DNA of 35,159 nt. It comes from Thermoplasmatales archaeon UBA509. GTDB taxonomy: Archaea > Thermoplasmatota > Thermoplasmata > Thermoplasmatales > Thermoplasmataceae. A model generated the notes under the pieces. It worked only from the letters and a program-made list of their open reading frames with translations, was not told the DNA's origin and did not search any database. The stretch spans positions 1 to 35,159 of the forward strand of contig DAJC01000016.1 of NCBI GenBank assembly GCA_002498845.1, given 5' to 3'. Shown here one piece after another: positions 1 through 35,159 of the stretch; within the stretch, counting starts at the first letter, position 1, and each line of letters begins with the position of its first letter. The translations under genes were made by a program, and so were the position numbers.

Positions 1-858
1 AGCACAATATTGATATATACACTCAATATATAAGAGTGTCGCAATTCCTCCCACATCTGAAGAGGTGGGCTTCCTTGCGACTGGAGATCGTGAAGATGGA
101 ATGTTGAAGAGATTCTCGGCTCTCCAGAATCCATATTGCGGAATGGCCTGAAGGGCAGTCGAAATTGCAAAGAGACCTGCCATGAAGGCAGCGATATCCC
201 TTTTGAGAGCCCCTGTGTCAGAATATGATATCATGAGGATGGATATTATTGCATATATGAATGCAGACCCCGGAAATCCAGTCAGGTAGGAGGCGCCTTT
301 AATGAATATTCCCCCGAAGGCCTCTCCCAGAATCCAGAGATACAGCGACCACAAGAGGGATATCCAGAGAAATATCCTGAGATGCTTGCCCTGTCTGTAG
401 ATTAGAATCCCCATCCCTATGAATATCTGGGCCACTCCAGAGAGGGCATCAAGAAAGACCGGATGGGACAGCCATAATTCAATTGCAGGCCTGAGTAACT
501 GCCCGATGAGTGACGGTGACTGGGAAACTACCGGATTTATGACGAATGAAACAAAGCCGAATGACATCTCTGGCTGTATCTGCAGGACACCATCTATGAT
601 CCAGAGAAATCCAAAAGAGACCCTTATATAACCATAGATTCCTTTTTCCTGAACATCAGACACATCCCTTATCCTTCCTGCAGCAATTATAAGAACAATG
701 GCAATTATGAGTCCCAGGAAGGAATAAATATAAAGCTTCACAACAAATGATTCAGGCATGACGAAGAACCTGAAATCCTGAAGGAAGATGATTGCCAGAA
801 TCAGGGCAGCAGCAACAGCGAATATCCCCTCAATGAGGTATGCGGCAATTCTTTTCAT
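1..858 (-). CDS. Multi-pass membrane protein, C-terminus cut by window edge
   Basis: An open frame runs from an ATG at 858 to the left edge without a stop (286 codons). I translated it by hand. It starts MKRIAAYLIEG and has about six hydrophobic segments, with a signature near residue 82 reading SFGFLWIIDGVLQIQPEM. I recall similar 'LW-x2-DG-x-LQ-x-QP' motifs in uncharacterised membrane proteins of actinobacteria and acidophilic archaea, but cannot name a function. The last roughly 35 codons before the edge are no longer hydrophobic, so the C-terminal frame is less certain than the N-terminal one; a frameshift there cannot be excluded. It lies 60 bp downstream of the DUF1648/DUF5808-type gene on the same strand and could share its transcript, although a TAATAA-like box near 890 could drive it alone. 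Confidence 0.6.
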   Translation of the reverse strand, partial: MKRIAAYLIEGIFAVAAALILAIIFLQDFRFFVMPESFVVKLYIYSFLGLIIAIVLIIAAGRIRDVSDVQEKGIYGYIRVSFGFLWIIDGVLQIQPEMSFGFVSFVINPVVSQSPSLIGQLLRPAIELWLSHPVFLDALSGVAQIFIGMGILIYRQGKHLRIFLWISLLWSLYLWILGEAFGGIFIKGASYLTGFPGSAFIYAIISILMISYSDTGALKRDIAAFMAGLFAISTALQAIPQYGFWRAENLFNIPSSRSPVARKPTSSDVGGIATLLYIECIYQYCA

Positions 859-918
859 GAAGACTCGCCTTCAGTGGGTTTGGCCTTATTAGATTCATGG
901 CGAACAGGGCATACAATG

Positions 919-2019
919 TCAACCCACAATAGGCCTTATAAGAAGCCATACCAGAGAGGCTAGGAGGATGAGTATTGCAATTTTAATGAGTGGGTTGCCG
1001 TAATTGACCGTATAGCCTATGCCGAACCTCTTTGGAACAATTACCGAAGGATCATCACGGTTATAATATATCATGCCAGCCTTCCAGAATGAATCATCAT
1101 CCCTGTTCATCACGCGCCTGGGTCCAGCTGATTCCACATTCAGCTGACCGGGAAAACGGTGCCTCATCCTTGACACTATTGCAACCACAAGGACAAGTCC
1201 CACTACAGATGGAATAACAGAAAATTCTGTAAAGATGCCTGGAACAATCTCCCACTGGGCCATTCCCGATAGCATGATATCTACTTCAACCATTGTAAGA
1301 AGAACGGATAGGGCAAAAATTACGCCAAGCCTGTAATGGCGCTGGACTGCCAGGGATCTGTCCAGATCAGGGTACTCTGGCACAACCTTTACGCGGCAGA
1401 GTGCAAAGACAAGTATGGAATATATCCCCAGGAAAATAAGCTGAGAATATACAGGTGTCAGAACCAGCTGAACTGTCTTGTGGGCAAATGCAACCGGGTC
1501 TGCGCCAGAAAATTTCACGGGCAGAATTGCATGCATGTATGGATATTCCCTCATTGCGATGACAGCAGTGGAAACTATGACAGTCAGCGGCATAACAAAA
1601 TACAGAAGTATTCGTACCGTAGCAGGTCTCTCGGGCGTGATAACGGCCGGCATCTTCTGTATATACCCTTCAGTCCATTTTTCACTGATCTTAACATTTC
1701 TCAGGTGTCTCCGTGCATCGAGATATACAAACCACATTGTGAGAATTTCCAAAAGTATAAAAAGTGTCGAAAATCCGGCCGATCCAGTGATAATGCATAC
1801 CAGAAGGCTCGATATCAGAACGATGCTTGAGAATGCAGCAACGTGCATTCTGAATCGCTTCCTTATGGAAAGGTAGGAACGATCTGCGATCCTTTCCGGC
1901 GGAATTCTTACACCAAACTGCACAGATCTTGGAGTCAGTGATGGCATGATGAAATTTATATAAGCAAGTAGAAATATGATTACAGTTGAATCTGCAACAT
2001 TAATAAGGTACTGTATCAC
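919..2019 (-). CDS. DUF1648/DUF5808-type integral membrane protein
   Basis: 366 aa with about eight predicted membrane segments (roughly residues 4-24, 55-75, 80-100, 133-153, 185-207, 232-255, 265-285 and 345-363). Two conserved-looking blocks place it: after the first helix LTPRSVQFGVRIPPER, typical of DUF1648-type proteins of Firmicutes and archaea, and near the C-terminus FWKAGMIYYNRDDPSVIVPK followed by RFGIGYTVNYGNP, the DUF5808 signature. In Bacillus-type genomes such proteins often sit beside a YtrA-like GntR regulator, and here that regulator ends 22 bp upstream on the same strand, so the pair is probably one operon. The biochemical role is unknown; a part in cell-envelope stress is only an inference from the bacterial relatives. 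Confidence 0.75.
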   Translation of the reverse strand: MIQYLINVADSTVIIFLLAYINFIMPSLTPRSVQFGVRIPPERIADRSYLSIRKRFRMHVAAFSSIVLISSLLVCIITGSAGFSTLFILLEILTMWFVYLDARRHLRNVKISEKWTEGYIQKMPAVITPERPATVRILLYFVMPLTVIVSTAVIAMREYPYMHAILPVKFSGADPVAFAHKTVQLVLTPVYSQLIFLGIYSILVFALCRVKVVPEYPDLDRSLAVQRHYRLGVIFALSVLLTMVEVDIMLSGMAQWEIVPGIFTEFSVIPSVVGLVLVVAIVSRMRHRFPGQLNVESAGPRRVMNRDDDSFWKAGMIYYNRDDPSVIVPKRFGIGYTVNYGNPLIKIAILILLASLVWLLIRPIVG

Positions 2020-2041
2020 AGCCTATACCCTCTGGATTGAA

Positions 2042-2419
2042 TCAGCTGTTTCCCAGTGCTTCCCTGACAATGTCCAGTATCCTCACACTGGTGACTCCAC
2101 GTGCCTTTGCCTCTTCTATGAGGCTTTTTTCCAGATCCTCCCAGCGTTTGAGGAATCTGGAATCATCTCCACTGGCCCATTTATTTACAAATGTTCTCTT
2201 TTTCTTGTCCCGTATGAGAAACCCCTCCTGCACAAGGAGATCGTATGCTTTGTTGACAGTGTGGTAATTTATCCCAAGTGACTTTGCCAGTTCACGGGAT
2301 GAGAGAAGAACATCACCTGGCTTGAGTTTGCCTGTCTTGATGCCTGATATGACTGACAGCTTGATCTGGGCGTAGAGCGGAGTCTCCAGTGAATCATCTA
2401 TTTCAATTATGAATGCCAT
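2042..2419 (-). CDS. GntR-family (YtrA-like) transcriptional regulator
   Basis: 125 aa. Residues about 11-75 form a GntR winged helix-turn-helix: it opens TPLYAQIKLSVISGIKTGKL, followed by LKPGDVLLSSRELAKSLGIN and then the recognition region with YHTVNKAYDLLVQEGFL. Only about 50 residues follow, far too few for a FadR or HutC ligand domain, which matches the short YtrA subfamily. In that subfamily the regulator usually represses its own operon together with membrane or ABC transporter genes. The next gene (22 bp downstream) is the DUF1648/DUF5808-type membrane protein, its likely target. A TATA-like box lies 27 nt before the ATG, so the message is probably leaderless. The inducer is unknown. 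Confidence 0.88.
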   Translation of the reverse strand: MAFIIEIDDSLETPLYAQIKLSVISGIKTGKLKPGDVLLSSRELAKSLGINYHTVNKAYDLLVQEGFLIRDKKKRTFVNKWASGDDSRFLKRWEDLEKSLIEEAKARGVTSVRILDIVREALGNS

Positions 2420-2441
2420 ACCTTTCCCTCAGTTTCCTTGA

Positions 2442-2452
2442 TATTAAATAAG
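2442..2452 (-). promoter_or_regulatory. Putative TATA box of the GntR operon
   Basis: On the minus strand the sequence reads CTTATTTAATA, centred about 27 nt upstream of the regulator ATG at 2419. This spacing fits an archaeal TATA box driving a leaderless mRNA. No clear GntR operator dyad was found beside it. Confidence 0.5.
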
Positions 2453-2500
2453 TTTCTGGCATATAACAGTTATCGACCGGCATCGGTTTCCGGATCAGCC

Positions 2501-3067
2501 CTATTGATTCATATTCTTTGGCCTAAGCACCGCCCCTAGAGCTGTGCCAACTATTCCAATCAGTATCATTGCCAGCCCTGCTACGTATAACGTGCCCATG
2601 AATGAGACCAGGCCGTAGTCTCTGATTACCGTATAGTTTATGTTCGAAGATGAGTTGCCAAAATAGACAACATAGTAGTGGCCCGTAGACACGACATATG
2701 AGTGGGTTGCAACACCGCTCACCGTAAGGTTGAGCACTTCATGGATATTATACAGCCCTATATTGGATCCATTGACCATGGAAAGCTGCGATGCATCTAT
2801 GAGGTAGGTGCTGAGGCCCTGTGTGGATATCTCTGACTGCCCAGTGATGTTCAGTTCCAGAGATACATATTCTCCAGCAGCAAATAAATTCAGTTTGTCA
2901 TAAGTCCTGATATGCGGTTTCTCAAGTTCAGGCATTGAGGCCGCCATAACGAGCCCTGCCACCAGTATTGCGAGACCTATGATGAGAAGTATCTTCCTCA
3001 AGTCCCGGCATGATGGGCTATTCACATAAATATCATGCTGTTGGATTGAACTGGCCATAAGATGCAT
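2501..3067 (-). CDS. Small bitopic membrane protein, unknown function
   Basis: 188 aa, not recognised. A hydrophobic segment at about residues 25-44 (ILLIIGLAILVAGLVMAA) is followed by about 110 polar residues with many N-x-S/T sequons, which suggests an extracytoplasmic beta-rich domain, then a second helix at about 155-180 and a short tail. The N-terminal 22 residues before the first helix look unlike a signal peptide. The ATG at 3058 or a TTG at 3001 (giving MRKILLIIG) may be the true start; the usable TATA-like sequences at about 3068-3110 do not settle this. It is transcribed divergently from the CDGSH gene. The two-helix architecture recalls archaeal envelope proteins of unknown role; I do not assign one. 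Confidence 0.6.
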   Translation of the reverse strand: MHLMASSIQQHDIYVNSPSCRDLRKILLIIGLAILVAGLVMAASMPELEKPHIRTYDKLNLFAAGEYVSLELNITGQSEISTQGLSTYLIDASQLSMVNGSNIGLYNIHEVLNLTVSGVATHSYVVSTGHYYVVYFGNSSSNINYTVIRDYGLVSFMGTLYVAGLAMILIGIVGTALGAVLRPKNMNQ

Positions 3068-3192
3068 ATAAGTTCAAACAGCTGTCCATGGTAAATTGCT
3101 ACATATATTGACTGTGGAAAATCTTAAAGATGCTTTCCAAGTCAGATGGGTAATGATTTATTAGGTTGAAAACATGTCAAATGGGATATAAA

Positions 3193-3402
3193 ATGGCAAG
3201 ATTGGTACTGCACGAAAGAAACCGCCCATATGTGGTGAAGGTTGGAGATCAGGAACTGCATCTGTGCGCATGTGGACTTTCCAAGAATAAGCCATACTGC
3301 GATGGCACTCACAAGAAGACTCTTGACGAAAAGGGTGACACATATCTCTACGATGAACAGGGAAACAGGGTAAAGGTAACCTCATTTTATAAGATGGATT
3401 AA
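3193..3402 (+). CDS. CDGSH-type iron-sulfur protein
   Basis: 69 aa from the ATG at 3193 ([12 protein letters not shown]). ATG 3181 and TTG 3166 lie upstream in frame; I prefer 3193 because the family's conserved region starts just after it. The cluster motif is complete: [17 protein letters not shown], with C25, C27, C36 and H40 as the 3Cys-1His ligands of a [2Fe-2S] cluster. Small single-motif CDGSH proteins occur widely in archaea and bacteria and are thought to act in electron transfer or iron-sulfur and redox homeostasis; the partner is unknown. It converges on a peroxiredoxin gene, and the two stop codons overlap (TTAA at 3399-3402). An eight-T run follows the stop. Confidence 0.88.
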
Positions 3403-3848
3403 TCCATCAATTTTTTTTCAAGAACGAGCCTGGCCTCCCTGACATGATTCGTGGCATTCATCTGGGAGTTGTAGGTGTGTATGATCTTTCCATTAACAAT
3501 CACAAATGAGATTCTTGGTGGTATAAGAAAACCCTTGGCCCCGTACATTGACCGGATCTTCTGGTCCGGATCAGATACAAGCTTGAAGGGCAGTTGTCTG
3601 TGTTCCTTGAACTTTTTGTGAGATTCCACAGAATCTGAGCTGACACCTATGATTGTGCAGTCGAGCTTGCGGAACTCGTCCCATTCATCTCTGAAGGCAC
3701 ATGCTTCGGCTGTGCAACCTGGAGTTTCATCTTTGGGATAGAAGTAGAGAACAACTTTCCCTTTTGAATAGTCCGAAAACCTGATACGGTTGCCTTCATC
3801 ATCTATTGCTTCAAAATCTGGCGCATCCTCACCTATGGAAAGTGGCAT
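3399..3848 (-). CDS. bcp: Peroxiredoxin, PrxQ/Bcp subfamily
   Basis: 149 aa, the usual PrxQ length, with a thioredoxin fold. The active-site segment [20 protein letters not shown] contains the peroxidatic cysteine C45 and a second cysteine C50 five residues later, the PrxQ arrangement in which both lie on one helix and form an intramolecular disulfide. The conserved TPGCT and a later Arg near 115 (PPRISFVIV) fit the catalytic geometry. It reduces hydrogen and organic peroxides using a thioredoxin-like donor not encoded in this window. The last codons overlap the end of the convergent CDGSH gene by four bases. The neighbour is also redox-related, but the two genes are on opposite strands and so are not an operon. 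Confidence 0.93.
3411..3418 (+). terminator. Poly-T terminator of the CDGSH gene
   Basis: Eight consecutive T residues start 8 nt after the CDGSH stop codon, which matches the T-rich intrinsic terminators of archaea. The tract is inside the antisense of the peroxiredoxin coding region, where it encodes the Glu-Lys-Lys near the C-terminus. Confidence 0.5.
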
Positions 3849-3888
3849 AACAAATTATGCTTCTGCACTATTTAAATTGATGTGTGCA

Positions 3889-4293
3889 TTATTGTTTATT
3901 CTTCTCCTTTTTCTCCTCAAGTTCGGACCATTTTTTTTCCAGAGCCTGCTTCAGGTTGGTGACCTTCTGATTCCTGTCCTCCCCCTTCCTGAGCTCTTCT
4001 GGTACTCTGAGCCCGTCGTCCACATCATACTTGAAATTAATAATTGTGGACTGGCTTGTCTTGTATTTGTTGGATAGTTCCGTAATCCTCCCGTCAATTG
4101 ATGAGAGCATATCTTTCATGACTCCATACTCAAGTGAATCCTGCAATGCCCTGCGTATAACCTGCAACGCGGATTCGCCCTGCTGCCTCAGAAGGTTTAT
4201 GGCGGAGATATCTTCCTTTTCAAGCTTAATAATTGTTTCACTGAGGTCCGCTTCCTCCTCAGTTTCATTGTCATTTTTTTTCCTGGCTGCCAT
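3889..4293 (-). CDS. Probable ribbon-helix-helix protein with coiled-coil tail, downstream of the actin gene
   Basis: 134 aa, not recognised by name. Residues 1-18 are charged and probably disordered. Residues about 19-57 fit a ribbon-helix-helix fold: a short strand (ETIIKLE), a helix (KEDISAINLLRQQ), a Gly-containing turn, then a helix starting ESALQVIRRALQDSLEY. In RHH proteins a small residue followed by x-IRR-A is the usual start of helix B. Residues about 104-134 are Lys/Glu-rich and likely coiled coil. The gene lies 84 bp downstream of a Ta0583-type actin on the same strand, the place of parR after parM in plasmid systems, and ParR adaptors are RHH proteins. That is inference. It also has its own TATA-like box and a GGATGAG site before the ATG, so it may be transcribed on its own. 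Confidence 0.6.
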   Translation of the reverse strand: MAARKKNDNETEEEADLSETIIKLEKEDISAINLLRQQGESALQVIRRALQDSLEYGVMKDMLSSIDGRITELSNKYKTSQSTIINFKYDVDDGLRVPEELRKGEDRNQKVTNLKQALEKKWSELEEKKEKNKQ

Positions 4294-4339
4294 GTTCTCA
4301 TCCTTTCATAGAAGAAGGATGGTGCCCATCTCCAGCCAC

Positions 4340-4350
4340 AATAAATAATT
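4340..4350 (-). promoter_or_regulatory. Putative TATA box of the RHH-like gene
   Basis: The minus strand reads AATTATTTATT, about 50 nt before the ATG at 4293. A start 26 nt downstream would give a leader of roughly 24 nt that contains the purine-rich GGATGAG just before the ATG. This suggests expression at least partly independent of the actin gene. Confidence 0.4.
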
Positions 4351-4370
4351 TGTCAGGGAAATTGTGCAGC

Positions 4371-4377
4371 AAAAAAA
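4371..4377 (-). terminator. T7 tract directly after the actin stop codon
   Basis: Seven T residues on the minus strand follow the TGA of the actin gene immediately (stop at 4378-4380). This is a plausible archaeal terminator and could reduce read-through into the RHH-like gene, so that actin and its possible partner are made in different amounts. Confidence 0.4.
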
Positions 4378-5376
4378 TCACTGCGCTGATCTGCTGGCTG
4401 CATCCCTGTATCCCAGAGCATTTGCAAACTGGATATCCTCGGCTGGTATTTTTATGAGGGTGCCAGGCGCAAGTGCCTCTAGCCTGTGGCCTATGAGTGT
4501 TGAACCTCCGCCAACCGGTATGAGCGCAGTAATTCTGTCAAGCTCTTCCCTGAGATTCTCCCTGAGCTTGTCAAGGATCTTTGAGGCAAGAGTGTTCATA
4601 AGAGGCTCTGATACCTTTGGCCCTCCAACTTCTCTCTGCTTGAATACTACTGTCTGGGAAATGGCTTCCCTGGCTATATCGGTTGGCACTATGAATCCAG
4701 TCTCCTTGGCAATTGCCTTGCTTATGCCTGAGACAAGATCGCCGACTCCTGCCTGTATACTGAAAGACATTTCCACAACAGGTTCCATGTTCTTCAGGTT
4801 AACAGTGAGGACATCAGTAGTCCTTGAGCCGATATCCACCACAACCCCATATCCATACTGGGTTTTAATCAGTCCCTGATCCAGCAGGTAAAGTGCCGCC
4901 CCTACTCCCTGAGGTCTCATAACCAGTTTTGAAAGCTTGAATTTCCTCGTCTCTCCGGAAACTGACTTTATATCGAATTCCTTGCCTTCCAGAAATTCCT
5001 TTGCGGCGTTGAGCTCATGTTCAAATGTACCCAGGGGGGTTCCGCTGCCAAGTACTATTTCTGCCAGGTTTCCGTCTGTTCCGGCTCCGCTCATCCAGAG
5101 GGCTCCGGCAAGAAGCGGCAACGAGTCCGGGTCAGAAAGTCTCCCATCTCCCTGGGGCTCCCTGACGTTTGCGCCCGTGGCATTGTCTCCAAAGAAGAAT
5201 GGCTCACCATCGTTTATTGTAAGGATCGTTGTTGATCCCCCTATTCCCCAGTTCTTAGCCTCAGTTCCAGCCCATCTTGACGGGAACTTCTCTCTTTTGC
5301 CGTCCACTCCGATGACTTTTGTGTCACCATATCCTAGGTCGATACCAACTGTTATCAATCTTCCCTCACCTTTCAT
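4378..5376 (-). CDS. Archaeal actin/ParM-like ATPase, Ta0583 type
   Basis: 332 aa. The protein matches my memory of T. acidophilum Ta0583 (about 326 aa) along its whole length. Actin-fold motifs are present: phosphate-1 loop DLGYGDTK (13-20), phosphate-2 loop DIGSRTTDV (181-189) and adenosine motif VGGGSTLIG (288-296). Ta0583 was shown by structure and biochemistry to be an actin/ParM-like filament former with ATPase activity; its cellular role is open, with DNA segregation one proposal. Start: the ATG at 5376 is given, but a TTG at 5358 sits 6 nt after a GGTGAGGG Shine-Dalgarno-like site and would give an N-terminus (ITVGIDLGYGD) that aligns better with Ta0583. The upstream 266 bp hold direct repeats and palindromes; an RHH-like gene follows. 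Confidence 0.92.
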   Translation of the reverse strand: MKGEGRLITVGIDLGYGDTKVIGVDGKREKFPSRWAGTEAKNWGIGGSTTILTINDGEPFFFGDNATGANVREPQGDGRLSDPDSLPLLAGALWMSGAGTDGNLAEIVLGSGTPLGTFEHELNAAKEFLEGKEFDIKSVSGETRKFKLSKLVMRPQGVGAALYLLDQGLIKTQYGYGVVVDIGSRTTDVLTVNLKNMEPVVEMSFSIQAGVGDLVSGISKAIAKETGFIVPTDIAREAISQTVVFKQREVGGPKVSEPLMNTLASKILDKLRENLREELDRITALIPVGGGSTLIGHRLEALAPGTLIKIPAEDIQFANALGYRDAASRSAQ

Positions 5377-5424
5377 TCACAGACTCAGCATAACAGAATT
5401 GATCCATAGCAACAAGGAGCATAT

Positions 5425-5496
5425 TCATGCCCGCATACTACCATGGCAACCATGTTTCTGCCTGTCCTAAGCTCACAACAATTGTCATGTCCGCAT
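5425..5496. repeat. Direct repeats and palindromes upstream of the actin gene
   Basis: Two 12-mers, TCATGCCCGCAT (5425-5436) and TCATGTCCGCAT (5485-5496), match at 11 of 12 positions and are exactly 60 bp apart. A partial copy, TCATGGCATT, lies at 5516-5525. Between them are two ACCATG copies at 5440 and 5449 (also an inverted pair CATGG/CCATG around CAA at 5447-5449) and the palindrome ACAATTGT at 5478-5485. The position, upstream of an actin gene, is where plasmid parC centromeres lie, but so few degenerate copies could be chance or promoter elements. Confidence 0.4.
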
Positions 5497-5543
5497 TTAA
5501 ATGTTTGCCTTGATCTCATGGCATTTCGTTACTGGAGAATGAG

Positions 5544-5588
5544 ATTTTAATGCGTGGGCATTAAAATATAGATTAATAGTCTATATTT
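5544..5588. promoter_or_regulatory. Two overlapping perfect inverted repeats before prpD
   Basis: Dyad 1: ATTTTAATGC (5544-5553) and GCATTAAAAT (5558-5567), ten perfect pairs around GTGG. Dyad 2: AAATATAGA (5564-5572) and TCTATATTT (5580-5588), nine perfect pairs around a 7-nt spacer. They share bases 5564-5567, so two dimeric proteins could compete, or alternative hairpins could form. The block ends about 54 bp before the prpD ATG, the usual place for an archaeal activator or repressor site. A propionate-responsive regulator is an inference only. Confidence 0.6.
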
Positions 5589-5615
5589 ACTTTCGGCATA
5601 AAGCACTGAATTCCG

Positions 5616-5622
5616 TTAAATA
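5616..5622 (+). promoter_or_regulatory. Putative TATA box of prpD-prpB
   Basis: TTAAATA is centred 24 nt before the ATG at 5643, which fits leaderless initiation at that ATG and argues against the in-frame TTG at 5634 as the start. Confidence 0.5.
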
Positions 5623-5642
5623 GTCCGATTCCATTGCAGAAT

Positions 5643-6977
5643 ATGGATGCAGTCATAGCTAAAATTATTGAGCATTCGGATGAAATCAGAAGGTCCCATA
5701 TTCCCTCAGATGTCTCCGAGGAGATGAAAAAAAGAATTGCGGATTCCATAATCACCTCATTTGGTGCAAGGGATGCACCTCCTGTCAGGATAGAGAAGAA
5801 AGTGTTCCTTCCACTCTCCGGCAATCTTTCATCACGAGTTTATTTTGGAGCCGGAAGGGCCACTCCGGATATTGCAGCCTTCATAAACGGATCCATGACC
5901 AGGTACCTGGACTACAACGACACTTACCTCTCCAAGGAGGCGTTGCATCCCTCTGACAACATACCCCCTCTGCTTGCAATTGCTGATGCCATGGATTATG
6001 ATGGCAAGGCAGTTCTTGAAGCTGCCTCCCTGGCTTATGATGTTGTAGGGTCTCTTGCTGATGCAGTTTCAATAAGGGACAGGGGCTGGGATCACGTAAC
6101 GTACATTTCAATATCGGCAGCTTCTGGCCTCGCCAACCTGATGGATATGGACGTGAAGAAATTCGAGAATGCCATCAGCCTTTCACTCAACAACAGCATA
6201 AGCATGAGGCAGACAAGGGCCGGGGAGCTCAGCATGTGGAAGGGCTGTACCGCGTCCGATGCTTCCAGGAATGCTGTTTTTGCTGCTCTTCTGGCTTCTG
6301 AGGGTTTCACGGGACCATCGCCAGTCTTCACTGGCGAGATGGGGTTCTTCAAGCAGGTATCCGGAGAATTCTCGCTGGAGCTTGGATTCGGCAAGGTCCT
6401 TCGCACAATGATAAAGAATTTTCCGGTGGAATACCATGCAATGAGCGCTGCAGAGGTTGCCCTGAATATCAGGAGTAAAGTAAAAGGTGAGATAAAGAGA
6501 ATTGATGTTGAAACATTCCAGGTTGCCTACAGCATTATCATAAAGGATCCAGAGAAGCTGAGGCCAAGAACAAGGGAGACTGCTGATCACAGCATGCCCT
6601 ATATCGTTGCTTACACCCTGCTTCACGGCGCACCAAATCCAGAATCATACAGCGACGATCTTCTTCACGATTCCCGTATTCTGGGTTTAATCGACAGATC
6701 CTCGTACAGGGTGACAGAAAGATTCAACAGGATGTACCCTGATTATCTGCCTGTTAAGATCACTGTTGAGGCAGAGAACGGAACATTCACTGAAGAGATG
6801 GATGCCCCCAAGGGGCATTTCAGGAAGCCTTACACCTGGGATGACCTGAAAGCAAAGGGCGAGAGAGTGATGGGGCCCGAGAACTCAGCCATACTGATGG
6901 ATTTCATGAAAAGTTTCCAGAAGCACCAGGTAAGGGAATTAATGGAGGTGATTTCCGATGTCAGTTTTAAGAGATAA
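5643..6977 (+). CDS. prpD: MmgE/PrpD family protein, probable 2-methylcitrate dehydratase
   Basis: 444 aa, in the usual family range (450-480). It has the MmgE/PrpD two-domain pattern: an N-terminal all-helical domain with the conserved blocks GSMTRYLDYNDTY and HPSDNIPPLLAIAD (about residues 80-115), and a C-terminal lid domain after about residue 265 with VEYHAMSAAEVAL. The family dehydrates 2-methylcitrate to 2-methyl-cis-aconitate in the propionate-degrading methylcitrate cycle; some members act on other hydroxy-acids. The neighbour, overlapping by 20 bp, is a PrpB-like lyase, which supports the methylcitrate assignment. No methylcitrate synthase or propionyl-CoA synthetase gene is in the window. 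ATG 5643 is chosen over TTG 5634 from the promoter spacing. Confidence 0.9.
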   Translation: MDAVIAKIIEHSDEIRRSHIPSDVSEEMKKRIADSIITSFGARDAPPVRIEKKVFLPLSGNLSSRVYFGAGRATPDIAAFINGSMTRYLDYNDTYLSKEALHPSDNIPPLLAIADAMDYDGKAVLEAASLAYDVVGSLADAVSIRDRGWDHVTYISISAASGLANLMDMDVKKFENAISLSLNNSISMRQTRAGELSMWKGCTASDASRNAVFAALLASEGFTGPSPVFTGEMGFFKQVSGEFSLELGFGKVLRTMIKNFPVEYHAMSAAEVALNIRSKVKGEIKRIDVETFQVAYSIIIKDPEKLRPRTRETADHSMPYIVAYTLLHGAPNPESYSDDLLHDSRILGLIDRSSYRVTERFNRMYPDYLPVKITVEAENGTFTEEMDAPKGHFRKPYTWDDLKAKGERVMGPENSAILMDFMKSFQKHQVRELMEVISDVSFKR

Positions 6978-7845
6978 TATAAACTCAGGGCCCTCAGAAC
7001 TCAGGAAGATACTGAAGAACGGCTTCTGTGTTGCACCGGGCGTCTTCAACGGTGTGTCCGCAATTCTTGCCGAGAGGTCGGGATTCAATGCTCTCTACCT
7101 CTCGGGATCTGGCGTGGCAGGAAACATGGGACTTCCTGACCTTTCTGTAACAACATTAACTGAAGTGGCAGAGGAAGTTAGAAGGATCACTGCGGTCACC
7201 AGGCTTCCTCTCATTGTGGACATTGATACAGGTTTTGGTGAAACAATTAATGTTATCCGCACAGTCAGGGAAATGGAGCACGCAGGGGCAAGCGCCATTC
7301 ATATTGAGGACCAGGTTCTTCCCAAGAGATGCGGCCACCTGAACGGCAAGAGGATAGTCCCCGAAGACGATATGGTGCTGAAGATAAAGGCTGCAGTTTC
7401 CGCAAGGAAGAACATGGATTTTGTCATCATTGCAAGAACAGATGCGCGATCGGTAAATGGCCTGGATGATGCAATTGAAAGGTCCAGAGAATACCTCAGG
7501 GCAGGGGCAGATATGATCTTCACTGAGGCCCTGGAATCCAGATCAGAATTTGAAAGGTTTGCCTCCGAAGTAAAAGCCCCACTGCTGGCCAATATGACTG
7601 AATTTGGCAAGAGCCCGCTTCTTTCTGTTGAGGAGATAAAGGAGATCGGCTACCGGGCTGTGATTTTTCCCCTGACAGCATTCAGGGCCATGCTGAAAAC
7701 CGTTGAATATGTCTACTCAGACCTGAAGAAGTCCGGCACCCAGAGGGATTTCATGGAACGCCTCATGACCAGGTCAGAATACTATGACGTCATAGGATAC
7801 GATGAGTACGAGAAGGAAGACAGGGAACTTGCAGACAGTAACTGA
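6958..7845 (+). CDS. prpB: Methylisocitrate lyase (PrpB), isocitrate lyase/PEP mutase superfamily
   Basis: 295 aa, the typical PrpB length (isocitrate lyases are over 420 aa). The fold is a TIM barrel. The catalytic loop KRCGH (123-127) with nucleophile/base C125 is the lyase signature; the metal-binding VDIDTGFG (88-94) and substrate motifs YLSGSGVAG (47-55) and IIARTDA are intact. It splits 2-methylisocitrate to pyruvate and succinate, the last step of propionate oxidation by the methylcitrate cycle. The gene overlaps prpD by 20 bp and has a strong GGAGGTGA Shine-Dalgarno site at 6944-6951, so it is clearly translated from the prpD message. It converges on the JAMM gene with 23 bp between. 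Confidence 0.94.
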   Translation: MSVLRDNINSGPSELRKILKNGFCVAPGVFNGVSAILAERSGFNALYLSGSGVAGNMGLPDLSVTTLTEVAEEVRRITAVTRLPLIVDIDTGFGETINVIRTVREMEHAGASAIHIEDQVLPKRCGHLNGKRIVPEDDMVLKIKAAVSARKNMDFVIIARTDARSVNGLDDAIERSREYLRAGADMIFTEALESRSEFERFASEVKAPLLANMTEFGKSPLLSVEEIKEIGYRAVIFPLTAFRAMLKTVEYVYSDLKKSGTQRDFMERLMTRSEYYDVIGYDEYEKEDRELADSN

Positions 7846-7868
7846 CGCCCTTGATCCAAAACCGGGAA

Positions 7869-8231
7869 TCAGATAACCTTCATCTCTATTCTTTTTCCGG
7901 ATCGGTCATAGGCTGTAAAATTCTCAAGGTTATAGGGATAGCCAACTATTATGTGGACAGCACCTGTGTTGGAGAACATTGACAGGTCTGCATCGCTTGG
8001 GATGGTGAATCCAGAAGGGTGCGAGTGTACGCTCCCCACAAGTGAGAAGTCAATGGGCTTGCTGTAAAGCTGGAATATTGTGTGATGATCGCCCTGCACT
8101 GTCCCTGGGAGTATGGCAATTTCATAAATCACGTTGTTTTCAGCACGGAGGAATGCCCCGAATTCCCTGGGATATGAATCCTTTGAGGCCTCCATTATCA
8201 TCTGAAGCGTTCTTTTTCTAATAGACCACAT
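7869..8231 (-). CDS. JAMM/MPN+ metalloprotease (archaeal Jab1-like)
   Basis: 120 aa, a minimal JAB1/MPN domain. The full zinc-protease motif is seen: glutamate E23 (PREFGAF), then HSHPSGFTIPSDAD giving H69, H71, S79 and D82 in the canonical E-xn-H-x-H-x7-S-x2-D spacing. Archaeal relatives such as HvJAMM1 of Haloferax remove ubiquitin-like SAMP modifiers from proteins and from molybdopterin synthase; the same role is likely but not shown by the sequence. The start overlaps the end of nadK by 14 bp, so it is the third gene of the phosphatase-nadK-JAMM operon. No SAMP or E1 gene is nearby. Confidence 0.9.
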   Translation of the reverse strand: MWSIRKRTLQMIMEASKDSYPREFGAFLRAENNVIYEIAILPGTVQGDHHTIFQLYSKPIDFSLVGSVHSHPSGFTIPSDADLSMFSNTGAVHIIVGYPYNLENFTAYDRSGKRIEMKVI

Positions 8232-9036
8232 TCTTGATCAGCTTTTCCCTTATACGGTCGTAGAAAGATTCACGGAATGTCACGAATCTGGCCTTGTTTT
8301 CCGATACCCTTATGGATATCTCATCCCGCTCATCCACATTGTACTGCGTCTGCCCGTCCAGTATGACCACGCAGCTCTGGTCCTTGCCGCCAAATCTCAC
8401 AAATATTTCCTTGTCAGATGGGAATACCACCGGTCTTATTCTTGAGCGGAACGGCGCGATGTAGGATATGACCGCCGCATCAAGTGTGGGATAGATTATG
8501 GGTCCCCCCGCACTGTATGAATACGACGTTGAGCCAATGGGTGTGGCAATTATGAGGCCATCAGCCGTGGTTGTGTCAAAGAAATTGTCGCCTATGTAAA
8601 GCTTGAATTTCCGTATCTTGGCGATCTTGCTTGTATGAATTACCGCCTCATTGGTGCATTCCATGGTCTCCACGCCATTGATCAGGACCTTCAGCTTCAT
8701 TGTGCTTTCTATGCGGTAATCATTCCTCATTATGCGGTACATTGACCTTTCAACGTCGCCAATCTCCACTTCGGAGAGAAAGCCCAGTCCTCCCATGTTG
8801 ATTCCCAGAACAGGCGTGTTTGCCCTCTGTATGGCCCTGAGAACCGTGCCGTCTCCACCAACAGCAATGACCATGTCGACTTTCATCCTGTCTATGTCCG
8901 TTCCCTTCAGGTCAAGGAATCTGGCAGTTTCCCTGTCATAATACAGGTCCCAGTCTTCGGGCAGTATCTCCACTATCCTCTGCACAATGCTGGCACATCT
9001 TGAACAGCCCTTCCTTACAGAGAAACCTATCTTCAA
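8218..9036 (-). CDS. nadK: NAD kinase
   Basis: 272 aa. It phosphorylates NAD+ to NADP+ with ATP or polyphosphate in the cytoplasm. The signature GGDGT is at 60-64, the NE motif (TNEAVIH) at 128-134, and the glycine-rich segment TADGLIIATPIGSTSYSYSA at 158-177. The N-terminal CSRC (C11, C14) is unusual in position but not a known catalytic element. The gene overlaps the upstream phosphatase gene by 4 bp (ATGA) and the downstream JAMM gene by 14 bp. In Methanocaldococcus jannaschii MJ0917 an IMPase-like NADP phosphatase is fused N-terminally to NAD kinase; here the same two activities appear as adjacent genes in the same order. Confidence 0.95.
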   Translation of the reverse strand: MKIGFSVRKGCSRCASIVQRIVEILPEDWDLYYDRETARFLDLKGTDIDRMKVDMVIAVGGDGTVLRAIQRANTPVLGINMGGLGFLSEVEIGDVERSMYRIMRNDYRIESTMKLKVLINGVETMECTNEAVIHTSKIAKIRKFKLYIGDNFFDTTTADGLIIATPIGSTSYSYSAGGPIIYPTLDAAVISYIAPFRSRIRPVVFPSDKEIFVRFGGKDQSCVVILDGQTQYNVDERDEISIRVSENKARFVTFRESFYDRIREKLIKNVVY

Positions 9037-9803
9037 ACTATCCCCTCCAGAAGCTGCCTGTTTGCTGCAGCGATCACGTGGGATCTTTCTGCAACGTCAA
9101 GTCCAAGATTCAGATCGCTGCCGTCCTGATCCACAACAATACCTCCAGCTTCCCTGACAATGAGGGCCCCCGCAGCAATATCTATATTTCTTATGAAAAC
9201 ACCTTCTCCCACGTATGCCATGAGGTCGGCAGATCCCTTGGCAACAAGGCACATTTCAAGGGAAGCGCATCCAAGCCTGCGGTGTTTTCCCCTGAGGCTC
9301 ATGATCCTGCGGTTTATAGGATCCTGCCATTTCCCTGCTTTGGAAATCCAGCATCCAACCGGTTCCTTTGAAACTGATATCTTCTTTCCATTGAAGTATG
9401 AACCCTTTCCCCTGACAGCATGATATACGTCACCGCCATAAAGATCCTTCACATAGCCAGCGCTTAATGATGAGAAGTCCCTTCCCATTACGGCCATGGA
9501 TACGGAATAGAAAGGTATGCCGTGGAGCGCATTGAATGTGCCGTCCAGAGGATCAATGACCAGATTCGTATCATAGCCCCTGTTTATTATGCCGGCTTCC
9601 TCGCTCACTATATTTACAGGTATGTCCATTTCGTTAACTCCCTGGATTATTATGTCCTCGCAGATCTTGTCGAGATAATGTGTAGCTGTACCATCAGCCC
9701 CCATTCCCACCAGGTTTGATGGGGAATTGTTTGAGGAATTGCGATTGAATCCTTCCATTACATCCTTTCCAATGGCGTCAAGCGACTTGAAAAAATCTGT
9801 CAT
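9033..9803 (-). CDS. IMPase/FBPase-family phosphatase, possible NADP phosphatase
   Basis: 256 aa. The lithium-sensitive sugar phosphatase motifs are present: the SEEAG pair E68/E69, the metal-binding DPLDGTFN (84-91) with D84, L86-carbonyl and D87, and the third aspartate D208 in NIDIAAG (206-212; the usual form is WDIAAG). Members act on inositol-1-phosphate, fructose-1,6-bisphosphate or NADP. Because the next gene, overlapping by 4 bp, is NAD kinase, and because MJ0917 fuses these two domains in this order, NADP 2'-phosphatase is a real possibility; a gluconeogenic or inositol role for archaeal lipids is the alternative. It starts 39 bp after rpoD and has its own TATA-like box. Confidence 0.9.
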   Translation of the reverse strand: MTDFFKSLDAIGKDVMEGFNRNSSNNSPSNLVGMGADGTATHYLDKICEDIIIQGVNEMDIPVNIVSEEAGIINRGYDTNLVIDPLDGTFNALHGIPFYSVSMAVMGRDFSSLSAGYVKDLYGGDVYHAVRGKGSYFNGKKISVSKEPVGCWISKAGKWQDPINRRIMSLRGKHRRLGCASLEMCLVAKGSADLMAYVGEGVFIRNIDIAAGALIVREAGGIVVDQDGSDLNLGLDVAERSHVIAAANRQLLEGIV

Positions 9804-9830
9804 AATTATGTCATATGGGAAGGTAATGAA

Positions 9831-9840
9831 ATAATATTAT
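9831..9840 (-). promoter_or_regulatory. Putative TATA box of the phosphatase-nadK-JAMM operon
   Basis: ATAATATTAT (palindromic in part) lies about 31 nt before the phosphatase ATG at 9803, directly after the rpoD stop codon. It could give the three-gene operon its own transcript besides read-through from the ribosomal-protein operon. Confidence 0.4.
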
Positions 9841-9842
9841 GG

Positions 9843-10664
9843 TCAGTCTGGGGTTACAAGGCTGTCCAGGAGTGTGTTGAGCCTCTGCGGCAGTCTCTTC
9901 ATGGCGTACTGGAGAACGTCAATTGCCTTGTAGGAACCATCTGTTTCAAACTGGAAAATGAAATTTGTGTCATCCTCTATGATCTTCACTCCCTGCCTGT
10001 CCAGCAGCTGTGAAATCCATGGGCACCTGTCATCGTCGGTGAAGCTGATCTGCTTTGAATCTTCTGAAAGCACACTTTTTGGGCATTTTTCCTTGTAGAA
10101 TTCCCAGTTTTCGAAGTCGGCTTTGGTTATCCTGAGTTCCCTGTGATATTTATATGAAACACCAGATGTCGCCTGCCATTTTGTGTGATCCCGACCCCTT
10201 CCCATTATCGCCTCTGCTGTCACAAGTATTGCCTGCTTTGGTCCCAGTTTCACTATTGGTATGTTTCTGTCTGCTGGAACGAGTTCCGGATTTCCCACTG
10301 GCTGGAGATCTCCAGATGTGACCATTGCCGGGCCGATCTTGTTGATTGAATATGTCATTGTGCACAGGGGACATCCCTGACCTCCGCAGCTGCATTCATT
10401 CCTGAAGTTCATCTTTGGGTCGGTGACAAGTGGAATCAGTCCAAGACGATGAGCGACAATCTCATCAAAAAGAGGCAGGGAGCTATCATAGACATTTCCC
10501 TCTCCATCCCTTATCTGGCCATGATGGAATGTGACCTTTTCAATGGCAAGTTTCGGGATATCGTTGATCAGAGTCCTCCTTATGGAGTTGGCTATTCCTG
10601 AATCAATTCCATCTATTGAAAATTTAATGTAATTATCCTGCAATTCAAGGATCCTAAGGGTCAT
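9843..10664 (-). CDS. rpoD: DNA-directed RNA polymerase subunit D (Rpo3)
   Basis: 273 aa from the ATG at 10664 ([10 protein letters not shown]). An in-frame start at 10715 lies inside rps11 and would overlap it by 47 bp, so it is rejected; a GGAG site precedes 10664. The subunit is the alpha/Rpb3 homologue that with RpoL forms the assembly platform of RNA polymerase. Dimerisation motifs appear at the N-terminus ([13 protein letters not shown]). A zinc-loop-like C-x-C-x4-C-x2-C (C91, C93, C98, C101) corresponds to the Rpb3 zinc site. The domain that holds [4Fe-4S] clusters in Sulfolobus D (about residues 180-225 here) has only C194 and C214, so a cluster is unlikely. It ends the rps13-rps4-rps11-rpoD operon, 4 bp after rps11. 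Confidence 0.95.
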
Positions 10665-10668
10665 GCGC

Positions 10669-11052
10669 TTAAACTCTCCTTCCCCTCTTTCCGCCTTTTT
10701 TCTTTGTGCCGTCATGGGGAACGGGTGTTACTTCCTCGATACGGAGAATCTTGAAACCAGCTCTGGAAAGAGCCCTGATGGCAGACTGTGCTCCAGGACC
10801 TGGGATCTTTGATCTGCTTCCGCCTGGTGCCCTGACCTTTATTATGAGATCAGAAATTTCCTTTTCCTTCAGTTTCTCTGCTATCAGATCGGCAGCCTTC
10901 ATTGCCGCATATGGGCTTGATTCGTCCCTGTCGTTCTTTACAACCATCCCGCCTGTGGCCTTTGCAAGTGTCTCGGCACCTGTTGTGTCGGTCACCAGTA
11001 TGATGGTGTTATTCTGCGAAGCATAAATATGAGCTATACCTGTTTTATTCAT
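10669..11052 (-). CDS. rps11: Small-subunit ribosomal protein S11
   Basis: 127 aa, the archaeal/eukaryotic uS11 length. It opens with [18 protein letters not shown] and has the family core [20 protein letters not shown] and the basic tail [16 protein letters not shown]. uS11 lies on the platform of the 30S subunit next to the 16S rRNA 690 loop and the mRNA exit. It overlaps rps4 by 4 bp and is followed after 4 bp by rpoD, the conserved archaeal order. Confidence 0.97.
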
Positions 11053-11657
11053 TGTTTCTCTTCCCCTGACTCTGTCTCATCCTGGCTGTCATTTTCCTGA
11101 CCGGTTTCACCCTGCTGTGCACCGGGGCCATTCATTATAATCTGCCTGAGTGGATGAAGCTCATCATTTAGCGGTGAACTCTCTGTGTAGCCAATCTGAC
11201 CCTCCATGTGGCCTTCCACAATAACGCCGGGAACTGTTACGCGCCTTCCGTCCATGGTGATATGCCCATGGGTGATAAGCTGCCTGGCCTGCTTGGGTGT
11301 CCTGGCATAGTTCTTGCGGTACACGATTGTCTGCAGCCTTCTTGCAAGTATGTCCTCGATTGTAAGTGAAAGTACATCATCAAGTGTTGCGTTCTCTGAT
11401 ATGATACTGTAGCGATTGAGTCTCTTAATGAGCAACTGGAACTGCTTTACCGCGTTGTCGTCATTGGTTCTCATTCTCGCCTGAAGTTCCCTTGCCTGGC
11501 TCCTGAATGACTTCAGAAGCTCCATGTTCTTCCACAGTTCCCTCTTGTTCTTAAGTCCGAACTTATTGAGAAGCTCTCTTTCAGAATCAATACGCTCTTT
11601 CTCCCAGGGGTGCCTGGGCGTTGAATATGTTTTCTTTGGAAATTTTGGATCTCCCAT
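11049..11657 (-). CDS. rps4: Small-subunit ribosomal protein S4
   Basis: 202 aa. It opens [18 protein letters not shown], the archaeal uS4 start, and carries an S4 RNA-binding domain at about residues 102-165 ([20 protein letters not shown] then [20 protein letters not shown]). uS4 is a primary 16S rRNA binder that nucleates 30S assembly. The C-terminus is acidic and Gln-rich (about 25 residues), beyond the conserved region. It starts 13 bp after rps13 and overlaps rps11 by 4 bp. In bacteria S4 represses its own operon; whether this archaeal operon, which has a hairpin in its leader, is controlled likewise is unknown. Confidence 0.96.
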
Positions 11658-11670
11658 TTAAATCTCTCCT

Positions 11671-12231
11671 TTACTCCTTCTTCCTCTGGACTCCAACGGT
11701 AAGGCCTTTTCTTCCATTTGATCTTGTCCTCTGTCCTCTAACTTTCTTGCCCCTTTCGTGCCTTACACCGCGATACATCTTCACCTTCTTCATCAGGTTG
11801 ATGTCGTCCTGTATAATCTGGTCCAGATCGTTGGATACCAAGTTAATGTCATCACCTGTGACAAGCTCCCTTCTGTGATTAAGCGCCCATGATGGAATGC
11901 CCTCATAGTCCCTTGATTCCACGAAATCCCGGATCCTGTCAATATCTTCCTCTTTCAGTTCACCGATCTTCTTGTCGGCCGGAACCCCAAGTTTCCCAAC
12001 AATTATCTGCGACAGCCTGTCACCTACACCTTTAAGATCTGCAAGAGCAAGCCTGACCGTTCTCTCACCGTCAAGATCCTTACTTCCGATACGGACAATG
12101 TACTGGAAATCCTCATTCTTCTCCTTGGGGACCTCTTTTTTAGGGACCTCTTTCTTTGCCTCTTTTTTCGTCTCTTTCGTATCCTTCTTCTCTTTCGTTT
12201 CTTTCTTCTCTGATTTCTGATCCTGAGCCAT
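11671..12231 (-). CDS. rps13: Small-subunit ribosomal protein S13 with Lys/Glu-rich N-terminal extension
   Basis: 186 aa from the ATG at 12231 (MAQDQKSEKK); the TTG at 12246 is upstream in frame but the purine-rich GAAGGATGG site fits 12231. The conserved uS13 part starts at about residue 41 (FQYIVRIGSKDLDGERTV) and runs to the end, including the helix-turn region GIPSWALNHRR and the tRNA-contacting basic tail RGVRHERGKKVRGQRTRSNG. Ahead of it are about 40 residues made almost only of Lys, Glu, Thr, Asp and Pro, encoded by a purine tract at about 12120-12225. Such a tail is dispensable in other archaea and may be variable. It heads the rps13-rps4-rps11-rpoD operon. Confidence 0.95.
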   Translation of the reverse strand: MAQDQKSEKKETKEKKDTKETKKEAKKEVPKKEVPKEKNEDFQYIVRIGSKDLDGERTVRLALADLKGVGDRLSQIIVGKLGVPADKKIGELKEEDIDRIRDFVESRDYEGIPSWALNHRRELVTGDDINLVSNDLDQIIQDDINLMKKVKMYRGVRHERGKKVRGQRTRSNGRKGLTVGVQRKKE

Positions 12232-12256
12232 TAAACCATCCTTCAATTGACCGTGT

Positions 12257-12301
12257 CATTCCACATTGCTTAGTACAATAAGATACTTTCAGTGTGGAAT
12301 G
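12257..12301 (-). promoter_or_regulatory. Inverted repeat in the leader of the rps13 operon
   Basis: The arms CATTCCACA (12257-12265) and TGTGGAATG (12293-12301) are perfect complements, nine pairs with a 27-nt loop. With transcription predicted to start near 12300 from the TATA box at 12321-12331, the stem would form the very 5' end of the rps13-rps4-rps11-rpoD message, with its 3' arm about 25 nt before the ATG. It could be a binding site for an autoregulating ribosomal protein or a stabilising 5' structure. Confidence 0.5.
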
Positions 12302-12320
12302 GCTCCCTTATCCTGTATGG

Positions 12321-12331
12321 TTATAAATATG
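12321..12331 (-). promoter_or_regulatory. Putative TATA box of the rps13-rpoD operon
   Basis: The minus strand reads CATATTTATAA, a good archaeal TATA box. It stands about 95 nt before the rps13 ATG, which implies an untranslated leader of roughly 70 nt. Most promoters in this window are leaderless. Confidence 0.55.
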
Positions 12332-12383
12332 TTATCGGAACGAAGAAGCACCATAATTCAATTGCAGATAAAAAGCGGCTGCT

Positions 12384-12689
12384 TCACCTGTAAAGTGTGA
12401 AAAGTCTGTGATCATCGTGCCCATCCAGTACACCCAGCCTTACAAGACTGTCAATCCACCCATATGAATAATTTAGTGCAGCAAATGCGTTGATCGGATC
12501 ATTCTTCTCCAAGAAGTGTTTCGCGTCTGAGAAATAACTCCGAATCATGGTCATTGCGCTGTCAGCGAAGTCCTTCAGCATTGAATTGTCCGGAACGGCT
12601 ATTGTGATTTTTGCCAGTGCAGCATCCTCAATTTCAATGTAGCGCCGCACCCTCTGCCTCAGATCGGTTTCAACGTCATTGTGGTCCAT
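12384..12689 (-). CDS. DUF357 family protein
   Basis: 101 aa. A helical archaeal family (DUF357) recognised by the C-terminal block AFAALNYSYGWIDSLVRLGV and the preceding helix with DAKHFLEKNDPINA. The members are small cytoplasmic proteins of four to five helices; no function is known. It is transcribed in the same direction as the ribosomal operon, 152 bp upstream of rps13, but the rps13 TATA box lies between, so it is probably separate. The ABC exporter gene is divergent from it. Confidence 0.8.
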   Translation of the reverse strand: MDHNDVETDLRQRVRRYIEIEDAALAKITIAVPDNSMLKDFADSAMTMIRSYFSDAKHFLEKNDPINAFAALNYSYGWIDSLVRLGVLDGHDDHRLFTLYR

Positions 12690-12799
12690 TTAATGGCAGA
12701 TTATGCTTCCTATTGATTTTTTCGTCATGTCATGATTCAGGATCAGGCGATCAACTGTTCCTTTCTGCAATGTCTACGGAAAGGGCTATTCAGGATTTG

Positions 12800-12807
12800 T
12801 TTAAATA
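12800..12807 (+). promoter_or_regulatory. Putative TATA box of the ABC exporter operon
   Basis: TTTAAATA is centred 26 nt before the ATG at 12830, the leaderless spacing. This decides the start at 12830 over the long in-frame extension that would begin at 12611. Confidence 0.55.
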
Positions 12808-12829
12808 TGGAGTCAAATTTCTGCCCTGT

Positions 12830-13669
12830 ATGATTGAGACAGAGAAACTGACAAAACGATATTCTGACGGCAACTATGCTCTCAGGGAACTTGATATCTC
12901 TGCCTCAGAGAAGGTCACGGCCATCATAGGCAGGAACGGCGCCGGAAAGACTACCCTTATACGAATACTTTCAACACAGTTGCTTCCCACCTCCGGGACT
13001 GCCAGGGTTAACGGAATGGATGTGATCACGGAAGCAGGTTCTATCCGGAAGAGCATTGTGAGCATTCCGCAGGAGGCCGCACCTATCGGGATTCTCACAG
13101 CATTTGAACAGGTGAAACTCTATCTTGTCGGCAGGGGAATGTCCTTCAAGGAAGCTGCTCAGTCGGCTTCCATGGCACTGGATGAGCTGGATCTGCGGGA
13201 GGCGAAGCACTATCCCACGGACACACTTTCAGGAGGGATGAAACGGAAGATGTTTGTGGCCATGGCCCTTGCCGCAAACGCCGAAGTGGTGTTCCTTGAT
13301 GAGCCTACAACCGGGCTTGATCCCATATCCAGACTTGAGGTATGGTCAGCCATTCGTCGTATCGGTTCCACGGTCATACTGACCACACATTATATGGAGG
13401 AGGCTGAGCAGCTTTCCAATGAAGTGATACTTGTTGACCATGGACGTTCTCTGGAACAGGGTACCCCAGCGGATTTGCTGTTCCGCTTCAGGGGCAAGAT
13501 AAGAGTGGAGATCAACGGCCAGTGCCAGGACTGCATACACATAGGCTCCCTGTCCATTAAGTACGTGAACAGGGAGATGGCAGACAGATACATAGATATG
13601 GGATTCGCAATCAGACCCATCACTCTGGAGGATATTTTCATAAGCAGGGGTGTTAGCATTGAATCTTAA
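12830..13669 (+). CDS. ABC-2 type exporter, ATP-binding subunit
   Basis: 279 aa from the ATG at 12830 (MIETEKLTKRYSDG). All nucleotide-binding motifs are present: Walker A GRNGAGKTT (34-42), Q-loop Q81, signature LSGGM (133-137), Walker B VVFLDEPT (153-160), D-loop TGLD and switch H187. The closest recognised group is the DrrA/NatA type that works with small ABC-2 permeases to export drugs, lipids or ions. The upstream 73 in-frame codons are not typical of the family and are rejected. It overlaps the permease gene by 20 bp. The substrate cannot be told from the sequence. Confidence 0.93.
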   Translation: MIETEKLTKRYSDGNYALRELDISASEKVTAIIGRNGAGKTTLIRILSTQLLPTSGTARVNGMDVITEAGSIRKSIVSIPQEAAPIGILTAFEQVKLYLVGRGMSFKEAAQSASMALDELDLREAKHYPTDTLSGGMKRKMFVAMALAANAEVVFLDEPTTGLDPISRLEVWSAIRRIGSTVILTTHYMEEAEQLSNEVILVDHGRSLEQGTPADLLFRFRGKIRVEINGQCQDCIHIGSLSIKYVNREMADRYIDMGFAIRPITLEDIFISRGVSIES

Positions 13670-14381
13670 ATTCACGTTTCTGCTGGCGTGGTACTACGGA
13701 TTGAGAACCGTGGGAAGGGGGCCTTCGTATATCATCGCTTCCCTCAGTTCACCTCTGACCCTCCTTTTCATTGTTTTTATAATTTCTCGCGGAACACTGG
13801 TCAAATACGCCATTGTGGGAGGCTTCATAGGACTTGTGGCATCAGTAGCACTTTCCAGTGCAGGTGATGCGGCTTTCATGAGGCTTCAACTCAGGATGCA
13901 GGATCTGTATGTGGCCAGCCGTGTGAATCCTTCAGACTATATGCTTGGCCTAACCCTGAGCTACCTCATGTTTTCCCTGCCGGGAATTGTTCTCTATTCC
14001 ATCCTGGGATACTTCGAGAATGTCTTCACGCTTACTGATGTGCTGGCACTTGCCGGGATACTTGCACTGCTTGTTGTTTCCACATCGTCCATATCATTCA
14101 TTGTGTCAAGCAGCATAAAACATGTCAGGAATGTGTGGGGTATAGCAGGCATAATGTCCGTTGTGATGACGGTTCTTCCTCCCACGTTCTACCCGTATAC
14201 ATTCATACCGAAAATAGCCATTTACGCCTTATCCGTCTCTCCCGTAACGCCAGCCGCAGTCCTGACTCAGGGTGCCTTCGGCCTTTCGCCGCTCATGGCA
14301 ATGGAAATACCTGTGATGCTTGCGGAAACAGTGGCATATTTCTCTCTGGCAAGATACCTGACCAGATGGAGGGAAAAGTGA
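13650..14381 (+). CDS. ABC-2 type exporter, permease subunit
   Basis: 243 aa with six predicted membrane helices, in a pattern typical of ABC-2 permeases: an N-terminal amphipathic stretch (ALNLKFTFLLAWYYGLRT), helices at about 28-45, 50-68, 97-118, 128-150, 160-178 and 213-235. The GTG at 13650 is given; a TTG at 13659 is preceded by GGGGTG at 6 nt and may be the true start. It is translationally coupled to the ATPase gene. It converges on the small basic protein gene with 10 bp between. Confidence 0.85.
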   Translation: MLALNLKFTFLLAWYYGLRTVGRGPSYIIASLSSPLTLLFIVFIISRGTLVKYAIVGGFIGLVASVALSSAGDAAFMRLQLRMQDLYVASRVNPSDYMLGLTLSYLMFSLPGIVLYSILGYFENVFTLTDVLALAGILALLVVSTSSISFIVSSSIKHVRNVWGIAGIMSVVMTVLPPTFYPYTFIPKIAIYALSVSPVTPAAVLTQGAFGLSPLMAMEIPVMLAETVAYFSLARYLTRWREK

Positions 14382-14391
14382 TCCCCTGGAC

Positions 14392-14721
14392 TCACCTGAA
14401 CTTGCTGTAGTCCGCCAGAAGATCTAGAAGTCTCTTCTGCATATCATCGTCTATGAGACCATCGGTCCTAATTTTAACAATATAGTCCCTGGCCTCTCTG
14501 GTGCCTTTTTTTGAAGCAATGGAATAAAGACTGCCCTTAACTGCGCCTCTCACGCTGTCGGGAAGTTCTTCCACAATCTTTCCAAGCATGAAGTTGAATT
14601 CCTCGGTTTTCCGCATGTCAAGCCTTCGTGACTTTTTCGGTCCAGTATCCTTTGGCATATTGGACCTTTTTTGCATACCATTTCTAGAATTATAGTTCGG
14701 TTTATGATAGTTCCTTCTCAT
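14392..14721 (-). CDS. Small basic protein, unknown
   Basis: 109 aa, not recognised. Residues 1-36 are strongly basic and Asn-rich, probably disordered and nucleic-acid binding in style (RRNYHKPNYNSRNG); residues 40-105 look like a compact helical domain (FNFMLGKIVEELPDSVRGAV, then DYIVKIRTDGLIDDDMQKRL). A TATA-like box at 14747-14755 lies about 30 nt before the ATG, so it is probably a single leaderless gene. The helical part might be a lineage-specific RNA- or ribosome-associated domain; this is a guess and no motif supports it. Confidence 0.6.
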   Translation of the reverse strand: MRRNYHKPNYNSRNGMQKRSNMPKDTGPKKSRRLDMRKTEEFNFMLGKIVEELPDSVRGAVKGSLYSIASKKGTREARDYIVKIRTDGLIDDDMQKRLLDLLADYSKFR

Positions 14722-14779
14722 TATACTTAATATAGTAGTCAGACAGATTATTTATGGATTTTGGCGATGTTTCACGGAT

Positions 14780-15793
14780 CTATTGCAACAGACCCCTTGA
14801 AACCACCATATCCAGTGACATATGCCAGAGATGTGGTCCGTAAGACTTTACTTTCCTCTGTTCAATGAAATCCAGGATATAACCCAGCCGCCTGGCAAGA
14901 ACGATAATCTCGTGCCAGTATGCTGAAAGTTCATGGGTGGGCACCAGCAGGTGAAAGTTGAGAATCGTTCCAGGTCCGGATCGCATCAAAGCCGCAGAAA
15001 TGAATTCCAGTGAGCTGAAGTGCCCCATTACTATGTAATCAAACCGCATTGCAGGTGAAACGTCCCTGCAGTCTCCCAGAATCGGTATCACCCTGTCCTG
15101 AAGCCTGTTGATCGCCACATTACTCTTCAGGAAGCCATATGATTCTGGATTTATCTCAACTGAATAGATCTTTGAAAGGTGCGTATATTTTGCCAGAGGA
15201 AGAGAAAAATAGCCGATTCCGGCAAACATGTCCAGAACAGTGGCCCCGTCAAGTGTCATTTTTCCATGCTGTATCCTCTCATTGACATTTCCGGGAGAGA
15301 ACATTACCCTGGATGGATCCATTGAGTATCGGATTCCATTTTCCAGATGAATAACAGTTCCCGGTACCCCGTACACAATTTCCATTTCCGGATGCCTGAT
15401 GTTTCCCTGTATCCTGCCACGGTCAATATATATGGATTTCACGCCCAGAACCTGTGCAATGGACTGGAGCACACTGCGGGATGGTTTTCTGGACTCCTTG
15501 ATGATCAGCGCATCCCCCAGTCGTATCCATCTGTCCGGTATCACAGACATCTTTGATTTGACACCGGAAATTTTTTTTATGGTTTCTACCGGCGGTTTCT
15601 GGATGGCTCTGGACTCGAAATCCATTTCCACTGCCATATACCCCTGGAATTCTGCGTGTTGCTTCAGCGGAATCATGACCAGATCACCGTCCTGCCTTAT
15701 TTTCAAATCCTTGCGAATAATATCCATGGAGAGAAGTTTCCTTATGATTCCCTCAGATTGATATTTATTAACAACAATGCCGGGATTTTTCAT
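14780..15793 (-). CDS. taw2: Trm5/TYW2-family tRNA-G37 modifying enzyme, probably Taw2
   Basis: 337 aa. The C-terminal Rossmann domain has the SAM loop VLDMFAGIGYFSLPLA (186-201), acidic E213 and the family segment SRVMFSPGNVNERIQ (161-175). At the catalytic position (residues 256-261) it reads MGHFSS. Archaeal Trm5 methyltransferases have an NLP/NPP-type motif there (MNLPK), whereas TYW2/Taw2 enzymes, which transfer the aminocarboxypropyl group of SAM to 4-demethylwyosine in tRNA-Phe, carry a Gly-containing form like this. I therefore favour Taw2 in wyosine synthesis; Trm5 is the alternative. The N-terminal 170 residues resemble the Trm5 D1-D2 region. It is divergent from hemC with 50 bp between. 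Confidence 0.8.
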   Translation of the reverse strand: MKNPGIVVNKYQSEGIIRKLLSMDIIRKDLKIRQDGDLVMIPLKQHAEFQGYMAVEMDFESRAIQKPPVETIKKISGVKSKMSVIPDRWIRLGDALIIKESRKPSRSVLQSIAQVLGVKSIYIDRGRIQGNIRHPEMEIVYGVPGTVIHLENGIRYSMDPSRVMFSPGNVNERIQHGKMTLDGATVLDMFAGIGYFSLPLAKYTHLSKIYSVEINPESYGFLKSNVAINRLQDRVIPILGDCRDVSPAMRFDYIVMGHFSSLEFISAALMRSGPGTILNFHLLVPTHELSAYWHEIIVLARRLGYILDFIEQRKVKSYGPHLWHMSLDMVVSRGLLQ

Positions 15794-15815
15794 TGATTAA
15801 CACCCTGAGTGACAG

Positions 15816-15824
15816 TTTTAACTT
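15816..15824. promoter_or_regulatory. Possible shared TATA element of hemC and taw2
   Basis: TTTTAACTT is the only TATA-like stretch in the 50-bp gap. It lies about 24 nt before the hemC ATG (15844) and, read on the other strand (AAGTTAAAA), about 27 nt before the taw2 ATG (15793), so one element could serve both leaderless genes. Confidence 0.4.
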
Positions 15825-15843
15825 GAAAGACAATACGGTAGCC

Positions 15844-16743
15844 ATGACTCATATTAAAATAGGCACAAGGCCAAGCCGTCTTGCTGTCAGGCAGGCGGAG
15901 ATGGTGGCTGAAAGGCTGACTGTCGCAGGCATTGATGCCAGCATACACAGATTTAACTCATCGGGTGATGTGGAAAATACCACCCCGCTTTACAGGGCAC
16001 CCGGAACCGGTATATTTGTGGAGGAGATAAACAGGCGGGTCATTTCTGGTGAAGTTGATGTGGCAGTTCACAGTGCAAAGGATCTTCCATCTGACCTTCC
16101 GGATGGGCTCCAGGTCATATCCGTACTTCCCAGGGAAAACTTCAATGACGTTCTAATAGCCGGGAAACCTCTGGAGGAACTCCCGGCCGGGTCCCACATA
16201 GGGACATCAAGTTTGAGGCGCATCAAGGAGCTTTCAATGGTGAGACCCGACCTTGTTGCAGAAAACATAAGAGGAAACATAGACACACGTATCCAGAAGT
16301 ACAAGGATGGCAATTACGACGGAATAATCCTCGCAGAGGCTGGAATTACCAGACTCGGCATTGAGACTGAATACCACCGGCTTGGGACAGAAACATTCAT
16401 GCCTGCTGCCAACCAGGGAATAATCGCAGTGGTGGGAATGCGTGGAAGCAGTGCTTTTTCCGCTGTTGAAAGGCTGAAGAATCAGGAAACACAGTTTGCA
16501 ATGGAAATGGAGAGAGAAGCTATGCGCAGGCTGAACCTGGGATGCTCCATGCCGGCAGGCATGATATGCACCAGATCCGGAACAGTGTGGACACTCACCA
16601 TCAGGCTTTATTCTCTGAACACCAGAGAATACCGGGATTTTGCTTCCACGGTGAGAAGCAGGCAGGATGTGGATGAATTCACCTCTGGTATCAGATCGCG
16701 GATTCCTCCTGAATTCGGTTACAGCCGGGACGGAGTGGCATGA
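15844..16743 (+). CDS. hemC: Hydroxymethylbilane synthase (porphobilinogen deaminase)
   Basis: 299 aa from the ATG at 15844, the usual length; the 17-codon in-frame upstream extension would cover the taw2 start and the promoter. It polymerises four porphobilinogens to hydroxymethylbilane on the way to siroheme, cobalamin and heme. Motifs: IGTRPSRLAVRQAE at the N-terminus, VHSAKDLP with the catalytic aspartate D80, GTSSLRR, GNIDTRI, and the dipyrromethane-cofactor cysteine C234 in LNLGCSMPAG. It overlaps hemD by 4 bp (ATGA). Confidence 0.96.
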   Translation: MTHIKIGTRPSRLAVRQAEMVAERLTVAGIDASIHRFNSSGDVENTTPLYRAPGTGIFVEEINRRVISGEVDVAVHSAKDLPSDLPDGLQVISVLPRENFNDVLIAGKPLEELPAGSHIGTSSLRRIKELSMVRPDLVAENIRGNIDTRIQKYKDGNYDGIILAEAGITRLGIETEYHRLGTETFMPAANQGIIAVVGMRGSSAFSAVERLKNQETQFAMEMEREAMRRLNLGCSMPAGMICTRSGTVWTLTIRLYSLNTREYRDFASTVRSRQDVDEFTSGIRSRIPPEFGYSRDGVA

Positions 16744-17456
16744 CCGGAAAGACACTGATTGTCACAAGACCTGAAGGCAAGGCCGCAGGAAATATAAATT
16801 GCCCCGGAATGGAAATAGTAAACGTACCGGTCACACGGCTCGAAGAACTGCCATTTAACACAGATACATTCCGGTCATTCAATCCTGAAATCGTCATAGT
16901 GACCAGTGCACGTGGCGCTGACACCATCAGATCCAACATTGGTTTCTTCGGCACCGATCGTACATATATTTCCATCGGAAAGATCACCGGTGACGCCCTG
17001 CGGTCCATAGGCCTGGATTCCCTGATTCCTGATGACCAGACTTCCAGCGGGATCGTGGAACTGATCAGGCGCAATGACTGGAAGTCTCGCAGAATCGCGC
17101 TCCTGTCAAGTCAGCAGTCAAACATGGTTGTGCGGGATTTCCTGCTGAAGGAGGGCTATGATTTCAAACTGTTCACAATTTACCGCAGTGTGCCTCTTGA
17201 CCTTTCCAACCTCTTAAAATATATTCTGGGCGGATGCCTCGGAATAATCATAACGTCATCGCAGGAGGCGGAAATAATACTGAAGGATCGGTCTGTGGTT
17301 TCCGCTATCATGAATACTGGAACGAGGATATTCGCCATTGGAAAAACAACTGCAGACACAATATATAAATCAGGATATACACCAGCCGATCCAGTTGGGA
17401 AGTCCGTACTTAAGGATCTCGTGTGCAAGATAAGAGAAAAATACCTTGAAAAATAG
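16740..17456 (+). CDS. hemD: Uroporphyrinogen-III synthase
   Basis: 238 aa. The protein is divergent, as usual for this family, but has the two-lobed pattern: LIVTRPEGKA at the start, VIVTSARGADTIRS (about 51-65), a hinge, then IIITSSQEAEIIL and FAIGKTTADTI near the end. It closes and inverts the D ring of hydroxymethylbilane. The ATGA overlap with hemC strongly supports the call. Its stop codon overlaps the 3' end of the convergent initiator tRNA gene by three bases. Confidence 0.92.
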   Translation: MTGKTLIVTRPEGKAAGNINCPGMEIVNVPVTRLEELPFNTDTFRSFNPEIVIVTSARGADTIRSNIGFFGTDRTYISIGKITGDALRSIGLDSLIPDDQTSSGIVELIRRNDWKSRRIALLSSQQSNMVVRDFLLKEGYDFKLFTIYRSVPLDLSNLLKYILGGCLGIIITSSQEAEIILKDRSVVSAIMNTGTRIFAIGKTTADTIYKSGYTPADPVGKSVLKDLVCKIREKYLEK

Positions 17457-17528
17457 CGGGGAATGGATTTGAACCATTGATCTACGGGTTATGAGCCCGT
17501 CGGGATCTCCTAACTACCCTACCCCGCT
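17454..17528 (-). tRNA. Initiator tRNA-Met (CAU)
   Basis: Read on the minus strand the 75-nt gene starts AGCGGGGTAGGGT and folds into a cloverleaf: acceptor AGCGGGG/CCCCGCT, anticodon stem ACGGG/CCCGT with loop CTCATAA, T-arm AATGG-TTCAAAT-CCATT. The three G-C pairs GGG/CCC in the anticodon stem and the A1-U72 acceptor pair are initiator traits. No CCA is encoded and no intron is seen. It lies 46 bp downstream of dim2 on the same strand and has its own TATA-like box. Confidence 0.95.
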
Positions 17529-17550
17529 TCCACAGGTTATCCGATGACCG

Positions 17551-17560
17551 GATATAATAT
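17551..17560 (-). promoter_or_regulatory. Putative TATA box of the initiator tRNA gene
   Basis: The minus strand reads ATATTATATC, centred about 27 nt before the tRNA 5' end at 17528. This suggests the tRNA has its own promoter even though it follows the aif1A-rio1-dim2 operon closely. Confidence 0.5.
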
Positions 17561-17574
17561 TTGCCGGTATACAG

Positions 17575-18141
17575 CTACCCGAATGTCTCTTCGATACGTT
17601 TGAGCCTCAGATTCTTTGCGTTCTTTTCCAGGTATGTGTAAACTGTTCTCTGCCTGCTGCCATTGATAAGCATGTTTATGGCTTCGCGAGCGTATTCCAC
17701 CGACACATAGTCGCCAATAACAGATACGGTGTCACCATAGACCGATATGCTGGTGTTTGTCAGTTCTTCCATGACTTTCCGGGTCTTTCCGCCGGTTCCT
17801 ATGATCCTGCCCTTGATTTCAGAAATCCTGTGAGAACCTGGTTTGGCAAATTCGCGCAGAGAGATGACAATAAGCTGGGAATTCTCCTCGAACAGAAATG
17901 ATGCCTTCTGTGGGCTGAAACCCCTGGCAATGGCCTGAATCACGCTGATGGAAAGTGCTGCCTTGAGTGGATCTCCCTTCTGGATGACGGTCACGTCCCC
18001 TTCCCTTGAATCTATTTCCAGGGCTATTTCTGCCTTCTCCTCCAGTTCTCTCTTGGTGTCACCGTTCTTTCCTATAAGAACTGCAAGCCTGTCCCTGGGG
18101 ACCCTTATTTCCCAAACATTTCCGTCAGTAACTTCATCCAT
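17575..18141 (-). CDS. dim2: KH-domain rRNA-processing protein Dim2/Pno1-like
   Basis: 188 aa with two KH domains: the first has the GxxG loop GKNGDT (about 24-29), the second GTGGKT (about 114-119) followed by MEELTNTSISVYGDTVSVIG. This is the layout of archaeal aDim2, which binds the 3' end of 16S rRNA and, in Pyrococcus, interacts with aIF2-alpha and the Nob1 nuclease during 30S maturation. It lies 40 bp downstream of rio1; a TTTATTTATG-like box in this gap might add a second promoter. Confidence 0.92.
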   Translation of the reverse strand: MDEVTDGNVWEIRVPRDRLAVLIGKNGDTKRELEEKAEIALEIDSREGDVTVIQKGDPLKAALSISVIQAIARGFSPQKASFLFEENSQLIVISLREFAKPGSHRISEIKGRIIGTGGKTRKVMEELTNTSISVYGDTVSVIGDYVSVEYAREAINMLINGSRQRTVYTYLEKNAKNLRLKRIEETFG

Positions 18142-18181
18142 GCTGCAGACCTCATTTCCTTATGAATCATCATAAATAAAC

Positions 18182-18946
18182 CTATTCGCCGGCATCAGCA
18201 CCCTTCACGAATCCAAGCAGTTCCTGGAATGGGGCTTCAACGCCCTTCTTGGTGAAGAATACTGATATGTTCCTCAAATCCCTTTCCAGGAAATAGTCTG
18301 CGGCGGGATGTTCCCTGGACACAGACTGCCCGACGTCAACAATGTATGCATGTTTTCTGTGATAAAGTATGTTATATTCGCTGAGATCAGCGTGTACCAG
18401 CTTTGCCTTCTGGTACATGGTGCGCATGAAACCCCGGACCTCACCGTATGCACTATCAAAATCGCAGTCCGCATCCCTGAGCCTGGGTGCAGGAGTGGAC
18501 TTTGACCCGATATATGACATCAGGAGCAGATTCTTATGGAAATCGTAAGGACGGGGGCAGAGAATCCCGTTCTTTCTCAATTCGTGAAGGTTGGTGTATT
18601 CCTTCTTGGCCCAGATGTATACAATGTTTGACCTGTTTATCCTTTCCCTTGCAAAGCGGTAATCGCCCTCGATATATTTCCAGATTGTGGAAAACCGAAG
18701 CGTGGAAAGCTTGTAAATTTTCAGAACCAGCGGCTTCTTGTCCTTTATGACCTTGAAGACAACAGATTCCTTACCGGCTGAAATAGGAAAATCCACATAA
18801 TCTATGTGCTGGCTGCTCATGAATTCGTAAAGCGCCTTAATTGTCCTCCTGTCAAAAACAAGATCGGCAGTCTTGCGGTCCATGTCCAGATGATGAAGAA
18901 ATTCACCTGATTTCAGGAGCTGATCAAGGGCCGATTCTTCAGGCAT
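18182..18946 (-). CDS. rio1: RIO1-family atypical protein kinase/ATPase
   Basis: 254 aa. It has the RIO-type loop SAGKESVVF (56-64) in place of the STGKEA-type form, the ATP-binding lysine K76, catalytic loop HADLSEYNIL (185-194) with D187, and the metal aspartate D204 in IVDVGQSVSREHP, the typical Rio1 motif. Rio1 acts late in small-subunit maturation, releasing assembly factors. It sits 6 bp after aif1A and 40 bp before dim2; the order aIF1A-Rio1-Dim2 is conserved in many archaea. Confidence 0.95.
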   Translation of the reverse strand: MPEESALDQLLKSGEFLHHLDMDRKTADLVFDRRTIKALYEFMSSQHIDYVDFPISAGKESVVFKVIKDKKPLVLKIYKLSTLRFSTIWKYIEGDYRFARERINRSNIVYIWAKKEYTNLHELRKNGILCPRPYDFHKNLLLMSYIGSKSTPAPRLRDADCDFDSAYGEVRGFMRTMYQKAKLVHADLSEYNILYHRKHAYIVDVGQSVSREHPAADYFLERDLRNISVFFTKKGVEAPFQELLGFVKGADAGE

Positions 18947-18952
18947 AATGGC

Positions 18953-19291
18953 CTACTTGAAAATATTTATCACGTCTGGAAGCAACCTGTTCCTGCTTAG
19001 ATAATTTGCCTGAGTCTGTGTATATCTGTATACGACATCTGCCTTTTCGTTCTGGAACGGCCAGGGTTTCACAATAACGAGATCGCCTTCCCTTATCCAC
19101 ATCCTCTTTTTCATCTTTCCAGGAATTCTGGAACTTCTGGTGAAACCGTCTTCGCACATTACATTGAGCCTTGAAGCGCCAGACAGTTTTTCGACTATGC
19201 CGAACATCTCTCCCCTCTTCTTGTTGGGAAGAATTGTTCGTGTAGTCAGATCTGACTCGTCAAGGTTCTGTTGATTTTGATTTGGATCCAT
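18953..19291 (-). CDS. eif1A: Translation initiation factor aIF1A
   Basis: 112 aa. After a Gln/Asn-rich N-terminal tail (about 20 residues) an OB fold follows: GEMFGIVEKLSGASRLNVMC, then SRIPGKMKKRMWIREGDLVI and VKPWPFQNEKADVVYRY, all typical of aIF1A/eIF1A. The factor binds the A site of the 30S subunit and stabilises initiator tRNA and scanning complexes. It heads an operon with rio1 and dim2 and is followed further on by the initiator tRNA gene itself. Confidence 0.96.
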   Translation of the reverse strand: MDPNQNQQNLDESDLTTRTILPNKKRGEMFGIVEKLSGASRLNVMCEDGFTRSSRIPGKMKKRMWIREGDLVIVKPWPFQNEKADVVYRYTQTQANYLSRNRLLPDVINIFK

Positions 19292-19317
19292 ATGGGATTG
19301 AGTATATGTTATACACT

Positions 19318-19326
19318 CATATAAAC
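19318..19326 (-). promoter_or_regulatory. Putative TATA box of the aif1A operon
   Basis: The minus strand reads GTTTATATG, about 31 nt before the aif1A ATG. Next to it, at about 19299-19319, is an imperfect dyad (TTGAGTATA ... TATACACTCA) that could be an operator or part of the promoter. Confidence 0.45.
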
Positions 19327-19508
19327 ATGCTACAGCCCTGAATTTATCACCGGCTGACAGGATCCGGATTGCTGAATACCAGAGTAAACTGGCCGTATAT
19401 TATGCCTCGCCTTCGCCAGCGGACATTGCAACTTGCTGGGAGATATGAGAAAGTTTCACTGGCCTTCATCCCATGTTCTGTTAGAGTGGGCTTTTCCACC
19501 CACATATG

Positions 19509-19515
19509 TTAAATT
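19509..19515 (+). promoter_or_regulatory. Putative TATA box of the hemerythrin-like gene
   Basis: TTAAATT is centred 26 nt before the ATG at 19538. A GGTGA site at 19529-19533 also precedes this ATG closely. Both favour 19538 over the upstream in-frame start at 19433. Confidence 0.5.
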
Positions 19516-19537
19516 ACCTGACAGGCATGGTGACACC

Positions 19538-19963
19538 ATGGATGAACCGGTTACGCTGGAGCACAGCCAGCTTCTCACGCTGCTCTTCACGGCCACGCAG
19601 GAGAGCCCTCTGAACCTTGGCCCACTGAAGGAAGTCACATCAATATTTTCAGGGCATGCTGACAGGGAGGAGGAAACCATGGTTCCCGTGCTGGGATTCT
19701 TCAGGGCCTTCACCGCCCACGAGAACCTACCGGACATTGATTTCCTCAAGGCAAAAGCAGATGAGTTCAGGACCGAGGAACCAGTTATGTTAAGGGAGCA
19801 CCGTAAAATCAAGGATATCCTTGGCGAAATGGAAAGGGAAGAGGGGACTGTACAGCTGGTGCTTGAAAACCTGTCCACATTCATGGAGAGGCATTCCAGT
19901 ATGGAAGAGTACTATCTTTATCCGCTGGCTTTTCACGCATGTTCCCTGATTGACGGCCTCTGA
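19538..19963 (+). CDS. Hemerythrin-like (HHE) domain protein
   Basis: 141 aa from the ATG at 19538. The HHE four-helix-bundle ligands can be placed: H9 (LEHSQLL), H40 and E44 (GHADREEE), H88 (LREHRKI), H119 and E123/E124 (ERHSSMEEYYLYP). Such proteins bind a di-iron centre and serve as oxygen carriers or sensors or in repair of iron-sulfur centres. The C-terminal MEEYYLYPLA is typical of the single-domain HHE family. It stands alone between the divergent aif1A operon and the convergent nusA gene. The specific role is unknown. Confidence 0.82.
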   Translation: MDEPVTLEHSQLLTLLFTATQESPLNLGPLKEVTSIFSGHADREEETMVPVLGFFRAFTAHENLPDIDFLKAKADEFRTEEPVMLREHRKIKDILGEMEREEGTVQLVLENLSTFMERHSSMEEYYLYPLAFHACSLIDGL

Positions 19964-20007
19964 CCTGCGTAATTATCAAAAACCATGCTGAATAAATCCA
20001 TTAACTG

Positions 20008-20045
20008 TTCCGGCAAAAGAAAACCATACCATTCCCGTGCCGGAA
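20008..20045. terminator. Inverted repeat between the hemerythrin-like gene and nusA
   Basis: TTCCGGCA (20008-20015) and TGCCGGAA (20038-20045) are perfect complements, eight pairs with a 22-nt loop, in the 139-bp gap between two convergent genes. A T-rich stretch follows on the minus strand (the A5 run at 19979-19983 in plus orientation), so it may help end the nusA transcript. Archaeal termination does not need a hairpin, so the role is uncertain. Confidence 0.35.
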
Positions 20046-20102
20046 AATCATGGCGAGGGGTTCCGGACACCCCCATGAGTGCAGGTGTGAAATTCTGTTT
20101 CG

Positions 20103-20531
20103 CTACTGCTTTATGTTCAGGCTCTTGATGTTGAATGATCTTGCCACAGCATCCCTGAAGAGCTTTATGTTGCGGCCTTCCTTCCCGATGGCCTTGCCGA
20201 CCTCTCCCTGCTCCACAGAAACAAGGATATCGGTCTGGCCCTCCTTCCAGTCAACGATAACCTCCCTGACTTTGAACCGGTAAAAAATGTTCTTAACGAA
20301 GGTTACCAGATCCCTGGAAGATTCAGCCACCAGAATATGCTTGTTGATGTGCTCCCTGAGTTCCGTGATTATGTTGGGGTTCCTCTTGAATAATTCGGAT
20401 AGTTTACGCTCTCCCACGATGAAGAGAACCATGTCCTCGTTTTCCATGCATTCCCGCAGCTCAACATGGCCAACTTTCTCAAAGAGGGCAATATATCTCA
20501 TTATATTGTTGTCGATTGTGACTTCTTTCAT
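20103..20531 (-). CDS. nusA: Archaeal NusA-like KH-domain protein
   Basis: 142 aa, the short archaeal NusA form with two KH domains and no S1 or N-terminal domain. Key blocks are FIVGERKLSELFKRNPNIIT and the second KH loop VGKAIGKEGRNIKLFRDAVA. It is encoded after rpoA'' in most archaea and is thought to bind RNA at the polymerase exit, though its role in termination or elongation is not settled. Here a 72-bp gap with T-rich tracts and a possible TATA box (20563-20572) separates it from rpoA2. The L30e gene that often lies at this spot is missing. Confidence 0.94.
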   Translation of the reverse strand: MKEVTIDNNIMRYIALFEKVGHVELRECMENEDMVLFIVGERKLSELFKRNPNIITELREHINKHILVAESSRDLVTFVKNIFYRFKVREVIVDWKEGQTDILVSVEQGEVGKAIGKEGRNIKLFRDAVARSFNIKSLNIKQ

Positions 20532-20603
20532 TTCAACACTGTTCCAGATTCAACAGACCTTGAATTATAAGGGAAAATAAAAGTTTATTATAAAAAGTTC
20601 CCT

Positions 20604-24792
<4,189 letters not shown>

Positions 24793-24796
<4 letters not shown>

Positions 24797-27700
24797 TTCA
24801 AATCACCCAATATTAATCTCATCATTACACCCATTGAGCTCAGTTCGTCCCTCATCAGCTTGAAGGCATAACTTGTTTCAACCGGGTGTATATTTCCTGT
24901 ATTTCCACAGACTGGACAGCGCGGTATTCCCTTCTTTCTGTCAAGTATTGCAATGTGGCCGCATTTGGGATTTCCACACACATAGAGAATGGTTCCATCG
25001 CTCTGGTCCAGAAGCCTGTCTTTTATGACCATTGCTGCACCATGTGCTATCAATGTATCTCTCTCCATTTCACCGAACCTAAGACCTCCCTGTCTGGAAC
25101 GTCCTTCTGTGGGCTGCCTGGTGAGTATCTGCACAGGTCCCCTTGACCTGGCGTGGAACTTCCCTGCCACCATGTGATGCAGCTTCTGGTAGTAGATCAC
25201 CCCGGTGAAGATTTCAGCGTCAAACTTGCGTCCTGTTATTCCATCGTACATGACCTCGCTGGACGACTGCCTGAAGCCGTATTTTATGAGACCGTCTCTC
25301 AGGCTCCTTTCGGGCTCTCCGCTGAATATGGTACCATCGATGATCTCTCCCTTCATTGAGGCAATCTTCCCTCCAATCATCTCAAGGATATGCCCCACTG
25401 TCATTCTTGAAGGGATGGCATGTGGATTGATTATGAGGTCGGGAATTATGCCGTCTTCTGTAAATGGCATGTCCTCCTGCGGAACCACTGCACCGATGAC
25501 ACCTTTCTGCCCGTGCCTGGATGCGAACTTGTCACCAAGTTCAGGTATCCTTTCACTCCTGACCCTGATCTTCACGACCCTGCTGTTGCTTTCTGAAACC
25601 GTAAGAATGACATTGTCCACGAAGCCTTTCTCATTGGGCCTCATGGTTATGGATGATTCCCTGCGTCTCTGTGGTCCGAGCTTGTCTCCACCCTCTTCCA
25701 GGAATCTTGGCGGGGATGTCTTGCCTACAAGCACCTCTGAACCCTCAACATAGGATTCAGGATATATTATTCCATTCTCATCCAGGTTCCGGTAAAACTC
25801 CTCAGCTCTGGCGCCAAGGACATCATGGGTCGGAATTTCGAACTTGTCCTCCTGGCCTCCCGGATAACGGCGCTCCTCTGCGCTGTACGTCCTGAAGAAT
25901 GTGCTCCTGCCCAGTCCTCTTTCCACGGCAGCCTTGTTGAATACAAGTGCGTCCTGAATGTTGTATCCCTGATACGACATGATTGCTACCACAAAATTCT
26001 GTCCAGCAGGCCTCTTGTCGTATTTTATGAAATCCATTATCTTTGTCTTCACAAGGGGAATCTGAGGATAGTGCAGCACATGGCCCCTCGTGTCCGTCCT
26101 TATTCTGAAGTTCGTTGAGGCAAGCCCGATGGACTGCTTGGTCATGGCTGCAGCCATTGTGATCCTTGGAGATGAATTGTGCTCCGGATAAGGAGTAACG
26201 GAAGCAGTGACACCAAGAATCAGCGATGGGTCAACCTCCAGGTGAGTGTGGTCCTCGGTGAGGATTTTATGAGATTCAAAAGTGTTTCCGCACTGATCAC
26301 ATCTCAATATTACAGGTGAATCAGGTTCTGAACCTTCACCTGGGTTAACCCATGTGAGCTTGCTCCTGTAAAGGTATGCATTGCAGCGGGGGCATCTTTC
26401 TGGGAAATCATATGCATAGACTGCTATGTACAGATTCTCCTCCTCTTCTGCATCCACGAACTCAAGGGCTCCGCGCCTGATAAGATCCTCCACGGCAAAT
26501 TCGCCATCGTTCAGCTTGTTGAGCATATCAGTGTTGATCACGGTGTTACCGTTCTTCAAAACAAGAAGAGGGCGCCTTATTCTTCCACGATCACAGTTAA
26601 TGATGACTTCTCTTGTTGATCCATCGTATCTGACGTTAACCTCATTGGAGAGTTTACCTCTTCTTCTCTCCTCCCTGATCTTCTGGGTGAGTTCCTCAGG
26701 ATTCATGTGATATCCAATAAGGTCACCGTTCAGGTAGACCCTTCCGGCATCTGGATTCTCGCCTTCCACATCCTGGACTTCCATGCCCCTGAGCGTTTCC
26801 ATGACTATTGTGGGGTCAATACCCTCGGTCACGTTGATTATGAGCGCAGCATTCTTCACCAGACCACAGTTCTGCCCCTCTGGCGTCTCGTTTGGACATA
26901 TCCTCCCCCACTGTGTGGGGTGAAGGTCCCTGGCTTCGAAGTGAGGTTGTGACCTTGTGAGAGGTGATATTATCCTTCTCATGTGACTTATTGTGCTGAC
27001 ATTCGAAACCCTGTCCAGCAGCTGTGATACCCCGGTTCTTCCGCCAATCCAGTTTCCTGTGGCCATTGCGTGAAGTATCTTCTGCGTCATGAGGTCCTGC
27101 CTTACAGCAGGTTTCAGGCGAATTCCCTTCTTCCTGTTGTAGGTTCTCTCAAGCTGGTACTTCAGATCCTTCATAACAGCCTGGAATGCATTCCTGAAAA
27201 GTTCATCCAGAAGATCTCCAGCCAGCTTAACCCTCTTATTTGCAAGATGGTCTTTGTCGTCTTCCTTTCTTATGCCCAGATGAAGTTCCAGAAGAGACCT
27301 TGCCATTCTGCCAAGGTATATGGCTTTCTTCATCCTGTCTTCAGGAGAATCCCCCAGATGAGGGAGAAGAGACCTGTCAAGCATCTGGGATACTTTCTTT
27401 TCCCTGAATTCCTTTGCCTGGCCAGCTGCAAACCTCTTTTCCAGGTATGCTATGGCATCCTCGTTGTTGTTCACTCCATTGGGTGGGAAAATCTTGGGGT
27501 TTCTTGCCTCCTCAAGATTTGCATATATTATTGGCTCCATTGCCTGTGCCGAGGCTATTGCGCTGTGAACGTCAACATCTTTCTCCATGCCCAGTGCTTT
27601 CATCAGAATCACAAGGGGTATGGCGCCAGCAACGCTGGGAATGGAAACACTAATAATGCCGTCGTTGCCTCTTTCCATTGAGGTCAGTGCCCTGAAGCCT

Positions 27701-28395
27701 GATTTCTGCGAGAATACCTTTGCCACTTCGACTTTTGCCTCGTACTTGTCCTCGTATTCCACCAGTATTTTGTTTGGTGCCAGATCTTCAAGGGAAACTA
27801 TAACCCTCTCTGATCCTCCGATAATAAAGTAACCGCCGGAGTCATCCGGATCTTCACCAACATACTGAAGCTTTTCACGCCTTGTGGCCTCAACTGGACC
27901 GTTGTTTTTCTCAATGTACTGGTCCAGATTGTTTCCTGTAAGGGTACACACCCTTGACCTCACCATAACTGGAATATCGCCGATCTTGATGTTCTCCGGC
28001 TCCCTCTCAACACCGTCCTCAACGACTCTTACCCTGAGGGTTATCGGTGCCATGTAATTGAGGTCCCTGAGTCTTGCCTCTGTGGGCGTAATCTGGTTTG
28101 ACGCACCCGAGGCTTCCTTTATTTCAGGCTTATCAGCCCAGATGGTGGGTTCACCAACATATCTTCCCTTTTCCCGAAGTCTCCCGAAGTATACCTTAAT
28201 TTCACGACCACCGGTCTTGCTCTGGTCAAGAACCATAACTCCGGGTTCGTCGTCGTCAGAGACCTTTGTCTCATCAACTATCTGCTGCATTATGCTATCC
28301 GGGTTTCCCACTGTAGCAATAAAATTGTTGTATGATTCGATCAGATGGCTTACGACACTTTCATTCTTGAAAAAATATTCAACCAATTCCTTCAT
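24793..28395 (-). CDS. rpoB: DNA-directed RNA polymerase subunit B (unsplit)
   Basis: 1200 aa, a single polypeptide; in methanogens and halophiles B is split into B' and B''. Seen motifs: [10 protein letters not shown] ... CDQCG (zinc ligands in the middle), [20 protein letters not shown], the active-site block [20 protein letters not shown] and [20 protein letters not shown], and the C-terminal zinc site CGNPKCG ... CPVCGNTG. It forms one of the two large jaws of the polymerase. Overlaps rpoH by 4 bp upstream and rpoA1 by 4 bp downstream. Confidence 0.98.
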
Positions 28396-28655
28396 TTAAA
28401 AACCTCGCTGGTAATGACCCTATAATAAGTAGAGTATCCCATGGTGGGACTTCTTCTGACGATTCTGATAATCGTACCGGTGTCGAGCGGTCCATGAATC
28501 TCTTCCAGTGCCTTTATTGCGGGATCACTCCTGCTTATTTTTGGTAATAGGTCCTTAGCTATTTCTAACTCCTTTAAAACCTTATCTTCTTCACTCTTTG
28601 GAACCACATGGTGTTCCGGTACCAGATCGTGCTGCAGCACATTGAATTTTCCCAT
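28392..28655 (-). CDS. rpoH: DNA-directed RNA polymerase subunit H (Rpo5)
   Basis: 87 aa, homologous to the C-terminal domain of Rpb5. The typical start [20 protein letters not shown] and the end [13 protein letters not shown] are clear. It heads the rpoH-rpoB-rpoA1-rpoA2 operon. Its ATG is only 18 nt downstream of the tRNA-Lys 3' end, and that short leader holds a GGGGTGA Shine-Dalgarno site, so the message start must lie in or just after the tRNA. Confidence 0.97.
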
Positions 28656-28673
28656 TCCTTTTCACCCCATTTA

Positions 28674-28747
28674 CGGGCCCGGGGGGGTTCGAACCCCCGA
28701 CCACCTGGTTAAAAGCCAGATGCTCTACCTAGCTGAGCTACGGGCCC
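28674..28747 (-). tRNA. tRNA-Lys (UUU)
   Basis: 74 nt on the minus strand: acceptor GGGCCCG/CGGGCCC, D-arm GCTC-AGCTAGGTA-GAGC, anticodon stem CTGG(C)/(A)CCAG with loop containing TTT, T-arm CGGGG-GTTCGAA-CCCCC region. No intron, no encoded CCA. Upstream TATA-like sequences at 28768-28776 and 28782-28790 could drive it. The gene ends 18 nt before the rpoH start codon. Confidence 0.94.
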
Positions 28748-28836
28748 TTGACATCGATGCCTTCGTGAATATGGATTTTGCTTATAAATATTGGCAAAAA
28801 TATGAGTGAAATATTCCTGGAAAAATTATGGTTGCC

Positions 28837-30384
28837 TCAGTCCCTTGATCGAGCAAGGAAGAATGAAGCAAGTGCGGGTATGAGTAGCCACGCCAGTCCT
28901 ACCAGTACAACTGATACTGTTGTGATCCCAACGCTTGATGCCAGGTAACCTGTACTTATGTCAAGTGTGGAACCGTACACGCCTGACCTCAAATCTATGA
29001 CCAGTGAGGGGAATGTGCTTGGCGAAATGGTATCGAGAGCAAGCGCTGCAATAACACCGCTTTTTACTGCAGAATCAACATGCAGCGCAAACAGCACCAG
29101 AGCCATGAGGTCGCTCCAGAAAAGAACCATGACGAAGAAGAGACCGATGCCAGTGCCAAGAATTCCACCCTGTGACTTCAGGAACTGGGAAACCAGGTAA
29201 ATCAGTCCGGAGAAGGCAATGGCCTCCACCAGATACCCTCCAAGAATGCTGAAGAAGTAAGAAGAAGAGAGAAGAGAACCTGTATATTTGTAAATTATGA
29301 TGTCCGAAAGAGCCTCGGCCACAACAAGAGCCACCAGGAAACTCACTGCACCTCCAATAAATCTTGAAGCAAAGATTCGACCCTTTGTGACAGGCCTTGT
29401 AATAATGGACTCAAGGACACCTGAAGCTTTGTCCTTGCCGTAATAGAAATATGCGGAGAAAATGCCCAAAATGGGTATCAGGAATTCATATGGAACCTGC
29501 AGAATTGCCTCCAGCAGAGCACCCGAGGATGTTGAGCTGAACAAAATGGCTGATGATAACATCACTAAGGGCTGTACACTACCAGATGGTGGGAATAGCT
29601 CAACTATTACATTAAAGCCATTGGCTGTGGCATTCAGAGGGAGTGTGAATACCTTATTGTGAAAACCGCCAATCTGCCCATAAAGCGTCATTTCCTTAGA
29701 AGGGAGCGGAAGTGATATACTGGACTGGTTCTGCACGTAATAATAGAGGTTTGCTTCCGGCATTGCAGAACCGTTTGCGGAAGCATAGTAAATCTCAATA
29801 TTGCTGAGGGTCTTACTGGAAGGGTTCGCCACTTTCGCAACGAAATACACAGACTGGTTGCTGGTGCTCTGCCATACCGTTGAATTATGATAATTAAGAT
29901 AATTAATTCTCCCTTCCGACGATGCATTCTTTTCTATTATTGGATTCTGAAATTCTGCAGTTACATTGATACCGGAGATATAGAGTGGAAAGTACTCATA
30001 CTGGGTATAGTTTACTAGAGAAAAATGAACCGTAGTATTGAAATATCCATAACTGTTGGTTGTTCCAGAAAGGTTATCCATTTTCGTGCTATATGTTGCA
30101 GTTGTTCTGTTGAATGTCGTGTTCACCAAACTTGAGTCTATACTGAGGCCCGCCACCGGCTGGCCATATCCATTTGCCACAAAGTCAGTCACGTTGTATC
30201 CATATGGTGTCTTGAAAACAGCAGGATATACATATGCCTCTGAACCCGGTGCCACGGAACTCCCTGAACTGAAGGAGACTGCGGCATATGCAATCCCGAC
30301 GGTGGCCAGTACAATCAGCACGATCATCACTATGGTGAATTTTCCCGTCAGGGTTCTTCTAAGGTCGTATATGAAGTCCCTCAT
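28837..30384 (-). CDS. ABC-2 type exporter permease with large extracytoplasmic domain
   Basis: 515 aa. One helix at about residues 14-37, then some 230 residues of polar, Ser/Thr/Asn/Tyr-rich sequence with many N-x-S/T sites that should lie outside the cell, then about five to six helices from about residue 270 to the end. The block FYYGKDKASGVLESIITRPV followed by TKGRIFASRFIGG is typical of the gating loop of ABC-2/NatB-like permeases. It is translated from the same message as the ATPase gene (4-bp overlap). The substrate is unknown. Confidence 0.88.
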   Translation of the reverse strand: MRDFIYDLRRTLTGKFTIVMIVLIVLATVGIAYAAVSFSSGSSVAPGSEAYVYPAVFKTPYGYNVTDFVANGYGQPVAGLSIDSSLVNTTFNRTTATYSTKMDNLSGTTNSYGYFNTTVHFSLVNYTQYEYFPLYISGINVTAEFQNPIIEKNASSEGRINYLNYHNSTVWQSTSNQSVYFVAKVANPSSKTLSNIEIYYASANGSAMPEANLYYYVQNQSSISLPLPSKEMTLYGQIGGFHNKVFTLPLNATANGFNVIVELFPPSGSVQPLVMLSSAILFSSTSSGALLEAILQVPYEFLIPILGIFSAYFYYGKDKASGVLESIITRPVTKGRIFASRFIGGAVSFLVALVVAEALSDIIIYKYTGSLLSSSYFFSILGGYLVEAIAFSGLIYLVSQFLKSQGGILGTGIGLFFVMVLFWSDLMALVLFALHVDSAVKSGVIAALALDTISPSTFPSLVIDLRSGVYGSTLDISTGYLASSVGITTVSVVLVGLAWLLIPALASFFLARSRD

Positions 30385-31298
30385 TTCCCACTCCCCACAA
30401 GTTCAAGGAAATAGTCCTCAAGCCCTTCGCTCTCTGTGGATATGGAAATTACCCTGTAACCGGCCTTGAAGAGAGCCTCAGAGACCTTGTACACCTCATC
30501 TGATGGGATATTGAGGCTGTGCAGTGTGATCTCATTGCCGCTGTTTTCAGGTTTCCCGAACTGCTGAAGCAAAGACACAGCATTGTCGTCGGCCTTCTGA
30601 AGCACTATTTTCACTGATAATTCACCAAGGTTGCTGAGTTCAGATCTCTCAACAACTTTCACTATCTCTCCCCGTTTGATTATTGCAATCCTGTCTGCAA
30701 CGTTTTCCAGTTCTGAAAGTATGTGTGAAGAAAGGAAGACTGCCTTGCCTTCCTTCTTGAGCGACAGCATAAAGTCCCTCATGTTCTTCACTCCTTCCGG
30801 GTCGAGGCCGTTCAGAGTCTCGTCAAAGAGGAAATTGTCGGGGTCGCCCATCATGGCAGCAGCTATGGAGAAACGCTTCTTCATTCCCTGTGAATAATCC
30901 TTCAGCGGCCTCTTGCGGGCGTCCCATATGTTGAACTTCCTTAGTAGTGTTTCTGCCTTTGCCTCGGCCTCCTTTGGCGGTATCCCATAGAAGCCTGCAT
31001 AATATTTCAGAAGCTGGACTGATTTACCGGTAGGTTCGAAGTTTGGGAGCTCGGGAACCCATCCAATGTGTTTGGATGCAGCAACTTTTTCCCTGACGAT
31101 ATCCTTTCCGTTGACCAGAACCTTTCCGCCAGTGGGAAAGATGATACCGCAGACGATTCTTATTGTTGTGGTCTTTCCGGCTCCATTCAGACCGGCAAAT
31201 CCCATTATTTCACCATCATTTATCTCCAGACTGAGATTCCTGACAGCAGGGGGCTGGTTCCGCGAATACTGTTTTGTAAGATCGGTGATCTGAATCAT
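30381..31298 (-). CDS. ABC-2 type exporter, ATP-binding subunit
   Basis: 305 aa. Walker A GLNGAGKTT (36-44), signature YSQGMKKR (135-142), Walker B FLFDETLNGLDP (156-167) with the DET in place of the more frequent DEP, and switch H192 (SSHILSE) are visible. The Q-loop position reads WVPE, a variant shared by many CcmA/YtrB-like exporters. About 80 C-terminal residues form the regulatory extension often seen in this group. A TATA-like box 26 nt before the ATG suggests a leaderless message. It overlaps its permease gene by 4 bp. Confidence 0.93.
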   Translation of the reverse strand: MIQITDLTKQYSRNQPPAVRNLSLEINDGEIMGFAGLNGAGKTTTIRIVCGIIFPTGGKVLVNGKDIVREKVAASKHIGWVPELPNFEPTGKSVQLLKYYAGFYGIPPKEAEAKAETLLRKFNIWDARKRPLKDYSQGMKKRFSIAAAMMGDPDNFLFDETLNGLDPEGVKNMRDFMLSLKKEGKAVFLSSHILSELENVADRIAIIKRGEIVKVVERSELSNLGELSVKIVLQKADDNAVSLLQQFGKPENSGNEITLHSLNIPSDEVYKVSEALFKAGYRVISISTESEGLEDYFLELVGSGK

Positions 31299-31318
31299 TC
31301 ACTGCTCCATGTTTATAC

Positions 31319-31330
31319 TATATAAATAAT
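31319..31330 (-). promoter_or_regulatory. Putative TATA box of the second ABC exporter operon
   Basis: The minus strand reads ATTATTTATATA, centred 26 nt before the ATG at 31298. The divergent 85-bp gap is very AT-rich, contains the palindrome AACATGTT around 31348-31355 and also must hold the promoter of the aldolase-family gene. Confidence 0.5.
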
Positions 31331-31383
31331 TTGACATAAAATATAACATGTTTCTAATATCCTGCTAATAATATCATCCAGCC

Positions 31384-32238
31384 ATGACAGGAAAACTCAT
31401 AATACCTATGATAACGCCCTTCAGGAATAACCATCTTGACAGGGACGTCCTTGACGCATTTATGGTATATGCAGCAGAAAACGGTTTCAGCGGACTTTTT
31501 GCGGGAAGTTCCACAGGCGGGATGGCCTCCCTTTCCTTCGAGCAGCACCAGGAATTTCTCCAGTGGGCGCTTGAATTAAACCATGGGCTTGACATGTTTG
31601 CCGGCATAACGAGAAGCAGTCTGGTAGAGACCATTGAGATGGGAAGGATAGCGGCTGACCTTGGATATGGCAAACTTGTCGCCATCAATCCATACTACCA
31701 CAAATACAGTCAGGATTCAATAGTAAGATTCTACGATTCCATACTGGACGCTTTTGATCTTGATGTTTATGCTTACAACAATCCATCCCTGAGCGGAACA
31801 GAAATACTGCCTCAGACAGTTTCTAGAATCAGGAAGGAACATGACAACCTTAAGGGCATCAAGGACAGTGGGAATAACCTTGATAAATTTTCTGAATTCC
31901 TGAAGATCCCAGGGCTTACCGTATATCAGGGCAAGGATTCACTCCTCCTTGATTCACTGAAAATGGGAGCTTCAGGTGGAGTGTGCTCATCAGCTAATTT
32001 CTGCCTGAACACGCTGAAAATTGTGCAGGGATCGTCTGATGCCAGCAGCATACAGGAAAAAACTGTACGCCTAATGGGAATTCTGGCCAGATACGAGACA
32101 CCGGGAATCCAGAACTATCTCTTCAGGAAACTGATAATGAAAGAGAAGTCTCCAAAGCATTACGTGAATATGCCCTTCGGAGACATAACTGAGCCCCCAT
32201 CAGATGAACAGGTCCTGGATCTTGTCCTGCTGAAGTGA
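31384..32238 (+). CDS. DapA-family class I aldolase, possible KDG aldolase
   Basis: 284 aa, a TIM-barrel of the DHDPS/NAL family. The Schiff-base lysine is K160 (GIKDSG), the catalytic tyrosine Y131 (YNNP), and the pyruvate-binding motif reads GSSTGG (41-46) where DHDPS has GTTGE-like sequence. Thermoplasmatales use a non-phosphorylated Entner-Doudoroff route, and Picrophilus and Thermoplasma have a DapA-family 2-keto-3-deoxygluconate aldolase; this gene is a candidate for that enzyme, which yields pyruvate and glyceraldehyde. Dihydrodipicolinate synthase is less likely since no lysine genes are near. mtnA follows after 38 bp. Confidence 0.8.
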   Translation: MTGKLIIPMITPFRNNHLDRDVLDAFMVYAAENGFSGLFAGSSTGGMASLSFEQHQEFLQWALELNHGLDMFAGITRSSLVETIEMGRIAADLGYGKLVAINPYYHKYSQDSIVRFYDSILDAFDLDVYAYNNPSLSGTEILPQTVSRIRKEHDNLKGIKDSGNNLDKFSEFLKIPGLTVYQGKDSLLLDSLKMGASGGVCSSANFCLNTLKIVQGSSDASSIQEKTVRLMGILARYETPGIQNYLFRKLIMKEKSPKHYVNMPFGDITEPPSDEQVLDLVLLK

Positions 32239-32276
32239 TGAACAATTCATTTATCTGAGAAAGACATGAACCGTCA

Positions 32277-33314
32277 ATGAAAGTAAACATTGACGGCGAG
32301 TTGAAGCACCTGTTTGCAGTTTGGTACGAAAATGATGTGGTCAAGCTTATCGATCAGAGAAAGTTGCCTGAAAAAATAGAGGTTTTCGAGGCAAAGAACA
32401 GCGATGATATTGCCTACGCAATAAAGGACATGGTGGTCAGAGGTGCACCTGCAATTGGTGTCACTGCCGCTTTCGGGCTTGCCATGGCCAAGAAAAACAA
32501 GGAAGACATGGAGGAAGCCGTAAAGAAGATAGGAGCGACAAGACCAACTGCATTTGATCTCTTCAAGGCCATAAATTACATGAAGGCTAACAATTTTGAT
32601 CTGGGTGCAGCCAGAAGATATTCCACGGAGATCAGCGGCAGAAGCAAGAAAATTGGCGAATTCGGCAACGAGCTTATAGGTAACGGCAGCAGGATCCTTA
32701 CGCACTGCAATGCCGGTGCACTGGCCGTGGTTGACTGGGGAACGGCCCTGGCCCCCATGAGGATCGCACACAACCAGGGGAAGAACATTTTTGTTTTTGT
32801 TGATGAAACCCGGCCAAGACTGCAGGGCGCGAAACTTACTGCATGGGAGCTTGGTCAGGAGGGAATCGACCATGCAATTATCGCAGATAATGCAGCAGGC
32901 TTCTACATGAGGAGGAAGGAGGTAGATCTTGTTATTGTTGGAGCAGACAGGATATCTGCCAACGGAGATTTCGCAAATAAAATAGGCACATATGAGAAGG
33001 CTGTACTTGCACACGAGAATAAGATACCGTTCTATGTTGCAGCCCCTGGAAGTACCTTTGATTTCTCAATATCCAACGGTGACGGCATTCCCATTGAGGA
33101 AAGGGGAGAGGGGGAGGTTCTCATCGTGAACGGCAAGAATCTTGGTCCTGCCGCCAGCCATGCTAGGAACCCTGCCTTTGACGTCACCCCCAACAAATAT
33201 GTGACAGCGTTCATAACAGAGTATGGAATATTCAGGCCCGAGGATTTGGGACGGATGAAAAGCCTAATGGAAAAGGACCTGTTCATGAAGGATGTGCCAT
33301 CCAGCACGGCATGA
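32277..33314 (+). CDS. mtnA: S-methyl-5-thioribose-1-phosphate isomerase (MtnA)
   Basis: 345 aa, eIF2B-alpha-related fold. It carries the MtnA-specific motifs RGAPAIGVTAAFG (55-67), THCNAGALA with C144, DETRPRLQGAKLTAWEL (176-192) and VGADRISANGDFANKIGTY with D224; C144 and D224 match the catalytic Cys and Asp of known MtnA. It converts methylthioribose-1-phosphate to methylthioribulose-1-phosphate in methionine salvage; related archaeal enzymes act on ribose-1,5-bisphosphate and have a different pattern. A CATTTAT box about 26 nt upstream fits a leaderless start. The end is close to trpS. Confidence 0.94.
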   Translation: MKVNIDGELKHLFAVWYENDVVKLIDQRKLPEKIEVFEAKNSDDIAYAIKDMVVRGAPAIGVTAAFGLAMAKKNKEDMEEAVKKIGATRPTAFDLFKAINYMKANNFDLGAARRYSTEISGRSKKIGEFGNELIGNGSRILTHCNAGALAVVDWGTALAPMRIAHNQGKNIFVFVDETRPRLQGAKLTAWELGQEGIDHAIIADNAAGFYMRRKEVDLVIVGADRISANGDFANKIGTYEKAVLAHENKIPFYVAAPGSTFDFSISNGDGIPIEERGEGEVLIVNGKNLGPAASHARNPAFDVTPNKYVTAFITEYGIFRPEDLGRMKSLMEKDLFMKDVPSSTA

Positions 33315-33339
33315 ACAAGCTGATGAAGGGAGTGTCTCA

Positions 33340-34476
33340 TTGACGGAAGATGCAAAGGTTACGCCCTGGGAGGTTTCAGGCAATCTTGGTGACACTGATT
33401 ACTCAAAGATAGCGGACAGGTTCGGCGCCAGGATAATTGACACTGCCATGAAGGAAAGAATCGCCAACTATACTGGAGATCTCCATCCGTTCCTGCGTTA
33501 CGACGTATTCTTTGCGCACAGAGACCTGGATATGATCCTTGATGCGTATTCCAGAGGAGATGGTTTTTACCTGTACACTGGAAGAGGTCCATCCGGGAAG
33601 ATGCATCTTGGCCATCTGCTTCCCTTCATGTTTACCAAGTGGCTGCAGGAGAAGTTTAACGTTGATCTCATAATACAGATCACAGATGACGAGAAGTTCC
33701 TGTTCCGGGATCTGAATTCCGGTGACCTAGCCAAATATACCAACGATAACATACTTGACATTCTTAGCCTTGGCTTCAGTCCGGAGAAAACCCACATAAT
33801 GGTGGATACCCTGAATTCAGGCCTCCTTTATAACAACGCAATCAAGGTGGCCCGCCACATAAATGTCTCGCTGGCTAAATCAGTATTTGGATTTGATGAC
33901 AGCGACAATGTGGGGAAATACTTCTTCACCAGCATTCAGGCTGTGCCGTCTTTCATCCTTTCTGAGATACTGGGGCGCACCATAAGATGCCTCATACCCT
34001 ATGCAATCGACCAGGATCCTCACTTTAAGGTGGCCAGAGACGTCATGCCAAAGATAGGTTATGAGAAGCCATCATCAATAATATCAAAGTTCATTCCTTC
34101 CCTGAAAGGAAGCGGAAAAATGTCGTCTTCCGATACCACAACTGGCATTTATCTTGATGACGACAGGAAAACCGTAAGGAAGAAACTCATGAAATATGCG
34201 TTTTCAGGTGGAAGAGATACCGCTGAGGAGCAGAGAAAATATGGCGCAAATCCTGACATAGACTTCTCATTCAACGTTTTCAGGCTCCTGGAGAATGATC
34301 CATCTGTTGTATCCAGGATTTATGAAGAATACAGAACAGGGCAGCTGCTGAGCGGAGAAATGAAAGCCATGACTGCTGACAGGATAAGCAACCTTCTGGA
34401 AGAGCTATCGGTTAACAGGGAGAAGGTGAAGGACAGTATTGGGGACTACATGTTCAGCCCTGACAGATTCCGTTGA
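33340..34476 (+). CDS. trpS: Tryptophanyl-tRNA synthetase
   Basis: 378 aa from the TTG at 33340. Upstream in-frame ATG 33292 would overlap mtnA; the TTG has a GGGAGTG site 5 nt before it. The class I motifs are seen: PSGKMHLGH (HIGH-like, about residues 84-92), then DDEKFLFRD, and KMSSS at about residue 260. The pattern is the archaeal/eukaryotic TrpRS type (about 370-390 aa). It charges tRNA-Trp in the cytoplasm. It starts 25 bp after mtnA and is probably cotranscribed. The start codon should be checked by N-terminal peptide data. Confidence 0.94.
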   Translation: MTEDAKVTPWEVSGNLGDTDYSKIADRFGARIIDTAMKERIANYTGDLHPFLRYDVFFAHRDLDMILDAYSRGDGFYLYTGRGPSGKMHLGHLLPFMFTKWLQEKFNVDLIIQITDDEKFLFRDLNSGDLAKYTNDNILDILSLGFSPEKTHIMVDTLNSGLLYNNAIKVARHINVSLAKSVFGFDDSDNVGKYFFTSIQAVPSFILSEILGRTIRCLIPYAIDQDPHFKVARDVMPKIGYEKPSSIISKFIPSLKGSGKMSSSDTTTGIYLDDDRKTVRKKLMKYAFSGGRDTAEEQRKYGANPDIDFSFNVFRLLENDPSVVSRIYEEYRTGQLLSGEMKAMTADRISNLLEELSVNREKVKDSIGDYMFSPDRFR

Positions 34477-34538
34477 ACGGTACATACGATCTGTGGAAAC
34501 TGCGCCTCAATACATGATTATGATTACAAATGAAGTCC

Positions 34539-34560
34539 TGCATTAAGGGTACCTTATGCA
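34539..34560. repeat. Imperfect palindrome between trpS and the MFS gene
   Basis: TGCATTAAGG and CCTTATGCA flank GTA; the arms pair perfectly except for one extra T in the left arm. The 184-bp gap holds nothing else notable apart from the AT-rich promoter zone at about 34640-34655. It could be a terminator for trpS or an operator for the transporter. Confidence 0.35.
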
Positions 34561-34660
34561 TTTATTGACCAGTGGATTGAACCCTGTCCATGAATCTGCA
34601 CCATGGCACACATTCCCTGAATTGCCCATAAACATACAAAACAAATAATATATACCCCCA

Positions 34661-35159
34661 ATGACCGTGAAATTGCGGAATGTGGAGATCATTACGGCGA
34701 CTTCGACGCTCAGGGGACTGGCCTATTCTTCAATCTGGGTCTACAGTTCCATCTATCTCCACGTTTCTCTTCATCTTTCCCTTGTCTATGTTGGGGCAAT
34801 TTTTGCCATAGGTGGAGCCATCTCAGGATTGGTTCAGATTTATGACGGGATAGTCTCTGACAGAATTGGGTACAAGGTAACCGTTATACTTTCACTGGGA
34901 ATTGTTTCTCTTATTTACCTTCTCGCCACAGCAGCTCCGGAACTCCTCCTGTCATCTCTGGAGTTCCCCGGAATTCTGATTGCACTCATGTTCGGGAATT
35001 CCCTGCAGGCACCAGCAGCAAATGCAATTGTATCTCTATCCAGTGATTTCAAGCTCAAAGGCTTTTCCATGCTCAGGGTTGGCAGCAATATAGGATGGGG
35101 GTTGGGCCCGGCAATTGGTGGCTTTGTACTTTCATATTACTCATTCTCTTCACTTTTCA
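34661..35159 (+). CDS. MFS transporter, C-terminus cut by window edge
   Basis: The frame from ATG 34661 runs to the right edge (166 complete codons) without a stop. I translated it by hand. It shows four to five helices and the MFS motif A between helices 2 and 3, GIVSDRIGYK, plus the segment RVGSNIGWGLGPAIGGF in helix 5, typical of drug/sugar exporters of the family. The start is uncertain: a TATA-like ATAATATATA at 34645-34654 would place transcription near 34676, after ATG 34661, so TTG 34673 or GTG 34682 may be the real start. The substrate is unknown. Confidence 0.8.
   Translation, partial: MTVKLRNVEIITATSTLRGLAYSSIWVYSSIYLHVSLHLSLVYVGAIFAIGGAISGLVQIYDGIVSDRIGYKVTVILSLGIVSLIYLLATAAPELLLSSLEFPGILIALMFGNSLQAPAANAIVSLSSDFKLKGFSMLRVGSNIGWGLGPAIGGFVLSYYSFSSLF

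Follow-up and report, generated by a model that had tools for sequence, protein, structure and literature searches.

The gene pair considered here most closely resembles the type II plasmid partition systems (ParMRC) of R1 and pSK41, with which it shares an ATPase of the ParM clade and a small neighbour combining a ribbon-helix-helix (RHH)-like head with a conserved C-terminal helix. For R1, ParR has been described to interact with ParM through a C-terminal region of 17 residues (PMC4911067, the available part of which covers parC and the ParR C-terminus). ParMRs encoded on bacterial chromosomes (cParMR, from Desulfitobacterium and Clostridium) were reported in 2025; like the present pair, they comprise a chromosomal ParM and an adjacent cParR predicted to be of the RHH type, the cParRs being little alike in sequence, but they are bacterial, and in the main text, as far as available, the word 'archaea' occurs solely in an author biography (PMC12270681). 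Salactin of haloarchaea is likewise an archaeal chromosomal actin, and has been proposed to serve in chromosome segregation; unlike the present case, however, the accessible text mentions no DNA adaptor, and the terms ParR and Thermoplasma are absent from it (PMC10746226). The AlpAC/alpS system of prophage CGP3 does combine an actin with a co-transcribed DNA-binding adapter controlling filament dynamics, but it is phage-borne, and the paper does not use the term ribbon-helix-helix (PMC5539076). The literature on the topic also includes a review (PMC7613921, available in part).

Ta0583 of Thermoplasma acidophilum (2fsj/2fsk/2fsn) belongs to the same family as the actin of our locus. Its crystal structure has been solved and its filaments have been studied in vitro, and the protein has been grouped with ParM-like proteins (PMC2651865, available part); a 2023 paper, citing earlier work, assigns it in its available portion to chromosome separation and plasmid partitioning (PMC10354927). 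In the literature searched, as far as its text was available, no mechanism for Ta0583 in DNA separation was found.

The window, i.e., the whole 35,159-nt stretch of Thermoplasmatales archaeon DNA that was analysed, carries a Ta0583-type actin-like ATPase gene on its minus strand (4378..5376; an open reading frame of 332 residues when read from ATG), followed on that strand by an 84-nt gap, the 134-residue frame of the partner (4293 to 3889) and then a peroxiredoxin gene. Both genes had been named in an earlier note on this DNA and were recovered as described there. The closest solved structure by sequence is Ta0583 (2fsj, E = 1.3e-134, query residues 6–330), Pfam assigns PF17989 (ALP_N, 1.2e-31) and PF21522 (archaeal MreB-like_C, 6.6e-46), and the more distant matches in the PDB sequence search are the ParM of pCBH and, as a weak match, Dh-cParM1 of the cParMR systems (8x1i, E = 4.7e-05). 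The actin is 62% identical to that of the T. acidophilum locus and 100% identical to those of two related genomes. It is thus, by full-length similarity, a member of the Ta0583 family, and it belongs to the ParM/ALP clade from which type II ParMRC systems draw their ATPase. The true start is probably the TTG at 5358–5356, beside a conserved AAAGGTGAGG, rather than the ATG at 5376, as judged by eye from the context in an alignment of nine loci.

The 134-residue frame is a genuine gene under purifying selection. Among 5.8 billion proteins searched, 57, including the window's own, matched with 58–100% identity over the aligned part, and codon comparison gave dN/dS values of 0.03–0.105 in six of ten gene pairs, the other four being saturated at synonymous sites. 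Moreover, the pair is real and conserved. Thirty-seven of 77 Thermoplasmataceae genomes contain an actin match, and in 28 of these (29 pairs, across nine genera, with T. acidophilum and T. volcanium among them) the partner adjoins the actin downstream on the same strand, which is the arrangement expected of a ParMRC adaptor gene: small, beside the actin and equally oriented. Mechanically assigned starts place the partner about 10 to 90 nt behind the actin, and in G025 the partner frame so assigned overlaps the actin end. In T. acidophilum a 102-residue partner frame, annotated 'hypothetical membrane protein', begins 10 nt downstream of Ta0583 itself, and the T. volcanium partner is TVG0634229; both share the same head and tail. 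Hence the ParMR-like gene order claimed earlier on is borne out by the neighbourhood survey of Ta0583 homologues, that of Ta0583 included, and the partner is not universal, because nine actin-bearing genomes are without one. A profile built from 43 partners finds strong matches in 29 genomes, a success that is partly by construction since many of the 43 come from the very genomes searched; these are the 28 genomes with the pair plus G027, where the partner gene sits at the edge of a contig of 3.2 kb. Apart from this contig-end case, no strong match lies away from an actin among the 77 genomes, and five more matches are weak (E = 0.004–0.064), none of them beside an actin.

What surrounds the pair varies. 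Of 32 loci compared, 13, from five genera, have prpD/prpB upstream, and in four other genera with the partner these genes were not detected at the locus, with the restriction that the flanks of the 32 loci are of unequal length (L026 and L029 cover less than 4 kb, L071 has 820 nt upstream) and that absences at those loci carry little weight. Since these neighbours differ between genera, it is the pair that is retained as a unit. One genome, G013, carries two diverged actins with 63% and 59% identity to the window's (L080 and L081), each with a partner of its own.

The nine genomes that have an actin and no partner, one of them named Acidiplasma aeolicum, all fall within genera g10 (which we take to be Ferroplasma-like) and g18, and in two of them, G083 and G077, the actin is interrupted or partial; four further g10 genomes have no actin match. 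The actin of G012 is interrupted or partial as well, yet its partner frame is intact (L068, L069 and L082 for G083, G077 and G012, respectively). Comparison of the 36 intact actins, with these three omitted, singles out R144, V179, D325 and R329 (window numbering). Each of these is conserved in no fewer than 28 of the 29 actins that have a partner and differs in all seven intact actins that lack one. The exceptions among the former are a Lys for R144 in G009 and an Ile for V179 in one G013 actin; 35 other clade pairs, taken as a control, yield zero or one such column. This offers a lead, drawn from the alignment, to a candidate partner-binding face. In the best tree the partnerless actins form two clades, but a single one is compatible with the AU test (p = 0.11), so that independent loss of the partner is not established, two independent pairs at the most are compared, and the four-residue signal may reflect one ancestral change. 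Within g18, the actin of G062 (L050, identical with L086) groups with g10 and those of G022 and G063 (L072, L075) with G009, with differing genes downstream; a transfer is possible.

A ParA-type ATPase (PF13614, 144–150 bits) occurs in nine of ten g10 and both g19 genomes and is absent from all 28 genomes in which the actin has a partner, this protein class having been chosen by eye after the distribution had been viewed. In the two loci inspected, the ParA gene is followed by one for a protein of 107–120 residues (L182: 1815–2672 and 1463–1825, both minus strand; L183: 1985–2839 and 2823–3146, both plus strand). The ParA-type ATPase could represent a replacement segregation system, or could simply be specific to these lineages.

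Partner proteins span 102 to 237 residues and share a two-part design. The head runs from a strand through a helix and a GES turn to an 'IRRAL' helix, and in the window's protein (3889..4293, minus strand) the RHH-like segment at about residues 19–57 and a long helix (42–85) are followed by a linker, highly variable within the family, and a short terminal helix with the motif LKxxLExxW (114–122). Three residues, E55, E119 and W122, never vary among 17 diverse partners, and E40, R48 and L118 hardly vary; among 43 sequences L24, L34, L114 and K115 are likewise nearly invariant. By analogy, this design is like that of ParR, with a head that would bind DNA and a tail that would bind actin; the conserved C-terminal helix is seen in the alignments, and its binding to the actin is predicted.

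The earlier note had also placed an RHH pattern at residues 19–57, and for the family as a whole this receives support: the profile of 43 sequences aligns with RHH_1 in register over residues 19–55 with a score of 23.9, compared with 15.3 for the best of 100 whole-profile column shuffles and 14.6 for the reversed profile, and the first 70 profile positions score 22.5 against a maximum of 16.4 over 100 shuffles. Within the family the picture is less uniform. Partners of G009, G012 and G013 match in register, those of Thermoplasma alone are slightly shifted in the strand, the 28 window-like rows, taken by themselves, score 22.6 with an alignment confined to residues 40–55, and for the partners of g3 and g17 alone the alignment with RHH_1 is out of register. 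The AlphaFold2 model of the window's partner (from 43 sequences; mean pLDDT 70.7, pTM 0.34) shows helices at 26–35, 42–85 and 106–133, with block means of pLDDT of 85–91 over residues 21–70, low confidence over 82–98, and no strands assigned; its topology is compatible with an RHH fold, but the confidence is too low for proof. The ribbon of an RHH domain forms between two chains, and the missing strand is thus to be expected of a lone-chain model. The long helix of the tail is also compatible, in the model, with the coiled coil that had been suggested for it. For the T. acidophilum partner the model is weaker (pLDDT 60.7) with helix order unchanged, and a fold search with it gave nothing meaningful; Foldseek with the window's model returned nothing significant (best E = 4; top rows a MazEF-mt1 chain, 6kyt, a myosin/Gp7 fusion, 7p5x and 1xrx). 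Family searches with the 17 partners gave best E-values of 9.8e-4 (NCBIfam), 0.0021 (Pfam) and 0.0046 (PHROGs), each reached by a single member and none pointing to an RHH family, while RHH_1 matched two of the 17 at E = 0.26 or worse. In sequence searches of solved structures, the window's partner hit one chain unconvincingly (E = 0.53), and the best match of a partner profile was coiled-coil-like (E = 0.096). Taken together, the in-register profile and the compatible model topology support, with moderate confidence and short of proof, an RHH fold for the head.

In the DNA around the pair, alignment of nine loci from two genera reveals a long leader before the actin and conserved TATA-like boxes, named by eye, for the actin (5494..5503, minus strand, CATTTAAATG, some 140 nt ahead of the probable start codon) and for the partner (4340..4349, minus strand). 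The partner in the window's genus thus seems to own a promoter, unlike in ParMRC. Between the latter box and the start codon lies an inverted repeat, CATCCTT-N9-AAGGATG (4299..4321), which is found at all nine loci (imperfect in L045), with a spacer of 6 nt in L048 and of 9 nt in the other eight. In Thermoplasma and g3 the gap between actin and partner measures 10–14 nt, which leaves no room for a separate promoter, and the two genes probably form one transcript there.

Upstream of the actin, repeats that seemed to fit parC had been noted. They are real in the window: the 250 nt before the actin gene contain 11 inverted 10-mer pairs, a number that no shuffle out of 60 attained (mean 2.0), and five direct ones (shuffle mean 1.2, p = 0.07). 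These stem from two adjacent near-palindromes, a related 10-mer where the actin has its TATA-like box, and two-copy direct repeats. One near-palindrome, of 25 bp (5564..5588), lies between the actin and prpD promoters and is conserved in close relatives; it is overlapped by an inverted repeat, ATTTTAATGC-N4-GCATTAAAAT (5544..5567). However, the direct repeats are absent from the close relatives L048, L040 and L041, the near-palindromes fade in L040, and the repeat at 5544–5567 is imperfect in relatives and was not found in L041, so that the repeats do not make up a conserved parC-like array. The arms of the 5564–5588 palindrome are retained in L041, though synonymous sites of the partner are saturated in comparison with that genome. 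When 10-mers were compared with 60 shuffles per region at 21 loci, direct repeats were in excess (p ≤ 0.07) at four (the window at 0.07, L077, L078 and L080) and inverted repeats (p ≤ 0.05) at six; at the loci with a direct-repeat excess no tandem array was seen upstream of the actin. A conserved parC-like array was therefore rejected: there are two- or three-copy repeats only, unshared by nearest relatives. At L077 (G084), three TTAGTCAATG-like 10-mers precede the actin and are not kept in three loci of the same genus.

Other roles for these elements were also considered. As a dispersed centromere the 25-bp palindrome was rejected, with one copy and one three-mismatch site in the nearest genome, as was CATCCTT/AAGGATG as a dispersed site, with three places in that 2.0-Mb genome; a structured leader RNA was rejected likewise, as no Rfam match at E ≤ 1 lies within 3800–5700. 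The near-palindromes at 5544–5588 may serve as an operator of prpD, or the one at 5564–5588 alternatively as an operator of the partner.

As to origin, a profile search of 389 genomes taken from the phylum detects Ta0583-type actins in 22, every one of them a member of Thermoplasmataceae. Among the 30 of 41 plasmid matches listed, the relatives of the actin are ParMs at 23–29% identity, nearly all annotated as ParM/StbA, and the top ones belong to plasmids pL15 and pY0017 of Sulfobacillus thermotolerans, an acidophilic bacterium. On the Sulfobacillus plasmids a 93-residue RHH-like frame likewise follows ParM; in the two ParR-like proteins the LKxxLExxW motif of the partner is not visible, and their comparison with the family profile is not significant (score 15.9, probability 1.4%). 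Viral carriage was rejected, since relatives of the actin or partner are absent from viral contigs in a search that reaches close relatives only. A single gain of a plasmid-type module, then passed on vertically, would be the simplest account.

Several readings of the pair have to be weighed against this background. With the RHH-like segment merely dimerising the protein, the partner might regulate actin filaments, by capping, severing, depolymerising or bundling them, and have no part in DNA segregation. That its invariant residues lie in the C-terminal helix and at E55, that a conserved parC-like array is absent, that the g3 and g17 partners alone give no in-register RHH match, and that a bacterial chromosomal ParR showed properties of a depolymerisation factor (PMC12270681, available part) would all be in line with such a role. 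Yet the family as a whole and the partners of G009, G012 and G013 do match RHH in register. RHH domains mostly bind DNA, which likewise counts against a pure filament regulator, and we regard this reading as unlikely, if worth keeping in view. The inverted repeat in front of the partner gene, in turn, points to a local transcriptional autoregulator that is conserved beside the actin by chance: its position between TATA-like box and start codon at all nine aligned loci, its three places in the nearest genome and its nearly constant, operator-like spacer suit a repressor site, although an RNA hairpin is equally possible. Against this idea, which we consider quite improbable, speak the short gap in Thermoplasma and g3 that excludes a separate promoter, the LKxxLExxW helix conserved behind a linker of variable length, for which a pure repressor has no need, and the two pairs of G013, each actin having its own partner.

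Hardly credible, finally, is a non-working relic of an integrated plasmid that is heading for loss. The damaged actins of G083 and G077, two genera in which the partner was not found and the absence of an actin match from 40 of the 77 genomes, of which many are incomplete assemblies, could be so explained, but the purifying selection on the partner disfavours it, as do the actin sequence, which the window shares unchanged with two related genomes, and the retention of the pair across nine genera. The reading that we prefer is a ParMR-like filament/adaptor module, derived from a plasmid and residing on the Thermoplasmataceae chromosome, that couples actin filaments to DNA; we put its probability at roughly 55%. 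Because no upstream repeat is conserved as a parC-like array, the pair is ParMR-like and not a proven member of the ParMRC class, from which it also differs in being archaeal and chromosomal.

According to this coupling model, the actin would assemble into ATP-driven filaments, and the partner would act as an RHH-type dimer gripping DNA via its N-terminal part while the variable linker presents the conserved LKxxLExxW helix to the actin, a filament end being the likeliest place. A DNA site would then be where filaments are nucleated, captured or pushed. The module would probably have come from a plasmid partition locus and been kept as a unit while its neighbours changed. Confidence in the parts is graded: we are highly confident that actin and partner act jointly, moderately so that the head is of the RHH type and binds DNA, and less so that the job of the module would be chromosome segregation. 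From comparison of sequences and models we infer the binding of DNA and of actin, the plasmid origin and a role of the pair in moving or positioning DNA. It is tempting to go further and, quite tentatively, to see in this domesticated ParMR pair a machine that moves or anchors chromosomal DNA, with the partner as a kinetochore-like adaptor; this doubtful but possible extension would explain Ta0583, and would have some partnerless lineages (g10, g19) use a ParA-type system instead.

What the present analysis adds is the conserved partner gene beside the Ta0583-type actin. Within the literature searched (titles and the beginnings of abstracts, with most subscription journals outside its scope) no description of a partner of Ta0583 was encountered, which does not prove that none exists. 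Since this partner is conserved, the type species included, the unproven role of Ta0583 becomes open to simple bench tests. If the partner indeed ties filaments to DNA, it would serve an archaeal actin as its DNA adaptor, and the pair would be an archaeal case of a plasmid partition module domesticated by a chromosome.
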